DNA from: Desulfobotulus pelophilus
GTDB lineage: Bacteria; Desulfobacterota; Desulfobacteria; Desulfobacterales; ASO4-4
NCBI RefSeq assembly: GCF_026155325.1
Contig: NZ_JAPFPW010000004.1
Span: 1 to 64,000 of the forward strand
Reading direction: 5' to 3'
Length of the DNA: 64,000 nt
Positions 1 to 64,000 of this stretch are shown in pieces. The translations under genes and the position numbers were made by a program. Every line of letters starts with the position of its first letter. Position 1 is the stretch's first letter. Below the pieces are notes generated by a model, which worked only from the letters and a program-made list of their open reading frames with translations, was not told where the DNA came from and searched no databases.

Positions 1-459
1 CGGACCATTGTGGATGCCCAGATTTCCGGTTTATGGTTCTGTCTGATTCAGCCTCTTGCCTTTATTATCTATCTGATAGCGGCTCTGGCAGAAACTAACA
101 GGGCACCGTTTGACATGCCTGAGGCGGAAAGTGAGCTGACAGCAGGCTTCCATACGGAATATTCAGGGATGGGATTCGGGTTATTTTTTCTTGGTGAATA
201 TACCAATATGTTTATCGTGAGCAGTGTCGCCGTTGCTGTCTTCCTCGGCGGATGGAGCGGCCTGCCCCTGCCCATGGACGCATGGACCGGAGCCATATGG
301 TTTCTGGTCAAGGTTTACATCCTGATGTTCATCATGATCTGGATCCGCTGGACCTATCCGCGGGTCCGTTTCGACCAGCTGATGAACCTTTCCTGGAAGT
401 ACCTGATACCTTTTGCGCTCCTTAACCTTATTGTAACGGCGGTGATCGTAAAACTATGA
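1..459 (+). CDS. nuoH: NADH-quinone oxidoreductase subunit H, C-terminal part (5' end outside window)
   Basis: The reading frame is open from the first base and ends at a TAT-G/TGA junction overlapping nuoI. The visible 150 or so residues hold the conserved NuoH stretch after the quinone-site helices ([20 protein letters not shown], then [15 protein letters not shown]) followed by about three membrane helices. NuoH is the complex I membrane subunit that links the peripheral arm to the proton-pumping arm and forms much of the quinone channel. Only the C-terminal portion can be judged; the apparent GTG at position 10 is internal, not a start. It is the first visible gene of the nuo operon. Confidence 0.95.
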
Positions 460-905
460 GCGGCTATTTTTCCGACCTCTACCACGGTACAAAAAGTTTG
501 CTGGTGGGCCTTGGCGTGACCTTCAAGGAAATGGTCAAGCCGACGGTGACGGTTCACTATCCCCGTGAAACCATTGTCATTACGCCCAACTATCGGGGCC
601 ATATCGAGCTTGTTATTGATGAAGAGACCGGAGGTTCGCGCTGCATCACCTGTGGCATGTGTGCCAGAGCCTGCCCTTCGGACTGTATCACGGTACTAAG
701 TGAGAAGCCCGAAGGTGCCAAAAAGAAAGTTCTTACAGGTTTTGAGCTGGATTTCACCCGCTGCAGTCTCTGTGGTATCTGCGTGGAGAGCTGTCCTACT
801 GACGCCATTACCTACTCTCAGGACTATAATCTTGCCGGATTCTCCCGTGAGGAGTTCCATATGGACCTTCTCGGGCGCCTTGGGAAGGGAGGCTCTCTGA
901 TATGA
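456..905 (+). CDS. nuoI: NADH-quinone oxidoreductase subunit I (two [4Fe-4S])
   Basis: A 149-aa ferredoxin-like subunit of the complex I peripheral arm. Two complete cluster motifs are visible, [12 protein letters not shown] and [12 protein letters not shown], which bind the N6a and N6b clusters that pass electrons toward the quinone site. The N-terminus ([19 protein letters not shown]) has the usual NuoI amphipathic helix followed by PTVTVHYP. The start ATG overlaps the nuoH stop (ATGA) and its own stop overlaps the nuoJ start in the same way, so nuoH-I-J are translationally coupled. Length and motifs are typical for the family. Confidence 0.96.
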
Positions 906-1417
906 GTACCTACGTTTTCATTGCAGAGGCACTTTTTTTTGCCTTTGTCATCCTGACCTTCATGGGAGCTGTTCTGGCTGTCCGTTCCCGCCTTTTAATG
1001 CATGCTGTTTTAGGGCTGGCGGTCTGCCTTCTGGGAGTGGCAGGACTTTATTTCTATCTTGGCAGTATTTTTCTGACCATGATGCAGATTCTTATTTATG
1101 TAGGAGCTATCTGTATCCTCATGGTCTTCGGGGTGATGGTGGGGTACACGCCACAGGAAATAGCTGAAAGTAACTTTACCGGAAGGAATCGTTTTCTTGC
1201 GGTTGCGGCTTCCTTTGCGGGTTTTTTTCTTTTGCTGATTCCTGTTCTTAGGGCAACATTCCCTGTAGCTGCTGAAAAAACTGGAGATTTTTCTTTGCCA
1301 TGGCTGGGAGAAACCCTTTTGTACCGGTACTGCCTGGCTTTTGAACTTATTTCTGTGGTGCTTCTGGCAGCTATTATCGGTGCCATTATTCTGGCCACCG
1401 GTGGAAGGGAGTCCTGA
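902..1417 (+). CDS. nuoJ: NADH-quinone oxidoreductase subunit J
   Basis: A 171-aa membrane subunit of complex I with five predicted transmembrane helices. The third carries the NuoJ signature MQILIYVGAICILMVFGVMV, a region containing the pi-bulge helix thought to take part in coupling. It starts on an ATGA overlap with nuoI, and nuoK begins 3 bases after its stop. The order I-J-K is the standard one. Nothing unusual is visible in length or motif content. Confidence 0.94.
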   Translation: MSTYVFIAEALFFAFVILTFMGAVLAVRSRLLMHAVLGLAVCLLGVAGLYFYLGSIFLTMMQILIYVGAICILMVFGVMVGYTPQEIAESNFTGRNRFLAVAASFAGFFLLLIPVLRATFPVAAEKTGDFSLPWLGETLLYRYCLAFELISVVLLAAIIGAIILATGGRES

Positions 1418-1420
1418 AAG

Positions 1421-1741
1421 ATGCTGAGTGCAAGCAGCTATCTGACAACCTATCTGATAATTGCCTTAGTGCTTTTTGTGATGGGTATCTACGGAATGGT
1501 ACGTCACCGGTCTTTCATGGGGATGCTGGTTTCAACGGAACTGATTCTCTGTGGCGCGTCTATTAATTTTATGGCCTTTAATCGTTTTGTGCTGCCGGAT
1601 CCCGCCATCGGTCAGGTTTTTACCCTGTTTATAATGGGTATTGCCGCGGCCGAAGCGGCAATTGTGGTCAGCTTTATTCTGGCCGTTTATCGTAAATACC
1701 AGACCGATGATCCCAGTGCGGTTCATGATCTGCGTCATTAA
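1421..1741 (+). CDS. nuoK: NADH-quinone oxidoreductase subunit K
   Basis: A 106-aa protein with three membrane helices, homologous to NuoK/MrpC. The conserved acidic residues lie within helices 2 and 3: STELILCGASINFM and GIAAAEAAIVVSFIL. In the family these glutamates form part of the central hydrophilic axis for proton transfer. It follows nuoJ directly and precedes the antiporter-like subunits. Family assignment is firm from the motif pair and the context. Confidence 0.94.
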   Translation: MLSASSYLTTYLIIALVLFVMGIYGMVRHRSFMGMLVSTELILCGASINFMAFNRFVLPDPAIGQVFTLFIMGIAAAEAAIVVSFILAVYRKYQTDDPSAVHDLRH

Positions 1742-1768
1742 CCCGAAGCCATTCGAGGCGAAACCGGT

Positions 1769-3256
1769 ATGGAAACCATGATTACCAGTAAAATTCTTTT
1801 ACCCGTGCTTCTGCCCATGCTGACAGCTCTGGCTGTTATGGCTTCGGGCTCCAGGCCAAACCTGAGAGAGGCCTGGTCTTTGACCGGTGCGGTTCTTACT
1901 TTTATCTCCGTTGCCCTTCTTGTACCTCACCTTCTGGCCGGTGGCAGCTACAGCTTTACACTTTTTGAGTTGTGGCCAGGAATATCGGTTACATTTCAGG
2001 TGGATGGACTGGGCCTTCTTTTTGCTGGAACAGCCTCGTTCCTGTGGATTCTGGCGTCCATTTACTGCGTCGGCTATATGCGCGGGTTGAATGAACATGC
2101 CCAGACCCGTTTTTATGTCTGCTATGCCGTTTCCGTTGGCGCGGCTATGGGTGGTGCCTTTTCCGGCAGTTTGTTTACCCTTTATCTTTTCTATGAAATA
2201 GTATCCATTTTCACCTACCCTCTGGTTATGCACCATCAGGATGAAGAGGGGTATGAGGGTGCACAGAAATATATTGTTTACCTGATGTTCACCTCCAAGG
2301 CTTTTCTGCTGCCCGCCATGGCCATCATTTATGTGCAGTGCGGAACTCTCGATTTTGCAGCGGGCGATATAGCCTCCGGTATTTTCCCTGGTGATGCTTC
2401 CCGGTTCATGGTGGTAACAAGCTATATCCTGCTCTTCTTCGGGTTTGCCAAAGCAGGCATCATGCCCCTTCATTCCTGGCTTCCGTCTGCTATGGTGGCT
2501 CCCACTCCGGTCTCTGCCCTTCTGCATGCGGTGGTGGTAGTTAAAATCGGTGTTTTTTCCATATGCCGCATCATGCTTTCCGTTTTTGGTGTGGATCTTC
2601 TGGCGGATACGGGACTTGGATTGATAACGGCCTATTTTGTCAGCTTCACCATTATCATGGCTTCCGTTATTGCTCTCACCAAAACCAACCTCAAGGCAAG
2701 GCTGGCCTATTCAACGGTTAGCCAGCTCTCCTATATTATTTTAGGTGTGGCGCTGCTGACACCCAATGGCATCACAGGTGGACTTATCCATATAGCCAAC
2801 CATGGCTTTGCAAAGATTACCCTGTTTTTTGCGGCAGGGTGCATTTTTGTGGCAACGCAGAAAAAAGATATTCGCGAGATGGCGGGTCTGGGTTTTGCCA
2901 TGCCTTTGACCATGCTGGCTTTTTCTCTTGCCTCCCTTTCCATGATTGGTGTGCCGCCTGTGTCCGGCTTTGTCTCCAAGTGGTATCTTGCACTGGGAAC
3001 CATGGACATTAATAATTTGATTCTGTTGACAGTTCTGATGGTAAGTTCACTTCTTAATGCTGGCTATTTTGTGCCTGTTATTCTGACGGCCTTTTTTGGT
3101 AAGCCTGCTGAAGGAGCTGTCGTAACAGCGGGTTTTGTTGAGACCCGGCCACTTATTCTACTGATGGTGATTCCGCTTTGTATCACAGGTGCCATTTCCG
3201 TGGCTATCGGGATCAAGCCGGACCTTCTTCTGGCCATTATTCATCTTCTGATGTGA
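1769..3256 (+). CDS. MrpD/NuoL-type antiporter-like subunit of complex I (first copy)
   Basis: A 495-aa polytopic protein of the proton-conducting membrane transporter family shared by NuoL/M/N and MrpA/D. Conserved features include an acidic residue in FYEIVSIFTYPLV (the TM5-type glutamate), the lysine region around FAKAGIMPLHSWLPSAM, PTPVSALLHAVVVVKIGVF, and a late lysine in SGFVSKWYLA. About 14 helices fit the length. It sits where nuoL would normally be, but it lacks the long C-terminal lateral helix and reads more like MrpD. The start could also be the ATG three codons downstream at 1778. Inference: it acts as one proton-pumping unit of an unusual membrane arm. Confidence 0.85.
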   Translation: METMITSKILLPVLLPMLTALAVMASGSRPNLREAWSLTGAVLTFISVALLVPHLLAGGSYSFTLFELWPGISVTFQVDGLGLLFAGTASFLWILASIYCVGYMRGLNEHAQTRFYVCYAVSVGAAMGGAFSGSLFTLYLFYEIVSIFTYPLVMHHQDEEGYEGAQKYIVYLMFTSKAFLLPAMAIIYVQCGTLDFAAGDIASGIFPGDASRFMVVTSYILLFFGFAKAGIMPLHSWLPSAMVAPTPVSALLHAVVVVKIGVFSICRIMLSVFGVDLLADTGLGLITAYFVSFTIIMASVIALTKTNLKARLAYSTVSQLSYIILGVALLTPNGITGGLIHIANHGFAKITLFFAAGCIFVATQKKDIREMAGLGFAMPLTMLAFSLASLSMIGVPPVSGFVSKWYLALGTMDINNLILLTVLMVSSLLNAGYFVPVILTAFFGKPAEGAVVTAGFVETRPLILLMVIPLCITGAISVAIGIKPDLLLAIIHLLM

Positions 3257-3263
3257 GGTAGGT

Positions 3264-3512
3264 ATGGGACGACTGATGACCTGGCTCCGGGAACGGGCAG
3301 AATGGTTCAAATGGGCTTTTTTCGCCTTCCTGGCCGGCGCCGTTGCCTATGATTTTATGGCAGAGCGGCATGACCCCCATTTTTTCGGGGATACCCTGAT
3401 TGGATTCTGGAGTGTGTTTGCCCTTTTCGGTTGCCTGGGCATGATTGTTATCTGCAAAGGTATTTCCCATGCCTGGCTTATGAAGCAAGAGGACTATTAC
3501 GATGACAAGTAG
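3264..3512 (+). CDS. Small membrane protein between the two antiporter-like subunits
   Basis: An 82-aa protein with two likely membrane segments: residues about 18-29, running from WFKWAFFAFLAG into AVAYDFMAE, and about 42-64, in IGFWSVFALFGCLGMIVIC. A short charged C-terminus follows. A Shine-Dalgarno-like GAGGTAGG precedes the ATG, and the 3' end overlaps the next gene by 11 bases, so it is part of the operon and probably translated. I do not recognise a named family. Its fixed position between two complex I antiporter modules suggests an accessory membrane-arm subunit, but that is inference. Confidence 0.7.
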   Translation: MGRLMTWLRERAEWFKWAFFAFLAGAVAYDFMAERHDPHFFGDTLIGFWSVFALFGCLGMIVICKGISHAWLMKQEDYYDDK

Positions 3513-5307
3513 TATGCTATCTCCTCTGGCCCAGCTGCACCCATGGCTCATGCATCCGGCAACGCTCTTTATTCTGGGTGCCTTGCTGATGCCGGTGCTC
3601 TGCCGGATAAATTTGAAAAATGCTGCTTTGGTGATTATTCCTCTGGTGGCTTTTTTTCAGATAAACATGCTGCCTGAAACATTTGGGCAGGTATCCTGGA
3701 TGGGTTTTGACATGGTGTTTGGACGGGTGGATAAACTCACCTATGTCTTTCTCCATGTTTTTACACTCATGGCGGTAATAGGATCCCTTTTTGCGTTGAA
3801 AGTGGAAGACTGGGGGCAGCATACGGCTGCCTGGCTATATGTCGCCGGTTCCCTTGGAGTTACCCTTGCGGGAGATTATCTTACGCTCTTTATTTTCTGG
3901 GAGCTGATGGCCGTCGCATCCACCTTTCTGATTTGGTACAGAAAAAAGAAGAAGTCCATAGAAGCTGGATTCCGATACCTTCTTGTTCATGTGCTGGGCG
4001 GGTTGATACTGCTGGCGGGCATCTTTTTGAAATATCGCGCTACGGGTGGAGATCTTACCTTTGTGCAGATTCTGCCCACGGATGCGGGTCTTGGGGACTA
4101 TCTCATCATGATCGGCTTCATGCTGAATGCTGCCGTACCGCCTATTCATGCATGGTTGCCCGATGCCTACCCTGAAGCAACGGTTACTGGTGCCGTTTTT
4201 ATGTGTGCTTTCACGACAAAGACGGCTGTGTATGTGCTGGCCCGGGGCTTCCCCGGTTTTGAGGCTTTGGCCATTCTCGGTGCTATCATGGCGCTCTATG
4301 GTGTGGCCTATGCCGTTATTGAAAATGATGCCCGAAGGATTCTTGCCTACCATATTGTCAGTCAGGTCGGCTATATGGTTTGCGGTATCGGCATTGGAAC
4401 GGCCATGGCTGTGAATGGAGCTGTAGCCCACGCGTATGCTCATATTCTTTATAAAGCACTTCTCTTTATGGGGGCGGGTGCTGTTTTGGAGATGACAGGA
4501 CGATCCAAACTGAATGAGCTGGGCGGACTCTATGCTAAAATGCCCCTTGCCCTGATTTTTACGGTAATTGGCGGAATAGCCATTTCAGGTTTTCCGCTGA
4601 CATCGGGTTTTGTGTCTAAATCCATGATTATTGCTGCCGCAGGTGAAGCCCACAGAACCGGACTTCTCCTTATGCTGACCCTTGCTGCTGTGGGGACTTT
4701 TCTTTCGGTTGGTATCAAACTTCCTTATTATATATGGTTTGGTGGAAAATCGGAGCCTTCGGTACCCCATGCCCAGGATCCACCGGCGTGCATGCTCTGG
4801 GCCATGGGGATTGCCGCTTTTATGTGCTTTTTTCTGGGTGTTTATCCGGAATTTCTCTATCGTATGCTGCCTTTTGCGGTTGATTACCAACCCTATACGG
4901 CCTACCATCTTTCTGAAACCCTCCAGCTTTTGGGCTTTACGGGTCTCGGTTTCTATCTGATGGTTAAAAAACTGGGGCCAGAGCCGAAGATGAATTTGGA
5001 TCTGGACTGGTTTTATAGAAAAGGGAGTCTGAAATTTATGGCCTTTGCCTCCGGTCCCCTTTCAAAGGTGAATGATTGGGTAGGTGAAGTATACCGCAGC
5101 ATAGGGCTAACCTGGACCATGTTGACAGCCAGGGCTCTTTCCTGGTTTGACAAAGAAGGTATTGACTATGTAGTGGATGGCACAGCGAAGGGCGTTGTGG
5201 ATACGGGAGACAGACTCCGTCAGGCTCAAACGGGAAAAATTCAGCATTATATTGGTGCTGCGGCCCTTTTACTGTTCGGTATCATGATCGTTGTGATCCT
5301 CCTTTAA
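3502..5307 (+). CDS. NuoL-like/MrpD-type antiporter subunit of complex I (second copy, long C-terminus)
   Basis: A 601-aa member of the proton-conducting transporter family. The core shows the family glutamate (FIFWELMAVASTFLIWY), AAVPPIHAWLPDAYPEATVTG, a histidine-rich central helix (NGAVAHAYAHILYKALLFMG) and the lysine site SGFPLTSGFVSKS. Unlike the first copy it has about 100 extra residues at the C-terminus. The end of this tail (YVVDGTAKGVVDTGDRLRQ, then QTGKIQHY and a last membrane helix) resembles the C-terminal end of NuoL, where a long lateral helix is followed by an anchoring helix. I infer that this copy takes the structural role of NuoL. It overlaps the preceding small gene. Confidence 0.82.
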   Translation: MTSSMLSPLAQLHPWLMHPATLFILGALLMPVLCRINLKNAALVIIPLVAFFQINMLPETFGQVSWMGFDMVFGRVDKLTYVFLHVFTLMAVIGSLFALKVEDWGQHTAAWLYVAGSLGVTLAGDYLTLFIFWELMAVASTFLIWYRKKKKSIEAGFRYLLVHVLGGLILLAGIFLKYRATGGDLTFVQILPTDAGLGDYLIMIGFMLNAAVPPIHAWLPDAYPEATVTGAVFMCAFTTKTAVYVLARGFPGFEALAILGAIMALYGVAYAVIENDARRILAYHIVSQVGYMVCGIGIGTAMAVNGAVAHAYAHILYKALLFMGAGAVLEMTGRSKLNELGGLYAKMPLALIFTVIGGIAISGFPLTSGFVSKSMIIAAAGEAHRTGLLLMLTLAAVGTFLSVGIKLPYYIWFGGKSEPSVPHAQDPPACMLWAMGIAAFMCFFLGVYPEFLYRMLPFAVDYQPYTAYHLSETLQLLGFTGLGFYLMVKKLGPEPKMNLDLDWFYRKGSLKFMAFASGPLSKVNDWVGEVYRSIGLTWTMLTARALSWFDKEGIDYVVDGTAKGVVDTGDRLRQAQTGKIQHYIGAAALLLFGIMIVVILL

Positions 5308-5338
5308 AGAAACCGAAGACCCGGATACGGTATTTACG

Positions 5339-6916
5339 ATGACAAATGCTCTGCTTTATAACAGCCTGGGTTACCCCATTCTTTCGGCGGTGCTGCTGAC
5401 ACCCCTTGCCGGTGCTGCCTGCTGTTTTTTCATCCGGAACCAGACGGTTCTGAAATTATGGGGATTGCTGGTTACCCTCATGACAGCAGCCTTGAGTCTG
5501 CCGCTCTGGACTGCCTTTGACCGGAGCACTCCTGCCTATCAGTTTGTGGAAATGATGGAGTGGTTTCCGAGTATAGGGCTTTCCTATCAGCTGGGAGTTG
5601 ACGGTATTTCCGTACTCCTGGTTCTGCTGACAACCTTTATCATGCCACTTTGTATTCTGTGCTCCTGGAAGTCTATTGAGCACAGGCTTGCGGAGTTTAT
5701 TTTTGCCATACTGGTAATGGAAACGGCGATGATAGGTGTTTTTGTCAGTATGAACACGGTGCTGTTTTATATTTTCTGGGAAGCCATGCTCATCCCCATG
5801 TATCTCCTTATTGCCGTATGGGGTGGTCCGCGCAAGGATTATGCAGCCATTAAGTTTTTCCTGTATACATTTGTTGGCTCCATTTTCTTCCTTGTGGCAA
5901 TTGTAGCCTTACGGGTTAAAACCGGCACATTTTTTATTCCAGATCTCATGGCAGCGGAATTCAGTTTTGGCTGGCAGGCATGGATATTTGCCGGATGTGC
6001 TCTGGCTTTTGCCGTGAAAATCCCCATGTTTCCTTTCCACACCTGGCTTCCAGCTGCCCATGTGGAAGCCCCTACTGCCGGATCGGTTATACTGGCTTCC
6101 ATTCTGCTGAAAATGGGCGGATACGGCTTTCTCCGGTTTTGCTTACCCATGGCACCACAGGCAACGGAGTTTTTTGCTCCATTTCTCATCGTTCTCTCGC
6201 TTGTGGGAATCCTTTATGGCGGTTATCTTGCACTGGGACAGAGCGACATTAAAAAACTTATTGCCTATTCGTCTGTTGGTCATATGGGTTTTGTAACTTT
6301 GGGCATTTTCCTCCTGAATGATGAAGGGGTCAAGGGTGCCATGCTGCAGATGATCAACCACGGCATCACTACGGGCGCCCTGTTTCTTTGTATCGGTATT
6401 ATTTATGAAAGAACCCATTCCAGAGAGATTCAGGATAATGCGGCTTTGGGAATGTTTATGCCTGTTTACGTTACATTCTTGGGGATTTTTTCCCTTTCAT
6501 CCCTTGCCTTTCCGGGAACGAACAGTTTTATCGGTGAATTTCTGATTCTTATGGGAGCTTTCCGGAGTCAGCCTCTGGTGGGTGCCATTGCCATACCGGG
6601 TGCTATCCTTGCTGCGGCCTATATGCTGAGGCTTTTGCAAAAAATGGTTTGGGATTCCAGTGATGGTCATGTGCATCATCACGGTGAGGCAGCCCATGGC
6701 GGTGGTCAAGGAAATGACAATGACCATGCTCACGGGAGAAAGCTTTGGGATCTGGATCTTCGTGAAACCGCTTGTCTTACTTTTCTTGTGGTATTTGTTT
6801 TTTGGATTGGTCTGAACCCGCAACCTGTTCTTTCGGTAATGGATGCGAGTGTTACCCATCTGCTGGATCAGGTGGCCGCAGGGCAGGGGAGTGTCCAGGC
6901 TCTGGCCGGGCATTGA
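5339..6916 (+). CDS. nuoM: NADH-quinone oxidoreductase subunit M
   Basis: A 525-aa antiporter-like proton-pumping subunit. NuoM hallmarks are clear: LGVDGISVLLVLLTTFIMPL, the glutamate site YIFWEAMLIPMYLLI, FHTWLPAAHVEAPTAGSVIL, SDIKKLIAYSSVGHMGFV, and SLAFPGTNSFIGEFL. A histidine- and glycine-rich insertion at about residues 441-465 (bases 6661-6735) lies in a loop near the C-terminus and looks unusual. The order nuoM then nuoN follows the standard arrangement after NuoL. A gap of about 100 bases separates it from nuoN. Confidence 0.95.
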   Translation: MTNALLYNSLGYPILSAVLLTPLAGAACCFFIRNQTVLKLWGLLVTLMTAALSLPLWTAFDRSTPAYQFVEMMEWFPSIGLSYQLGVDGISVLLVLLTTFIMPLCILCSWKSIEHRLAEFIFAILVMETAMIGVFVSMNTVLFYIFWEAMLIPMYLLIAVWGGPRKDYAAIKFFLYTFVGSIFFLVAIVALRVKTGTFFIPDLMAAEFSFGWQAWIFAGCALAFAVKIPMFPFHTWLPAAHVEAPTAGSVILASILLKMGGYGFLRFCLPMAPQATEFFAPFLIVLSLVGILYGGYLALGQSDIKKLIAYSSVGHMGFVTLGIFLLNDEGVKGAMLQMINHGITTGALFLCIGIIYERTHSREIQDNAALGMFMPVYVTFLGIFSLSSLAFPGTNSFIGEFLILMGAFRSQPLVGAIAIPGAILAAAYMLRLLQKMVWDSSDGHVHHHGEAAHGGGQGNDNDHAHGRKLWDLDLRETACLTFLVVFVFWIGLNPQPVLSVMDASVTHLLDQVAAGQGSVQALAGH

Positions 6917-7015
6917 TGACAGGGAGTGTATGTTTCTGCCCGGCTTGAATGAAGGAAGAGCACTTTTTTGCTTGATGATTACTTTGCCAACCTCAAGGTT
7001 TAGGATCGATACGCC

Positions 7016-8452
7016 ATGTCTATGATGGAATTTCTCCCCGAACTGGTCCTCATCGGGATGACCCTGATTTTTTTCGGACTTTCCCTGTTCAAGGCAGATT
7101 CTGTTCTGGTTGGAAGGGTCGCTCTGGGCGGTGCGGGTATCCTGGTGCTGACTGCCTTTGCTGCGCTCTCATCGGAAGGCATGCTGTTCTTTGATGCTTA
7201 CCGTGTGGATCTTTTCTCTCAGACTTTCAAGTTGCTGATAGCCTTTGGTTTTTTGGGTGTTTTGGCACTGGCATCGGGCTTCCCAGGAGTTCGTAATGAA
7301 ATCAGTGCTGAATACGCCATGTTTCTGTCCATTTCCACCATGGGGCTTACCTTTCTTGTCAGTGGAGTGGAGCTTTTGACCATTCTTCTTTGCCTTGAGA
7401 TTTCTTCTTTTGCCCTTTACGTGGCCATCCCCATGCGCAAAGGCGCGCATCGGACCCAGTACGAAGCAGGTATAAAGTATGTATTGTTTGGCGCACTGGC
7501 AACGGGTGTTACCGTTTTCGGCATGAGTTATGTGGTGGGGCTTACGGGAACGACCTATCTTTCAGAACTGGGGCCACTTCTTCCGGACCTTGTAGCTTCT
7601 GAACCTCTGGCTCTCATCGGCCTTCTCATGATTTTGTCTGGCTTTTTCTATAAACTGGCTCTTTTTCCCATGCATTTCTGGACCCCGGATGTGTATGAGG
7701 GGGCAGCCAATGAAACAACAGCATTTGTGGCCACATTGCCTAAAATTGGTGCTGTTGCACTACTGATTCGTTTTATGGCATCAAGTGGCGCAGATTCGGG
7801 TCATCTTGTTTGGGTTCTTTCTGTTTTTGCTGTATTTTCAATGACATACGGGAATCTCGCTGCTCTTGTTCAGAGTGATATCAAGCGGCTTTTAGCCTTT
7901 TCATCCATTGCCCATGCGGGCTATGTAATGGTGGGTATTCTTTCTGCGGGCCCTGAAGGTTTTGGCTCGGCTGTGTACTATATTTTCGGTTACCTGGTCA
8001 TGACGCTGGGGTGCTTTTATGTTATTTGTCAGGTTGCACCAGCGGGTGAAAACCTGAGTTTCGACGGATTGAAAGGACTGCACCGAAAATCACCTGTTCT
8101 TGCCTTTACCCTTGCCGTTGCGGCGTGTGGCATGGCCGGGATTCCTCCAGCAGTGGGCTTTCCTACGAAATTTCTTGTTTTTACCGCTGCCATTGGTCAA
8201 GGATATTATGCCCTTGTGATTCTTGCAGTAATCAATGCTGCTATTTCTGCATTTTACTATCTGAAACTGGTAAGAGCGGCTTATGCCCTTCCCGAAGAAG
8301 AGCTTTCTTCAGGAGCTGTACATCCCCGTTTTGCTCTGGGTGTTCCCATGACGGCTTTGGGTATTTTTATCACAGCGGTGATTCTTGCATCAGGATTGTT
8401 TCCGGAGCCCATCGTAGCCATGGCCAGGGAGGCCGTTGGCGTACTTTTATAA
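7016..8452 (+). CDS. nuoN: NADH-quinone oxidoreductase subunit N
   Basis: A 478-aa antiporter-like membrane subunit of complex I. Recognisable NuoN segments are LEISSFALYVAI, KYVLFGALATGVTVFGMSYV, FKLALFPMHFWTPDVYEGA-type sequence (here YKLALFPMHFWTPDVYEGA), SDIKRLLAFSSIAHAGYVMV and GIPPAVGFPTKFLVF. It is the last nuo gene, with a strong terminator about 35 bases after its stop. The ribosome-binding site before 7016 is weak; the ATG two codons later (7022) is an alternative start. Confidence 0.95.
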   Translation: MSMMEFLPELVLIGMTLIFFGLSLFKADSVLVGRVALGGAGILVLTAFAALSSEGMLFFDAYRVDLFSQTFKLLIAFGFLGVLALASGFPGVRNEISAEYAMFLSISTMGLTFLVSGVELLTILLCLEISSFALYVAIPMRKGAHRTQYEAGIKYVLFGALATGVTVFGMSYVVGLTGTTYLSELGPLLPDLVASEPLALIGLLMILSGFFYKLALFPMHFWTPDVYEGAANETTAFVATLPKIGAVALLIRFMASSGADSGHLVWVLSVFAVFSMTYGNLAALVQSDIKRLLAFSSIAHAGYVMVGILSAGPEGFGSAVYYIFGYLVMTLGCFYVICQVAPAGENLSFDGLKGLHRKSPVLAFTLAVAACGMAGIPPAVGFPTKFLVFTAAIGQGYYALVILAVINAAISAFYYLKLVRAAYALPEEELSSGAVHPRFALGVPMTALGIFITAVILASGLFPEPIVAMAREAVGVLL

Positions 8453-8486
8453 AAAACCCTTTCATTGGGGTGATGAAGAAACAGGC

Positions 8487-8534
8487 AAGAGGAGATAAAA
8501 GCCACCGAAACAAGGCTTTTATCTCCTCTTTTTA
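8487..8534 (+). terminator. Strong intrinsic terminator of the nuo operon
   Basis: A perfect 17-bp stem (8487-8503 with 8514-8530) around a 10-base loop is followed by a short T-rich run. It lies 34 bases after the nuoN stop, so it ends the nuo transcript. Confidence 0.85.
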
Positions 8535-8946
8535 TGGATTCGAGAAGGTCCAGAACTGCTGTCAGATACTGATATCGGAGAGTTTTTCTGATTTACGGCG
8601 GGAGGGTGCAGGAGTATGCTGGCCTTTTTCAGGTGAGCATTAATGCAAAAGTCAAAAAAGCACGAATGATGTCGGCTATGCCCTGATAGGATGCCATAAA
8701 GATTTGTCGTACGGAGCAGACTGAAAGGTGCTAACCCGGCACTCACATTCTTTCCATTAAAAAGAGCGGTGCGTTTTGTTATTGTTATGGGATAAAGCTT
8801 TGAATTCAGGTGTTTATTTTGGTTTTACGAGGGGGATGGGTGGGCATTTTTTATGGGTCAAAAAACACGTATAATCAGGTGTTCCTTTTAAGGGGAAGCC
8901 AGATACACAGTTCTTTGTCAGTCAGTAGTAGGGGGAGGGCAATCAA
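8535..8946. other. Intergenic region after the nuo terminator
   Basis: About 410 bases between the nuo terminator and the 3' end of a minus-strand lipoprotein gene. Short ORFs on both strands lack credible ribosome-binding sites or recognisable protein sequence. I see no RNA gene or repeat. Confidence 0.5.
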
Positions 8947-9360
8947 TCAATGAGTCAGCATCCAAATATAGAGCTCGGAGTTTGCCGGGTCATGCCACAT
9001 CTGGCGTATGACTGCATGGATGGTTTCTCCTGAAGTTGTCTGAATGCTAACGGAATCCATGTGAGTTGTGGCACTGTCGCGGGTCCCCGTTGTCTGTACC
9101 GCATGCCATGATTGTACCTGGGTACCTTTTTGCCGTGCTATCTCGTCAATGGCTCTGGATATGGCCAGATTCCTTTGGGCATTGGGGCCATGCAGGTGCG
9201 GCCGGGCGATCCCCACTCCGCCAATCTGACCATTTACGGAAGGATTATAGATGAAAGCAGGCCTTGCATCATTTCCCTTGGGACCAGCAGGTGTACTGTG
9301 GTGGGTGCAGCCCATGGACAGAATAGTCATTAAAAGGAGTGGGATCGTTTTTTGCATCAT
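8947..9360 (-). CDS. LPP20-family lipoprotein (short)
   Basis: Read from the ATG at 9360, this gives a 137-aa lipoprotein with a lipobox ending at Cys18 (ILSMGC). An AAAGGA ribosome-binding site precedes this start, while an upstream extension of the frame has neither signal. After the lipid anchor, the sequence PAFIYNPSVNGQIGGVGIAR matches the opening of LPP20-type lipoproteins, followed by RNLAISRAIDEIARQKGTQV and a C-terminal ELYIWMLTH. Its neighbour at 9548-10132 shares the plan (WVFNPELEGGVAAVGTARIG; ELFVWMVV), so the two are diverged paralogues. Probable location is the outer membrane; the exact role of the family is not established. Confidence 0.8.
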   Translation of the reverse strand: MMQKTIPLLLMTILSMGCTHHSTPAGPKGNDARPAFIYNPSVNGQIGGVGIARPHLHGPNAQRNLAISRAIDEIARQKGTQVQSWHAVQTTGTRDSATTHMDSVSIQTTSGETIHAVIRQMWHDPANSELYIWMLTH

Positions 9361-9501
9361 GGAATTCAGTCCTTTCGCCGACATGCTGCGCAAAGATGCA
9401 TGTTTCTGGCCATGGATAGGAGTGATGACAGCAGTAGCATATTGGTGCCTGCTGTGTGAAATGCGGAGGGAGATTTTCAACTTCCCCGCGTAAGCCTGCA
9501 G

Positions 9502-9540
9502 AGTTCAGTGCAGACCGCAAAGAGTGGTCTGCACTGAGTT
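9502..9540 (-). terminator. Palindrome between the two LPP20 lipoprotein genes
   Basis: A 12-bp perfect inverted repeat (9505-9516 with 9526-9537), extended by wobble pairs, lies just after the stop of the minus-strand gene at 9548-10132. There is no good T-run, so it may act as an attenuator or an mRNA 3'-stabilising hairpin rather than a full terminator. Confidence 0.55.
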
Positions 9541-9547
9541 ATAACGC

Positions 9548-10132
9548 CTAGTTAAAGTCCGTAAATTCTTTTGCAATCATTGCATCGAGCTCGTCATGGG
9601 CTTTTTTTGCCTGGAACTGCTGCCACAGAGCCTGATCATTCTTATAGGATGTCGTCACAGCGTCTCTTGCAGCGGAGCGGACGGATTCGGGATCCACAAC
9701 CATCCATACAAAAAGTTCGCCGTTGGGAGCACGCCACATGGACCGCATTTTGGATCCGGCAAGGGTTTCATTGGCAACCTGACGGGAGACCTGTGAAGAT
9801 ACGCGGTCAACGGTTTCATCGTCACCCATTCCCGTAGCCTGTGTGAAATTTTTTACCATGTTCTGTACTTTGACACTCATCTGGCGTGCAAGCTGATCCC
9901 TTCCGTCGGCCAGGGCTTCATTTCGGGCAAAGGCAAAACCGGCCTTACCGATTCTGGCTGTACCAACGGCGGCCACACCACCTTCCAGTTCAGGATTAAA
10001 AACCCAGCTGGGAGCATCTTTGTACTCATCGGGCATACCCGTATCGGCCACAGGTGTTTCTTTAGGAGCACAGGCAGCCATGAGTGCTGCAATCGCAGCC
10101 AGCATAATCAGTTTTACGAGTTGTTTTTTCAT
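9548..10132 (-). CDS. LPP20-family lipoprotein
   Basis: A 194-aa protein with a classic lipoprotein signal peptide (basic MKKQLVK, hydrophobic run, lipobox LMAAC with Cys21). A GGAGGA ribosome-binding site supports the start. The mature part has the LPP20 pattern: APSWVFNPELEGGVAAVGTA, an alanine-rich helix (EALADGRDQLARQMSVKV), and a final strand NGELFVWMVVD. The last 40 residues form a charged helix. It is probably periplasm-facing on the outer membrane. The shorter paralogue at 8947-9360 lies downstream on the same strand. No enzymatic activity is evident. Confidence 0.85.
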   Translation of the reverse strand: MKKQLVKLIMLAAIAALMAACAPKETPVADTGMPDEYKDAPSWVFNPELEGGVAAVGTARIGKAGFAFARNEALADGRDQLARQMSVKVQNMVKNFTQATGMGDDETVDRVSSQVSRQVANETLAGSKMRSMWRAPNGELFVWMVVDPESVRSAARDAVTTSYKNDQALWQQFQAKKAHDELDAMIAKEFTDFN

Positions 10133-10433
10133 ACAATCCTCCAGTTTTAACGGTTTTATTGTGGTAACATATCGTTATTTTTAAGGATCCGGGAAGAAAA
10201 AATCTTCTGCGGACCGCCAGGGCCGGATAGAATATGAGTCCGCTGTCTGGTTTTAGGTTAAAAAACCACTGGCCTCCTGCTTTTGTATCATACATATATT
10301 TCCGGATGACATATTCATATACCATATCTTTTTTTTTGGAAAGTTTTTACTTGATCCTTTTCAAAGAAGAAAGAGAAGAGTGCCGCGGCGCAAAAAACCT
10401 GATCCAGCTGATAGGGCTGTTATTTGGGCTGTT
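10133..10433. other. Intergenic region upstream of the LPP20 lipoprotein gene
   Basis: About 300 bases between the LPP20 gene start and the 3' end of the transglycosylase gene, both read leftward. It should carry the promoter of the LPP20 gene, and A/T-rich stretches near 10150-10190 and 10280-10350 are candidates, but I cannot assign boxes with confidence. No gene is seen. Confidence 0.45.
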
Positions 10434-11630
10434 TCAGCGTACGGTAAAGTGGGTCTGATATCCTTTATAGCGAGGTGTTACCTTTTTCATGTAATTACGG
10501 GTTTCCTCATAGGGAAGATCTGCAACCAGTTTTGCATAGACCTGTGCCGGTGTCATGGTGTTGATCACCTCGGCCGCACGGCGTATGTTGGTATTGCCTG
10601 TAAAAGCCCGCGCCACATTGCCTGCGCCGGTGTTGTACGCGGCTATACTGCAGTATACCCTGCTTTCAGGATTCTGTATGGACGAAAGATAACGGTAATA
10701 GAGAATGTAAAGGTAGGCGGCACCCATTTTGATGTTGTTGTCCGCATTGTAAAGGTAGGAGGGAGAGAGCAGTTTCTGCTGGCCGTATACCAGCTGGGAA
10801 GCATCTTTGCCAGCGGACTGGGGTACAATCTGCATGAGTCCGTAAGCGGGAACGTGGGATTTTGCCATGGGGTTAAAGGAGCTTTCGCTGTGCATAATGG
10901 CTACCATGAGGGCCGGATCAATCTGACGTTCTCTTGCATACTGAACTATTTCTTTTTCATATGTTCCTGATTTCTCACTGAGCTTTACTTCAGGCAAGGG
11001 GATGGTAAAGCTGTGGATTCTGTTTCCTGCTTCCGGAGCATCCCGTTGGGTCTGTGTGCTTTTCTGGGCCAGCTCACTGACAGCCTTGGCCACTTCACGG
11101 TTTGAAGGAGTGGTGGTGCCCGTGAGGGTCTGGGTAAGGATGGGTTCCGGTTTTACGGTAGCTGTGACGACGTTTTTTGAGGCCTCTACAACCCGCTGTT
11201 CAATATTCTGGGAAAGGGTATCATTTTCAAAGGCTTTAGCTGTTGTGGCCGTGACCAGACTTTTGAGCCGGTCTTCCAGTTCCTTATGTACATCCTGAGC
11301 AGCGCTTTGAATTTCAATGGTGATGGTGTTATTTTCAAAATCCACAAGGGTACGATTTTTCATGTCCCTGCTGTACTCGACCCACTGGGTCGGACTGCTC
11401 AGAATTTCGTCTCCCCAGTGTTTTTTAATTTCATTTCTGTAATTTTCGAATTCTTCCTGAATAATTTTCTGGTACTCTTGGAATTCCTTTCTTATCTGTT
11501 CCTGGTAGGAAACGAAAGCGGTTTGCTGTTGTTTCATGTACTCTTCAAAGGACTGGGCAAGCCCGGCAGATGGAAAAATCAGAAAAGGGGCAAGAACCAG
11601 AGTAAGAATGCGGAAGGTTGCAGTACGCAT
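10434..11630 (-). CDS. Lytic murein transglycosylase, MltC-like (DUF3393 plus SLT domain)
   Basis: From the ATG at 11630 (AAGGAG seven bases upstream) the product is about 398 aa with a signal peptide (MRTATFRILTLVLAPFLIF to SAGLAQ). The N-terminal half is a charged helical region rich in FEEY/QEYQ repeats and WVEYSRDMKNRTLVDFENN, as in the MltC N-terminal domain. The C-terminal half is an SLT domain with the catalytic glutamate in MHSESSFNP, then YGLMQIVP and YCSIAAYNTGAGN. It should cleave peptidoglycan glycan strands in the periplasm. No lipobox is evident, so it may be soluble rather than a lipoprotein like E. coli MltC. An in-frame upstream extension to 11759 lacks a signal and is unlikely. 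Confidence 0.88.
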   Translation of the reverse strand: MRTATFRILTLVLAPFLIFPSAGLAQSFEEYMKQQQTAFVSYQEQIRKEFQEYQKIIQEEFENYRNEIKKHWGDEILSSPTQWVEYSRDMKNRTLVDFENNTITIEIQSAAQDVHKELEDRLKSLVTATTAKAFENDTLSQNIEQRVVEASKNVVTATVKPEPILTQTLTGTTTPSNREVAKAVSELAQKSTQTQRDAPEAGNRIHSFTIPLPEVKLSEKSGTYEKEIVQYARERQIDPALMVAIMHSESSFNPMAKSHVPAYGLMQIVPQSAGKDASQLVYGQQKLLSPSYLYNADNNIKMGAAYLYILYYRYLSSIQNPESRVYCSIAAYNTGAGNVARAFTGNTNIRRAAEVINTMTPAQVYAKLVADLPYEETRNYMKKVTPRYKGYQTHFTVR

Positions 11631-11894
11631 GACAGAACTCCTTGGTTTATGGATCTGTGGAGGAAGGGCTTTTTTTTTATCCTGTAATGTACTACAGGCA
11701 TTATAAGAATAAAAGAGTGGGCATGATACCTGTGTATGAGGGTAGAATGGCCCTGCCAAATGAACAATATGGAATTACATGGTTTTTTTGTACCATTCCG
11801 GAGCCTGTAAAATCCATATAAATTTTCATGTAAGAAAAAAGTGTATAAATAAATGATACTGATCTGGCCTTTCAGCCCAGAGAAAGGAGAAGAA

Positions 11895-12665
11895 ATGTTT
11901 TGGAATCGTTTGGTTTCGTTTTTTTTTGTCTTGTCGGTAATGCTTGCGGGGCCTTTTTTTTTCGCAGGGGCACTTGTCATACGCTTTTTGACCAGGCCTT
12001 TTGATCCCCGTCTGCGTTTTTTGCATCTGTATACCTGTTTCTGGTCAACTTGCCATTACTGGACCATGCCCACATGGAAATTTGTGGTAACAGGTAAAGA
12101 GCATATAGATAAAAAAGCAACCTACGTGGTTGTGTCCAATCATCAGTCCCAGTTGGACATCCTTGCGGCATTCCGCACATTTTTTCATTTTAAGTGGGTA
12201 TCCAAGATAGAGGTTTTCCGGCTCCCTTTCATCGGGTGGAACATGCACCTGAATGAATATATTCCTTTAAAAAGGGGGGATAAGGAGAGTATCCGTGAGA
12301 TGCTTGAAAAATGTCGAAAAACCCTTAAAAAAGGAAATTCTGTTTTTATTTTTCCAGAAGGCACACGCAGTGAGACCGGTATTCTGCGTCCCTTCAAGCT
12401 GGGAGCCTTCCAGCTGGCCCATGAGCTGCAGCTGCCCATTTTGCCCATTGCCATTGATGGTACTCGGGAAGTTCTTCCTAAATACAGCCTCGAGCTGAAA
12501 AGTACCAAACCCATGAATATTCAGATTATGCCCCCTGTGCCCTACGAAAACTTTCAGCATATGAGCGAGGAGGAAACCGCTGCATTTTTCCGCAAGAAGA
12601 TTGGTGCCCATGTCACGGCGCACACGGAGGATACGGAAGAGCCCTCTCTGCTGACAGCGGTCTGA
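11895..12665 (+). CDS. plsC: 1-acyl-sn-glycerol-3-phosphate acyltransferase
   Basis: From the ATG at 11895 (AAAGGAG just upstream) the protein has 256 aa. An N-terminal membrane helix is followed by the acyltransferase motifs: NHQSQLD (HX4D catalytic block), FIPLKRGD-type block as YIPLKRGDKES, FPEGTRS, and PILPIAIDGTRE. It should add the second acyl chain to lysophosphatidate in phospholipid synthesis at the inner membrane. It is transcribed divergently from the transglycosylase and converges on the adenylate cyclase gene with an 18-base gap. Confidence 0.92.
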   Translation: MFWNRLVSFFFVLSVMLAGPFFFAGALVIRFLTRPFDPRLRFLHLYTCFWSTCHYWTMPTWKFVVTGKEHIDKKATYVVVSNHQSQLDILAAFRTFFHFKWVSKIEVFRLPFIGWNMHLNEYIPLKRGDKESIREMLEKCRKTLKKGNSVFIFPEGTRSETGILRPFKLGAFQLAHELQLPILPIAIDGTREVLPKYSLELKSTKPMNIQIMPPVPYENFQHMSEEETAAFFRKKIGAHVTAHTEDTEEPSLLTAV

Positions 12666-12683
12666 CTTGATTTGTTATGGCTG

Positions 12684-14792
12684 TTATTTCTGGTCCAGAA
12701 TCCAGAGGCCTGACCAGGGGGTCGCTGGATCGGCAGAGATCTGTTTGATTTTTTCCATGTATGCCCTGGCCGGAGGATCTGTACTGGCTATCAGCCCGAA
12801 AAAATTTATGGCTTCCGTAAGGTTTCCTGTATAAAACGCATCCAGTCCTCTTCCGAATGTGGCAAAATCACCGGAAGGCAGTTCGGCCCATGCCGGTTCA
12901 AAAATCCGGATGGACCTTTCTTTGCCCACAACCTGCACTCTGGCTATTTCCCTAAGACGGATATGGGAGGAAAGATGGGCAGCCGTGCTTTCGGCGATGA
13001 GGATGCGGGTGCCAAAAACCTTATTCACTCCTTCCAGGCGGGCAGCAAGATTGACGGAATCTCCCAGCATGGTGTAGTCAAATCGTTTGCTGGAACCCAG
13101 GTTGCCCACAACAGCTGGCCCTGTATTGATGCCGATACGCATGCGAACAGGGCGCTCTGTCCATTGCCGGAGGTCTGTAGCCATTGCCTCAAGGCAGTCC
13201 TGGCAGCAGAGGGCGGCTCGCACGGCTCTTTCGGCGTGGTCATGAATGGCCAGAGGAGCATTCCAGAAGGCAATGATGGCGTCTCCTTCGTATTTGTCCA
13301 CCGTTCCTCCGCTTTCCAGAATAATGTCTGTCATGGCGGAGAGATAGTGGTTGAGAAATGAGGTGAGGCTTTCCGGGTCCATGCCTTCGGACAGGGTTGT
13401 AAAGCCTTCCAGATCGGAGAAAAAAATAGATATTTCCTTTTTTTCTCCGCCGAGCCGGAGTTTACCCGGGTTGAGCAGAAGTTCGTCAATCACTGCAGGA
13501 CTTAGATATTGGGAAAAGGCATTTTTGATGAAGCGCTTTTGCTGTCCTTCCGTGGTGTAGTTGATGAAAATGGACGCTGTTACGGCCATGAGCATTCCAG
13601 CCATAAGGGGGGTCAGGGGAAGAATGCTGCCAACTGCGTAAAGGGCCAGACTGATCACTACGGGTAGGGCAAATGATAGCGTGAGGGCGGTTGCAGCCAT
13701 GGCTGTGGCAGGCACGGCCAGCACCAACAGGGAGGCAGCGGCGGAGAGGATGATCACCAGGCTCAAAAAGGGAAGTGTTTTCATATCGTCAAGAAAATCA
13801 TTGGACAGGAAGTTGTCCAGAAATGTGGCATGTACCTCTACTCCGGGATAGGCACCGTCTAGGGGTACAGGAGCCAGATCGTGGAGTCCAGGAGCCGAAT
13901 AACCTATCAGAACATAAGCATCTTTGAGCCGATCAGCTTCAGGCAGATCCGCATCATGCCCTTGCATTTCAAGGATGGCGGAACGGAGAATGGCCCCTGC
14001 CGGTATGGCGGTATGTGTTCGGGATGGGCCCCTGAACCGGAGTCTTGTTTCATGGTTGTGGTTCAGAGGAATGGTCCTCTGGTCAATTATAATTCTTTTT
14101 TCACCGTAGACTATGGAGACTTCCGGGTGAGCTGCCAGCCATGTGGCCAGACCCAGGCTGGGAAAAGCCCTGCCATCAAAAGAGGTGAAGGCCCGCATGT
14201 TTCGGTAAACGCCATCGGCATCGGGGTTGAGGCCCACATTACCGGGTATGCGCCAGCTGGCAGCAAGATTACCGTGGGCCATACTGGCTCTGGTCCTGGC
14301 AGGGGGTTCCTTTCCCTGCAGTAAGGGCGGCTGGGGTAGATCCGGGGGATAGGATGTGGTCGTTCCCGTGGTATGCCCCAGAAACATGGCACCGGCCACG
14401 GGTCCGAAACGCTGGGCTGCCAGGGCCAGGGCCGCGTCATCGTATTCTCCGTAAAAGGAGGGCTCCGTGAAAAGAATATCCATTCCTACGGCTCTGACTC
14501 CTCTGGAATGGCAGAAATCAAGGATGTGAGCCCATATCTCTCTGGGCCATGGCCATGGAAGCTGGCTGTTTTCCCTGGCCCAGTCCAGGCTGTTCTGGTC
14601 CACCAGTATGAGAATGATGCCTGATGTAGAGGGAGCTGGCCCCGCCATGATCCGGGCACGCAGATCAAAGCTTTTCCATTCAATTCCATTGCCAAGACCT
14701 GTGAAAAATAAAAGGCTGGCAAGACCTGTGGCCAGCGATGTTGCCAGCAGGCAGCGGTAGGCAAGCAGGTTGCGGGCCGGGCCTTTTCTCAT
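12684..14792 (-). CDS. CHASE2-domain adenylate cyclase (class III)
   Basis: A 702-aa sensor-enzyme. One membrane helix near residues 12-32 precedes an extracytoplasmic CHASE2 domain (about 40-330, including GIILILVDQNSLDWA and the conserved FTEPSFYGEYDDAALA). Three closely spaced helices (about 340-415) then lead to a class III cyclase domain (about 455-645). Both metal aspartates are present (FFSDLEGFT and KYEGDAIIAFW), as are the adenine-recognising Lys/Asp pair (DKYEGD; TMLGDSVN) and the Asn/Arg transition-state pair in VNLAARL. It should therefore make cAMP in response to an extracytoplasmic signal. A short C-terminal helical tail follows. Confidence 0.92.
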   Translation of the reverse strand: MRKGPARNLLAYRCLLATSLATGLASLLFFTGLGNGIEWKSFDLRARIMAGPAPSTSGIILILVDQNSLDWARENSQLPWPWPREIWAHILDFCHSRGVRAVGMDILFTEPSFYGEYDDAALALAAQRFGPVAGAMFLGHTTGTTTSYPPDLPQPPLLQGKEPPARTRASMAHGNLAASWRIPGNVGLNPDADGVYRNMRAFTSFDGRAFPSLGLATWLAAHPEVSIVYGEKRIIIDQRTIPLNHNHETRLRFRGPSRTHTAIPAGAILRSAILEMQGHDADLPEADRLKDAYVLIGYSAPGLHDLAPVPLDGAYPGVEVHATFLDNFLSNDFLDDMKTLPFLSLVIILSAAASLLVLAVPATAMAATALTLSFALPVVISLALYAVGSILPLTPLMAGMLMAVTASIFINYTTEGQQKRFIKNAFSQYLSPAVIDELLLNPGKLRLGGEKKEISIFFSDLEGFTTLSEGMDPESLTSFLNHYLSAMTDIILESGGTVDKYEGDAIIAFWNAPLAIHDHAERAVRAALCCQDCLEAMATDLRQWTERPVRMRIGINTGPAVVGNLGSSKRFDYTMLGDSVNLAARLEGVNKVFGTRILIAESTAAHLSSHIRLREIARVQVVGKERSIRIFEPAWAELPSGDFATFGRGLDAFYTGNLTEAINFFGLIASTDPPARAYMEKIKQISADPATPWSGLWILDQK

Positions 14793-14806
14793 GGAATTCT
14801 CCTGAA

Positions 14807-15706
14807 TTATACGGCATGCAGTGCTTTGTGAAAACGGGCTTGACGGACTGAGTGTACCGTAATGTTTTTCCCATAAACGCCCATTTGCTGAAGATCCTGA
14901 ATGCGGCTTTCCGGAGACGGATGGGTACTGGCAAAATCCGGTGCACCGGGTTTGAGTCTTTTTCCCATGGCGGCAAGCATGTTGGGAAGTCCGGAAGGAT
15001 CATATCCGCAGGCTCGGAGTATGGCCACGGCCTCCTGATCCGCCTCGCGTTCAAAAGCTCTGGAATAGCCCCTGTTCATCAGTGTGCCCGTAATGTCGCT
15101 GATGGAGCCTCCAAATGCTTCCGTGAGCTCAGCCAGGTGCCCTCCTGCAAAGGCGCCGGCTCCTTCCACGGCAATGGTGGTAAGGGCCGTGGTAAGACGG
15201 GATTTGCGGATGGCCTTGAGCCCGTGTTTTTCAGAAACATGGGCAATTTCATGGGCCAGAACGGCGGCAAGTTCGGTTTCATTGCTGCAGAGGCGGAGCA
15301 TACCCCGGGTGATGAAGATAAAGCCTCCCGGAGCGGCAAAGGCGTTGATTTCATCGGAGTCCAGGATAAGAAAGGAGTATCCTTTATAGACCTCGGGTTT
15401 GGAGGCGAAGCGGGCCAGAGTCTGGCCCAGAAGATTGAGGTAATTGGTAGCCTCCTTGTTTTCCCATGCGTTATAGGAAGAAAGCACCACAGCTCCCACA
15501 CTTCGGCCGATATAGTATTCCTGCTCGGGTGTAATATCCTCAAAGCTTTTGGCAAGGGCGGCGGTACTGCGTTTGATGGCAGCAGCCTGGGACTCTGTAA
15601 TGGTTCCGGAGGCTACACCAAGGGTGGTCCCAACCTCAGATACAGCCCCCATGGTTTGGCAACCTGCCATGGTCAGGCACAGAATCAGACAAAGGATCTG
15701 TTTCAT
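14807..15706 (-). CDS. M48-family zinc metalloprotease lipoprotein
   Basis: A 299-aa protein with a lipoprotein signal (lipobox TMAGC, Cys16) and an M48 peptidase domain. The zinc site HEIAH lies in AVLAHEIAHVSEKHG, and the third ligand region is EREADQEAV. FAAPGGFIFITRGML matches the BepA/LoiP-type group of periplasmic M48 proteases. It lacks the C-terminal TPR domain of BepA, so it is closer to YcaL/LoiP in build. Likely role: outer-membrane or periplasmic protein quality control. Its start overlaps the stop of the SH3-domain gene (ATGA), indicating a two-gene unit. Confidence 0.9.
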   Translation of the reverse strand: MKQILCLILCLTMAGCQTMGAVSEVGTTLGVASGTITESQAAAIKRSTAALAKSFEDITPEQEYYIGRSVGAVVLSSYNAWENKEATNYLNLLGQTLARFASKPEVYKGYSFLILDSDEINAFAAPGGFIFITRGMLRLCSNETELAAVLAHEIAHVSEKHGLKAIRKSRLTTALTTIAVEGAGAFAGGHLAELTEAFGGSISDITGTLMNRGYSRAFEREADQEAVAILRACGYDPSGLPNMLAAMGKRLKPGAPDFASTHPSPESRIQDLQQMGVYGKNITVHSVRQARFHKALHAV

Positions 15707-16182
15707 CGGGCACCTCCGGGAGGATAAATGCCTCCTTGGCTAAGGAAATCCAGAGATTCTTTTGGATCTGTCCGGAAGGTTTCCATTCGGTTGATCCAGG
15801 TATAGTTCAGCTCCTGATTTTCAGCCCGGAAAGCGGCTTCCACTTCGGGGCTGAATCCTTTACCTGCAAGGGCGAGTTCATCTGCACTGACCTGGCCGGA
15901 CAGGGCCTGGCCTGCGGCAAGTTCAATTTTTCGTTCCGTCAGGGCGGAGGCATGAACCCACCCTATTGTCCGTGTACCCGTAACCTGTACCCTGCGCCAG
16001 TCACCTTGCCTTGACAGCTCTTCAACGGTCTGCCCGTACGGGATGTCCCTGATGGATCCTGCGAGAAAGGAGGGCATTTCCCGCAGGGGAGTGCTGCGTA
16101 CCTGAACCTGTAGGCCTGCTGCCGATACACCGCTAAGGGCCAGCAGCAGGCAGGCGAGGATAATTAAGGGAGAGATTCTCAT
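15703..16182 (-). CDS. Secreted SH3-domain protein
   Basis: From the ATG at 16182 (AGGAG six bases upstream) the product is about 159 aa with a signal peptide (MRISPLIILACLLLALSGVS). Residues 25-80 look like a bacterial SH3 domain: VRSTPLREMPSFLAGSI, YGQTVEELSRQGDWRRVQV, TIGWVHASALTERK. The rest is helical and ends in a proline/glycine-rich tail. Bacterial SH3 modules usually bind cell wall or protein peptides in the periplasm. It is translationally coupled to the downstream M48 protease, so it may present or regulate substrates of that protease; this is inference. Confidence 0.8.
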   Translation of the reverse strand: MRISPLIILACLLLALSGVSAAGLQVQVRSTPLREMPSFLAGSIRDIPYGQTVEELSRQGDWRRVQVTGTRTIGWVHASALTERKIELAAGQALSGQVSADELALAGKGFSPEVEAAFRAENQELNYTWINRMETFRTDPKESLDFLSQGGIYPPGGAR

Positions 16183-16299
16183 GTCTGTCTCCTGAAAGGA
16201 AAAGTTGGTGTGGCTTTCCGCCCGGGGCCTGAGCGGAATTCTGATTCGCACCGGTGCCGGTAATCGGCAGGTGCTAAAGTACGTCCCGCAGGTGCCTGT

Positions 16300-17052
16300 T
16301 CATGATGCCCGGACAGGGAGCTGTAGGGACAGAAGCTGTTTCACCTCCGAAGATGTGAGATGGCGCCACTCTCCCGGCATGAGGTGTTGCAGCTCCAGAA
16401 AGGCCAGACGGATGCGGTGCAGCTGCAGAACTTTCGCGTCACAGGCTGCCACCATTTTGCGGATCTGGCGGTTACGGCCTTCTTTCAGGATGATGCGGAA
16501 TCCATTCTGCTTTTCCCGAAAAACCCGGGCCGGCCTGGTTTTTTTCCCCTCAATGATTATGCCTTTTGCCATGAGGGCAAGGGCACGATCACTGAGAACG
16601 GGGGTTGTATGCACCACATACTCTTTTTCATGGTCAAAGGAAGGATGGGAAAGGCAATGGTGCAGGGGACCGTCGTTGGTAAGCAGGACAAGTCCGGTTG
16701 AATCCTTATCCAGGCGGCCCACGGGGAAAATTCGCTGGGGCAGTTTTACGAGATCGGTAACCACCTTTTCACCGGGGTGTTTGCAGGAGCTTACCACGCC
16801 AGCAGGTTTGTTCAGGATGATATACGTCATTCTTTCCCCCCCTCCCACGGCTCTGCCGTCCATCCGGACGCTATCCCCCGGGTCTACACGGGTACCCATT
16901 TCCCGGACAACCCTTCCGTTGACCTCTACCCGTCCGGCATGAATCCGGCGCTCTGCCTCCCGCCGGGAGCAGACCCCGGCGTCTGCCAGAAATTTCTGAA
17001 GTCTTGTTCCTCCCTGAGCGGGAGGGTCTTTTTCAGGAGCGGTAGTCTGCAT
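16300..17052 (-). CDS. 23S rRNA pseudouridine synthase, RluB/RluF family
   Basis: About 250 aa: an N-terminal S4 RNA-binding domain (RLQKFLADAGVCSRREAERR, then VEVNGRVV) and a PseudoU_synth_2 domain with the catalytic aspartate in FPVGRLDKDSTGLVLLTNDG and KEGRNRQIRKM near the end. GRLDKDS is closer to RluF than to RluB, so the target is probably a 23S rRNA helix 74/90-region uridine. The chosen ATG at 17052 overlaps the upstream argJ by 20 bases; a GTG at 17082 in the same frame is an alternative. Neither has a strong ribosome-binding site, so the start is uncertain. Confidence 0.88.
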   Translation of the reverse strand: MQTTAPEKDPPAQGGTRLQKFLADAGVCSRREAERRIHAGRVEVNGRVVREMGTRVDPGDSVRMDGRAVGGGERMTYIILNKPAGVVSSCKHPGEKVVTDLVKLPQRIFPVGRLDKDSTGLVLLTNDGPLHHCLSHPSFDHEKEYVVHTTPVLSDRALALMAKGIIIEGKKTRPARVFREKQNGFRIILKEGRNRQIRKMVAACDAKVLQLHRIRLAFLELQHLMPGEWRHLTSSEVKQLLSLQLPVRAS

Positions 17053-18214
17053 TGATACGCACATAGTCATAGGAAAAATCACAGGTCAGCATGAAGTCCT
17101 GACCTTCTCCGACTCCGAGATCAATGAGGATGGTGAATTTTTTTTGTTTCATCACCGAGGATGCCTTTGCCTCCGCTTCGGGTCCGAGCCAGATGCCGTC
17201 TTTTACCAGCAGGGCATTGTCAAAGGAGAGGGTGATACGGTCGGGGTCGAGCTTTGCACCGGAGCGGCCAACAGCCATGGCCAGACGTCCCCAGTTGGCA
17301 TCCTCACCGAAAAGGGCCGTTTTCACAAGGGGTGAGTTGGCAACGGTTTCAGCTGCTTTCAGGGCGTCTTCGCTGGTTGCCGCACCGGTAACCTCTATCC
17401 GAACCAGCTTGGTGGCTCCCTCACCATCCAGAACTACCTGTGTGGCAAGATCCATGCAAATCTGATTGAGAGCATCGGCAAAGAGTTTTTCATCGTTTTC
17501 CCTGATGCGGACACCGGAGGCGCCCGAGGCCATGAGCAGCACAGTATCATTGGTGCTGGTGTCCCCATCCACAGTAATGCGGTTGAAACTTCGGTTGACA
17601 GCTTCTGTGAGGAGTCGGGAGAGAGCAGCCGGATTCAGGTCTGCGTCGGTCATGATGAAACTCAGCATGGTTGCCATATCCGGACAGATCATGCCAGAGC
17701 CTTTGGCTACTCCGCAGACCGTAACTTCGCCGGATGGCAGTATCAGGGTTTGGGAGGCTGTTTTCCTGACAAGGTCTGTTGTCATGATGGCATGGGCCAG
17801 ATCTTCAAGCCCGTCGTTTCGGAGGGAGGAAGCCAGTTTGGGTACGGCGGGAAGAATCCGGTCCATGGGGAGCTGCTGGCCGATGACACCCGTGGAAGCC
17901 ACCTGTATCAGCTCCGGATCTGTTCCCAGAGCAAAGGCTGCGGCTTCTGCCATGGCTTTGGCATTTTCCATACCCTGACGGCCTGTGGCACAGTTGGCAT
18001 TGCCGGAATTGACAATCAGGGCCTGGCATCGGCCGGATCGGATGTGATCACGGCTGATGCGTACGGGGGCCGCCGTGACCTGATTTCGGGTGAAAACCGC
18101 TGCTGCTGCCGCAGGATGATCACAAGCCAGCATGGCCAGATCCGGCCTGTCTTTGTGTTTGATCCCGGCGCAGACGGCACCGGCACGAAAGCCCTTGCAA
18201 TACATGGATGTCAT
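17033..18214 (-). CDS. argJ: Bifunctional glutamate N-acetyltransferase / ornithine acetyltransferase
   Basis: A 393-aa ArgJ. It transfers acetyl from N-acetylornithine to glutamate and closes the cyclic arginine pathway. The autocleavage region is intact: KGSGMICPDMATMLSFIMTD, where the Thr of MATML becomes the catalytic N-terminus of the beta chain. Other signatures are VNSGNANCATG, TVDGDTSTNDT, and EDANWGRLAMAVGRSGA. The rRNA pseudouridine synthase gene follows on the same strand and overlaps it slightly. Whether it is mono- or bifunctional cannot be read from the sequence. Confidence 0.95.
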   Translation of the reverse strand: MTSMYCKGFRAGAVCAGIKHKDRPDLAMLACDHPAAAAAVFTRNQVTAAPVRISRDHIRSGRCQALIVNSGNANCATGRQGMENAKAMAEAAAFALGTDPELIQVASTGVIGQQLPMDRILPAVPKLASSLRNDGLEDLAHAIMTTDLVRKTASQTLILPSGEVTVCGVAKGSGMICPDMATMLSFIMTDADLNPAALSRLLTEAVNRSFNRITVDGDTSTNDTVLLMASGASGVRIRENDEKLFADALNQICMDLATQVVLDGEGATKLVRIEVTGAATSEDALKAAETVANSPLVKTALFGEDANWGRLAMAVGRSGAKLDPDRITLSFDNALLVKDGIWLGPEAEAKASSVMKQKKFTILIDLGVGEGQDFMLTCDFSYDYVRINADYRS

Positions 18215-18356
18215 AGGGTGTAGTCCTGAAAAAAGTTTTCTTTAAAAAAAGGGAGAAGGATTCCCACAAAGACAAAGCCCCATTGTACTTTATCTTTTCA
18301 GGGGATCAAGGCATAATGCGCGCGTTTGTATAAACTTTTTGAAGACAGGGGGATGG

Positions 18357-18539
18357 ATGGAAACGCTTCTGGTATGTCCTGTGTGTCACAAAGGACGCAT
18401 TCGTGAGCGGCGGAGTTGACGCGAGCTTATTTTTCGCTGCACGGCGTGCGGCGCTGTCTGCCCGGATACCCTTGTCCGGGAGCTGATGGATGATGCCATG
18501 GAGGAACGTCTTGCCCGGATCCCGGTGGACCGCCTCTAG
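18357..18539 (+). CDS. 60-codon zinc-ribbon ORF interrupted by in-frame TGA (selenocysteine candidate or nonsense mutation)
   Basis: Reading from ATG 18357, preceded by AGGGGG, the frame gives METLLVCPVCHKGRIRERRS, then TGA at 18417-18419, then RELIFRCTACGAVCPD and a helical tail ending at TAG 18537. Both halves carry a CxxC pair, as expected for a single zinc ribbon, so the frame is clearly one protein with one internal stop. The TGA falls at the likely beta-hairpin turn, where Gly would be natural (GGA to TGA is one change). Alternatively, a GC-rich 8-bp stem with a GGC loop begins about 15 bases after the TGA, at a distance compatible with a bacterial SECIS. It lies immediately upstream of truA on the same strand. 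Confidence 0.6.
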
Positions 18540-18555
18540 ATGGAGAGCGTGATGG

Positions 18556-19431
18556 ATGAGAGGAAAGGAAAGATTGGTGCGCCGGTTCAGGATTGTTATG
18601 GAGTATGACGGATGCAGTTTTCACGGATGGCAGCGACAGCCGGTCCTGCTAACCGTACAGGGAGAGCTGGAAAAGGCCCTTTCTCTCATTGCCGCCAGCC
18701 ATGTGGATGTTCATGGCTCCGGCAGGACGGATGCAGGGGTGCATGCACTGGCTCAGGTTGCTCATTTTGACATGGACACCCGGATGAATGGGGTTCTTTT
18801 GAAAAAGGCGCTGAACTGCCTGCTGCCTCCTGGGATCGTAATTCATAATTGCATGGAAGTCGGGCCAGCCTTTCATGCCCGCTTCGGAGCAAGGGCTAAA
18901 ACCTACCGTTACCGAATTCTGAACCGTGCCCTAAGGTCGGCTCTGGGGCGTACCCATGTGTGGCATGTGTGGCAGCCTCTGAACCGATCAGCCATGGACC
19001 GGGCAGCGGCCCTTCTTACGGGAACCCATGATTTTAAAAGTTTTGAAGGTGCGGGAAGCCCGCGAAGCAGCACGGTGCGGACTCTCTTTCATGCGGCCTT
19101 TGATGACGAACCGGCCAATCCAGGAGTTTTTGCCTTTGAGGTTACGGCCAATGGGTTTCTGCGTTACATGGTGAGAAATCTGGTGGGCACGCTGGTTCAG
19201 GTGGGTATGGGTAAAATCAGGGAGGAGAGTATACCGGAGATTCTTGCAGGGAAAAGCCGTCACCTTGCCGGTATTACGGCACCTCCTCAGGGGCTTTATC
19301 TGAAAGCCGTCCACTATGATTTTTCTGATGATTTCAGGGAGCCGGCCATGGGGGTGCGTCAGCCACCGGGTGTTGATATGGGAGGTAAAGGGAGATGCAG
19401 AGCGTGGAGCTGCGGCAGAGACCAACACTGA
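18556..19431 (+). CDS. truA: tRNA pseudouridine(38-40) synthase
   Basis: A 291-aa TruA that isomerises uridines in the tRNA anticodon arm. The catalytic aspartate is in GSGRTDAGVHALAQVAHF; other family blocks are MEYDGCSFHGWQRQP, FHARFGARAKTYRYRI, HDFKSFEG and FLRYMVRNLVGTLVQVG. A GTG at 18577 preceded by GAAAGGA is a credible alternative start that would remove seven residues. The last 40 residues, beyond the normal end at about AVHYDF, are non-conserved and overlap the start of the next gene by 37 bases. Confidence 0.93.
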   Translation: MRGKERLVRRFRIVMEYDGCSFHGWQRQPVLLTVQGELEKALSLIAASHVDVHGSGRTDAGVHALAQVAHFDMDTRMNGVLLKKALNCLLPPGIVIHNCMEVGPAFHARFGARAKTYRYRILNRALRSALGRTHVWHVWQPLNRSAMDRAAALLTGTHDFKSFEGAGSPRSSTVRTLFHAAFDDEPANPGVFAFEVTANGFLRYMVRNLVGTLVQVGMGKIREESIPEILAGKSRHLAGITAPPQGLYLKAVHYDFSDDFREPAMGVRQPPGVDMGGKGRCRAWSCGRDQH

Positions 19432-20087
19432 AACAGTGGATTTTGACCCATGATGAGCGGTGGTCTTTTATTCTTTGTTACCTGGGGCTTGCTGTAATAT
19501 TGAGTGTCTGTATCAGCCTGTTTTGGCTGGTTGTAGTGGTGGGTCTTCATGGAACCCTTGAATGGATATGTCAGCGGTCTGAGGATGCCTGTGCTCAGTC
19601 CGGGGTGATTCTGAGTCGTGTTGCATGGGCGTTGAAGCTTGATATCAGCCTGATTCTCTTTGCTCTGGCCCTGGGCGTCTATATGGAAATTATTATGGGT
19701 ATGGCAGGTATCGGTGCCGCAACCCGGGCTGGTGTTCAGGGTGCCAAAGGCGGAGCTCGTTTTCTTGTGTGGGAAAAGGCTCTCCGCGCCATGTTGCTTT
19801 CCCTTGATGATCTTGCTCAGGTGTTGCGGGTCCTGCTCCGCAAGACGGCCAGCCCAAAGACGGAAGGGGAAGCCGAATGTGCTGAAAGTCTTAGCCAGCC
19901 AGATGCGCCATTCGTTTCAGCTGAGACCGGACGGAGCTGGAGGGATGCATGGTCCACCGGTGACTGGTTCTGTATGATTTTTGGTGCGGCCTGCCTTCTG
20001 ATGATCGGAATCAGCCCGTGGGTGACGGGTCATGGGCTGTCCGGTGTGCTGCGTCTCATTGGTGCGGAACTCCATCCATGGCCCTGA
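19395..20087 (+). CDS. Uncharacterised membrane protein
   Basis: A 230-aa protein I cannot assign to a family. Three strong membrane segments are visible at about residues 24-51, 80-105 (with a glycine-rich GMAGIGAATRAGVQGAKGG after it) and 190-210. Between the second and third is a cytoplasmic-looking charged region. The start overlaps the end of truA, so it is co-transcribed. Base composition is like its neighbours. No catalytic motif is apparent. Confidence 0.6.
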   Translation: MQSVELRQRPTLKQWILTHDERWSFILCYLGLAVILSVCISLFWLVVVVGLHGTLEWICQRSEDACAQSGVILSRVAWALKLDISLILFALALGVYMEIIMGMAGIGAATRAGVQGAKGGARFLVWEKALRAMLLSLDDLAQVLRVLLRKTASPKTEGEAECAESLSQPDAPFVSAETGRSWRDAWSTGDWFCMIFGAACLLMIGISPWVTGHGLSGVLRLIGAELHPWP

Positions 20088-20285
20088 TGACAGGGCTTGT
20101 TTTACGAGCAGGGTAATTTTTATTGCAAGATCTGTTGACACGGATGCCGTTTCGCTGTACCCCGAAGAAAGGTCCGAGGACAAGGACCGGCGGGAGACAA
20201 TATTTTCAGGGCCTGTAACTGCCCTGAAGAAAATGGTGGGGATATCCCCGGATGGATTCAGATCAATATTTGAAGGAGAACAGCA

Positions 20286-20474
20286 ATGTCTTATGAACCC
20301 GTTGTAGATCAGGACAAGTGTGTTGGATGTGAAGAGTGCGTGGATGTTTGTCCTGTGGACGTATTCGAAATGAAAGATGGTAAATCAGAGGTTGTCAATG
20401 CGGATGAGTGCCTTGGCTGCGAGTCCTGCATTGAGGTGTGTGAGCCCGGCGCCATTATAGTGAACGGCCTGTAG
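20286..20474 (+). CDS. 2[4Fe-4S] ferredoxin
   Basis: A 62-aa ferredoxin with two complete cluster motifs, CVGCEECVDVCP and CLGCESCIEVC followed by EPGAI (Pro replaced by Glu after the fourth Cys). AAGGAG lies 7 bases before the ATG. It is an acidic, soluble low-potential electron carrier. The 200-base leader contains small hairpins (for example around 20206-20227) and may carry its own promoter near a TTGACA at 20135, though no good -10 follows. An intrinsic terminator sits 30 bases downstream, so it appears to be monocistronic or the end of a unit. Confidence 0.93.
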   Translation: MSYEPVVDQDKCVGCEECVDVCPVDVFEMKDGKSEVVNADECLGCESCIEVCEPGAIIVNGL

Positions 20475-20503
20475 CCGTTCTGCTCCGGTATGTACGGTCA
20501 GGT

Positions 20504-20541
20504 AAAAGGGTGAAGCCGGCAATCGGTTTTCACCCTTTTTA
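20504..20541 (+). terminator. Intrinsic terminator after the ferredoxin gene
   Basis: An 11-bp stem (20504-20514 with 20529-20539) with a 14-base intervening segment runs directly into a T-run. It lies 30 bases after the ferredoxin stop codon. Confidence 0.8.
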
Positions 20542-20602
20542 TGCTTCTGCTTTCGGAGCGGTTTCAGGCAAAAGCCCTTATTCCAGGAAGAGAACAGTCT
20601 GT

Positions 20603-21295
20603 ATGTTGGGAACCCTTGTTAACGTTGCGGCGATCTGTGCAGGAGGCCTTCTGGGGCTTTTGTTCGGCAAAGGCATTGCTGAACGATATAAGCAGACTGT
20701 TATGCAGGCACTGGCTCTGGCCGTGATGCTCATCGGGCTGAAGACGGCCCTTGCCTGCGATGCCATTCTGATCATGATAGGAAGCCTTGTGCTGGGTACC
20801 CTTGCAGGAGAGTGGCTGAGGATAGAAGAGAGGCTGGCCGGACTGGGAACGATGCTGGAAAAGAGATTTGCGGGCAGAGGCAGTGAGGGTAGTCTGGCCC
20901 AGGCTTTTGTAACCACAAGCCTTATCTTCTGCGTGGGCTCCATGGCCATCGTCGGTTCTCTGGAAAGTGGCCTGACGGGCAATCACCAGACGCTTTTTGC
21001 CAAATCCGCGCTGGATGGTGTGGCGTCTGTTATTTTTGCAGCCTCCATGGGCGCAGGCGTGCTGTTGTCGGCTCTGGCAGTACTGGTGTATCAGGGGGGG
21101 ATTACGCTGGCTGCGGTGGCCATTAAGCCCCTTCTTGTTCCGGAGGTGATTGATCATATGTCCGGTACCGGCGGACTTCTTATTTTCGCCATCGGCCTGA
21201 ACCTGATGGGGATTACCCGCATCCGGCTGGGTAATATGCTGCCGGCTATTTTTGTACCAATTCTTTTTTATGCCCTATCTCTTCTTGCCGGATAA
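20603..21295 (+). CDS. DUF554-family membrane protein
   Basis: From ATG 20603 (AGGAAGAGA upstream) the protein has 230 aa and about seven membrane helices. It matches DUF554 (YdfK/YqgA type): GTLVNVAAICAGGLLGLLFG at the start, LALAVMLIGLKTAL, SLVLGTLAGEWLRIEERL, FCVGSMAIVGSLESGL, and KSALDGVASVIFAASMGAGV. The function of the family is unknown; a small-molecule or ion channel/transporter has been suspected. An upstream in-frame extension to 20510 would run through the ferredoxin terminator and is unlikely. Its 3' end overlaps the convergent symporter gene by 50 bases. Confidence 0.85.
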   Translation: MLGTLVNVAAICAGGLLGLLFGKGIAERYKQTVMQALALAVMLIGLKTALACDAILIMIGSLVLGTLAGEWLRIEERLAGLGTMLEKRFAGRGSEGSLAQAFVTTSLIFCVGSMAIVGSLESGLTGNHQTLFAKSALDGVASVIFAASMGAGVLLSALAVLVYQGGITLAAVAIKPLLVPEVIDHMSGTGGLLIFAIGLNLMGITRIRLGNMLPAIFVPILFYALSLLAG

Positions 21296-22250
21296 TTCGT
21301 TCCTGTTTCGTATCCTGCCATCGCCAGAGAGCGGCCATGAAAGATCCGCTGATGTTGTGCCATATGCTGAAGATGGCACCGGGTAAAGCGGCAAGGGCTG
21401 TGAAGTGCTGCATGGCCATGGCCACGCTCAGACCTGAATTTTGCATTCCGACTTCAATGGATACGGTCCGGCTGATGGTAGTATGATATCCCATGAGGGC
21501 TGGGATCATGTATCCGAGTCCCATACCGATGGCATTATGCAAAAAGACCATAAAATAAATAATTGTTCCCGCTTCTGCTATCCGCTGGCTGTTCAGGGCA
21601 ATGATAATGGCAATAATGATGGATATGAGCAGCATGGAAAAGGGCGGGATCAGCGGAACTGTTTTTTGCGTGAGCAAAGGGAGGTATTTTCGTAAGGTCA
21701 TGCCTGTGGCAATGGGGAGAAGCACGATGATAAGAAGGGAACGCACCATCGACAGAACAGGAACGGTGGTGTCGGTACCGGCAAAAAGTTCGGTGAGCCA
21801 TGGCATGAGAATGATGGCGGCTATGGTCGAAAATGCCGTCATGCTGACGGAAAGGGCCACATGCCCTCCGGCAAGATAGGCGATGACGTTGGAGGCTGTC
21901 CCTCCCGCACTGGCACCCACAAGCACCATGCCCAGCAGAATTTCAGGAGGCTGCTGAAAGGCCAGACTAATGGCATAGGCCGCTGAGGGCATGACAAGAA
22001 ACTGAAGAGCGGTTCCTGTAAGAATAATTTTTTTATTTTTCCATGCTTCCAGAAAATCTGAGATTTGAAGGGTCATTCCCATGGTTAGCATAATAAGGCC
22101 CAGCATGGGAACTACAAGCTTTTTCCCGGGGATGAAGAGGTTCGGGGAAAAAAAAGCAGCAAGAGAGAGGAGCAGGGCTGTCCACGGGAAAAGGGCAGCC
22201 CAGAAGAGGGGAGGACGTACCGCAGACAGGGTCAGCATATGTCCGTTCAT
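21246..22250 (-). CDS. Bile acid:sodium symporter (BASS) family protein
   Basis: A 334-aa membrane protein with about ten helices. BASS-family signatures are LMLTMGMTLQISDF near the second helix, GASAGGTASNVIAYLAGGHVALSV (the crossover region) and SIEVGMQNSGLSVAMAM. Family members transport bile acids, pyruvate, pantothenate or other organic anions with sodium; the substrate cannot be told here. Its start codon overlaps the stop of the ATP-grasp ligase (ATGA), making it the last gene of a four-gene minus-strand operon. That coupling hints that its substrate relates to the peptide or cofactor handled by the triad upstream. Confidence 0.88.
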   Translation of the reverse strand: MNGHMLTLSAVRPPLFWAALFPWTALLLSLAAFFSPNLFIPGKKLVVPMLGLIMLTMGMTLQISDFLEAWKNKKIILTGTALQFLVMPSAAYAISLAFQQPPEILLGMVLVGASAGGTASNVIAYLAGGHVALSVSMTAFSTIAAIILMPWLTELFAGTDTTVPVLSMVRSLLIIVLLPIATGMTLRKYLPLLTQKTVPLIPPFSMLLISIIIAIIIALNSQRIAEAGTIIYFMVFLHNAIGMGLGYMIPALMGYHTTISRTVSIEVGMQNSGLSVAMAMQHFTALAALPGAIFSIWHNISGSFMAALWRWQDTKQERIIRQEEIGHKKELVQK

Positions 22251-23212
22251 GGCAGAGTTGTTCCCTTTGTTTTTCCGAAAGACTCCATGGCCCAGCTAAC
22301 CCTTTCATCAATGTTTCGGTTGTTGCAGGTCAGGGTTTCAATGGCTGTAAGGCGTTGCAGAAGGCCTTCTCCGTTGGTCATTTGAATGGCAAGGCCGGGT
22401 CTGGCGTTGAGTTCCAGCATTAAAGGTCCACGATTTCTGTCGAGCACAATATCCGCGCCAATATAGCCCAGCCCTGTCATTTCATAGCACCGGCTGGCAA
22501 GGGTAAGCAGATGTTTCCAGTCAGGTATTGTGATGGAGTCCAGCGGTTTTCTTGTGTCGGGGTGCAGCAATACGGGCTTTCCGAACTGCAGGGCTCTTAA
22601 CCCTTTGCCTGTGGCCATATCCAGACCGACCCCCACAGCTCCCTGATGCAGGTTGGCCTTGCCGTCGGAAGCTTCTGTGGCCAGTCGAAGCATGGCCATG
22701 ACAGGATAGCCCTGAAAAACAATCACACGAATATCGGGAATTCCCTGATGGGAGTATCCTTCAAACAGGGGATCCATCTGAATGATGTCTTCGATCAGAG
22801 CCGTATCTGGTGTGCCACCGAGGGAGTAGAGACCTGCAAGAATATTGGAAATATGTCTTTGTATATCCCGTTCATCGAGACGTCTTCCGGAAGATTTGAT
22901 AAAGCTGTTACCACGGCTTCCGGAGATGACAAGAATTCCTTTCCCACCGGACCCTTTGGCGGGTTTGATAGCAAAACCCTCACCGTTCTGAAGCTGTTTA
23001 TTTACATGCCTGACTTCATGCTGGGCACTGACGATGAAGCGCAGGGTGGGCGTGGGTACACCGTAGGCACTGGCAAGCTGCTTGGTTTTGAGTTTGTTGT
23101 CCACAAGGGGGTAGTGGCAACGGGGATTGTATCGGGCTACAAAAGCATGATTACGGCGGTTCATGCCTAAAATACCCATGCCTTTTAAAGTAAAGGGTGA
23201 AATCCAGCTCAT
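22247..23212 (-). CDS. Alpha-L-glutamate ligase-like ATP-grasp protein
   Basis: A 321-aa ATP-grasp enzyme of the RimK-related group. Visible blocks are NRRNHAFVARYNPRCHYPLV, DNKLKTKQLASAYGVPTPT, the nucleotide-binding FAIKPAKGSGGKGILVI, GYIGADIVLDRNRGPLMLELNARPGL with metal-binding acidic residues. It should form a peptide-like bond, probably adding glutamate or a related amino acid to an acceptor. It is the third gene of a conserved triad (retropepsin-like protein, inactive transglutaminase-7TM protein, ATP-grasp ligase) described for amidoligase systems. It overlaps both neighbours by 4 bases. Confidence 0.88.
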   Translation of the reverse strand: MSWISPFTLKGMGILGMNRRNHAFVARYNPRCHYPLVDNKLKTKQLASAYGVPTPTLRFIVSAQHEVRHVNKQLQNGEGFAIKPAKGSGGKGILVISGSRGNSFIKSSGRRLDERDIQRHISNILAGLYSLGGTPDTALIEDIIQMDPLFEGYSHQGIPDIRVIVFQGYPVMAMLRLATEASDGKANLHQGAVGVGLDMATGKGLRALQFGKPVLLHPDTRKPLDSITIPDWKHLLTLASRCYEMTGLGYIGADIVLDRNRGPLMLELNARPGLAIQMTNGEGLLQRLTAIETLTCNNRNIDERVSWAMESFGKTKGTTLP

Positions 23213-24720
23213 GGTGTCCGGTCTTTCATGGCCGCAAAACGGTGCAGTTCAAAGAGCCTGTAGCCGGTGTACTGACCCAGCAGGAGGATCAGGGCGGCTA
23301 TGATCAGATTGAGTTCCGGAAAATTAAAGCTTAAATGGGCAATGATGGGTTGACGCATGAAGGCATAGGCGCAGAGTGCCACCACAAGACTGCCCGTTCC
23401 CTGTACCATCACTTCCCGCATGCCTTCTTCTTCCCAGAGAATGGACATGCGTTCAATGGTCCAGGCAATGATGATAAGTGGAAAGGCAGTGACAGGCATG
23501 CCCGTGTGGAAACCGAGGCGGATGGCCATAAGACTGGCCAGGGTGATGAGGGTGATGACAATGATGACAATGGTGGCAATGCGGGCTACCAGAAGAAGGT
23601 TCAGATAAGAAAGATAGCTTCTGAGAAGCAGGCCGGTTCCCACAATGGCCAGAAAATAGATGAGCCCCGGTACCAGCGATGTCTGGAGAAAGGCCATGCC
23701 GATGAGTACGGGCATGAAGGTGCCGGATGTGCGTACGCCAATAATAATACGCATGAAAGTGACCACCAGAGCACCCATGGGAATCAGGAGCAGCAGCTTG
23801 AAAATACCCTGTTGATCCAGGGGCAGGTGGTGCATGCTTAAAAAGGAAAAACCATTACTGCTGGATTGGATTCTGGCCATTTCAAGGGCCGGAATACTTT
23901 GAAAAATCATGGAGAAACTGACCCTTGCTGAACTGCCGCCGGAAAGATCCAGCAGTGACGGGCCGCCCCTGTGCCATACAAGAAAATTTTCCGGTACGCC
24001 CTGCTGGCCCGTTACAGGATTGAACAGAATCCACTGATTTCCGGTAAAGACTTCAACCATGGGAACAAGGCTCTGATTTCTTCTGCCGTCTTCCAGAAAA
24101 ATACCCTGCACCACACGGCTGGGGATTCCTGCTTCTGCCAGAAGGCGGGTCAGAAGGATTTCCTGCCTGTATTCTGTGAGCAGGAGGGCTGCGTTCTGTT
24201 CCTTTTCACTGGTGGTAAGAATTTTTATGATCTCCCGGGTAAGGCTTTCCGGTGTGCTGGATGTGGCACCGGCTGTTTCAATGATAGCGAGGGCGGCCGT
24301 TGCTTCGGGAGGCTGCCAGTAAACGGTATCGGGGGACGCTGGAGGATCATGGAGTTTTCCCGTTTTTTCCGGATGGCGGGTGAGCTGGATTTTATAGTAC
24401 AGCGTCTGGCTGCCCTCAGCCGTACGGCGGGACCATTCTGCCCTTCGGTTTTCTTCCTGGCCCACAATGGAGAAACCATACCCCGGAGATGCGGCCTGTT
24501 CGTTGAAAATCCGGAATCCGGGTGGCATTTTGGGAATGCTCAGGCTGGCCAGTACGGGGCGCTGGGAGGCCGTAAAGCTCACGCGGGCCTCAATGAGCCA
24601 GACACCGGTATCGCTGCCGGGTTTAAAGGGAATCTGCATCTGGTTGTGGCGGAGCCATGCAAGGCTGAGGCCTGTCAGGATAAGAAGGCCGACAATCCAG
24701 TAAAGGCTGACTCGGTGCAT
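23209..24720 (-). CDS. Inactive transglutaminase domain fused to seven-helix membrane module
   Basis: A 503-aa membrane protein. One N-terminal helix (about 7-25) leads to a periplasmic region of about 280 residues with an inactive transglutaminase-like fold: LLTEYRQEILLTRLLAEAGIPSR, then VPMVEVFTGNQWILFNP where active enzymes keep catalytic residues. From about residue 310 there are seven membrane helices (starting with LLLLIPMGALVVTFMRI, including GVRTSGTFMPVLIGMAF). The architecture matches the family annotated as UUP1 or inactive transglutaminase fused to 7TM. It presumably senses or binds peptide ligands for the co-encoded ligase and retropepsin-like protein. Confidence 0.86.
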   Translation of the reverse strand: MHRVSLYWIVGLLILTGLSLAWLRHNQMQIPFKPGSDTGVWLIEARVSFTASQRPVLASLSIPKMPPGFRIFNEQAASPGYGFSIVGQEENRRAEWSRRTAEGSQTLYYKIQLTRHPEKTGKLHDPPASPDTVYWQPPEATAALAIIETAGATSSTPESLTREIIKILTTSEKEQNAALLLTEYRQEILLTRLLAEAGIPSRVVQGIFLEDGRRNQSLVPMVEVFTGNQWILFNPVTGQQGVPENFLVWHRGGPSLLDLSGGSSARVSFSMIFQSIPALEMARIQSSSNGFSFLSMHHLPLDQQGIFKLLLLIPMGALVVTFMRIIIGVRTSGTFMPVLIGMAFLQTSLVPGLIYFLAIVGTGLLLRSYLSYLNLLLVARIATIVIIVITLITLASLMAIRLGFHTGMPVTAFPLIIIAWTIERMSILWEEEGMREVMVQGTGSLVVALCAYAFMRQPIIAHLSFNFPELNLIIAALILLLGQYTGYRLFELHRFAAMKDRTP

Positions 24721-25682
24721 CAGGGAGTATCCGTTTTGTTTGATGTGGATTCAACGGGGCGCTCTGTCAGGGGGATGGCGTTGGAGATGCCCACATCCAC
24801 CACCATGACATCTTTCAGAATATTGCGTCCAATGAGTATGGGAAAGCTTAAGTGGCTGCGGTCCGTAAGGGTGAATTCCGCAAGCTGGGTGGTTTCTCCT
24901 ATGGTAAGGGAAAGCTCGATAACAGCCCGTCGTTCGCTTTCATCCGTGCTGGACTGGAGTATGCGGGCTTTGCGCAGGAGTTTCTGTTCCATGGGAATCA
25001 TTTCACCGGTTTCAGGATGGGGCATTTCAAAGCGGACCCAGCGGTCTCCGTCCCGTTCAAAACGCTCAATGTTTCTGGCATCCAGAGAAGCCGTTTCCGC
25101 TCCTGTATCCATACGGGCCGGAAAAACGAAGCCCGGAGGGGTAATCCGCACTCTTTCCTGAGCACCAACGATTATTTTTTGTGTTGGCAGGGTTTCCGTT
25201 GTACGAGGTGGCGGCAGTATGGCCGTTTTTTTTTCTTCTGGAGTATCGCAGGCCTTTGCGGCGTTCAGCCTGGCGGGCAGGTTTTCCAGCAGGCGGTTAG
25301 TTCTTGCCTGTTTTTCAAGGATTTCCAGAGTGAGGGGGATAAATTCGCTACAGCCCTGTTGTGTTCGGGCTATCTGCAGAAGGCTGGTAAGCAGATCATT
25401 GTTTCGGTTCTGCAGTTCCAGCATGTGGCTGCTCATGAGTGCCTGATCAGACAGACGCCGGTCTACCCGGTCAAGATCGGCTTCCCGTATCAGCATGCTG
25501 CCGGAGGTACAGCCGGAGAAAAGAAAAAGGAGCAGTAACAGGCATGCGCCCCCGTGTATTGCCGTGGTTGTATGGGTATTCCTGCGGTCCTTGTCAGGGC
25601 AGGCTTTTTTCTTCTGGGAGAGCGAGGGTACGGGCAGCAGAGAGCTGTATGTACGGAAGGAGCCGGACAGAAAATATACCAT
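24720..25682 (-). CDS. Retropepsin-like lipoprotein (RimK/LysX-associated 'ATP-dependent zinc protease' family)
   Basis: A 320-aa protein with a lipobox (LFSGC, Cys58) after a hydrophobic stretch, a coiled-coil segment (about 65-120) and a C-terminal retropepsin-like domain. The aspartic-protease motif is RMDTGAETASLDA, with the flap and second strand region SFPILIGRNILKDVMVVDVG. This is the first gene of the triad with the transglutaminase-7TM protein and ATP-grasp ligase; it abuts the next gene with a one-base TGATG-type overlap. The N-terminal 40 residues before the signal look unusually long, and no better ATG is available, so the start is uncertain. Confidence 0.82.
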   Translation of the reverse strand: MVYFLSGSFRTYSSLLPVPSLSQKKKACPDKDRRNTHTTTAIHGGACLLLLLFLFSGCTSGSMLIREADLDRVDRRLSDQALMSSHMLELQNRNNDLLTSLLQIARTQQGCSEFIPLTLEILEKQARTNRLLENLPARLNAAKACDTPEEKKTAILPPPRTTETLPTQKIIVGAQERVRITPPGFVFPARMDTGAETASLDARNIERFERDGDRWVRFEMPHPETGEMIPMEQKLLRKARILQSSTDESERRAVIELSLTIGETTQLAEFTLTDRSHLSFPILIGRNILKDVMVVDVGISNAIPLTERPVESTSNKTDTP

Positions 25683-25739
25683 AAACCAACCTTTTGTATG
25701 GGTATTGCTGTGAATCGTATTGGCTTGATGCCCGGATTG

Positions 25740-26531
25740 TCAGGGGATTTCCAGTATGAGCCCCACGGGGCAGTGGTCCGATCCCATGATATCATTGTCA
25801 ATGAAAGCATTTTTCAGCCAGCCATTTTCTACGATATTCTGTGAGATAAGGCAAAGGTCAATGCGCCAACCCGCATTGCTCCTTCGGGCATTGGAGCGGT
25901 AGGACCACCATGAATACTTCACGGTTTCGGGGTAAAGATGCCGGAAGGTATCCGTCCATCCGTTGGCCATGATACGGTCCAGCCAGTCCCGTTCAATGGG
26001 CAGGAATCCGGAACGATCCGCATTGGCTTTGGGATGTTTCAGGTCAATGTCATTGTGGGCAGTATTATAATCTCCGCATACAATGACAGGACGGCCTTGC
26101 TTGCGCAGCTGGTCCGCATGAAAGAAAAAGGCTTCATAGAAGCGTAGCTTGTAGTCAAGACGTTCCTCGTTCATCTGTCCGTTGGGAAAATAAACATTGA
26201 AGAGGGTGAAATGGTCAAAATCCAGCTGGTTGACACGGCCTTCATCATCAAATTCAGGTACTCCTATATCCGAAGATGTGGCCATGGGCGCAATACGGGA
26301 GTAGGTCATGACACCGGAATAGCCTTTTTTTGTCCGGGCATAGCTCCATGTCTGATGGGGATAACCGGTCATCTGAAGCATTTCTGCGCTTCTCTGATCT
26401 TCCTGCAACTTGGTTTCCTGCAACATGAGGATGTCTGCATCAAGGGTTTTGACAGATGCTTCAAAATCTTTTTTCCAGATGGCCCGAAGGCCGTTCACGT
26501 TCCAGGATACAATGCGGAATGTGCGTCCCAC
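25740..26531 (-). CDS. xthA: Exodeoxyribonuclease III
   Basis: A 263-aa ExoIII/AP endonuclease, starting with GTG at 26531 behind GGAGAAACA. Catalytic blocks are SWNVNGLRA, LQETKLQ (metal Glu), the tyrosine region YSGVMTYSR, GDYNTAHNDIDL (catalytic Asp/Asn), YSWWSYRSNARRSNAGWRID and GSDHCPVGL (catalytic His). It repairs abasic sites and degrades dsDNA 3' ends. It lies 57 bases upstream of the retropepsin-like gene on the same strand, but the functions seem unrelated. Confidence 0.95.
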   Translation of the reverse strand: MGRTFRIVSWNVNGLRAIWKKDFEASVKTLDADILMLQETKLQEDQRSAEMLQMTGYPHQTWSYARTKKGYSGVMTYSRIAPMATSSDIGVPEFDDEGRVNQLDFDHFTLFNVYFPNGQMNEERLDYKLRFYEAFFFHADQLRKQGRPVIVCGDYNTAHNDIDLKHPKANADRSGFLPIERDWLDRIMANGWTDTFRHLYPETVKYSWWSYRSNARRSNAGWRIDLCLISQNIVENGWLKNAFIDNDIMGSDHCPVGLILEIP

Positions 26532-26823
26532 TGTTTCTCCTTATGTTATTTCCTGAGTACCTGTTCAGCACAATTTTTTTTAATAGCTCAAAAGCCTTGA
26601 ATCAAGTGCACAGACAGCCGGGCCATTTGCTTGTGGCACGAATCCTATTCGCAGGGCTTTATGTCCGAAACATATGGTACCATTACTCACAAACAGCCCG
26701 GCTGACTTATGCCAGAATCAAGACGCTAAAATTAAAAGGTAAATTTCTATAATAAAACATGCTGAATAATTGCTTTTCCGGCAGAGAAACACCTTCGGCT
26801 ACTCATTTTCTTCGTTTCCGGTT

Positions 26824-27831
26824 TCAGTACAGGATGGACTCATCCACGTCGGCAATACTGGCACAGCCAGTCATCACCATGGCCTGTTTCAGTTCGGTAC
26901 GCAGCTGCCGGATATAGGCAGAGACGCCTTCGGTTTCTCCGCCACAGGCTGCAATGGAAAAGGGTCTTCCGATGAGCACGGCATCGGCTCCCAGAGCCAG
27001 CATTTTCAGTATATCTACGCCACTGCGAATGCCGCCATCCACCAGTACCCGGATTTTTCCGTTTACGGTTTCAACAATTTCAGGAAGAACATCCGCCGTG
27101 CCGGGCGTCATATCCAGCACCCGACCGCCATGGTTGGAAACCACAATGGCATCGGCCCCGGCATCCATGGCCAGTTCCGCCTGATCCCCTGTCATGATGC
27201 CTTTCAGGATAAAGGGCCTCTGGATATACTTTCTGATTTCCCTGAGCTTTGAAATGGATTTGGGGGAAACGGGCCGGCCCTGCAGTCTCAGGGTAATGAG
27301 GCCTGCGGCATCAATGTCCATTCCGATGGCCATCGGATTGCATGCCAGAGCTCTGTCCAGTTTTTCAAAAAGCTCTTTGTCTTCCCATGGTTTAATAAAG
27401 GGTATGGCCTGGCCCTTGGCGGCCTCAATGGCCTGAAATCCACACTGGGATATTTCCGGCGGCACGCCATCGCCTGTACACCCGATGAGGCCTTCCTTAC
27501 AACAACCATCCACAATGGCATGGATGTACGCCGCTTCGGAAACGGCACCTCCCATATTATAGGAAACCCCGCCAATGGGTGCTGCCAGCAAAGGGAAATC
27601 CAGGGTTGCCCCAAAGAGTTCTGTCCGGGTATCCGGTTCTGTAATATCGTGGATAAGGCGCATGTTGAGCCGGATGTCAGCAAGGGCTTCACCATTGGCA
27701 CGGAAGGCTTCACCCGTACCAATACCTCCCATCCCCGGAACGCCGGAAGCGCAGTTTTTGCCGTTGCAGATGGGGCAGACCCGGCAGTAGCCGGTCATCC
27801 TTTCCCGTGCCGTATCCCGTATACTTTTCAT
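26824..27831 (-). CDS. FMN-dependent alpha-hydroxyacid oxidase/dehydrogenase family protein
   Basis: From ATG 27831, preceded by an ideal AAGGAGG, the product is 335 aa. It has the glycolate oxidase/lactate dehydrogenase (LldD) barrel: FPLLAAPIGGVSYNMGG, RPFILKGIMTGDQAELAMDAG, IVVSNHGGRVLDMTPGTADVLPEI (catalytic HGGR) and VLVDGGIRSGVDILKMLALGADAVLIGRPF (FMN phosphate site). An N-terminal Cys-rich segment (CRVCPICNGKNCASG) is not part of the usual fold and could bind a metal or cluster; it resembles other anaerobe members. Substrate is unknown; isopentenyl-diphosphate isomerase type 2-like activity is a less likely alternative. Confidence 0.85.
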   Translation of the reverse strand: MKSIRDTARERMTGYCRVCPICNGKNCASGVPGMGGIGTGEAFRANGEALADIRLNMRLIHDITEPDTRTELFGATLDFPLLAAPIGGVSYNMGGAVSEAAYIHAIVDGCCKEGLIGCTGDGVPPEISQCGFQAIEAAKGQAIPFIKPWEDKELFEKLDRALACNPMAIGMDIDAAGLITLRLQGRPVSPKSISKLREIRKYIQRPFILKGIMTGDQAELAMDAGADAIVVSNHGGRVLDMTPGTADVLPEIVETVNGKIRVLVDGGIRSGVDILKMLALGADAVLIGRPFSIAACGGETEGVSAYIRQLRTELKQAMVMTGCASIADVDESILY

Positions 27832-28141
27832 GGAGAGCCTCCTTGCCGATGATATGAATGGGAGTTTAGGGGAAAACATCAGACAGGATATCTGTTGATG
27901 TTACCCTGCACTTTCTGGCCAATATCTGCTATCACTGCTGTGCATAAAAATCAAATTCTCATGAAAGAGATGTGGAGTCTCTCCGGATCCTATTCTTTGT
28001 GCAGAACAGGATACCTGCTTGAGGCAGGAGGGCTTTTCGGTTACAAGGGATAGGGAAGGTATAAGGAAATCAGAGTTCTCTATTCCTCCTGACGGAGAAC
28101 AAAATCAGGTGGGCAGAGGATGGACAGCAACCTTTGGGAAT
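27832..28141. other. Divergent intergenic region
   Basis: About 310 bases between the divergent FMN-oxidase gene and the hypothetical gene at 28142. It should carry both promoters. An in-frame extension of the plus-strand gene reaches back to 28019 but is of low-complexity, non-conserved character. No other feature is recognised. Confidence 0.4.
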
Positions 28142-28612
28142 ATGGGACGAAACGTGCTGATCTTTACGAAAAAACAGCTGTACAGAAGTATGGACAAGGC
28201 CTTTGACCAGGTTAAGCATGGTATATACAGGAGGCTGGCGGAACGTTACGGGGAGGAGATGGACAGGGAAAGGGCTGGGCTGATGGCCGCTGCCGTTACC
28301 AACCGGCTTTTTTCACTGCCTCCGGCAAGCAGTGACGGGGTTCGTTTTCTGGAAGAAAACAGTGGAAAAGTCCGAAAGGCGGCCGAAGCCCTTAAGGGAG
28401 ATCAAGAGATTCTCCATGCCGTAACCATGGCTCTCCGGCAGCGGCAGAAGCTGTTATTTACACTGATAGATACGGGAAAGGCCTCCGGTTCTGCCATTAA
28501 CAGGCCTCTGGATAACCTCATGAAGATGGGGCTGATGGCTGAGGTGAAAGAGCTTTCTGAGCCAAAGGCTTTTTTGAAGTTTGCCCGTAAATTTCTGCAG
28601 AAGAGTTCCTGA
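28142..28612 (+). CDS. Hypothetical helical protein
   Basis: A 156-aa protein if read from ATG 28142 (MGRNVLIFTKKQL); the frame stays open upstream to 28019, and the ribosome-binding site is weak for either choice. The sequence is mostly alpha-helical: KAFDQVKHGIYRRLAERYG, KVRKAAEALKGDQEILHAV, ALRQRQKLLFTLIDTGKASG, and a basic end LKFARKFLQKSS. No motif or family is recognised. It precedes another uncharacterised gene by 56 bases on the same strand, so the pair may be co-transcribed. Confidence 0.55.
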   Translation: MGRNVLIFTKKQLYRSMDKAFDQVKHGIYRRLAERYGEEMDRERAGLMAAAVTNRLFSLPPASSDGVRFLEENSGKVRKAAEALKGDQEILHAVTMALRQRQKLLFTLIDTGKASGSAINRPLDNLMKMGLMAEVKELSEPKAFLKFARKFLQKSS

Positions 28613-28668
28613 ATGTCCGATAATCAAAAAGAGTCTTTGCCCCTGTCCGTAGACCATAAGGAGCTGCC

Positions 28669-29253
28669 ATGATGAATCCGGAAGCCGTATATCATTACAC
28701 TACGGGAAAAGCCCTCGGGGATATCCTGCAGGCAGCTTGCATCCGGACATCCCCTTCCTTTTCCCATTCCATGGAAAAAGCCGTGGTCTGGTGTTCTGTC
28801 CGTGAAGACTGGGAACCCAGTGCTGCCTGTATTCATGCGCTGCCCGATGGCAGGGTTGTGCGGCGCAGCCGGGAGGAGATTCGCAGGGCTGAAGGGGGGC
28901 TGGGGCGCATCCGTATTGCTTCTGGGGCCAGATTGTTCACCTGGGAGCAATATAAACGAATCAGCAAAATTTCTAACCGTCACCTCCGGATACTTTCCCG
29001 TTTTGCCGAAGACTGCGGAGCGGATACACGGCAGTGGCGGGTCTGTTTCAACCCGATTCCAGCCGCCCTCTGGGAAACTGTGGAGATGCAGCACCCTGAA
29101 AGCGGAAACTGGATTGACCATCCCGTTCAGAAAAAAGCTGTGTTGGCGGCAACGCTGCGCGAAGTCAGGGCACATATTCCTTTCCTGTCATTTTCTCAGC
29201 GAAGAGAGCTTCATTCCCATCTGAAACGCCTTATGGCGACCTGTTTTACCTGA
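28669..29253 (+). CDS. Hypothetical protein with ART-like N-terminal pattern
   Basis: A 194-aa protein of a family that I recognise only as uncharacterised. The N-terminus VYHYTTGKALGDILQAACIR followed by KAVVWCSVREDWEPSA recalls the H-Y-T/S, helix, 'I-P-tryptophan' pattern seen in RNA 2'-phosphotransferase/ADP-ribosyltransferase-like folds, where the first His-Tyr contacts NAD. The middle (GRIRIASGARLFTWEQYKRIS) fits a later strand of such a fold. Catalytic function is not shown. A GAGCTGCC precedes the double ATG at 28669. It follows the helical hypothetical gene on the same strand. Confidence 0.55.
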   Translation: MMNPEAVYHYTTGKALGDILQAACIRTSPSFSHSMEKAVVWCSVREDWEPSAACIHALPDGRVVRRSREEIRRAEGGLGRIRIASGARLFTWEQYKRISKISNRHLRILSRFAEDCGADTRQWRVCFNPIPAALWETVEMQHPESGNWIDHPVQKKAVLAATLREVRAHIPFLSFSQRRELHSHLKRLMATCFT

Positions 29254-29370
29254 ACGTTCCGGATGGCAGGCAGGATAGGGGAGGAACCTATGGGTAACCC
29301 GGCCGGTTTGTAGGGACAGGAGATTGGGAATGGTGTATGATTTGAAGGTGATGTCCCTTTGGGAGGCGAT

Positions 29371-29919
29371 ATGACCGGGAAAAATGTTCTGCGGATTATT
29401 GTCTGTCTGTCTGTCATGGCTGTTGGAGGTGGAGTGACGGCAGCCTCCGTGGAGGAGCCACCGGACACGATCCCTGCGAAAGACCATGTGCGGGTAACCA
29501 TGGAAGTGGAAGCTGTTCTGGGACAGCTTGTGGCAGCTTATCGTGCCGGTTCCGTTTCAGAGTTTTTCGGGCTGGTTTCCGAAGCCCATTTTCGTCAGAG
29601 TCCTTCGATTTTCCGGGATGCCCTTCAGAGTGATTCCCGGCAGTATATGATTCACCATGTGGATTACTGGCCGGAGCGTGTGGTGTCGGACCATACACGC
29701 CATTTTCTTTTTGTTCGGTGGGAAAAACGTTTTGAGTTGTTGGGCAGCGGGGGAGTTCAGACCGTCCGGGGATATTCCCGTTTCCTTTTTGAAGAGCGTG
29801 ACGGGCAGTATTTTCTTGTGGAACTGGCCGGAAACGGTCTTTTTGGATCCAGCCTTCCTGAATGGGAAGATAGTTTGCCGAAAATTCCGGGTCAGGAGGC
29901 AGGGCCCTCTTTCCCTTAA
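29371..29919 (+). CDS. Secreted hypothetical protein (NTF2-like fold possible)
   Basis: From ATG 29371 (GGGAGG upstream) the protein has 182 aa with a signal peptide (MTGKNVLRIIVCLSVMAVGG to TAA). The mature part VEAVLGQLVAAYRAGSVSEFF, then TRHFLFVRWEKRFELLGSGG and SRFLFEERDGQYFLVELAG has the helix-then-curved-sheet pattern of SnoaL/NTF2-like domains. The family is not identified further. It probably resides in the periplasm. The following gene encodes a probable outer-membrane barrel, 226 bases downstream, so a shared envelope role is possible but unproven. Confidence 0.6.
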   Translation: MTGKNVLRIIVCLSVMAVGGGVTAASVEEPPDTIPAKDHVRVTMEVEAVLGQLVAAYRAGSVSEFFGLVSEAHFRQSPSIFRDALQSDSRQYMIHHVDYWPERVVSDHTRHFLFVRWEKRFELLGSGGVQTVRGYSRFLFEERDGQYFLVELAGNGLFGSSLPEWEDSLPKIPGQEAGPSFP

Positions 29920-30145
29920 ACAATTTTATCAAATCCTTTGTTTTTGTTCAGCACATTTTCTTCTCCCCCGATCCTGCCATGCTGTGCAGACTTCCCGGCT
30001 GTTGTGAGACCATGATCAGGCCGGATGTCTGAGTAAAGGGAGGCGCAAGTTTTGTAACTGTGAACTTCCATTCCCAATGGGGCATCATTTCGGCAGGTAT
30101 GGGTAAGGAATCCGCACAACGGCCTGAGGGCAGAAAGGAGCCGCT

Positions 30146-31756
30146 ATGTCAGCCATGGGACCCATCTCAGTGATGGTGATGCTGATCGGCAGCTTCTGTT
30201 TCCTGCCAGCATGGGCAGCCATGGAAAAGGAGCCTTCTTCCGATTGGCATATCAGCGGTAGCTCTGAGACCGGTTTCCAATGGCGCGATTCCAATGACCC
30301 CGATGCGGATCATTCTTCCGGCAGTTATTTTTTTCAGGAAATATCCCTTTCAGCAGTCCGGGAAAAAATGGATGGCAGTCGTGGGTTCCGTTTCAGAGGA
30401 AGAAGTACCAATGACAGCCAGATAGATGATGAGGATTTTCGTTTACTCTATATCAATGGCTTTGCCCGGAAGGGAGAGGCGCATATAGAGATCGGAGATG
30501 TGGCGGCTGCCTATAATCCCATGGTTCTGTCCGCTTCCGTAAAGGGAGCCAAGCTGGAATACGGTCGCCACCGGGAATATGGATGGCGCCTGAGCAGTAT
30601 TGCTGGTGTGGATAAAGACCATTGGGATGACCTGTATGGGTCAAAAGACCCGGATCCTGTGGATCGTTATCTGGCTGGTCTGGAGACGAGACTGATGCTG
30701 GGAGGAGGTCAGGAGATTGCTTTTTCCGCATCCGGTGTGCGGGATTCACTGAATGCGGATGCTATTCCCCTGGATCCTAAAAAAGAAACTGTGCCTGTCA
30801 AGGCTTTGACAACAGGCGTTCAGTGGGACTGGCGATTCAATAATTACCTGAGAACACGGGGAGAAGGTGCCTTCAGCCGTTCTTCTGAAGACACACGGGA
30901 AACCGGTAAACTCCGTGAATCCGGTGCTGTCAGAATTCGTCTGCTCACCGTTCCGGTTCCCCAGACGCTGAATGTCAACCTGTTGTATGAAAGAATTGAG
31001 CCGGATTTTATTTCTCCGGCGGGATCGGCCGTACGGGACAGAGAGCGGTTGGAAAGTGATACCAGCCTCACCATTTCGCCTGCCCTGAAGGCAAGATTTC
31101 TTTTTCAAACCTACCATGACAATCTGAATAGGGAGCTTTCCGAAACCTTTGAGGTGAATGACGGAACACTGGATCTGCACTGGCAGCCGGGATGGATGAG
31201 TCAGGGAAAGATTTTGTTGAGTACACGCCATAAACAGAGCCGGGGACGGGGCAGAGATCAGGATCTTCGTATGGGGGAGATTCGGAACGAATACAAAACA
31301 GAGTCTGGCTGGAAGTATGGGCTTGGGTGGACGGTTACGGATATCAAGGCAGGTTCTGACCGTTCAAAGGAGCAGCAGATCCATACACTGATGGGACTGT
31401 ACGGGCTGGACAGAGAACTGGCCAATGATCACGTCTGGCGTTCAACCCTGCGGCTGGATGCCAATTTTATGGATAAGGAAGAAGGCGGAGAGACAGCCTT
31501 GGGCGGGCGCTTGGATTTGGGGTATGAGGCGGGCAAACACTGGTCGGCTGGTCTGGGTGCCTCCACACGCCGGGTTTACGTGGATCATGCGGAAGACAGT
31601 GAATATCGTTCCTATGAACTGAGGGGACATTACCACCCCGGTGGAAATCGGGCCAGGGCCATCCGTTTTTCGGCGGGTATGCGGGAGTTTGAAAATAAAA
31701 AGGGACTGCCCGTTCGTGAACACGTAACAAAAGTTGCTTACCACATGGGTTTTTAA
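30146..31756 (+). CDS. Probable outer-membrane beta-barrel protein
   Basis: A 536-aa protein with a signal peptide (MSAMGPISVMVMLIGSFCFL to AWA) behind a GAAAGGAG site. The mature chain is dominated by alternating amphipathic strands with aromatic girdles, for example GWRLSSIAGVDKD, NYLRTRGEGAFSRS, LNVNLLYERIEPDF, WKYGLGWTVTDIKAG. It ends in a terminal phenylalanine (VTKVAYHMGF), the usual BAM recognition signal. I expect a large barrel of about 20-24 strands. No TonB box or plug is seen. A terminator follows 25 bases after the stop, so it ends its transcript. Cargo is unknown. Confidence 0.72.
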   Translation: MSAMGPISVMVMLIGSFCFLPAWAAMEKEPSSDWHISGSSETGFQWRDSNDPDADHSSGSYFFQEISLSAVREKMDGSRGFRFRGRSTNDSQIDDEDFRLLYINGFARKGEAHIEIGDVAAAYNPMVLSASVKGAKLEYGRHREYGWRLSSIAGVDKDHWDDLYGSKDPDPVDRYLAGLETRLMLGGGQEIAFSASGVRDSLNADAIPLDPKKETVPVKALTTGVQWDWRFNNYLRTRGEGAFSRSSEDTRETGKLRESGAVRIRLLTVPVPQTLNVNLLYERIEPDFISPAGSAVRDRERLESDTSLTISPALKARFLFQTYHDNLNRELSETFEVNDGTLDLHWQPGWMSQGKILLSTRHKQSRGRGRDQDLRMGEIRNEYKTESGWKYGLGWTVTDIKAGSDRSKEQQIHTLMGLYGLDRELANDHVWRSTLRLDANFMDKEEGGETALGGRLDLGYEAGKHWSAGLGASTRRVYVDHAEDSEYRSYELRGHYHPGGNRARAIRFSAGMREFENKKGLPVREHVTKVAYHMGF

Positions 31757-31780
31757 GTCTGGCCCTTCCGTGTAAAAGGG

Positions 31781-31812
31781 AAGGCACAGAGGTTGAACGG
31801 CTGTGCCTTTTT
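31781..31812 (+). terminator. Intrinsic terminator after the barrel gene
   Basis: A 9-bp stem (31781-31789 with 31801-31809) with an 11-base loop ends in a T-run. A second short inverted repeat (CCCTTCC/GGGAAGG) lies just upstream. Confidence 0.75.
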
Positions 31813-31864
31813 CATTCGGGTGTGGGCTTGGGCCTGCCCTTTCCTTTCACAGGCAAATACGGCT

Positions 31865-32152
31865 CTAGTTCCCGTAGGTTTCTGCAAGGTAATGGATGAG
31901 GTTGTTGCGTTCATTGTCCGTAAGCATTACCCCTTTTTGTTCCATCCGTCTCACCGTTCGTTCCCATCCGTTTCTGTCCTTTTTTGAACGGGTAATTTTG
32001 CTTGCCCCATGGCAGGAAGTGCACCGGTTCTGGAGCAGGCTTTCTCCTTCCGTCAACGCATGGGAAGATGCGGCAGGAGAAGAGAGGGCAAGGGGAAAGG
32101 CCATGGCAACAGTCAGGACAAAGGAAAGAAACAAGGTTTTTTTCTTTTTCAT
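31865..32152 (-). CDS. Small periplasmic one-heme cytochrome c
   Basis: A 95-aa protein with a signal peptide (MKKKKTLFLSFVLTVAMAFP to SSPAAS) and one heme-binding site CTSCH. A methionine in EQKGVMLTDNERNNLIHYLAE is in the position expected of a sixth ligand in small class I cytochromes. Its start overlaps the oleD stop by 4 bases (ATGA), so it is translationally coupled to the olefin cluster. A redox role in that cluster is not known; simple hitch-hiking is possible. Confidence 0.88.
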   Translation of the reverse strand: MKKKKTLFLSFVLTVAMAFPLALSSPAASSHALTEGESLLQNRCTSCHGASKITRSKKDRNGWERTVRRMEQKGVMLTDNERNNLIHYLAETYGN

Positions 32153-33147
32153 AATGAATTTCCTTTCAGATAGTGCTCAAGCTGGTTAAGGCCTTCTTTT
32201 CTGGAAACCAGAGGTGCATAACCCGTGTCCCGGCAGAGATCTTCAATGTCAAACCAGTGGGCTGTGCTGAGTTCTTTAACGGTGAAGTCCGTTAGCATGG
32301 GTTCGCCGGGAAGATGGAAGAAAGTATAGAATTTTTCAAGGAAAATTGCCAATCCCCTGGCAAGTTTCAGGGGTACCTGCCTTGATACGGGAGGTTTTCC
32401 TCCGGCGGCAAGGATGGCATCCACCATGTCCCAGAGGGGAACGGGATCTTTATCGGAAACAAAATAAATTTTACCGGAAAGTTCAGGCCTGGCGGCAAGG
32501 GCCGTATCCGCAAGGATGTGGGCGTGGGCTGCGTTATCAATATAGACGGTATCAATGAGGGGATTTCTGCTGCCGATGCGGGCCAGTTTTTTTGAGCGGG
32601 CAAGGATTCTCGGTACAAGGTGGTTGTCACCCGGTCCCCAGATCAGGTGGGGTCTCAGTATGATGCAGGAAAGCCCCTCTCCTGCGGCTTTGCTTACATT
32701 TTTTTCCGCTTCCGCCTTGGTTTTCGGATAGGCGGCACCGTAGGTCTCCGGGTAGGGATGTCCTGCACCCACTCCTTCCATGTCACTACCGTCAAAGATT
32801 ACCGAAGGCGAGCTGCTGTGGATGAGGCGACAGCCTTCGGATCTGCATGCGGTAAGGACATTTTCCGTTCCTTCCACATTGATGCTGCGGTAATTTTCTT
32901 CCGGCCCCCAGACACCGGCCAGAGCTGCCGTATGAAAGACGGTTTCAACGCCTTTGACCGCCTGCATGACCTGCTCTTTGTCCCGGATATCTGCCTGAAT
33001 CCAGGAAAGGTTTTCCTTTTTTCCCGGTATACCTGTCTGTCCTCTGGCCAGAATCCGGACGTTCCATCCGGTATCAAGGAGTTTTCGGGTGATGGCTGAA
33101 CCAAGAAAGCCGTTGCCGCCCGTTACCAGTGCTTTGTTCTTTTCCAC
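32149..33147 (-). CDS. oleD: OleD-like NAD(P)-dependent 2-alkyl-3-ketoacid reductase
   Basis: An extended short-chain dehydrogenase of about 332 aa from GTG 33147, which has GGAG five bases upstream; a GTG at 33171 extends it by eight residues. It has the Rossmann motif VTGGNGFLGSAITR and the catalytic YPKTK (YxxxK). Family knowledge: OleD reduces the beta-keto acid made by OleA to a beta-hydroxy acid before OleC forms a beta-lactone. Placement with oleA, oleB and oleC on one strand supports OleD over other 3-beta-HSD-like proteins. It is separated from oleC by about 600 bases containing a disrupted gene. Confidence 0.87.
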   Translation of the reverse strand: MEKNKALVTGGNGFLGSAITRKLLDTGWNVRILARGQTGIPGKKENLSWIQADIRDKEQVMQAVKGVETVFHTAALAGVWGPEENYRSINVEGTENVLTACRSEGCRLIHSSSPSVIFDGSDMEGVGAGHPYPETYGAAYPKTKAEAEKNVSKAAGEGLSCIILRPHLIWGPGDNHLVPRILARSKKLARIGSRNPLIDTVYIDNAAHAHILADTALAARPELSGKIYFVSDKDPVPLWDMVDAILAAGGKPPVSRQVPLKLARGLAIFLEKFYTFFHLPGEPMLTDFTVKELSTAHWFDIEDLCRDTGYAPLVSRKEGLNQLEHYLKGNSL

Positions 33148-33250
33148 GTATTCTCCGTAATTTTGAAACACATTTCATCTCCTCCCACAGGAAGAGGAGC
33201 GTGGATGGAAGTTTTTCTGGTTGTTGACAGATTCTCTATGGCTTCAAATA

Positions 33251-33621
33251 TCAGTCCATATCAAATACCCGGAACCCTTTATTACCGAAACAAGAAATCA
33301 CATGCTGTGAAATCTTTGCCTCCGGGTATTCCTTTTTCAGCCCTTCCACATAGCCTGCCATCTGCTCCGTGTCTTTAGGAATCAGGGTAAAATTTTTACT
33401 ATAGGTAAGGATTTTTTGAAAGGCCGCGATGGGAAAATACTTGAATGCCATGACCCTGCGGATGCCCGTACAACACTCAGTGAATTTGCCAACAAACTCA
33501 AGATCTGTTCTGCCTTTGGGGCTGGATCTTTCCACATTTCAGGTGTGAGCATGGGCAGAAAAGAGATGCTTTTTTTGTGAATAGGGATGTGAGCGGCTAC
33601 AAAGGCATCCTGTGTAGCCAT
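33251..33621 (-). pseudogene. Small gene apparently split by a frameshift, between oleC and oleD
   Basis: Two overlapping minus-strand frames look like halves of one 120-aa protein. The first, from ATG 33621 (MATQDAFVAAHIPIHKKSIS, then FLPMLTPEMWKDPAPKAEQI), loses sense near 33470. The second, entering about there, reads RRVMAFKYFPIAAFQKILTY, then EGLKKEYPEAKISQHVISCF and ends at 33251. Neither half makes a complete domain. A one-base indel or programmed frameshift around 33465-33500 would join them. I do not recognise the family. An insertion-element end lies just upstream, consistent with local decay. Confidence 0.5.
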
Positions 33622-33660
33622 TTTCTGTTACAAACTCATCCCGTAAGATTTTCAGGCGTG

Positions 33661-33752
33661 TGTACCGAAAGTCGCCGTAAGGCCCCTGGCTTTAGTCATG
33701 GGGAGGTTCAGCGAAAGCCGCTTTATATTCCCATGGCTTTCGCCATGGGGAA
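33661..33752. repeat. IS200/IS605-like right-end or REP-type palindromes
   Basis: Two similar short palindromes occur in tandem: an imperfect one at 33683-33703 (CCCCTGGC-TTTA-GTCATGGGG) and a perfect 8-bp stem at 33730-33749 (CCCATGGC/GCCATGGG). The context GGCTTTAG...GGGGAGGTTCA is typical of the right ends of TnpB-carrying IS200/IS605 elements. No transposase gene remains, so this would be a relic or a non-autonomous derivative. A stand-alone REP-like element is the alternative. Confidence 0.45.
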
Positions 33753-33760
33753 GATCCGGC

Positions 33761-35419
33761 TCATTTGATTGCTCCGGCCATTTTTTTCTGTGCCCATACG
33801 GCCAGCTTTTCCCTGTAGATTTTGGCATTGTGGCGGATATCCACGGGGAATTCCCGATGGAAGAGAAGCTGGCGGATGCCCGATGTATGGTCAAAGGCGC
33901 CTGCCAGCTGCAGCAGTTCGCTGCGGAGTTCGCTTCTTTCTTCTTTACTTATTTTATCGGGGCTTTCTATGATAATAACCGGTGTTTGTGCCCTGTCTGG
34001 GCCGATGCCCACCAGAGCACTCCGCCGGACTCGTTTATGGGTATTGAAAATGGCCTCACAGGGAAGGGTATAGAGTTCACCTTCTTTTGTGCATACTCTG
34101 TGGGATTTTCTGCCACAGAACCAGAATCTACCGGAGTTATCCTTCCATGCCAGATCCCCCATACGATGCCAGAAGCCTTTTCCGTCCTTGATCTTTGACA
34201 GTTTGTTCGCTTCTGGATTGTCGAAGTAGCCGGATGTCACCATGGGACCTCTGGCTATGATCTCTCCTATCTCACCTTCGGGTAGTTCTTCGGCGTCGTC
34301 CATGGTGTCTATGGGCTCATCACTGATGCGTATGATGGATATGTCCACCCCTTTCAGGGGGCGTCCCACACAGATCCCCATGCCCTGATCCGTAAAAGAC
34401 CGGGTTTCGGACAGAATTTCTCCGGCATGGATGCTCATAAGGGGTACGGCTTCCGTTGCTCCGTAGGGTGTGTGTATGATGGCCGGATTGCCCGTTACCG
34501 GTACAAAGGATTGCAGAATATCCGGCCTCACCGGCGCTCCTGCAGAAACTACCCTTTTGAGGCTGGGCAGGCGGATTCCTTCCCGGCTTCCGTAACGGCC
34601 CAGACGATCCAGAAGGGCAGGAGAGCAGAACATGGTGGTGATGCCGTGGTGGGCGATGGCTTCCAGTATGGGCCGCGGGTTCGCCTTGCCCGGTTTTGTT
34701 GGGTCCATTTCCGGTATGAAAGCTGTCATGCCAAGTGCCGGATCAAAAAGGGCGAAAAGGGGAAAGGTGGGAAGATCCCGGTCGTCTTCCTCTATCTGAA
34801 AATGATCCCGTATGGCCTGAATCTGGGCATGAAAGGTACCATGGCTGTAGACCACGCCTTTGGCCGGTCCCGTACTTCCTGTGGTGAACAGGATGGCAGC
34901 CGTATCTTCCGGTTCACGAAGGGCTGTTTCAAATCCCGTTGGATCTGTTTGGAGCAGTTTCTGTAAGGGGGTTATGCCGGGAAGGGGAAGGGATCGGGTA
35001 CAGACTTTATAGCGGATCCCGGAAAAAGCTCTGGGGAAGAGGCTGCGGAAAAGATGGGCCTTGGGAATCCCAACCAGAGCTTCGGCCCGGGTGGAGGCAA
35101 GGCAGTCTGCCATGCGGTTCAGACCCATGCCCGGGTCCACTACCACGGGGACGGCACCGGTTTTGAAAAGGGCAAAGGTGAGGATGAAAAAATCCATGCC
35201 CGGTGGAACCATGAGTACGGTTCGGGTCCCGGAAACAATCCCTCTGGCCTGCAGTCCGGCAGCCACTTTCGTACTTAAGGCTTCCAGCTGGGCAAAGGTG
35301 AGCTGGGTCGTTCGGATCCGTCCGAGGGAGTCTTTGCCTGATGGCATGACTACAGCCCGCTTCCAGGGTGTTTTTTCCGCATTTTTTGTGAGGAGATTGG
35401 CTATGTTGGCATTTTCCAT
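33761..35419 (-). CDS. oleC: OleC-like beta-lactone synthetase (AMP-dependent ligase fold)
   Basis: A 552-aa acyl-adenylate-forming superfamily protein. The phosphate-binding loop is LFTTGSTGPAKGVVYSHGTF, with YGATEAVPL and WHRMGDLAWKDNSGRFWFCG in the C-terminal part. OleC enzymes activate beta-hydroxy acids with ATP and close a beta-lactone, the penultimate step of long-chain olefin synthesis. The lysine of the usual C-terminal NGKIL-type loop is represented by RHNAKIYREKLA. The gene order with oleA and oleB upstream supports the assignment; a generic fatty acyl-CoA ligase is less likely. Confidence 0.87.
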   Translation of the reverse strand: MENANIANLLTKNAEKTPWKRAVVMPSGKDSLGRIRTTQLTFAQLEALSTKVAAGLQARGIVSGTRTVLMVPPGMDFFILTFALFKTGAVPVVVDPGMGLNRMADCLASTRAEALVGIPKAHLFRSLFPRAFSGIRYKVCTRSLPLPGITPLQKLLQTDPTGFETALREPEDTAAILFTTGSTGPAKGVVYSHGTFHAQIQAIRDHFQIEEDDRDLPTFPLFALFDPALGMTAFIPEMDPTKPGKANPRPILEAIAHHGITTMFCSPALLDRLGRYGSREGIRLPSLKRVVSAGAPVRPDILQSFVPVTGNPAIIHTPYGATEAVPLMSIHAGEILSETRSFTDQGMGICVGRPLKGVDISIIRISDEPIDTMDDAEELPEGEIGEIIARGPMVTSGYFDNPEANKLSKIKDGKGFWHRMGDLAWKDNSGRFWFCGRKSHRVCTKEGELYTLPCEAIFNTHKRVRRSALVGIGPDRAQTPVIIIESPDKISKEERSELRSELLQLAGAFDHTSGIRQLLFHREFPVDIRHNAKIYREKLAVWAQKKMAGAIK

Positions 35420-35452
35420 GGTTCAACCTTACCGGTTTCGTGTCGTAAGAAT

Positions 35453-36121
35453 TTATTTCATCCATGGCATCCGGCTGAGCACGCGCTGGGCCATGGAAGG
35501 TCGGGGAGCGAAGGGGTCAGGATCCAGTCGTATGGTCTGGCTGCGGGAAAGGGCAAGAGTTGTCCGGAGGTCGGAAGAGATGGCATCTGCTTCGGTCCGG
35601 ATGGCATCGCGGCCTTTTTCGGCATTGACAAGACGGGTGACATACAGGGCCTGAAGAGCGGTACCTGCACGGGATATGCTTGTTTCCACTTCCCGGCGGA
35701 GGCTTTCCCATTCCCGCATTTCTGACTGGGGAATGCGCCTCTGGTCGGGAAAGCGCTGGGCGATGGCTTCAATTCTATTCATTTCCTTTCCGATGAGAGC
35801 CAGTTCCGCATTGAGTCCCCTCAGGGCTTCATAGCTTTGCGGAATATGCTCCCAGATGAAGAAAAGAAAGGCATCTTCAAAGGCAAGGTGCTCCATGATG
35901 TGGGCAGGATAAACGGGAGCTTTTTCTTCCTTTTCCGGTTGGAGAAAAGAGAGAAGGGCAAAGGCTCCGGCAATGGCCGCCATGCCTGCCAGAACCGCCA
36001 CCAGAAGAATTTTTTTTCGTGATCTGGGTGGTGGGGGCGGAGGTGGCGGTGGTTCCGGCTCGTTTTTTCTGCCTTTTTTTTTATGGGCCGACTTTGTAGG
36101 GACTTTTTCTTTTTTTTCCAA
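35453..36121 (-). CDS. Uncharacterised membrane-anchored protein of the ole cluster
   Basis: A 222-aa protein starting with TTG (36121, AAAGGG seven bases upstream). It has a Lys-rich N-terminus, a run of nine prolines at residues 24-32, a single membrane helix at 38-60, and an alpha-helical C-terminal part of about 160 residues (for example LRGLNAELALIGKEMNRIEA and SLRREVETSISRAGTALQAL). The topology suggests cytoplasmic tail in, helical domain in the periplasm. It lies between oleB and oleC on the same strand, 33 bases from oleC, so it is very likely co-transcribed. I recognise no family; a scaffold for the Ole assembly or product export is speculation. Confidence 0.6.
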   Translation of the reverse strand: MEKKEKVPTKSAHKKKGRKNEPEPPPPPPPPPRSRKKILLVAVLAGMAAIAGAFALLSFLQPEKEEKAPVYPAHIMEHLAFEDAFLFFIWEHIPQSYEALRGLNAELALIGKEMNRIEAIAQRFPDQRRIPQSEMREWESLRREVETSISRAGTALQALYVTRLVNAEKGRDAIRTEADAISSDLRTTLALSRSQTIRLDPDPFAPRPSMAQRVLSRMPWMK

Positions 36122-36273
36122 TGGATTCCCTTTTTACTGTCCGGTGCGCAGTGGCAGAAACTTATTCAGAAGATGGGATAAGTGTACCCTGAATTCTTTT
36201 TCGTTTCAAATGGCATCCTGTCATTCCGGATGAACTGTACGGATTGTATGAAAGCAGAGGGAGCCTTTCCCGG

Positions 36274-37170
36274 TCAGTTTTTTTGCTCCAGAAAGGCACG
36301 CAGCAGGATCATGCAGCGTTCCCTCTCATCTTCAAAAAGATAATGACCGGCATTGGGAAAACTGTGGCAGGCTGCATCCGGGAAACAATGCTGCCAGCGG
36401 TCCCGGTAGTCCGTGTCAAAAACAAAGTCTTTTTCTCCCCATAGAATGATTTTGGGCAGAGGGGTGAGGATGGAAAGATTTTTTTCTGCCCAGGCAACGG
36501 CTTCATAACTCCGGTCGCCGGGAGTGAGGGGAATATCCTGTACAAAGGCCAGCTGGGCTCGGCGGTGCACAGGACGGCGATAGGGGAAAAGATAGCCTTC
36601 CTGAACGGTAGAAGAAAGTTTTCTTACGGAACAGAAGAGCAGGGCGCATTTGGAAAAAAGATTCATGCCCAGAATGGCAGGGACGGCAAGGGGGCGGACA
36701 TCTCTGGCAAGCCGGATGCGAAGGGGAAGCTGTTTTTCTGCCGGTTGCAGGAATCCTGCCGTATTGGTGATGACAAAACTTTTGATCCGTTCCGGTCTGC
36801 GCAGGGCCAGAAGGGTGCCGATCATGCCGCCCCAGTCGTGAACAATGAGGTGAACGGGTTCTTCCGGAGCTACGGCATCCAGAAACGTTTCCGTGTCCCG
36901 TACCCGCTGCATAAGAGAGTGCTCATGATCTTCCGGATGGGGTTTATCGGAAAGACCCATGCCGATGTGGTCCGGTACCAGTACCCGGTACATCGGAGAG
37001 AGGGTTTGCACCACATGTCTGTAATAGAAACTCCATGTGGGATTACCGTGCAGGCAGAGGACAACGGGCCCGCTGCCTTCATCAATGTAATGCATGGAAA
37101 ATCCGTTGACAGAGACGGCCCGGGACCGGAAGGGATAGATTCTTTTGAGTTCATGGGACATTGTCTGCAT
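36274..37170 (-). CDS. oleB: OleB-like alpha/beta hydrolase (beta-lactone decarboxylase)
   Basis: A 298-aa alpha/beta-hydrolase of the haloalkane-dehalogenase-like group. The nucleophile aspartate is in VHDWGGMIG, the oxyanion region is LCLHGNPTWSFYYRHV, and the catalytic histidine is in NAGHYLFED. OleB converts the beta-lactone produced by OleC to the cis-olefin with loss of CO2. AAAGGA lies eight bases before the ATG. Position next to oleA makes OleB the best reading; a stand-alone dehalogenase or epoxide hydrolase would be unexpected here. Confidence 0.87.
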   Translation of the reverse strand: MQTMSHELKRIYPFRSRAVSVNGFSMHYIDEGSGPVVLCLHGNPTWSFYYRHVVQTLSPMYRVLVPDHIGMGLSDKPHPEDHEHSLMQRVRDTETFLDAVAPEEPVHLIVHDWGGMIGTLLALRRPERIKSFVITNTAGFLQPAEKQLPLRIRLARDVRPLAVPAILGMNLFSKCALLFCSVRKLSSTVQEGYLFPYRRPVHRRAQLAFVQDIPLTPGDRSYEAVAWAEKNLSILTPLPKIILWGEKDFVFDTDYRDRWQHCFPDAACHSFPNAGHYLFEDERERCMILLRAFLEQKN

Positions 37171-37226
37171 GGACAGATCCTTTTATCAGAGGAGGTTTAC
37201 GCTGTGTTCCCGGTCGGGGTCTGAAA

Positions 37227-38264
37227 TTACCAGTCCAACGCCAGCATGAGGCAGTTGAGGCCGGAGCCGATCCCGAAGAACCCCACCCTGTGACCTTTTA
37301 GTATAAAACCCTGTTCGGCGGCAACGGCAGCGGTAAGGGGCAGGGAAACGGTACCCATGTTTCCCAGCAGAGGAAAGGTGGGATAATCCTTTTCAAGGGG
37401 GATACCCAGAGAGGAAAGTACCCTTTGGCGGTGGGGTGCTCCCACCTGATGGCACACAATGCGGTCCAGTTCTTCCCTTGTCATGGAAAGTTCCCTGAGA
37501 AAGGCTGTAAAGGTGCTGATGCCCAGATGCACGCCGTGGTGCAGAACGGCTGCCGCATCCGTTCGCATGCGCATGGGGGCGGATGCCGGTATACCCGTAT
37601 CCGGTCCCCACACGCAGAGATCGTGGCAGGCTGCATTGTTGCGCAGTACGCCGCCCAGAAGGCTGTGACCGGGTAGTGAGTCCTTGCGGGAGAGAACCAT
37701 GGCCGCAGCGCCGGAACCACCGGTCAGGGTGGCAATGCCTTTGGTGAAAACATCCATGGTGGGTGTGGCCAGCATGGTATCCATGGTGATATCCATAATT
37801 TGGCGTGAGGATTCACAGGCAACGACCATGCCGTTTCGGATACGGCCGGACTCAATGGCATCGGCTATAAGAAGGAGGCCGTTGATCATGCCGAGGCAGG
37901 CATTAGAGAGATCAAACATATGGGCATGGTCTGGCAGGCCGAGGCCATGGGCAACGGAACAGGCCGTTGCCGGTTCCAGATTTTCCCGGCAGACGGCGGC
38001 GTAAATCAGCATGTCCACATCCTGTGCTGGGATTCCAGCCGATTCCAGAGACTTCTGCCCTGCAGCAATGGCTCCGCGGGAAAGGGGTTCTCCCGGCTCC
38101 CATTGCCTCCGCTCCCTGACGCCCGTAAGGGCTTCCAGTTGGCCGCTACGGAGCCTCAGCCTGCTGTAAAGGGGCGCAAGGCGTTCTTCAATTTCTTTCG
38201 ATGTAACAACCCGGGACGGCAGTTCATAGGCAATGGAACGGATGACAACGGAACTGTAAAGCAA
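37227..38264 (-). CDS. oleA: OleA-like thiolase-fold head-to-head condensing enzyme
   Basis: A 345-aa FabH/thiolase-superfamily enzyme starting with TTG (38264, GAGG six bases upstream). The nucleophile is Cys123 in DLSNACLG, and Glu97 in VCRENLEP sits 26 residues before it, the same spacing as the catalytic Cys143/Glu117 pair of Xanthomonas OleA. VCHQVGAPHRQRVL and GNMGTVSLPL supply the active-site His and Asn. OleA joins two fatty acyl-CoAs in a non-decarboxylative Claisen condensation to a beta-keto acid. It is the first gene of the minus-strand ole cluster. Confidence 0.9.
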   Translation of the reverse strand: MLYSSVVIRSIAYELPSRVVTSKEIEERLAPLYSRLRLRSGQLEALTGVRERRQWEPGEPLSRGAIAAGQKSLESAGIPAQDVDMLIYAAVCRENLEPATACSVAHGLGLPDHAHMFDLSNACLGMINGLLLIADAIESGRIRNGMVVACESSRQIMDITMDTMLATPTMDVFTKGIATLTGGSGAAAMVLSRKDSLPGHSLLGGVLRNNAACHDLCVWGPDTGIPASAPMRMRTDAAAVLHHGVHLGISTFTAFLRELSMTREELDRIVCHQVGAPHRQRVLSSLGIPLEKDYPTFPLLGNMGTVSLPLTAAVAAEQGFILKGHRVGFFGIGSGLNCLMLALDW

Positions 38265-38507
38265 GGGAAACCTCTATGGATGCGGAATGCGGAAGTGGAC
38301 AGGCCGTCGGAAGAACCCGTACAGAAGGAGTCAGAGTCTGTCCGGAAAACAAGCCTGAAACTGTAACCTGAAAAATGCATATACCGTCTGGGCCTTATTT
38401 TAGCAAGCAAGGTGGACTGAATGGGCGTAAAAAGAAGCCGTATCAGGTTTTTGGCTGTTTTTCCTGCTCAGTTGCTCCGTAGCCATTGTCAGGGCATTTC
38501 TTGTATC

Positions 38508-38535
38508 TTGCAGGAATGGTTTAGCCTGGTATAGC
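38508..38535 (+). promoter_or_regulatory. Possible sigma-70 promoter of tupABC
   Basis: TTGCAG and TATAGC are separated by 16 bases, 67 bases before the tupA start in the 338-base divergent oleA/tupA region. Fit to consensus is moderate. I looked for a tungsten/molybdenum-cofactor riboswitch in this leader and could not see one. Confidence 0.35.
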
Positions 38536-38602
38536 TTGCGGATGTGATTCTTGGTAGGTACAGTTTTTTTCTGACGGAGAAATTTCTTGAGGAAAGGGTT
38601 GA

Positions 38603-39448
38603 ATGATGAAAAAAACAGGAATCTGGATGATGGCTCTGCTGATGGCTGGGGTTCTGCGGGCCGGAGCGGCGGAAAATATGATTGTCATGAGCACGACTAC
38701 CAGCACTCAGGCGTCGGGACTTCTGGATGTACTGCTGCCCGCTTTTCTGGAGGATACGGGCATCCATGTCCGGGTCATGGCCAAGGGAACGGGTGCGGCC
38801 CTCAGGGACGGCATGGATGGTAATGCGGATATTCTTTTTGTCCATGACAGGGCAAGGGAGGACCGTTTTGTGGCAGAAGGCTACGGAACCCGCCGTTACG
38901 GGGTGATGTACAACGATTTTATCCTTGTGGGGCCGGAAAAAGATACCATTTGCAGACAGGCGGACAGTATTGTGAAGGCCATGGAAGGTATTGCGCAGGC
39001 CAGACAACCCTTTGTATCCAGAGGAGATGACAGTGGCACCCATGCCCGTGAAAAGGCTTTGTGGCAGGAAAGCTCTGTCCCCCTGCTGCCTGACGGTACT
39101 CCGGAGCAGGGCCGCAGCTGGTATTATTCCATTGGGCAGGGTATGGGCGAGGCCTTGATGTTTGCTCAGGAAAAGGAAGGATATGTGCTCAGCGACCGTG
39201 GGACCTATCTCCAGTATGCATTCGGTCGTAAGGAAGGTTATGATCTGACCATCGTTTATGAAGGGGATGAAAAACTGAAAAATTCCTATGGAGTGATTCC
39301 CGTTAATCCGGAGAGATTCCCCCATGTTCGTTGGAATCATGCCGATACTTTTGCCCGCTGGTTGGTATCGGACCGTGGGCAGGCGGTGATAGGCGGTTAT
39401 CAGCTCCATGGTCAGCCCCTCTTTTTTCCGGATGCAAAACAGCAGTGA
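38603..39448 (+). CDS. tupA: Tungstate ABC transporter substrate-binding protein
   Basis: A 281-aa periplasmic binding protein with a signal peptide ending near RAGAAEN. The oxyanion-binding motif VMSTTTSTQASGLL, with its TTTS segment, is the TupA signature, and FVSRGDDSGTHAREKALW and GMGEALMFAQEKEGYVLSDRGTY match the second lobe. It would deliver tungstate with high affinity for tungsten enzymes such as aldehyde:ferredoxin oxidoreductases or formate dehydrogenases. tupB and tupC follow on the same strand. Confidence 0.93.
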   Translation: MMKKTGIWMMALLMAGVLRAGAAENMIVMSTTTSTQASGLLDVLLPAFLEDTGIHVRVMAKGTGAALRDGMDGNADILFVHDRAREDRFVAEGYGTRRYGVMYNDFILVGPEKDTICRQADSIVKAMEGIAQARQPFVSRGDDSGTHAREKALWQESSVPLLPDGTPEQGRSWYYSIGQGMGEALMFAQEKEGYVLSDRGTYLQYAFGRKEGYDLTIVYEGDEKLKNSYGVIPVNPERFPHVRWNHADTFARWLVSDRGQAVIGGYQLHGQPLFFPDAKQQ

Positions 39449-39493
39449 TGATCCGTTTGGGACGGCTAAAACAGGTAAGGGAAAAGAGCGGGC

Positions 39494-40195
39494 ATGGATT
39501 TTTTGGTGCGAAGCCTGACGGAAGCATTTTGTATGATTCTTTCCTTTGATGCGGAGCTGTATGCCATCATCGGGCTATCCTTGTATGTGAGTTTTTTTGC
39601 GGTTCTCTTTGCGTCCCTTCTGGGAATTCCCATGGGATTCTGGCTGGCCGTTTCCTCCTTTCCAGGGAAAAGGGGGGTGATTACCCTTGTGAATACCTGT
39701 CTGGCGTTGCCCACGGTGGTGATTGGCCTTTTTGTTTATGTGTTTCTTTCACGGAGTGGTCCCTTTGGGTTTCTGGGCTGGCTTTATACGCCAAAGGCCA
39801 TCATCATCGGTCAGTTGATTCTGATTCTGCCGTGGGTTGTTTCCCTGACGCTCACGGCGGTCAACCGAGTGGATGCTCGGTATTACCGCACGGCACTCAC
39901 CCTCGGTGCCACGGCTTTGGGGGCCTCTCTGACCGTTGTCCGGGAAGCCCGTTTTGGTATTCTTGCGGCGGTGATCGCGGCATTTGCCAGAGCCATTGCT
40001 GAAATTGGCATTGCCATGATGCTGGGTGGAAATATCCGTGGATTTACCCGCACCATGACCACTGCCATGGCCCTTGAGCACAACAAGGGTGAATTTGTTC
40101 TGGCCGTGGCTCTGGGGCTGGTCCTTCTGGCCGTGAGTCTTGCCATGAATGTGGTTCTGCAGATGGCTCAGGGCAGGTACGGAGAGGGTGCATGA
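39494..40195 (+). CDS. tupB: Tungstate ABC transporter permease
   Basis: A 233-aa permease with five to six membrane helices. The EAA-like cytoplasmic loop, which contacts the ATPase, is TLGATALGASLTVVREARFG followed by ARAIAEIGIAMMLGGNIRG. Other permease blocks are LYVSFFAVLFASLLGIPMGF and LALPTVVIGLFVYVF. It starts 45 bases after tupA and its stop overlaps the tupC start (ATGA), so translation is coupled. Confidence 0.93.
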   Translation: MDFLVRSLTEAFCMILSFDAELYAIIGLSLYVSFFAVLFASLLGIPMGFWLAVSSFPGKRGVITLVNTCLALPTVVIGLFVYVFLSRSGPFGFLGWLYTPKAIIIGQLILILPWVVSLTLTAVNRVDARYYRTALTLGATALGASLTVVREARFGILAAVIAAFARAIAEIGIAMMLGGNIRGFTRTMTTAMALEHNKGEFVLAVALGLVLLAVSLAMNVVLQMAQGRYGEGA

Positions 40196-41226
40196 GTGCG
40201 GTTTATATTCTGGAAAATGTGGAGCAGATTCTGGGAGGCCGATGTGTGCTGTCTCTGGATTCCCTGATGGTTGAATCCGGAAAGGCCTATGCCCTTCAGG
40301 GACCTAATGGCAGCGGCAAAACCACACTTCTGCATCTGCTGGCCTTTCTTCGTGCCCCGGTTTTGGGGGAGGTTGTGTTTCAGGGTGAGCGGGTCCGTTG
40401 GGACGCCCGCTCTCTCACTGCCCTGCGGCGCAGGGTGGTGCTGGTGGAGCAGCATCCGGTGATGTTTACGGATACCGTAATGAAGAATGTGTGTTACGGC
40501 CTTCGCAAAAGACGGGTACCCGGAAGTCGTCAGCAGAGCATGGCCAAGGAATGTCTGGATCTTGTGGGAATGGCAGATCAGGAGCATCGTTCGGCCCATC
40601 TTTTGTCCGGGGGAGAAATTCAGCGGGTGGCCATTGCCCGTGCCCTTGCCTGCCAGCCGGATGTATTGTTGTTGGATGAGCCCATATCCAGTGTGGATAT
40701 GGAAAACGCAGGAAGGATTGAGTGCCTGCTGGAAGATCTTCGCAAAAAAGGGAGAATGACTTTGATTTTTTCCACCCATAAGCCCCTTGAAGCCTTGAGG
40801 CTTGCGGATGAGAGGATTTTTCTCTCAGGAGGCAGAAGGGTGGCGGCGGGTGGAGAGAATATGGTTTCCGGAACCCTTTACGGTGAAAAGGGACGGACGC
40901 TGTTTCGTACGGCAAATGGAATGGAAATAGGCGTATCCGCCCAGCACGTGGCCTCCGGTCAGGTGCGGCTTGTGATTCGGCCAGAAAAAATCCGTCTTTT
41001 TACCCTGGAAGAAGCCATAGATAAGGGCATGGAGAATGTATTTGAGGGCAGGATACTGCAGATGCATGAAGAAAATGGCCAGATCAGTCTTGTTATGGAT
41101 ATGGGGATGCCTCTGTTTGTCCGCACATCCAGACAGTGGCTGATGCGGGCAGGGGTTCTGCCGGGAGACAGGATTCGGGCCGCATGGGGACCGGAGGCCA
41201 TGGATCTTCTGCCTCCGTCGTCCTGA
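40192..41226 (+). CDS. tupC: Tungstate ABC transporter ATP-binding protein with C-terminal TOBE-like domain
   Basis: A 344-aa ABC ATPase: Walker A GPNGSGKTTLL, Q-loop VLVEQHPVMF, signature LLSGGEIQRVAIARALA, Walker B VLLLDEPISSVD, H-loop FSTHK. Beyond residue 230 there is a C-terminal extension (QVRLVIRPEKIRLF, EGRILQMHEENGQISLVMDM, FVRTSRQWLM) resembling TOBE/MOP oxyanion domains, as in ModC-like ATPases; this could allow feedback inhibition by tungstate or molybdate. It completes the tupABC operon. Confidence 0.9.
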   Translation: MSAVYILENVEQILGGRCVLSLDSLMVESGKAYALQGPNGSGKTTLLHLLAFLRAPVLGEVVFQGERVRWDARSLTALRRRVVLVEQHPVMFTDTVMKNVCYGLRKRRVPGSRQQSMAKECLDLVGMADQEHRSAHLLSGGEIQRVAIARALACQPDVLLLDEPISSVDMENAGRIECLLEDLRKKGRMTLIFSTHKPLEALRLADERIFLSGGRRVAAGGENMVSGTLYGEKGRTLFRTANGMEIGVSAQHVASGQVRLVIRPEKIRLFTLEEAIDKGMENVFEGRILQMHEENGQISLVMDMGMPLFVRTSRQWLMRAGVLPGDRIRAAWGPEAMDLLPPSS

Positions 41227-41626
41227 AACGGGGGTTGATATTTTTGGTGAAAAAGCGTGGCCTTCCCATTTTTTCCGGAATGGGTGAGGGCGGTGGCAGG
41301 CAGGTACCGGAGGTCTGGATGAACGGGAAAAAAGTACCTGTCTGTCATCGTCATGTCCTGTACGGAAGTTTGACATAAGTTACCACATTGCTTGCAGCTG
41401 TTTCCTGCTGGTGCAGGATGGGGGGCACTCCATTTCGTTGAGGACTTGCCCGAAAATGACAGTTGGCCGTCAATCACACGTAACATATAGCCATAACTGG
41501 CTCATAATGCACAGAGTCTATTGTGTGTCGAGTTGTTCGGGCAGGGGATTTTGGTCAAGCTTGTTTCTTTTTTAAAAAGGGAGGGGAAGGCCCGTTCCTG
41601 TATTTTTTGTGCCACAGCCTGTGGGT
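41227..41626. other. Intergenic region after tupC
   Basis: About 400 bases between tupC and the convergent gene. A short open frame continues out of phase across the tupC end but lacks protein-like sequence. I see no gene, and only weak dyads before the terminator at 41627. Confidence 0.4.
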
Positions 41627-41672
41627 ACCGGATGGGCCTCCTTTCAGAATGAAAGCCGCATCCGGTCTTTTT
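41627..41672. terminator. Bidirectional-looking terminator between tupC and the TIGR01777 gene
   Basis: An 8-bp stem ACCGGATG/CATCCGGT (41627-41634 with 41659-41666) encloses a further small hairpin and runs into a T-rich tract on the plus strand. It sits at the 3' end of both converging genes. Confidence 0.6.
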
Positions 41673-42582
41673 ATTCTTTTTTTTCTTCCATGGCGGCTGT
41701 GAGGGCTTCATCCAGTGTGGGGTATACAAAGGAAAACCCTTCTTTCAGGAGTTTATCCGGTACGCCGCGCTGGCTGGCCAGGAGCACTTCTCCGAAATGA
41801 CCGAGGAAGAGGCGGAGGGCAAAGGCAGGTACCCGCATAAAGTTGGGTCGGTGGAGTTTTTCAGCCAGCGTAGCGGAAAAGATTCCGTTGGTAACACTCT
41901 CCGGTGCGGAAAGATTATAAACTCCTTGTGTTTCCGACTGATCTGCAAAAAAGCTTACAGCCCGCACAATATCGTCTGTATGGATCCATGGCATCCACTG
42001 CGTCCCCGATCCCAGTGGTCCGCCCAGGCCCATGCGGTAGGCCGGAATCATTTTTGAAAGGGCTCCTCCCTTATCTCCCATAACAATCCCCAGGCGCATG
42101 CAGATAACCCTCACCCCCTTTGTTTCAGCTTTCATGGCTGCGTCTTCCCAGTCCACACAGAGGCGGGCCAGAAAATCACTGCCGGGTCCATGGTCTTCCC
42201 GGAGGATATCATCTCCGCAGGAGCCGTAGTATCCGATGGCGGAGGTTGAAACAAGGGTTTGTCCCTCTTTACCGGATAAGGCATTTACCAGATTCCCTGT
42301 GGTCAGAATACGGGAATTATACATGGTTTCCATGGAAGATTTTGTCCAGTAATGAAAGATACTGCGACCGGCAAGGTTGATGATGAGATCGGCATCTCCA
42401 GCGGCCTCCTGCCAGGTGCCGGGCCGGGTGGTATCGGCCTGGATGTAGGAAAGCTTTTCATGGAAAAGGCCGGGATGGGCTGGCGCCAGATCCACAGCTG
42501 TTACGTTATGGTCTTTGTCCAGCAGGGAAGAAAGGATGCGGGTGCCCACAAAACCGGCACCGCCGGTGACAAAACACTGCAT
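41671..42582 (-). CDS. TIGR01777-family NAD(P)-binding epimerase-like protein
   Basis: A 303-aa extended SDR protein of the YfcH/TIGR01777 group. Recognisable blocks are VTGGAGFVGTRILSSLL (nucleotide binding), DADLIINLAGRSIFHYWT, SAIGYYGS, and the C-terminal LRLFLGHFGEVLLASQRGVP with LLKEGFSFVYPTLDEAL, which is diagnostic of the family. The substrate is not established; distant relatives affect cell division timing in cyanobacteria and plastids. It ends at a terminator shared with tupC and is divergent from the chemotaxis receptor gene. Confidence 0.87.
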   Translation of the reverse strand: MQCFVTGGAGFVGTRILSSLLDKDHNVTAVDLAPAHPGLFHEKLSYIQADTTRPGTWQEAAGDADLIINLAGRSIFHYWTKSSMETMYNSRILTTGNLVNALSGKEGQTLVSTSAIGYYGSCGDDILREDHGPGSDFLARLCVDWEDAAMKAETKGVRVICMRLGIVMGDKGGALSKMIPAYRMGLGGPLGSGTQWMPWIHTDDIVRAVSFFADQSETQGVYNLSAPESVTNGIFSATLAEKLHRPNFMRVPAFALRLFLGHFGEVLLASQRGVPDKLLKEGFSFVYPTLDEALTAAMEEKKE

Positions 42583-42995
42583 GGGATACCTCCTTGGTTT
42601 TCAAAAAGTCTGTTGCAGGGCTGCGGGCCACGGTGAAAGGGACTCTTATCCGGTTCCGTGAACAGCCATGGGGTTTCCGGCGCAATGGGTATTACGATCC
42701 CTGTTTCTGTAACCTCGGATCTGAGTTGGTCTTGTGCATGTTGGGCAGACAGTTTTTTTGCGACGGAAGGGCTGTGGATCAGCCAGCTTCCATGAAGGAA
42801 ATACTTGTCTTTGTTTTGCCGGTAGAATCATGCTTCAGTGTAATATGGACCCAGCCCCATGTAAAAGTTTTTATTCAGAAAGACTGGAAGTGTGCCGATG
42901 CTTTCCAAGCGCATGGAAGAGGGGTGGGTTTGAAGTGGCATACTTTTTAAAAGTGGTGCGAAAGCAACGGTGGAGTGAAAACTCTGGAGGATCGT
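42583..42995. other. Divergent intergenic region before the chemoreceptor gene
   Basis: About 410 bases, with promoters for the two divergent genes expected here. The 118-codon open frame on the plus strand at 42594-42950 has no credible start signal and no protein family resemblance. Nothing else recognised. Confidence 0.4.
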
Positions 42996-44687
42996 ATGAA
43001 TTTGAAAATTAAGGCGAAGCTTGTTTTGCTTACGGCAGGTCTTCTGGTGATGACTGGAGTGGCTCTGGGTGTGGCTGCCTATACCAACGCGGCCAGTATG
43101 GCGTATGGGCTTATGGCAGACACTCTGCAGCGTAAGCTTGGCGGGGATATTCATGCGGCCCGTCTTTATCTGAAAGACTATTATGGTGAGCTTTCTATGC
43201 AGGATGGGCGTCTTGTGGACAGGGAAGGACGCACCCTTGAAAACCGATTTGATATGGTGGACAGAATTCTCGAAGACCTGGGTGTGGCAGCAACGGTCTT
43301 CCAGAAAGAAAGGCAGGATTTTATCCGTATTACCACCAATATCCGTGGTGAAGATGGCAGCCGGGCTGTGGGGACAAGGCTGGGAAGGCAGAGCCCGGCC
43401 TATGATCCTGTGCTGGGTGGGAAGCTCTATTCGGGGGATGCCCTGATTTTGGGAGCCCCCTTTCTTACGGCCTACGATCCCATTTTGGATAAAAGAGGTG
43501 AGGTTGTCGGCATCCTTTTTATCGGTATTCCTCAGGCGGAAGTTGTGGCTGTCATATCCCGTGGTCTGAATGCTCTTGCGCTGGCCACTGTTTCGTTTTT
43601 TGCAGTTTTTCTGGCGGCGGCCCTGGTTATTCTTTTTGTCAGTCTTCAACGTCTTGTGCGCCCTATTCTTCTGGTTAGCCGGGGGCTTCAGGATATCGCC
43701 CAGGGAGAAGGGGATCTGACCCAGCGTCTTCCGGTGCAGGCAAAGGATGAGGTGGGAGAACTTGCTGGATGGTTCAATACCTTTGTGGCCAATCTGCAGG
43801 ATCTGATTCGGGATATTGGCCGGGGAGTGGAGACACTGGCTGCCGCTTCCCTTGAGCTTTCCACGGTTTCCGGAAGAATGCAGGAAGGAGTGGTAGCCGT
43901 GTCAGGAAAAGCAGAAGAGGTGGCCGTTTCGGCCGATGTCATGCGCGTCAGCATGCTGCAGTCTGCAGCGGGACTGGAGCAGTCTGCCAGTAATGCCGCA
44001 CTTCTGGCTGCCGCATCCGAAGAAATGTCAGCCACCATAGATGAAATGGCAGCCCGTACACAAAGGGCCGGGGCAACATCTGATGATGCGGCAGAAAATG
44101 TTTCCCAGATGGCCGCCCACATGGAAAGTCTCAAGGAAGCGGCTGGCAGTATTGGGAAAATCATTGAAACCATCAGTGACATTTCCGATCAGGTAAATCT
44201 TCTTGCACTGAATGCCACCATAGAGGCAGCCCGTGCCGGAGAAGCCGGTAAAGGATTTGCGGTGGTTGCCAAGGAGATCAAGGACCTGGCCCGGCAGACA
44301 GCCGGTGCCACGGAAGATATTCGAAAGCAGATAGAAGGGATTCAGCAGACAACCGTAACCACGGTGGAAGATGTGGAGACCATTACTACAGTCATTCATG
44401 GTGTGAGTGAGATGATGGGCAGTATCAGCGCGTCCATTGAGGAACAGTCTTCTGTGGCCCGGGAAATGGCGGGTAATGTGGCAGATGTATCGCAAGGAAT
44501 TGAAATGGTGTACAAAACGGCCGATAAAAATGCCCTTGTGGTGGAAAGCGTAACAGCGGATATGGGAGGTATCAGTGCCGCCATGGGTACCATGCAGGAA
44601 AGCGGAAGCCGGGTGAAGGACAGCGCAGCAGAGCTTTTGGGTCTGGCAGAAAGTCTCCGGCAGATGGTGGGCCGTTTCAGGGTATGA
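42996..44687 (+). CDS. Methyl-accepting chemotaxis protein with single Cache sensor
   Basis: From ATG 42996 (GGAGG five bases upstream) the receptor has 563 aa. It has an N-terminal membrane helix, a periplasmic single-Cache domain (about 35-180; [16 protein letters not shown] and [14 protein letters not shown]), a second helix (about 190-215), a HAMP domain ([20 protein letters not shown]) and a cytoplasmic signalling domain. The hairpin tip that contacts CheA/CheW is [20 protein letters not shown] followed by [15 protein letters not shown]. Helical repeats flank it. The ligand is unknown; small carboxylates are common for this Cache type. A strong terminator starts at its stop. Confidence 0.92.
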
Positions 44688-44725
44688 CCATCCTGCCTGA
44701 CCTGACAGTCATCAGGCAGGATGGT
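44687..44725. terminator. Shared terminator of the chemoreceptor and DUF523 genes
   Basis: A perfect 14-bp inverted repeat (44687-44700 with 44712-44725) lies between two converging stop codons. It should stop transcription from both directions. Confidence 0.75.
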
Positions 44726-44726
44726 G

Positions 44727-45680
44727 TCATACGTGGTTGCGAAGGGCCAGTTCGGCAGGATGGGGGTTGAGGTAGCTCTGTCTGGCAAGATAGCTCACAT
44801 CGTATTTGCGTACATGATGTGCCAGCAGGGTGACGGGTACGATCAGGGGAAGCTGGCCATCGTGGTAGCGGGTGATGAGGTCCAGCATCTCCTGCCGTTC
44901 CTCCGCTGGCAGAATTCGTTTGAAATATCCCAGCATGTGCTGCAGCACATTGGTGTTTTTCTTCCGCGTGCTTTTACGGCCAAGAGCTTCCAGCAGCAGC
45001 ATTTCATAGTCTGCAAAAAGCTGGTTGCTTTCCATCTCTCTGCCCTTTGCCACAAGGCGGCCCATCTCCCTGTAATGTTCTGGGCTGTGTCCCAGTATAA
45101 GGAGCTTGTTGTCCGTATGAAAGTTGACCAGATCGCCCATTTTCATATTTATTCTGGCCTCACGCCAGCGGGTGAGGGCAAAAATACGGATGATGAAATT
45201 TTCCCGCAGAACAGGATCGTGTAACCTGCCATCCTCTTCCACTGGAATAAGGGGGAAACGCTTCATAAAAGCTCGTGCAAAAATTCCTACCCCGTTTTTT
45301 GTGGCAGCCCCTCCTTTCTCGCTATATACCTTAACCCTTTCCATACCGGAGCTGGGGGATTTGGACTTGAAGATAAAGCCGCACAGAGTTTTCTTTTCCA
45401 GTTCCTGCAGGCGTTTATCCGCCCAGCTCTGCATCTGTTCCGTATGGTCTTCTCCGCTTTTCCGGGTTATCAGTCTGGGATATTCCGGATTTCCCACCAG
45501 CCGGAGGGATTCTCTGGGAACGGGCATGCCGCATTCCACCTCCGGGCAGACAGGTATGTAATGGACATACTGACCCAGTGTGTGAATCAGGTAGGGGTCT
45601 CTCTGGTGCCCTCCATCGTAACGGACGGGATTGCCCAGAAGGCAGGAGCTGATGCCAAGGGTGATAGGCTGCTGAGTCAT
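44727..45680 (-). CDS. DUF523-DUF1722 fusion protein, one expected cluster Cys replaced by Ser
   Basis: A 317-aa two-domain protein. The N-terminal DUF523 region (about 5-150) is related to the thiouracil desulfurase TudS, whose three cysteines hold a [4Fe-4S] cluster. Here SSCLLGNPVRYDGG (Cys13) and PVCPEVECGMPVPRE (Cys45, Cys50) are kept, but the third site normally read as SPSCG is SPSSGMERVKVY, with Ser111. The codon is TCC, one base from TGC. The C-terminal DUF1722 part (about 190-310; LGHSPEHYREMGRLV, LPAEERQEMLDLI, YLARQSYLNPHP) matches E. coli YbgA. AAGGAG supports the start. The enzymatic role is unproven. Confidence 0.85.
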   Translation of the reverse strand: MTQQPITLGISSCLLGNPVRYDGGHQRDPYLIHTLGQYVHYIPVCPEVECGMPVPRESLRLVGNPEYPRLITRKSGEDHTEQMQSWADKRLQELEKKTLCGFIFKSKSPSSGMERVKVYSEKGGAATKNGVGIFARAFMKRFPLIPVEEDGRLHDPVLRENFIIRIFALTRWREARINMKMGDLVNFHTDNKLLILGHSPEHYREMGRLVAKGREMESNQLFADYEMLLLEALGRKSTRKKNTNVLQHMLGYFKRILPAEERQEMLDLITRYHDGQLPLIVPVTLLAHHVRKYDVSYLARQSYLNPHPAELALRNHV

Positions 45681-45795
45681 GCGGAATCTCCTTTGTTTTC
45701 GGATAAGCTGAAAAGAAGGCCCTAGGGGGAAGGTCTGCCCCGGCAGGACAAACGGGCATGGAAGGGACGGAGGTGGTTTCCCCCCCCCACAAGGT

Positions 45796-46632
45796 TCAGT
45801 TCCTCGAAACGCCCATCATGATTTCAGTGACAAACTGGGAGCTGTTCCGGGTTGTCCAGTAATCGGTAACATATCTTTCAAAGGAATCTTCACTGAGAAC
45901 ATAGCTGTGATTTTTGGCCCATCGTAACATTTTTTCATAGGTTTCACCTACGGTTTCGTGGGAGCCTATGTGGTAGCAGGAGAGCATCATGTGACCACCG
46001 AAGGTCATTTTTTCATGTTCTTTGCACTCCATCAGTGTTCTTTGCAGTATTCTGATTGGCTGGGGCTTATCCTGCATTCTGTCCCTGACGGATGAAAAAT
46101 TGATGATAACAGGGCCTGTGATCTCATTGTTCACATTTTCCACATAATTAGTGAACTCAATATTGATAATGGATGCTTCAATGTTATTGTCAAAGGCCTG
46201 AATCTGGAAAAGGCAGTCCGATGATTCCACAAATTTGATGGCTACTTCCTGGATATTATTGTCGATGACCATTTCTGCTTCAATGATCAGGTCGTACCAG
46301 TCCGTTACGGAAAGATACTGTCTGCGGATTTCTTCCTGATGGTGTTTCAGTTCCGTAATTTTAGATCGGAAGGAATGCTGGATAGCTTTATATATATTGA
46401 AGGCGTTTCCCTCAATGAAATCCCGCATCTCATCCAGCTTGAAACCCATCTGCTTATAATATTTGATGACAGGCACGGCCAGAAGTGACTTTTGGGTGTA
46501 ATACCGGTAGTTGTTGCTTTCGTCCCTCTGGGAGTTGATCAGGCCGATTTTATCGTAGTACCGGAGAGCTTTTTTGGAAACATTGCACAGAGTGCTGACT
46601 TCTCCGATGGAATACCTGTCTTTATCTTTCAT
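45796..46632 (-). CDS. MerR-family transcriptional regulator of the choline BMC locus
   Basis: A 278-aa regulator with an N-terminal MerR winged helix-turn-helix (YSIGEVSTLCNVSKKALRYY, DKIGLINSQRDESNNYRYY) and a connecting coiled coil (about 80-115). The C-terminal half, about 160 residues, looks like an effector-binding domain of the GyrI-like type (MTFGGHMMLSCYHIGSHETV, EKMLRWAKNHSYVLSEDSFE). It is transcribed away from the transporter and BMC genes. Two MerR-type promoters with overlong spacers lie at 47009-47039 and 48801-48832, so I infer it activates both units, probably on sensing choline or a product. Confidence 0.88.
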   Translation of the reverse strand: MKDKDRYSIGEVSTLCNVSKKALRYYDKIGLINSQRDESNNYRYYTQKSLLAVPVIKYYKQMGFKLDEMRDFIEGNAFNIYKAIQHSFRSKITELKHHQEEIRRQYLSVTDWYDLIIEAEMVIDNNIQEVAIKFVESSDCLFQIQAFDNNIEASIINIEFTNYVENVNNEITGPVIINFSSVRDRMQDKPQPIRILQRTLMECKEHEKMTFGGHMMLSCYHIGSHETVGETYEKMLRWAKNHSYVLSEDSFERYVTDYWTTRNSSQFVTEIMMGVSRN

Positions 46633-47008
46633 GGTAACCCTTTACTGCTGAAATCCTGAAGTTCAGCCCGGCAGGTATGATTACGGGCGGGGCAGGTACG
46701 GTTGGGCGGAGTATGGTTTGCCCCATGGCAGGGTTTGGCGGGAGGTTTGATTTCAAAAGGCCGGGCTCCCATTGTAACTCCACACGAATACAGAATACAG
46801 CAAAGACTTTACTCCTTCAATTCGTTTATTCTCTTTCTTAAATTCATTCAATTAAAAGGACTGTTCACTTCCGTGTACGGGGGGTACCGCAGGGGCAGGG
46901 GGGGAATACTCCCCTGTTTTATGAAGAGGGGCAGGGGGGGATGGATAAGTTTTTGAAAATGCTTCTAAGTTTTTTTAAAAAACCTTCATTTTTTTGTTGG
47001 ATTTGCCA
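46633..47008. other. Divergent intergenic region between MerR gene and transporter
   Basis: About 375 bases before the transporter promoter. It contains G-rich and A/T-rich tracts and a plus-strand open frame (46702-46956) without a ribosome-binding site or protein character. The promoter of the MerR gene must lie here but I cannot assign its boxes. An A/T tract with TTTTTTTGTTG (46990-47000) sits just upstream of the MerR-type promoter. Confidence 0.4.
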
Positions 47009-47039
47009 TTGACCTTCCCCTTAGGGGTAAAGATATAGT
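47009..47039 (+). promoter_or_regulatory. MerR-type promoter/operator of the transporter operon
   Basis: TTGACC (47009-47014) and TATAGT (47034-47039) are 19 bases apart, the elongated spacing typical of MerR-activated promoters. The spacer carries the dyad CCTTCCCC-TTA-GGGGTAAAG. It lies about 100 bases before the transporter start and shares its core with the promoter at 48801. Confidence 0.75.
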
Positions 47040-47137
47040 CCCAAAAAATCAAAAGCTGTGACCATGGAAGAGGAAGTGTACAAAAGGTGAGTTTTCAGGC
47101 AATGGGTTTAGAAAGTGAAAAGGGAGGAAAGGTACTT

Positions 47138-48223
47138 ATGCAAACATCAGGTTCCGTCTCTTTGGCGGCTGTAGCTGCCAAACACAAAATGGCTTCAGAT
47201 TTCAGGCGCAAGGGCATTATCATCGCCCTGGGCTCCGGTCTGCTGTATGGTTTTTATACGGCATTCATGACCCTTGGCATGTCTGTGGGCATCTGGGATC
47301 ACTGGTATGGAGAGGACTCCGGTCTTTCTGCCTTTGCGGTGTTTTATCTGCTGGCAGCCCTGGGTGCTGCCACAACGGATACCTGCAGTGCCCTGTGGGC
47401 CCTCAGCATTGCCACCATCCGAGGGCGGATCGGGGATTTTGTGAGGACCATTAAGACAAGACCGGGTCTTGTCATGGTCGGTGCTGCGGTGATCGGTGGT
47501 CCCCTTGCCAGTACGGCCTATGTCGTGGGTATTCAGCAGGCAGGTTCCATTGTTGTCCCCATTAGTGCGCTTTGTCCTGCCGTGGGTGCCGTTCTCGGCC
47601 GATTTCTGTTCAAGCAGGAGCTGAACGCCCGTATGATGCTGGGTATTGCCATCTGTCTGTCGGCGACCTTCATGATCGGGATGACAGGCCTTGAAGAGGA
47701 AGCACCTCCCGGATTGCTGATAGGGATTTTCTTTGGGTTTATTGCGGCCGTGTGCTGGGGTATCGAGGGTTGTGTCTGCGGGTACGGAACTTCCATGATT
47801 GATCCGGAAATCGGTATTACCATCCGTCAGGTAACGGCTGGTCTTTCCAACCTTATTATTCTTGTTCCTCTTTTCGGCATGATTGCCGGTGCAAACACCT
47901 TTGGTATGGTAGGTCAGGCCTTTACCGACGGGTATGCCATGATCTGGTTTGCCCTTGCCGGCCTCAGCGCCTATCTTACCTTCATGTTCTGGTACAAAGG
48001 CAACGGTATGTGTGGTGCACCCCTGGGCATGTCCTGTAACGGTACCTTTTCGTTCTGGGGGCCTTTCTGCTGCTGGATCGTTATCGGTGTGATCATGGGC
48101 TTTGAAGGATGGGGGATGTCTCCCGTTGCCTGGGCAGCTGCCCTTATCATGGTTGTGGGTATCTTTATTATTGCCATGAACCCTTTGGATCTGTTTAAGA
48201 AAAAGGATCAGGTGACCGCATGA
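47138..48223 (+). CDS. DMT-superfamily (GRP/EamA-like) transporter, candidate for choline uptake
   Basis: From ATG 47138, with AGGGAGGAAAGG upstream, the protein has 361 aa and about ten membrane helices. Two repeated halves are typical of the drug/metabolite transporter superfamily: GIIIALGSGLLYGFYTAFMT, GGPLASTAYVVGIQQAGSIV followed by PISALCPAVGAVLGRFLF, then a second half with FFGFIAAVCWGIEGCVCGYG. It is co-regulated with the BMC operon by the upstream MerR-type promoter and followed by a 4-base overlap with an 88-aa gene. I infer import of choline or export of trimethylamine; no BCCT or ABC choline transporter is visible in the window. Confidence 0.82.
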   Translation: MQTSGSVSLAAVAAKHKMASDFRRKGIIIALGSGLLYGFYTAFMTLGMSVGIWDHWYGEDSGLSAFAVFYLLAALGAATTDTCSALWALSIATIRGRIGDFVRTIKTRPGLVMVGAAVIGGPLASTAYVVGIQQAGSIVVPISALCPAVGAVLGRFLFKQELNARMMLGIAICLSATFMIGMTGLEEEAPPGLLIGIFFGFIAAVCWGIEGCVCGYGTSMIDPEIGITIRQVTAGLSNLIILVPLFGMIAGANTFGMVGQAFTDGYAMIWFALAGLSAYLTFMFWYKGNGMCGAPLGMSCNGTFSFWGPFCCWIVIGVIMGFEGWGMSPVAWAAALIMVVGIFIIAMNPLDLFKKKDQVTA

Positions 48224-48486
48224 AACCATTGAATTATGCCATTTTAAAGCACTTTACCATTGTTGATGAAGCCTGCGTCGATGATGTGATGGCGGCACTG
48301 AAGGCCCAGTACGGACATTTTAAAGCCTTTAATAAGCCAACAATAATTTCAGCCATCATGACGGCAGAGGCCAATGGGCTTCTGGAGGAGGTCCGTTTTG
48401 AGCTGGCATCCGGTAATGAGCTGAAGGTGTATTATCGTGCCCATGAAGAGGGTGCTGCCACCATCAACCGGTATATCAGGGACTGA
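48220..48486 (+). CDS. 88-aa protein coupled to the DMT transporter
   Basis: A short protein starting on an ATGA overlap with the transporter. The sequence MKPLNYAILKHFTIVDEACV, DDVMAALKAQYGHFKAFNKP, TIISAIMTAEANGLLEE, VRFELASGNELKVYYRAHEEG is consistent with a small winged-helix fold: three helices followed by a beta-hairpin. It may be a DNA-binding modulator or a transporter partner. I do not know a named family. A terminator follows about 85 bases later, so transporter plus this gene form a two-gene transcript separate from the shell operon. Confidence 0.7.
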   Translation: MKPLNYAILKHFTIVDEACVDDVMAALKAQYGHFKAFNKPTIISAIMTAEANGLLEEVRFELASGNELKVYYRAHEEGAATINRYIRD

Positions 48487-48569
48487 TTGTGCATCGGGAA
48501 AAGGGTGTTTCCGAAGATGGAAAATCCCTGCATCCCATCATTAGTTGTTTTATAAAAAATATGTCTGAC

Positions 48570-48610
48570 CGCCATCTTCGGCCTTTCAGGTCCGGGGATG
48601 GCGTTTTTTT
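48570..48610 (+). terminator. Intrinsic terminator of the transporter operon
   Basis: Stem CGCCATC/GATGGCG (48570-48576 with 48597-48603), reinforced by inner pairs CGG/CCG, runs into seven Ts. It separates the transporter unit from the BMC operon, which has its own promoter at 48801. Confidence 0.8.
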
Positions 48611-48800
48611 ATGCATGGCTACGGGCGGAAGGAAGTGATTCCGGTGCAGGCGGCTGGACAGGCTGGGGTTTGACCTGTGGGTAGCATCTTTTTTTTACCT
48701 GATCAGACCAGTTCTTTTGTGGTTGAGGGCAAGAGCATGGCTGGTTGATTTTTGATTCCTGTTAAGGGGTAAAAAAATATTTTTTTGTTGAAAATAAGTG

Positions 48801-48832
48801 TTGACCTTCCCCTATGGGGAAAGGGGTAAGCT
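48801..48832 (+). promoter_or_regulatory. MerR-type promoter/operator of the BMC operon
   Basis: TTGACC (48801-48806) and TAAGCT (48827-48832) are 20 bases apart, with the dyad CCTTCCCC-TAT-GGGGAAAGG in the spacer. The 13 bases from TTGACC onward match the promoter at 47009, and both have the same TTTTTTTGTTG tract about 10 bases upstream of the -35. It lies 88 bases before the first shell gene. Confidence 0.75.
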
Positions 48833-48919
48833 GCTGGCAGCAGCGGAAAAAATTAAATGGTCAAGGTTTTGTTGATCAGTTTTCATAACATATGACCGGG
48901 TAGCAGAAGAGGGACTGGC

Positions 48920-49522
48920 ATGCGCTATTATGGAGAAGAGGCCCTGGGCCTCATAGAAACGGTGGGGATGGTCCCTGCAATCAACGGGGCCGACAGAATG
49001 CTCAAGGCTGCCAACGTTGAGCTGATTGCCTATGAAAACGTGGGCTCCACCCTTGTAACCGTTATGGTGAAGGGGGATGTGGCGGCGGTTCGTGCCTCTG
49101 TGGAGGCGGGGGCCGCAGGTGCTGCGGAAATCGGTAAGCTTACCGCACACAATGTGATGCCCCGGCCCATCCGTGGGGTGGGGGATATCGTTTCCATCTA
49201 TGCCGTGGAAGAAGAAAACTGCGAACGCCCCAGGGCCATGGGGCTGATTGAGACCTTTGGCATTGTCTTTGTGCTGGAAGCGGCTGATGCCATGCAGAAG
49301 ACGGCAGATGTGGATGTGGTGGGTTTCGAAAACGTTGCGTCAGGTTACATTTCCGTTCTGGTGGAAGGGGATGTGGCTGCCTGTAAGTCGGCGGTGGATG
49401 CCGGAGTAAAGGCGGTGGAGAAAATGGGGGCCAGTGTGTACAGCTCTGTGGTCATACCTACCCCTCATCCGGATCTGGTAAAAATAACAAGGCGCTACAC
49501 CATTGAGAACCTGCTGCCCTGA
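48920..49522 (+). CDS. BMC-T shell protein (two tandem BMC domains)
   Basis: A 200-aa protein of two fused BMC (Pfam00936) domains: ALGLIETVGMVPAINGADRM with VTVMVKGDVAAVRASVEAGA, then AMGLIETFGIVFVLEAADAM with ISVLVEGDVAACKSAVDAGV. Such proteins form pseudohexameric trimers in the compartment shell. The C-terminal IPTPHPDL region lacks the cysteine that holds an Fe-S cluster in PduT. It is the first gene of the operon, 88 bases after the MerR-type promoter. A second BMC-T lies at 60463. Confidence 0.92.
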   Translation: MRYYGEEALGLIETVGMVPAINGADRMLKAANVELIAYENVGSTLVTVMVKGDVAAVRASVEAGAAGAAEIGKLTAHNVMPRPIRGVGDIVSIYAVEEENCERPRAMGLIETFGIVFVLEAADAMQKTADVDVVGFENVASGYISVLVEGDVAACKSAVDAGVKAVEKMGASVYSSVVIPTPHPDLVKITRRYTIENLLP

Positions 49523-49591
49523 GAAATAATGGGTCGGGGGAGATTGGTCTTGCAGGAAAGGCCGGTCATGTCAGAGAGGGGAGAAGCATAA

Positions 49592-51103
49592 ATGACAATT
49601 ATTGATAATGATCTGCTCTCCATTCAGAAAGCCAGAATTCTGGCGGAAAATGCCTTTGAAGCCCAGAAGCGTCTGGCGGCTTTTTCCCAGGAAAAGCTGG
49701 ATGAGATCGTTGAGTGTATTGCGGATGCAGCGGGAAAGCAGGCGCAGGCACTGGCTGTCATGTCCCATGAAGAGACGGAATATGGCAGGTGGCAGGACAA
49801 GTATGTGAAAAATGGTTTTGTATGCGGCCATGTGCGCCGGCATCTGAGGGGTCTGCGCTGTGTGGGTATCATTGGTGAGGACCGACAGAAGCAGATTATG
49901 GACGTGGGGGTACCCATGGGTGTGATTGCTGCCCTTTGCCCTGCAACGAGTCCGGTTTCCACCACCATCTATAAAGCCCTCATTGCCATCAAGTCCGGCA
50001 ATGCCATTGTATTCTCCCCCCATCCCAGAGCCATCAAAAGCATAGGGCATGTCCTTGATATAATGATTGATGCTGCCCATTCCAAGGGGTTGCCCGAAGG
50101 ATCTCTGGCTTATCTGGATACCGTTACCTCGGGAGGAACCTTTGAGCTGATGGCACACAGGGCCACCTCCCTGATTCTTAATACCGGAGTTCCCGGTATG
50201 CTTCCGTCCTGTTACAGGGCAGGGAAGCCACTGATTTATGCGGGTACGGGTAATGGCCCCGCATTCATTGAGCGTACGGCAGATATCCGGCAGGCGGTAC
50301 GGGATATTATCCTAAGTAAAACCTTTGATAACGGTATTGTTTCTTCTGCTGAGCAGTCTGTGGTTGTTGACAGCTGCCGGGCCGATGAGGTCCGTCAGGA
50401 GTTTTGCCAGCAGGGTGCTTACTTCATGTCTGAAAAGGAATCGCTGGAACTGGGGGCTCTCTTTTATCGTCCTGACGGAAAGCCCAGCTCCAGAATGATA
50501 GGGGTCAGTGCCGCAACCCTTGCCCGAAGAGCCGGCTTTGATGTTCCAGATCATGTCAGGGTTCTCATTGCTGACCGGAAATATGTTTCTCCGGACGATC
50601 CCTATTCACGGGGGCTTATGGGGCCGGTTCTGGCATTGTACGTGGAGGATGACTGGATGGGTGCCTGTGAGAAGTGTATTGAACTGCTTCTCAGTGAGAG
50701 AAACGGCCACACTCTTGTCATTCACTCCAGGGATGAAGAGGTTATCCGTCAGTTTGCACTGAAAAAACCCGTGGGAAGGATGCTTGTGAATACACCGGCC
50801 ACCTTCGGCGGCATGGGTGCTACCACCAACCTTTTTCCTTCCATGACCCTTGGCAGCGGATCTGCCGGAGACGGCTTTACATCTGACAATGTCTCTCCCA
50901 TGAACCTGATTTACATTCGTAAAATTGGCTATGGGGTGAGGAGTGCCGAATCCATGGGCTATGATGTTTGTCCGGTAGAAACCGTGCCCTGCCTGTCCGG
51001 AAACCCCGGCCCGAAGGGACTTGACATAAAGAGCATGCAGACACTGCACCGTATTCTGCGGGAAGCTGTTCAGGTACTGGACAGGCCCGGTAACAGATAC
51101 TGA
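49592..51103 (+). CDS. CoA-acylating aldehyde dehydrogenase-like paralogue lacking the catalytic Cys
   Basis: A 503-aa protein of the PduP/EutE family by overall sequence: LSIQKARILAENAFEAQKRL, MGVIAALCPATSPVSTTIYK, GNAIVFSPHPRAIKSIGHV, NTPATFGGMGATTNLFPSMT. The catalytic site that reads DNGTVCASEQ in the second copy at 55410 is DNGIVSSAEQ here, so Ser251 replaces the nucleophilic Cys; the codon TCT is clear. The protein is otherwise full length, so selection has kept it. It may be a structural partner of the active dehydrogenase, a scaffold for CutC, or have a changed reaction. A GGGGAG site precedes the ATG; cutC follows 29 bases after. Confidence 0.9.
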   Translation: MTIIDNDLLSIQKARILAENAFEAQKRLAAFSQEKLDEIVECIADAAGKQAQALAVMSHEETEYGRWQDKYVKNGFVCGHVRRHLRGLRCVGIIGEDRQKQIMDVGVPMGVIAALCPATSPVSTTIYKALIAIKSGNAIVFSPHPRAIKSIGHVLDIMIDAAHSKGLPEGSLAYLDTVTSGGTFELMAHRATSLILNTGVPGMLPSCYRAGKPLIYAGTGNGPAFIERTADIRQAVRDIILSKTFDNGIVSSAEQSVVVDSCRADEVRQEFCQQGAYFMSEKESLELGALFYRPDGKPSSRMIGVSAATLARRAGFDVPDHVRVLIADRKYVSPDDPYSRGLMGPVLALYVEDDWMGACEKCIELLLSERNGHTLVIHSRDEEVIRQFALKKPVGRMLVNTPATFGGMGATTNLFPSMTLGSGSAGDGFTSDNVSPMNLIYIRKIGYGVRSAESMGYDVCPVETVPCLSGNPGPKGLDIKSMQTLHRILREAVQVLDRPGNRY

Positions 51104-51132
51104 AAGATTATTCGTAAAAGGGAGGTATGATT

Positions 51133-53673
51133 TTGGATCTTCGAGATTTTTCAAATAAGCTTGCCGAAGCAACAAAAAATCTGAGTCCGGACGAACGGGC
51201 TGCATTGAAAAGAATTTTTGAGGGCGTTTCTGCGGAGATTGCCAAGGGCGTGCCCTCCGATGGGGTTGCCGCTGTGTGCACCGGAACGGCTGTTCCCGAT
51301 GGTCCCACAGAGCGTCATTTGAAGCTGAAGGAAAATTTTTTAAGGCAGGTCCCGAGCATTACCACCCACCGTGCCCGGGCCATTACAAAAATTGCCAAAG
51401 AAAACCCCGGAATGCCAAAAATTCTGCTGAGGGGTAAGTCTTTCAAATATTGCTGTGAAACAGCTCCCCTTGTGATTCAGGAGCATGAGCTGATTGTGGG
51501 CTCACCCAACGGTGCACCCCGTGCGGGGTCATTTTCTCCGGATATTGCCTGGCGCTGGGTGGAAGAAGAAATTGATACCATTGGTAACCGTTCCCAGGAT
51601 CCATTCTATATCTCTGAAGAAGATAAGAAAATCATGCGCGAAGAGCTCTTTCCCTTCTGGAAAGGCCAGTCCGTGGATGAGTACTGCGAAGGCCAGTATC
51701 GGGAAGCGGGCCTCTGGGAGCTTTCTGCAGAAGCCTATGTGACGGACTGCTCCTACCATGCGGTCAATGGTGGCGGAGACTCCAACCCCGGTTATGATGT
51801 CATTCTGATGAAAAAAGGCATGCTGGATATTCAGAATGAAGCCAAAGCCCACCTTGAAAAGCTGGATTACGAAAACCCCGGTGATATCGATAAAATTTAT
51901 TTTTATAAGTCAGTAATCGATACCACCGAAGGCGTCATGATCTATGCCAGACGGCTGTCTCAATGCGCATCGGAGCTGGCGGCAAAAGAAACAAACCCCG
52001 TGCGGAAGGCCGAGCTGCAGAAAATTGCCGAGGTGAATGCCCGTGTTCCTGCCCATGCGCCCAGCACTTTCTGGGAGGCCATTCAGGCGGTATGGACCAT
52101 AGAATCCCTTCTTGTGGTGGAAGAAAACCAGACCGGCATGTCCATCGGTCGTGTGGATCAGTACATGTATCCCTTCTACAGGGCCGACATAGATTCCGGT
52201 CGCATGACGGAATACGAGGCTTTTGATCTGGCAGGGTGCATGCTGGTGAAGATGTCGGAGATGATGTGGATTACCAGTGAAGGTGCATCCAAATTTTTTG
52301 CAGGGTATCAGCCCTTCGTCAATATGTGCGTGGGTGGTGTGACCCGCGATGGCCGGGATGCCACCAACGACCTGACCTACCTGCTCATGGATGCGGTTCG
52401 CCATGTTAAGGTATATCAGCCCTCCCTTGCCACCCGTGTGCATAGCAGATCACCCCAGAAGTACCTGAAAAAGATTGTGGATGTTATCCGGTCCGGCATG
52501 GGTTTCCCGGCTGTTCACTTTGACGATGCCCATATCAAAATGATGCTGGCCAAGGGTGTATCCATAGAAGATTCGAGGGATTATTGCCTCATGGGGTGTG
52601 TGGAGCCCCAGAAAGCCGGACGGTTGTATCAGTGGACCTCCACGGCCTATACCCAGTGGCCCATTTGTATAGAGCTGGTGATGAATCAGGGGGTTCCCCT
52701 CTGGTACGGTAAAAAGGTGTGCCCGGATACGGGGTCTCTTTCCAGCTTTGATACCTATGAAAAGTTCGAAGCTGCGGTCAAGGAGCAGATCCGCTATGTC
52801 ACCAAGTGGTCCAGCGTAGCCACTGTGCTTTCCCAGATGGTACACAGGGACCATGCCCCCAAACCTCTCATGTCCATTATGTATGAAGGCTGTATGGAGT
52901 CCGGAAAAGATGTGGCAGCTGGGGGCGCCATGTACAACTTCGGGCCGGGGGTGGTCTGGAGTGGTCTTGCCACCTATGCGGATTCCATGGCGGCCATTAA
53001 AAAGCTGGTTTATGACGATAAAAAGTACACCCTTGCTCAGCTGAATGAGGCCCTGAAGGCAGATTTTGTGGGCTATGATCAGATTAAAGCAGACTGCCTT
53101 GCCGCTCCCAAGTACGGCAATGACGATGACTATGCCGACCTTATTGCGGCGGATCTGGTTCATTTTACGGAAACGGAACATCGTAAATTCAAGACTCTGT
53201 ATTCAGTTTTGAGCCATGGGACCCTGTCCATTTCCAATAACACACCCTTCGGGCAGTTGCTGGGTGCTTCTGCCAACGGCCGTAAGGCATGGATGCCCCT
53301 TTCCGATGGCATCAGTCCCTCCCAGGGTGCGGACTATAAAGGTCCCACGGCCATTATTAAATCCGTTTCTAAAATGGCCAACGACAACATGAACATTGGC
53401 ATGGTGCACAACTTTAAGCTGATGTCCGGCCTTCTGGATACACCGGAAGGTGAGAACGGTATTATAACTCTGATCCGGACGGCCTGTATGCTGGGCAACG
53501 GAGAGATGCAGTTTAACTATCTCGATAACGATGTCCTGCTGGATGCCCAGAAGCATCCGGAAAAGTACAGGGATCTGGTGGTTCGAGTGGCAGGGTACAG
53601 CGCTTTCTTCGTGGAGCTGTGCAAGGATGTACAGGATGAAATCATCAGCCGAACCGTACTTCGGGAGATCTGA
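51133..53673 (+). CDS. cutC: Choline trimethylamine-lyase (glycyl radical enzyme, type I)
   Basis: Cleaves choline to trimethylamine and acetaldehyde with a glycyl radical. Starting at the TTG at 51133 (GGAGG seven bases upstream) gives 846 aa beginning [10 protein letters not shown], and the active-site residues then fall at the same numbers as in Desulfovibrio alaskensis CutC: Asp216 ([10 protein letters not shown]), Cys489 and Glu491 (MGCVEPQ), Gly821 (RVAGYSAFF). The ATG at 51127 is too close to the ribosome-binding site. [20 protein letters not shown] is specific to CutC rather than glycerol or propanediol dehydratases. The N-terminal helix [20 protein letters not shown] may target it to the shell. 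Confidence 0.96.
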
Positions 53674-53784
53674 TGTCTTTATCCGGCGGCCGTATCGGAT
53701 GGATGAAGGCCGCCGGAAAAAGACGGCCAAACAGATCAAAGGCCAGGCAGAAAATTTCGGAACGACAGGGATCAGGGGCGCATC

Positions 53785-54717
53785 ATGATTGAAAGAAAAG
53801 CACTGATTTTTAACATACAGAAATACAACATGTATGACGGACCAGGCGTCAGAACCCTTGTATTTTTTAAAGGCTGCCCCCTGCGCTGTCAGTGGTGCTC
53901 CAATCCGGAAGGTCAGAAGCGCCAGCATCAGGTTCTGTTTAAAAAAGATGCCTGTGTAAACTGTGGTGACTGCATACCGGTATGCCCTGTGGGAATTCAC
54001 CGTATGTCACCGGACACCGGGCTCCATGAAGTGAGGCGGGACGTGGAGTGCATTGGATGCCGTCAATGTGAGAAGGTATGCAAGGTTACCGCCCTGTCTG
54101 TTGTGGGAGAAGTGAAAACCATTTCTGAGCTGCTGGATATCATTGAAGAAGACAGGCCTTTTTATGAAATGTCCGGAGGTGGTGTCACCCTTGGCGGGGG
54201 GGAAGTGCTGATGCAGCCGGAAGCGGCAGCCAGTCTGCTCATGGCCTGTCGGGAGCGAGGCATTCATACGGCCATTGAAACCTGCGGGTATGCCAAACCC
54301 GAATCGCTGACAGCGGTGGCCGGGTTTACGGATCTGTTTCTTTTCGATCTCAAGCACATGAATTCGGAACGGCACTATCAGCTGACCGGTGTGCGCAATG
54401 AGTTCATTCTGAGCAACCTGACCATGCTGCTGGAAAACAGGCATGCGGTGCAGATACGGGTGCCGCTTCTGAAACATGTGAATGACAGTGAGGAAGAAAT
54501 CCGCCAGCTCATCGGATTTCTGGAGCCTTACAGGGATTACAGCAACCTCAAGGGTATTGATCTGTTGCCCTATCATCGGCTGGGTGTGCACAAATATGCC
54601 CAGCTGGACTGGGAGTATCCCCTGAAAGGGGATCCGGCCTTAAGCGAGAGTGATCTGGACCGTGTGGAACAGTATATACGGAAATACAGTTTTCCGGTGT
54701 CTGTTATCCGGCACTAG
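53785..54717 (+). CDS. cutD: CutC-activating radical SAM enzyme
   Basis: A 310-aa glycyl-radical-activating enzyme. The radical SAM cluster is bound by KGCPLRCQWCSNPE (CxxxCxxC), and two further ferredoxin-type clusters by CVNCGDCIPVCP and CIGCRQCEKVC. GGGVTLGGGEVLMQP is the SAM-contacting GGE region and TAIETCGYA follows. It abstracts a hydrogen from Gly821 of CutC using reductively cleaved S-adenosylmethionine. It sits 111 bases after cutC with AGGGG before its ATG. Confidence 0.95.
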   Translation: MIERKALIFNIQKYNMYDGPGVRTLVFFKGCPLRCQWCSNPEGQKRQHQVLFKKDACVNCGDCIPVCPVGIHRMSPDTGLHEVRRDVECIGCRQCEKVCKVTALSVVGEVKTISELLDIIEEDRPFYEMSGGGVTLGGGEVLMQPEAAASLLMACRERGIHTAIETCGYAKPESLTAVAGFTDLFLFDLKHMNSERHYQLTGVRNEFILSNLTMLLENRHAVQIRVPLLKHVNDSEEEIRQLIGFLEPYRDYSNLKGIDLLPYHRLGVHKYAQLDWEYPLKGDPALSESDLDRVEQYIRKYSFPVSVIRH

Positions 54718-54773
54718 GCAAGGGTTACGGCCGGATTCGCAAGATCTGCAGCCGCTGCTGATGGAGGGAAACA

Positions 54774-55406
54774 ATGACAGCACTTGGACTGATAGAAACC
54801 AAAGGACTTCTTGCCGCCATTGAAGCGGCGGATGCCATGCTGAAGGCAGCGGACGTTCGTCTTCTGGAAAAAAACCTTGCCAGTGGAGGGCTTGTCACCA
54901 TCAGTGTGGCCGGGGAGGTAGCTGCTGTGAAGGCGGCTGTGGACGCCGGAGCTGCGGCGGTGGGGCGGATCAGGGGGGGTAGAGTGGTTTCTCAGCACGT
55001 CATTGCCCGTCCGGATAAAGAGCTTGGCTGTATCATTGCCACAGGATGGGCGGGTGTAAGGGAAGAAAATTCCGCAGAAGAGCCGGTATTTTTGCTGAAA
55101 GATCCTGACAGTAAAGACCCCGAGGCAGGCAAGGGAAAGACTCCGGGCAAAAATGGGCCGGAAGGGTGCACGACAGGTGCGCCGGATAGGGAAGTACCCC
55201 CTGAAAGAGTAGAAAAACAGGTGGTTTCACAGAGAAAAGTCAGCCATCACAATATTTCACAACTGAAAAAGATGAACCTGAGCAGTTTGCGTAAGATTGC
55301 CCGGAGTTTTCAGAGTATTTCCATGAGCCGGGCAGAAATAGACACGGCTCGAAAAAAAGACCTGGTGGAAGCCATTACAGGCGCTTACAGACAGGAAGAG
55401 GAGTAA
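54774..55406 (+). CDS. BMC-H shell protein with C-terminal Rho-N/SAP-like extension
   Basis: A 210-aa protein. Residues 1-88 form one BMC domain ([40 protein letters not shown]). A polar, Pro/Gly/Lys-rich linker of about 70 residues follows, then a compact helical module (about 160-206: SQLKKMNLSSLRKIARSF, MSRAEIDTARKKDLVEAITG) resembling Rho N-terminal or SAP/LEM-type helix-extended-helix domains that often bind nucleic acid. EutK offers a precedent for a BMC domain with a helix-turn-helix tail. Whether this tail binds nucleic acid, or enzymes, is open. GGAGGG precedes the ATG. Confidence 0.88.
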   Translation: MTALGLIETKGLLAAIEAADAMLKAADVRLLEKNLASGGLVTISVAGEVAAVKAAVDAGAAAVGRIRGGRVVSQHVIARPDKELGCIIATGWAGVREENSAEEPVFLLKDPDSKDPEAGKGKTPGKNGPEGCTTGAPDREVPPERVEKQVVSQRKVSHHNISQLKKMNLSSLRKIARSFQSISMSRAEIDTARKKDLVEAITGAYRQEEE

Positions 55407-55409
55407 TCC

Positions 55410-56864
55410 ATGGTAGACAGAGATTTGATGTCCATTCAGGAGGCCCGTGCCCTTGTGCGCTGTGCACGGAAAGCCCAGGAGGATTTTGCCCGCCTGGATC
55501 AGGGCCGGATTGATGCCATTGTCAAAGCTGTTGCGGATGCGGCTGTGGCTCAGGCGGAATTCCTTGCAACCCTTGCTGTGGAAGAAACGGGTTTCGGAAA
55601 GGTTCCGGACAAAAAAGCCAAAAACCTTCTTGCCAGCGAAAAGCTGCATGAAGCCATCAAAGACATGAAGACCATCGGCGTGCTCAGCGATGACAAGGTA
55701 AGAAAAGTCGTTGAGATTGCAACGCCCGTAGGTGTGATTGCAGGGATTATACCTTCTACGAATCCCACATCCACCACAATCTATAAATCCATGATTTCTC
55801 TGAAATCCGGCAATGCCATTGTTTTCACGCCCCATCCCAGCGCCAGAAAGTGTATTGGGAAAACCGTTGAGATGATCCGCGGAGTGCTGAAAAACTGTGG
55901 GGTATGTGAAGATCTTGTCAGTGTGATGAGTGTGCCTTCCATGGAGGGCAGTGCGGAGTTGATGAAGGTTGTGGATCTCATTCTTGCAACGGGCGGTCCC
56001 GGCATGGTGAAGGCTGCTTACAGCTCCGGAACACCCGCCCTTGGTGTGGGTGCGGGCAACGTTCCGGCCTTTATTGAGAGAAGTGCGGATATAGAGGATG
56101 CCGTTGCCAAAATTTTTGCCAGCAAAACCTTTGACAACGGCACGGTCTGCGCATCGGAGCAGGCCATTGTAACGGAAAGTGTGATTGCCGAGCAGGTGAA
56201 AAAAAGTTTCGTTGCCCATGGTGGATATTTTCTCAGCGGTGATAAGGCGGAGAAAGTGAAACGGTACATGGAACGGGGCAATGGCTCCATGAACCCTGAT
56301 ATTGTTGGCCGGGATGCGGCTTATATAGCCCGTTTTGCCGGTATCGATGTTCCCCCGGGAACCCGGATTCTTATTTATGAGGAAGAGGGTGTGGGGCCGA
56401 AGTATCCCTTCTCCAAAGAAAAACTCACAGCTCTTCTGGGCTTTTATACGGTGAATGACTGGAAGGAAGCCTGTGAGATCTGTGACAAACTCTTGAGAAA
56501 TGGAGGCGTGGGACATTCCCTTGCCATTCACTCCAGAAACGAAGAGGTGATCCGGGAGTTCGGACTGCGAAAACCCGTTTCCCGCATGCTGGTTAACACC
56601 CCCTCAACCCAGGGAGCCGTTGGTATCAGTACCAGTCTCTTCCCATCTTTTACACTGGGTTGCGGCACCGTTGGCGGAAGCGCCACTTCCGACAATGTTA
56701 CCCCGCTGAACCTGATGAACGTGCGCCGGGTCGCCTATGATCTGGGGAACACCTGCTGTTCCTCTGCGCCGGTACCGGCGGCATCCGCCGCATCGACGAC
56801 ATCGTCCATTGATATCAATGCCGTAACGGCGCTGATTGTGGAGCAGCTTAGAAAAATGGCCTGA
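55410..56864 (+). CDS. CoA-acylating acetaldehyde dehydrogenase, Cys247 intact, C-terminal encapsulation peptide
   Basis: A 484-aa PduP/EutE-type enzyme that converts acetaldehyde, NAD and CoA to acetyl-CoA. The nucleophile Cys247 is in DNGTVCASEQ, with PVGVIAGIIPSTNPTSTTIY, AGNVPAFIERSADIEDAV and NTPSTQGAVGISTSLFPSFT. At the C-terminus an Ala/Ser/Pro linker leads to an amphipathic helix DINAVTALIVEQLRKMA, a typical encapsulation peptide. It follows the tailed shell gene by 3 bases. It is the catalytically competent partner of the Cys-less copy at 49592. Confidence 0.95.
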   Translation: MVDRDLMSIQEARALVRCARKAQEDFARLDQGRIDAIVKAVADAAVAQAEFLATLAVEETGFGKVPDKKAKNLLASEKLHEAIKDMKTIGVLSDDKVRKVVEIATPVGVIAGIIPSTNPTSTTIYKSMISLKSGNAIVFTPHPSARKCIGKTVEMIRGVLKNCGVCEDLVSVMSVPSMEGSAELMKVVDLILATGGPGMVKAAYSSGTPALGVGAGNVPAFIERSADIEDAVAKIFASKTFDNGTVCASEQAIVTESVIAEQVKKSFVAHGGYFLSGDKAEKVKRYMERGNGSMNPDIVGRDAAYIARFAGIDVPPGTRILIYEEEGVGPKYPFSKEKLTALLGFYTVNDWKEACEICDKLLRNGGVGHSLAIHSRNEEVIREFGLRKPVSRMLVNTPSTQGAVGISTSLFPSFTLGCGTVGGSATSDNVTPLNLMNVRRVAYDLGNTCCSSAPVPAASAASTTSSIDINAVTALIVEQLRKMA

Positions 56865-56944
56865 TTCCCTTTGCGGGATTGGTCGGTACAGGAACCAGCA
56901 ACAAACGGTAATCTACAATACAAAAAAATAAAAAGGAGAAAGAC

Positions 56945-57229
56945 ATGTCCTCATTGAATGCACTGGGAATGATAGAAACCAAAGGTCTTGTGGGCGCCAT
57001 TGAAGCAGCAGATGCCATGGTCAAGGCAGCCAATGTTACCCTGATCGGACGGGCCCAGGTAGGTGCGGGTCTTGTGACCGTTATGGTTCGTGGTGACGTT
57101 GGTGCGGTGAAAGCGGCAACGGATGCCGGCGCGGCGGCGGCGGACAGGGTCGGTGAACTGGTGAGCGTGCACGTAATCCCCCGTCCCCATGGTGAAGTAG
57201 AGCTGATCCTTCCGAAAATTGAGGGGTGA
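56945..57229 (+). CDS. BMC-H shell protein
   Basis: A 94-aa single-domain hexameric shell protein: [40 protein letters not shown], and the terminal [17 protein letters not shown]. The sequence is PduA/EutM-like. AAGGAG precedes the ATG. It is nearly identical to the shell protein at 61431, indicating a recent duplication or gene conversion within the locus; the two differ mainly at the ends and at a few surface positions. Confidence 0.95.
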
Positions 57230-57235
57230 TAAGGT

Positions 57236-57982
57236 ATGAAAGTCATATCGGAATCCTTTCTGAGGGAGCTTTTCAGAAAAGAGATCCCCGAGACTTTCAG
57301 GGTGGAGGAGGGTCAGATTCTGACCCCCTCCGCTGCACAGCTCCTTGGTGAAAGAGGAGTGAAAATCATCAGGGATGAAGACAGGGCTTCGGAGAAATTG
57401 CCGGAAGTCCGGGAAACGGCCGGAGATATCCCGGAACCTCAGTACGTGGTGGCCGGAGGCGGTATGCTGACAAGTAAGCCCGAGCATATGACCCAGCTTC
57501 GCGGTAACTGTCTGGTAGCCAAAGATCACGTCCGCATTATTCTCCGGGGCAGGCTGGACAGCCTTCAGTCCGAAATCCTTCTTGTCCAGGGTAAAGCCCA
57601 TGGTAGCGGCCTTACGAATCTTGTCAGAGATCTGGGCGATGTGCTGGCACAGGCAAGGGCGGTGATGAGGGCAGAGGTACTGGAGGAACCCCTGCCGGAA
57701 GGTCTGATCATGGGGCTGGGTGCGGCGGAACTGAGGGCACAGTCCCATCATCCAAAACAATATTTCGGCGTGGATCATCTTCTCCCCTCTTTTACCATGG
57801 GGGAAATGCTGCTGACCCTGAATGCGCTCAGAAGCCTGGTCCGGGAAGTGGAAGTGGCCGCCGTCAGTGCCTTCAGAGCTGAGTTTGGATCGGAACGTCC
57901 GGATATCATTCAGGCCCTGAACCGGATGAGCAGTGCTGTCTACATCATGATGCTCAGGGAGGCGACGGGCAGGTACCGTTGA
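57236..57982 (+). CDS. EutT-like corrinoid adenosyltransferase homologue
   Basis: A 248-aa protein resembling EutT. The N-terminal section (MKVISESFLRELFRKEIPET, QILTPSAAQLLGERGVKI) is followed by KPEHMTQLRGNCLVAKDHVR and RIILRGRLDSLQSEILLVQG, then a helical adenosyltransferase-like part to GRYR. The HX11CCxxC metal motif of Salmonella EutT is not present; only one Cys lies in that region, as also in some Listeria-type EutTs. CutC needs no B12, so the presence of a cobalamin adenosyltransferase-like protein here is unexpected. It may have another ligand, or serve a B12 enzyme elsewhere. It overlaps no neighbour and starts 6 bases after the shell gene. Confidence 0.78.
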   Translation: MKVISESFLRELFRKEIPETFRVEEGQILTPSAAQLLGERGVKIIRDEDRASEKLPEVRETAGDIPEPQYVVAGGGMLTSKPEHMTQLRGNCLVAKDHVRIILRGRLDSLQSEILLVQGKAHGSGLTNLVRDLGDVLAQARAVMRAEVLEEPLPEGLIMGLGAAELRAQSHHPKQYFGVDHLLPSFTMGEMLLTLNALRSLVREVEVAAVSAFRAEFGSERPDIIQALNRMSSAVYIMMLREATGRYR

Positions 57983-58062
57983 TGAAGCCTTCGGCCGGGC
58001 GTGAAGATGGGGGAAACGGAAGGGTTTTCCGGGGGGAAGCAGAAACGCTAAGGGAGTCTTCA

Positions 58063-58734
58063 ATGAATGAACAAGCCATGAAAGATATCCTTGGTGATAT
58101 CATCAGAAAAGTGCTGGAACAGCTGGAGGGTGCATTGCCTGTGGTTCCGGAGGCAGCCGATGGGGTGGACGGGATTCCTGTGGAGCTTTCCGCGCGCCAT
58201 GCCCATCTGAGTGAAGAAGATGCCATCGCTCTTTTTGGAGGTCCACTGACAAGGGTAAGGGATCTTTCCCAGCCGGGTCAGTTCCTCTGTAAGGAGCGGG
58301 TACGGTTGATCGGTCCTAAAGGGGTTATCGATAATGTGGCCATTCTCGGGCCTTCCCGCGGCAGTTCTCAGGTGGAGATTTCCAAAACCGATGCCCGTAT
58401 TCTTGGAGTGGATGTCCCCATCCGGCAATCCGGTGATACGGCCGGAAGCCCCGGAATCATTCTTGCCTCTCAGCAGAATGTGGTGGGCCTGGAGGAAGGA
58501 CTGATTGTTGCGGGACGTCATATTCATATGGCACCCAAGGATGCAGAAAGATTCGGCGTTACGGATAACACCAGAGTCAGTGTCCGGCTGAACAGCCAAA
58601 GGCCTGTTATTCTGGAAGACGTACTGGTTCGCGTGAATGAAAATTTCCGTCTTGCCATGCACATCGACCTGGATGAGGGAAATGGAGCCGGTTGGAATAC
58701 GAATGTCACTGGCAGTATTGTGGCAAAACAATAG
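58063..58734 (+). CDS. pduL: Phosphate acyltransferase, PduL type
   Basis: From ATG 58063 (AGGGAG six bases upstream) the protein has 223 aa. An N-terminal amphipathic helix (NEQAMKDILGDIIRKVLEQL) is the encapsulation peptide. Two PduL metal-binding repeats are visible: ELSARHAHLSEEDAIALFG and LIVAGRHIHMAPKDAERFG, with VAILGPSRGSSQVEISKTDA between them. It converts acetyl-CoA and phosphate to acetyl phosphate, recycling CoA inside the compartment. An upstream in-frame ATG at 57979 overlapping the EutT-like gene is not supported by a ribosome-binding site. Confidence 0.93.
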   Translation: MNEQAMKDILGDIIRKVLEQLEGALPVVPEAADGVDGIPVELSARHAHLSEEDAIALFGGPLTRVRDLSQPGQFLCKERVRLIGPKGVIDNVAILGPSRGSSQVEISKTDARILGVDVPIRQSGDTAGSPGIILASQQNVVGLEEGLIVAGRHIHMAPKDAERFGVTDNTRVSVRLNSQRPVILEDVLVRVNENFRLAMHIDLDEGNGAGWNTNVTGSIVAKQ

Positions 58735-58745
58735 GGAGACGGCAG

Positions 58746-59567
58746 GTGGATTTCACAGCCATTGATCAACAAATCAACGCCCTTGAACAATGTGTGGACA
58801 AAACGGTTCCCGTGGACAGGGATGAACCCCTGCTTGTGGGGGTGGATCTTGGAACGGCCTACATTGTGGTGGTGGTCCTGAACAGCAGCAGCGAACCCGT
58901 GGCCTGTGCCATGGAGTTTGCTCAGGTGATCAAGGACGGGCTGGTGGTAGATTACATTGGTGCTACCCGCATTGTCCGCAGGCTGGTGTCTCAGCTGGAA
59001 GAACGGTTGGGCCGGACTCTGGAGCGCGCCGCCATCGCCGTTCCACCCGGAACCGGAGAGAAGGACTGCAAGACCCATGGCTATGTTGTGGAAGGAGCAG
59101 GGCTGGAGGTGGTAACCATTCTGGATGAGCCTACGGCAGCCAATGCGGTGCTGGGTATCTCCAGTGGAGTGATTGTGGATATTGGTGGCGGTACCACGGG
59201 CCTTTCCGTCATTGAAGAGGGCAAGGTGGTGTATGTAGCTGATGAAGCCACGGGCGGCACCCACCTTTCCCTTGTGCTGGCCGGCAATTACCGGGTGAGT
59301 TTTGAAGAGGCGGAAGAGCTGAAAAAGGACAGAAGCCGTCAGAATGAAATCCTTTCTGTGGTGCGTCCGGTTATTCAGAAGATGGCCTCCATCGTCAATA
59401 CTCATATACAGGGAAGGGATGTGAAAGCCATTTATCTTGTGGGCGGTACCTGTTGTCTGAAAGATATGGAAAAGGTGATGGAAAAGGAAACGGGTAAGCC
59501 TGTGTACAAACCGGCCAATCCATTTCTTGTAACGCCTTTGGGCATAGCCATGAACTGCGGCAGGTAG
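58746..59567 (+). CDS. eutJ: EutJ-like actin-fold (DnaK-type) chaperone
   Basis: From GTG 58746 (GGGAG seven bases upstream) the protein has 273 aa. It has the actin/Hsp70 ATPase fold: LVGVDLGTAYIVVVVLN (phosphate-1), AIAVPPGTGEKD, VTILDEPTAANAVLGI, VIVDIGGGTTGLSVIE (phosphate-2), and IYLVGGTCCLKDME (adenosine). EutJ-type proteins are thought to help fold or assemble BMC cargo. An in-frame frame extension back to 58692 overlaps pduL and lacks a start signal. The symbol follows the ethanolamine operon member it resembles. Confidence 0.88.
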   Translation: MDFTAIDQQINALEQCVDKTVPVDRDEPLLVGVDLGTAYIVVVVLNSSSEPVACAMEFAQVIKDGLVVDYIGATRIVRRLVSQLEERLGRTLERAAIAVPPGTGEKDCKTHGYVVEGAGLEVVTILDEPTAANAVLGISSGVIVDIGGGTTGLSVIEEGKVVYVADEATGGTHLSLVLAGNYRVSFEEAEELKKDRSRQNEILSVVRPVIQKMASIVNTHIQGRDVKAIYLVGGTCCLKDMEKVMEKETGKPVYKPANPFLVTPLGIAMNCGR

Positions 59568-59576
59568 GAGATAGCC

Positions 59577-60167
59577 ATGGATGTGGACGAGCTGGTCCGA
59601 ACCATTACGCGTGAAGTACTCAGGCAGATGACAGGGGAAAGTCCCAGAAAGTCTGTCATGGTTCTGGCCGAAAGAACGGATTTTCTTGCCGAACGGATTC
59701 AGGGGTTGCTGGGTCAAGAGGCGGAGATCCGTTTCAGAGGGGAAGGGGGGGTCCAGAAAGGTGCTGACCGCTATATCCTGCCCTTTCTTTCCTGCGGAAG
59801 CATGGCTGATCTGGCGGCCGGTCGTCCTGGTGAAGGGGAGGTTTCCGAAGTGCTTTCTCTTCTTCTGAAAGGGTATACAGTAGACGTGCTGGATTTTGAA
59901 TACAGGATGTATACGGATACGGCACCCGGCCCCCTGTATGGTTTGTATGAATCCTATCGAAAAACGCTGGCAGCTTACGGACTGAAAGAATTTGTCCGGG
60001 ATCAGCCCCATGCACTCAGGTTGAAAAAAACTCTGGTGACGGAAAAGGATATCCTTGAGGCACAGGAGCAGGGTGCATCGGTTCTCTGGCTTTCCATGGA
60101 CGCAAAGGTGACACCTCTTGCCGCTGAGTCTGCCAAAGACCTGAATGTACGGCTTCTGAAACGCTAA
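59577..60167 (+). CDS. BMC-associated protein with N-terminal targeting-like helix, function unknown
   Basis: A 196-aa protein. The first 20 residues (MDVDELVRTITREVLRQMTG) form an amphipathic helix of the type that targets cargo to BMC shells, ending at a short linker. The body shows a Rossmann-like start (KSVMVLAERTDFLAERIQGL), then RYILPFLSCGSMADLAAGRP, VSEVLSLLLKGYTVDVLDFE, and EKDILEAQEQGASVLWLSMD. It may be distantly related to flavoprotein-type BMC accessory proteins, but I cannot name the family. It is probably luminal cargo or a cofactor-handling protein. TAGGAG precedes the ATG. Confidence 0.75.
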   Translation: MDVDELVRTITREVLRQMTGESPRKSVMVLAERTDFLAERIQGLLGQEAEIRFRGEGGVQKGADRYILPFLSCGSMADLAAGRPGEGEVSEVLSLLLKGYTVDVLDFEYRMYTDTAPGPLYGLYESYRKTLAAYGLKEFVRDQPHALRLKKTLVTEKDILEAQEQGASVLWLSMDAKVTPLAAESAKDLNVRLLKR

Positions 60168-60183
60168 CGGAGGCGGTGGACAG

Positions 60184-60459
60184 ATGATAATCGGCAAAGT
60201 GATCGGAAACGTATGGGCTACCCGTAAGGAAGAGTCCCTGAACGGTATGAAGCTGATGGTGGTCCGGCGTCTGGATACCGAAAGCGGATGTGAACAGGAA
60301 AGCTTTGTAGCGGTGGATTGCGTGGGAGCCGGTATTGGAGAACGGGTTCTCGTAACCACGGGGAGTTCCGCGCGCATGGCATTGGATAATCCTAACAAGC
60401 CTGTGGATGCCACTATAGTCGGAATCATCGACGAAGTGGAAGTCCGGGCGGAGGGTTGA
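60184..60459 (+). CDS. BMC-P pentameric vertex protein (EutN/CcmL type)
   Basis: A 91-aa pentamer-forming shell vertex protein: MIIGKVIGNVWATRKEESL, GMKLMVVRRLD, FVAVDCVGAGIGERVLVTTG, PVDATIVGIIDEVEV. It closes the icosahedral vertices. GGAGG is 10 bases before the ATG. It is the only BMC-P in the window, and many loci need only one. Confidence 0.95.
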   Translation: MIIGKVIGNVWATRKEESLNGMKLMVVRRLDTESGCEQESFVAVDCVGAGIGERVLVTTGSSARMALDNPNKPVDATIVGIIDEVEVRAEG

Positions 60460-60462
60460 TTC

Positions 60463-61011
60463 ATGGATACTCTCGGTATGGTGGAAGCAAAAAGCATTGC
60501 CGCAGGTGTGGAACTGGCGGATGGCATGATGAAGGCTGCGGCTGTAGAGCTGGTTCGCGCATCCACCATCTGCTCCGGCAGATACCTGATTTTTGTGGCG
60601 GGCGACCGCGATGCCGTTGGTACTTCCATCCGGTTTGCAGAGGATTCGGGCAGGTTGCTGGTCGGAAGTTTTATTCTCTCCAATGTTTCTCCTCAGGTGC
60701 TGGCGGTACTGAAAAGGAGCCAGCCCGCAGAAGAGGGGGCGGCCATTGGTGTTATTGAGAGCCGCAACGTATCTTCCGGGGTGGCGGCGGCTGACGGGGC
60801 TGTCAAACGGTCCGCTGTCCGTCTGGTCCGCCTGGTCACGGGGCAGGGCATCAATGGGAAGTCCTATTTTGTGATGAGCGGAGATGTGGCCTCCGTGAAA
60901 GAAGCTGCAGAGGCCGCAGAGGCCATACTGGGCAGAAATCTTGTCGAGGCCGTTGTGATACCCAAGCCCAGCGCCTCGGTTGTGAAGGCGTTAACCAGCG
61001 TAGTGAGGTAA
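60463..61011 (+). CDS. Second BMC-T shell protein (two BMC domains)
   Basis: A 182-aa tandem-BMC protein: TLGMVEAKSIAAGVELADGM with YLIFVAGDRDAVGTSIRFAE, then AIGVIESRNVSSGVAAADGA with YFVMSGDVASVKEAAEAAEA. Its second domain is followed by a short EAVVIPKPSASVVKALTS tail. It is diverged from the other BMC-T at 48920. No cysteine-rich cluster-binding motif is present. It begins 3 bases after the vertex protein. Confidence 0.92.
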   Translation: MDTLGMVEAKSIAAGVELADGMMKAAAVELVRASTICSGRYLIFVAGDRDAVGTSIRFAEDSGRLLVGSFILSNVSPQVLAVLKRSQPAEEGAAIGVIESRNVSSGVAAADGAVKRSAVRLVRLVTGQGINGKSYFVMSGDVASVKEAAEAAEAILGRNLVEAVVIPKPSASVVKALTSVVR

Positions 61012-61014
61012 AAA

Positions 61015-61389
61015 ATGGGAAAAACACTAGTGGGAGTCAAAAACCTGGAGACTTTTATCTGTCAGAAGGATGCTGCCATTTATGTTGATGGCAGCATGAT
61101 CCTTACGCCAGGTGCCAAGGATGAGTTGACAAAAAGAGGCATGAAAATTGTTTATGGCCCTAAGCCTGTAATGCCATCCAGCACGGAGTCGGCATATCCG
61201 GTCTCCTGCCCTCCTGGATGCACCTGCGAAGCCTGCATGAAAGCTCTTCTCCTTTCCGGGTCTGCCAGTCTGGAGGCATTGGTTCTGGCCGTAACGGGAG
61301 TTCTGAAAAATCAGTACGGTATCCGTGACCCTGAGCAGCTGGTCAGCATCAGCAGCCAGGTTGTTGCAACCATTCGTGAAAATATTTGA
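61015..61389 (+). CDS. Small Cys-rich BMC-associated protein of unknown function
   Basis: A 124-aa protein. The N-terminal part [20 protein letters not shown] followed by [15 protein letters not shown] parallels the N-terminal region of the EutT-like protein at 57236 (QILTPSAAQLLGERGVKI), so they may share a module. In the middle is [13 protein letters not shown], a tight set of four cysteines able to bind a metal or Fe-S cluster. A helical C-terminus ends in [14 protein letters not shown]. It lies between a BMC-T and a BMC-H gene, so it is part of the operon. No named family is recognised. Confidence 0.78.
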
Positions 61390-61430
61390 AAAACAGGAAA
61401 CACCAACCCTACCCAACAAAGGAGTATACG

Positions 61431-61709
61431 ATGAAAGCACTGGGAATGATTGAAACCAGAGGTCTTGTGGGAGCCATTGAAGCAGGTGATGCCATGGTAA
61501 AGGCGGCCAATGTTGAGCTGATCGGGCGTGAGCAGGTGGGCAGCGGCCTTGTTACCGTTATGGTTCGTGGAGATGTGGGAGCCGTGAAGGCGGCAACGGA
61601 TGCCGGTGCGGCGGCTGCGGAGCGTGTGGGAGAGCTTGTGAGTGTCCATGTGATTCCCCGTCCCCACAGTGAAGTGGAAAGAATACTGCCTAAAAGCTTT
61701 ACAAAGTAA
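61431..61709 (+). CDS. BMC-H shell protein, near-duplicate of the one at 56945
   Basis: From ATG 61431 (AAAGGAG seven bases upstream) the protein has 92 aa: [40 protein letters not shown], and ending [10 protein letters not shown]. It is PduA/EutM-like. Most positions are identical to the BMC-H at 56945, with changes such as AGDAM for AADAM that may alter pore-facing or edge residues. An upstream frame extension to 61386 overlaps the preceding gene and is not supported. Confidence 0.95.
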
Positions 61710-61767
61710 AAACGGTTTGTGCTCGTTGCTATGAAGAATATTGGATTTACATGAGGAGGGTCGGCGG

Positions 61768-62877
61768 GTGACACAGTTTAACGGAAGAACCAAAATCTGC
61801 TACGGATCAGATGCCATTGAGACCCTCGAACATTTACCGGCGAAGCGGGCTTTTATTGTTACGGATCCCTTTATGGTGAAAACCGGCTTTGCTGCCAGAA
61901 TCCAGAGTCATCTGGACCGGGCCGGAATTCTCCACCGGGTTTTTGACGGTGTGGAGCCCGACCCTTCTCTGGAAACGGTAACGCGAGGTACCCTGCTTCT
62001 CCTGCAGCATGAGTCGGATCTGGTCATTGCTCTGGGAGGAGGCTCGGCCATTGATGCGGCCAAAGCCATGATGTTCTTTGCCCATAAAGCCAGGGAAGAT
62101 AAGAAAAAGCCCATGCTGCTGGCCATACCCACCACCAGTGGTACCGGATCGGAGGTAACGGCCATTTCCGTGGTGACGGATACGGCCAACGGCGTAAAGG
62201 TGCCCCTGAATGATGAGTTGCTGATTCCGGATGTGGCCATTCTGGATGCACGGTTCACCCGTACCGTTCCCCCTTCCGTAACCGCTGTAACGGGAATGGA
62301 TGTGCTTACCCATGCCATTGAGGCCTACACTTCCCGTCAGGCCAGTGCCTTTACCCGTATTTATTCGGAATATGCCACTAAATACGTGTTCCAGTATCTT
62401 TTCAGGGCCTATCAGTGCGGGGATGACATGGAAGCCAGGGAAATGATGCTGCTGGCATCCTGTATGGCTGGTATGGCTTTCAATAACAGTGGTCTGGGTA
62501 TTACCCACAGTATGGCCCACAGCCTTGGCGGACTTTTTCATATCGCCCACGGCATGGCCAATGCTGTGCTGCTTCCCTATGTGATCCGGTTCAACAGCTT
62601 TGATGTTGGCGTGAAATATAGGGAAATTGCCGGGATGCTCGGGCTTGCCGCCAGAACAGTGGAGGAGGGAACCACAAGCCTGATTGCGGCCATATGCAGT
62701 ATGAATGACTCCATGGGTATTCCTAACAGGATACGGGATCTGAATATAGAAGAGCGTGCTTTCCGGGAGCATCTGGGCACTATGGCCGGCCATGCACTGG
62801 AAGATGCCTGTACAAAAGGCAATCCGAGAATGCCGTCCCACGGGGACATCAGAGGCCTTCTGGAAAAAGCCTGGTAA
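61768..62877 (+). CDS. Iron-containing alcohol dehydrogenase of the BMC (PduQ/CutO type)
   Basis: From GTG 61768 (GAGGAGGG seven bases upstream) the protein has 369 aa of the group III iron alcohol dehydrogenase family. It has VIALGGGSAIDAAKAMMFFA (NAD binding), PTTSGTGSEVTAISVVTD, GMDVLTHAIEAYTS, and HSMAHSLGGLFHIAHGMANA with the iron-binding histidines. It reduces acetaldehyde to ethanol and regenerates NAD for the acylating dehydrogenase. A TTG at 61741 in frame is an inferior start. Confidence 0.93.
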   Translation: MTQFNGRTKICYGSDAIETLEHLPAKRAFIVTDPFMVKTGFAARIQSHLDRAGILHRVFDGVEPDPSLETVTRGTLLLLQHESDLVIALGGGSAIDAAKAMMFFAHKAREDKKKPMLLAIPTTSGTGSEVTAISVVTDTANGVKVPLNDELLIPDVAILDARFTRTVPPSVTAVTGMDVLTHAIEAYTSRQASAFTRIYSEYATKYVFQYLFRAYQCGDDMEAREMMLLASCMAGMAFNNSGLGITHSMAHSLGGLFHIAHGMANAVLLPYVIRFNSFDVGVKYREIAGMLGLAARTVEEGTTSLIAAICSMNDSMGIPNRIRDLNIEERAFREHLGTMAGHALEDACTKGNPRMPSHGDIRGLLEKAW

Positions 62878-62937
62878 GCGGGCGGAATGCCCTTCGGACA
62901 GAACAGGCTGCCCATTTAACGGACAGTGGGGACTGAA

Positions 62938-64000
62938 ATGAGAGAGCAGATTGTAGAGAAAATAAAGAATGCGGGTGTTGTGGGGGCTGGTGGTGCCGGT
63001 TTCCCGACCCATGTGAAGGTGAATGCGGAGGTGGACACGGTTCTGGTGAACGGTGCTTCCTGCGAACCCCTGCTCATGAGTGATCCTTATCTCATGGAAG
63101 CGGAAGTGGATACCATGGTTCGCGGTTTGGAAGCGGTTCTGGACAGTACCGGTGCTTCACGGGGAATTATCTGTCTCAAGGGTAAGCATGAAACAGCCAT
63201 GGCGGCGGTGCGCCATTCCGTTGCAAGAGATTCCCGTGGTCGTCTGGAAGTCTTTGAACTGAAAGATTTTTACCCCGCCGGTGATGAGCAGGTACTGGTG
63301 CATGAGGTTTTGGGCAGAACGGTGCCCGAGGGCGGCATTCCCCTTCAGGTGGGTGTTGTGGTCAGTAATGTGGAATCCCTTTATAACGTGGCTCGGGCCA
63401 TGGACGATATTCCCCTGATTGACCGGTATGTGACCGTTACGGGAGAAGTCCGCAGGCACATGGTAGTGAAGGTTCCCGTGGGCAGCCTTGTGGCCGATGT
63501 GATAGCCTTTGCCGGCGGTCCTGCCATTTCTGACTACCGGGTGGTGGACGGCGGCCCCATGATGGGCCGGGTACTGCCGGACATGAACCAGCCCGTAAGC
63601 AAAACCACCAGCGGACTCATCGTTCTGCCACCGGATCATACGGTGGTGGCCAGAAAAATCATGGATCCTGAACGGGTTCGACGGATTACCAATACGATTT
63701 GTTGCCAGTGTTCCCAGTGCACGGATCTTTGCCCGAGAAATCTGATGGGCCATTCCCTTCATCCCCATAAACTGATGCGGGTGCTGGCCTCCGGTATACT
63801 GGACAGCGATATGGCCAGAGAAGCGTTGCTTTGCTCTGAATGCGGTCTTTGTGAAAAATTTGCCTGCCCCATGATGGTTTCTCCCCGAGAAGTGAACGCC
63901 CAGATCAAGCAGGCACTGATGAAGGAAGGTATCCGCTGGCAGGCTTCCGGCAGGGAGCCTGTGGCTCATCCTTTCCGGAATACCCGCTATGTTCCCACCC
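62938..64000 (+). CDS. PduS/RnfC-like Fe-S flavoprotein, 3' end outside window
   Basis: The frame is open from ATG 62938 to the end of the window (354 codons visible). Residues 1-60 match the RnfC/PduS start: IKNAGVVGAGGAGFPTHVKV, then VLVNGASCEPLLMSDPYLM. An SLBB-type region follows (VKVPVGSLVADVIAFAG, VDGGPMMGRVLP), then ferredoxin motifs CCQCSQCTDLCP and CSECGLCEKFACP. PduS acts as a cobalamin reductase in propanediol BMCs; here it may move electrons across the shell or regenerate NAD, and could pair with the EutT-like protein. The C-terminus cannot be judged. Confidence 0.9.
   Translation, partial: MREQIVEKIKNAGVVGAGGAGFPTHVKVNAEVDTVLVNGASCEPLLMSDPYLMEAEVDTMVRGLEAVLDSTGASRGIICLKGKHETAMAAVRHSVARDSRGRLEVFELKDFYPAGDEQVLVHEVLGRTVPEGGIPLQVGVVVSNVESLYNVARAMDDIPLIDRYVTVTGEVRRHMVVKVPVGSLVADVIAFAGGPAISDYRVVDGGPMMGRVLPDMNQPVSKTTSGLIVLPPDHTVVARKIMDPERVRRITNTICCQCSQCTDLCPRNLMGHSLHPHKLMRVLASGILDSDMAREALLCSECGLCEKFACPMMVSPREVNAQIKQALMKEGIRWQASGREPVAHPFRNTRYVPT

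Follow-up and report, generated by a model that had tools for sequence, protein, structure and literature searches.

A Cys-Less Aldehyde Dehydrogenase Homologue of the CutF Lineage beside cutC in a Choline Microcompartment Locus of Desulfobotulus pelophilus and Its Possible Role in Core Assembly

Why does the choline locus of Desulfobotulus pelophilus retain, next to cutC, a full-length aldehyde dehydrogenase homologue with Ser in place of the catalytic Cys, when another copy with the Cys is encoded in the same locus? We explored this question in a window of 64,000 nucleotides (the whole stretch of DNA that was analyzed). The features concerned are as follows.

45796-46632, upstream and divergent: MerR-type regulator
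48920..49522, + strand: BMC-T (double BMC domain) shell protein, PF00936 twice, directly upstream of the Ser copy and the same neighbour in 27/27 loci
49592..51103, + strand: Ser copy, a Cys-less aldehyde dehydrogenase homologue (the "inactive second copy" of GRM1), intact ORF of 503 aa with Ser251 at the nucleophile position
50342..50344, + strand: Ser251 codon TCT at the catalytic-Cys position of the Ser copy; Ser, Pro or Ala in 27/27 orthologues
51023..51076, + strand: predicted C-terminal amphipathic helix of the Ser copy, residues 478-495 approximately, KSMQTLHRILREAVQVLD, of the encapsulation-peptide type
51127..53673, + strand: cutC choline trimethylamine-lyase, TIGR04394 1656 bits, N-terminal extension of about residues 1-55
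53785..54717, + strand: cutD activating enzyme, TIGR04395 554 bits
55410..56864, + strand: Cys copy, the catalytic acetylating acetaldehyde dehydrogenase of the same locus, 484 aa, Cys247, TIGR02518 above cut-off
56945..57229, + strand: BMC-H shell protein, PF00936
57979..58734, + strand: phosphotransacylase (PduL/EutD type), NF011652 above cut-off
58692..59567, + strand: EutJ-like protein, NF011660 / TIGR02529 above cut-off
60184..60459, + strand: BMC-P (EutN/CcmL) shell vertex protein, PF03319
61386-61709: BMC-H-like ORF, by sequence resemblance
61741..62877, + strand: iron-type alcohol dehydrogenase; best NCBIfam matches AdhE/ErcA/lactaldehyde reductase, all under cut-off

The two copies share 43% identity over 445 aa. 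The nucleophile motif is SKTFDNGIVSSAEQ in the Ser copy, with Ser251, and SKTFDNGTVCASEQ in the Cys copy, with Cys247. This difference, noticed in a preliminary description of the sequence, is borne out by the ORF translations and the TCT codon, and the rest of the Ser copy is intact over its full 503-aa ORF, as had also been stated. Against NCBIfam TIGR02518 (acetylating acetaldehyde dehydrogenase, EutE/CutF; cut-off 620.1 bits), the Cys copy scored 641.8 bits and the Ser copy 542.6 bits, so that the latter lacks both marks of the family, the curated score and the catalytic Cys. From the residue loss, we infer that the Ser copy would have no dehydrogenase activity.

Together these genes identify a choline microcompartment locus of the GRM1 (type I cut) kind. 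In it, CutC and CutD are encoded alongside PF00936 and PF03319 shell genes, and the N-terminal extension of CutC is short and conserved, compared with one of about 350 aa in GRM2; the D. pelophilus CutC has 848 aa, with the family match beginning at residue 60. The gene order is an EamA-like transporter (weak match), BMC-T, the Ser copy, cutC, cutD, a BMC-domain protein, the Cys copy and BMC-H, followed by an EutT-like protein, the phosphotransacylase, EutJ, BMC-P, a second double-BMC protein, the BMC-H-like ORF and the alcohol dehydrogenase. The Ser copy is indeed the first enzyme gene of the operon, with only the EamA-like transporter, a small ORF lacking a Pfam match and BMC-T upstream, and it lies ahead of cutC, which starts 23 bp downstream. 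The EutT-like protein (57236-57982) scored 124.7 bits against NF011595, under the cut-off of 226; the locus has no B12-dependent signature enzyme. No Pfam match was obtained for two further ORFs in the operon region, 59577-60167 (196 aa) and 48220-48486 (88 aa).

The Cys-less second aldehyde dehydrogenase of GRM1 is already known, including the general idea of a structural or regulatory role. Axen et al. (2014) reported that in all GRM1 loci with two aldehyde dehydrogenases, one carries Ser or Pro where the catalytic Cys would be, and proposed that it acts as a scaffold or regulator (PMC4207490). Sutter et al. (2021) marked a "putatively inactive second copy" in both GRM1A and GRM1B loci (PMC8217296). 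Because both points were published in these studies, neither is new here. The Ser copy, a second aldehyde dehydrogenase with Ser251 for Cys in the same locus type, belongs to this published group, with no essential difference; one orthologue (L091) has Ala, a residue that the 2014 text does not name beside Ser and Pro. We found no later experimental papers on the inactive GRM1 protein in the open-access literature, and no solved structure of it was named among the structure matches, of which 3k9d was the best.

We gathered 27 orthologues of the Ser copy from whole genomes and public contigs, and aligned them with 64 comparison rows (GRM1 Cys copies, GRM2 CutF, EutE and AdhE). In the tree, whose sample has no Desulfovibrio-type GRM1 loci, the Cys-less proteins formed one clade (support 100/100). 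This clade was sister to the Cys-bearing aldehyde dehydrogenases of the Proteus and Klebsiella GRM2 loci (100/99), GRM2 being represented by two sequences, one of them from a gene that is apparently disrupted in its record (two frames, one stop). The same sister grouping was recovered after the set was cut down to contain fewer long branches; there, forcing the Cys-less proteins and the GRM1 Cys copies together was rejected (delta lnL 33.7, p-AU 0.0066). Residues common only or mostly to Cys-less proteins and GRM2, such as VGVP and GYGVR, agree with the tree, and Cys is present in every row of the Cys copy's clade. Both the tree and the AU test rule out that the Ser copy arose recently by duplication from the adjacent Cys copy. 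The Ser copy had first been described as a paralogue, and this needs revision: it is not a duplicate of its neighbour and belongs with the CutF lineage of GRM2. It would have come from a lineage of the CutF type, in which the active members work in GRM2 loci. A single loss of catalysis would have preceded the split of the sampled lineages, and the protein would then have been kept as a non-catalytic part of core assembly.

CutF, the active aldehyde dehydrogenase of GRM2 choline loci in Klebsiella and Proteus (PMC6971018), is thus the closest Cys-bearing relative in the tree. Like the Ser copy, it belongs to a choline microcompartment and has this type of amphipathic helix at its C-terminus. 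However, CutF keeps the Cys, it is encoded apart from cutC in the GRM2 loci read here, whereas the Cys-less GRM1 gene adjoins cutC, and it works beside a CutC with a long N-terminal extension, unlike that of GRM1. EutE, the acetylating acetaldehyde dehydrogenase of ethanolamine loci, resembles the Ser copy in fold and over the full length; it provides the best solved structure (3k9d, 474 bits), and an EutE-type gene of Listeria is 47.7% identical. Unlike the Ser copy, it has the catalytic Cys and falls in the Cys-bearing part of the tree.

The order BMC-T, Cys-less gene, cutC was found in 27/27 loci examined. This arrangement bears on the suggestion that the Ser copy joins the Cys copy (55410-56864) in mixed tetramers, and thereby tunes or places it. 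The two proteins belong to the same fold family with 43% identity, they are encoded in the same operon, both are present in the genomes where both were looked for, and ALDH-type enzymes form tetramers (PMC5311937, PMC6971018). However, they fall in separate, old clades, and in every locus examined the neighbour of the Cys-less gene is cutC, not the Cys copy. We regard such mixed tetramers as unlikely.

The relation to CutC was also studied across the phylum. An even sample of 395 genomes contained seven with CutC above cut-off. The Cys-less gene was present in all 6 sampled genomes with an N-terminally extended CutC, and it was absent from the sole sampled genome with an unextended CutC (G071; 1/7). 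The Cys-less gene also accompanies extended CutC in ten further genomes, which were chosen for having this gene. In G071, cutC and cutD (L147) have none of the shell gene types of the D. pelophilus locus within about 8 kb, and choline is apparently cleaved outside a microcompartment there. Four genomes (G645, G623, G661, G677) encode a second CutC-like glycyl radical enzyme of about 60% identity, above the CutC cut-off and without the extension, starting at residue 52-63 (L151:1842-4244 in G645; L142-L145 also cover the other three). Each of these genomes has only one Cys-less aldehyde dehydrogenase. The substrate of the second enzymes may be other than choline; that of G645 lies near a BMC-T gene.

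A helix related to the CutC extension was seen elsewhere. In a microcompartment locus, L149:623-1609 (+) encodes an amidohydrolase (PF04909) whose C-terminal helix is 55% identical to residues 7-42 of the D. pelophilus CutC extension; L067 contains a related stretch (the genomes are G507 and G512). It looks like the same encapsulation peptide on two unrelated enzymes.

The nucleophile residue in the 27 orthologues was Ser in 8, Pro in 18, Ala in 1 and Cys in none, whereas Cys occupied this site in 64/64 other EutE/AdhE-type rows. Chance loss of the Cys is ruled out by these counts. Among the Cys-less orthologues, the conserved feature is the absence of Cys and not the presence of Ser, whose conservation had been the check proposed at the outset. 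The finding that homologues in this position all keep Cys, which would have spoken against the proposed structural or regulatory job, was not made (0/27). Wider changes were also observed. We counted as near-invariant the 83 columns that are at least 97% conserved in Cys-bearing rows. In D. pelophilus Cys-copy numbering, Ser249 is replaced by Ala, Cys418 by Ser and Asn437 by Tyr in 27/27 orthologues, and Asn118 by Ser (in PSTNPTS), Thr120 by Val and Gly196 by Val in 24/27. From general knowledge of aldehyde dehydrogenases, we take Asn118 to be the likely oxyanion-hole Asn and Gly196 to be in the cofactor site. Because 68/83 near-invariant columns are still kept in most orthologues, the aldehyde dehydrogenase fold is probably retained.

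The same columns could be explained if the protein were a sensor or carrier, which would bind NAD(H), CoA or an acyl ligand without oxidising aldehyde, and so regulate or buffer the cofactors of the lumen. The 68 kept columns, together with the GHT histidine and the SDNV.P.NL segment, are consistent with ligand binding. However, conserved pocket positions are replaced (Asn118, Gly196, Ser249, Cys418, Asn437), and the kept columns may reflect folding only, so that we consider a ligand-binding role quite improbable. A changed enzyme that uses Ser as the nucleophile, such as a hydrolase, a thioesterase or a slow dehydrogenase, might be suggested by the Ser of the D. pelophilus copy and of seven other orthologues, including the earliest-branching ones. 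However, within the clade the residue at this site has switched between Ser, Pro and Ala on three or more occasions, and the likely oxyanion Asn is lost in 24/27; we find this very hard to accept. Ser as a new nucleophile is ruled out as the shared function by Pro or Ala in 19/27. Since Ser is one of three substitutions and Pro is the commonest, the chemistry of Ser is not the point.

Selection was estimated from pairwise dN/dS (NG86). The Cys-less gene showed values of 0.06-0.14 between close genome pairs, and up to 0.17 for distant pairs in which dS is near saturation; in the same genomes, the Cys copies gave 0.06-0.10. Between D. pelophilus and genome G001, amino acid identity was 69% for the Cys-less protein and 82% for the Cys copy. 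The Cys-less protein evolves somewhat faster, yet it is clearly constrained, and purifying selection acts on its gene almost as strongly as on that of the active copy. Sequencing error or a pseudogene is ruled out by the 27 intact orthologues and the low dN/dS. A decaying duplicate without function might explain the faster evolution, but with dN/dS of 0.06-0.17, full length in all orthologues and a gene order fixed in 27/27, it is scarcely credible. The structural or regulatory job proposed in the preliminary description is partly supported: a protein that is retained without the catalytic Cys, under strong purifying selection and always beside cutC, is consistent with a structural job; the emphasis on Ser is not supported.

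Like type I microcompartment aldehyde dehydrogenases, the Ser copy carries a predicted C-terminal amphipathic helix of the encapsulation type. For QTLHRILREAVQVLDR the hydrophobic moment was 0.83, compared with a shuffled mean of 0.44, and 0/200 shuffles were as high. A helix at 479-496 was also present in a low-confidence AlphaFold2 model made from seven sequences (mean pLDDT 56.9). The helix is common to most Cys-less orthologues, and weaker in some; the tails of L032 and L033 gave no signal in the hydrophobic-moment test. The tail of the Ser copy resembles that of GRM2 CutF more than that of the GRM1 Cys copy.

Kalnins et al. (2020) showed for the Klebsiella GRM2 system that CutF brings CutC into larger assemblies when CutC is full-length but not when it is truncated at the N-terminus, and they proposed tetrameric CutF as a multivalent cross-linker (PMC6971018). 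These published data point to CutC as a possible partner of the Cys-less protein as well. By analogy, the Ser copy may be a CutF-derived, non-catalytic core-assembly protein that cross-links or places CutC, a reading to which we give about an even chance; its cross-linking part is drawn from the GRM2 CutF–CutC experiments. Because the Cys-less protein stands nearest to CutF in the tree, lies beside cutC and occurs with extended CutC, it most likely lost catalysis and retained a CutF-like task of gathering or placing CutC. The GRM2 role is carried over to it by phylogeny and analogy, and is set beside what was observed here, namely the loss of Cys and of the wider active site, the single clade and its sister group, constraint, cutC adjacency, co-occurrence with extended CutC and the helix. 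Against a GRM2-type role, the CutC region used by CutF sits in the N-terminal extension of about 350 aa, which is absent as such from GRM1 CutC.

The process could run as follows. Judging from homologues, the Ser copy would fold and oligomerise like an acylating aldehyde dehydrogenase, probably as a tetramer. It would then bind the N-terminal part of CutC and, as GRM2 CutF is proposed to do, gather CutC dimers as a multivalent cross-linker. Its C-terminal helix and the CutC N-terminal extension may attach this core to the shell. The Cys copy, a separate protein whose gene lies downstream, would oxidise the acetaldehyde made by CutC. In Clostridium ljungdahlii grown on choline, the aldehyde dehydrogenase gene adjoining the choline lyase was up by log2 7.2 (PMC12016505). 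By its position, this gene would be the Cys-less orthologue, and the data support its expression with the choline pathway.

The inactive second aldehyde dehydrogenase of GRM1 has been unexplained since 2014. What we add to earlier work is the ancestry shared with GRM2 CutF and the tie to extended CutC, and these two points suggest a definite part, open to testing, in the assembly of the trimethylamine-forming organelle. In its fullest form, a GRM1 protein of the CutF lineage would have dropped catalysis and kept the ancestral gathering of CutC, leaving catalysis to a separate aldehyde dehydrogenase, and would have become the obligate partner of an extended, compartment-targeted CutC; we offer this tentatively and think it somewhat doubtful as a whole. 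The role of the Cys-less protein is relevant to gut choline metabolism and to the building of synthetic compartments.
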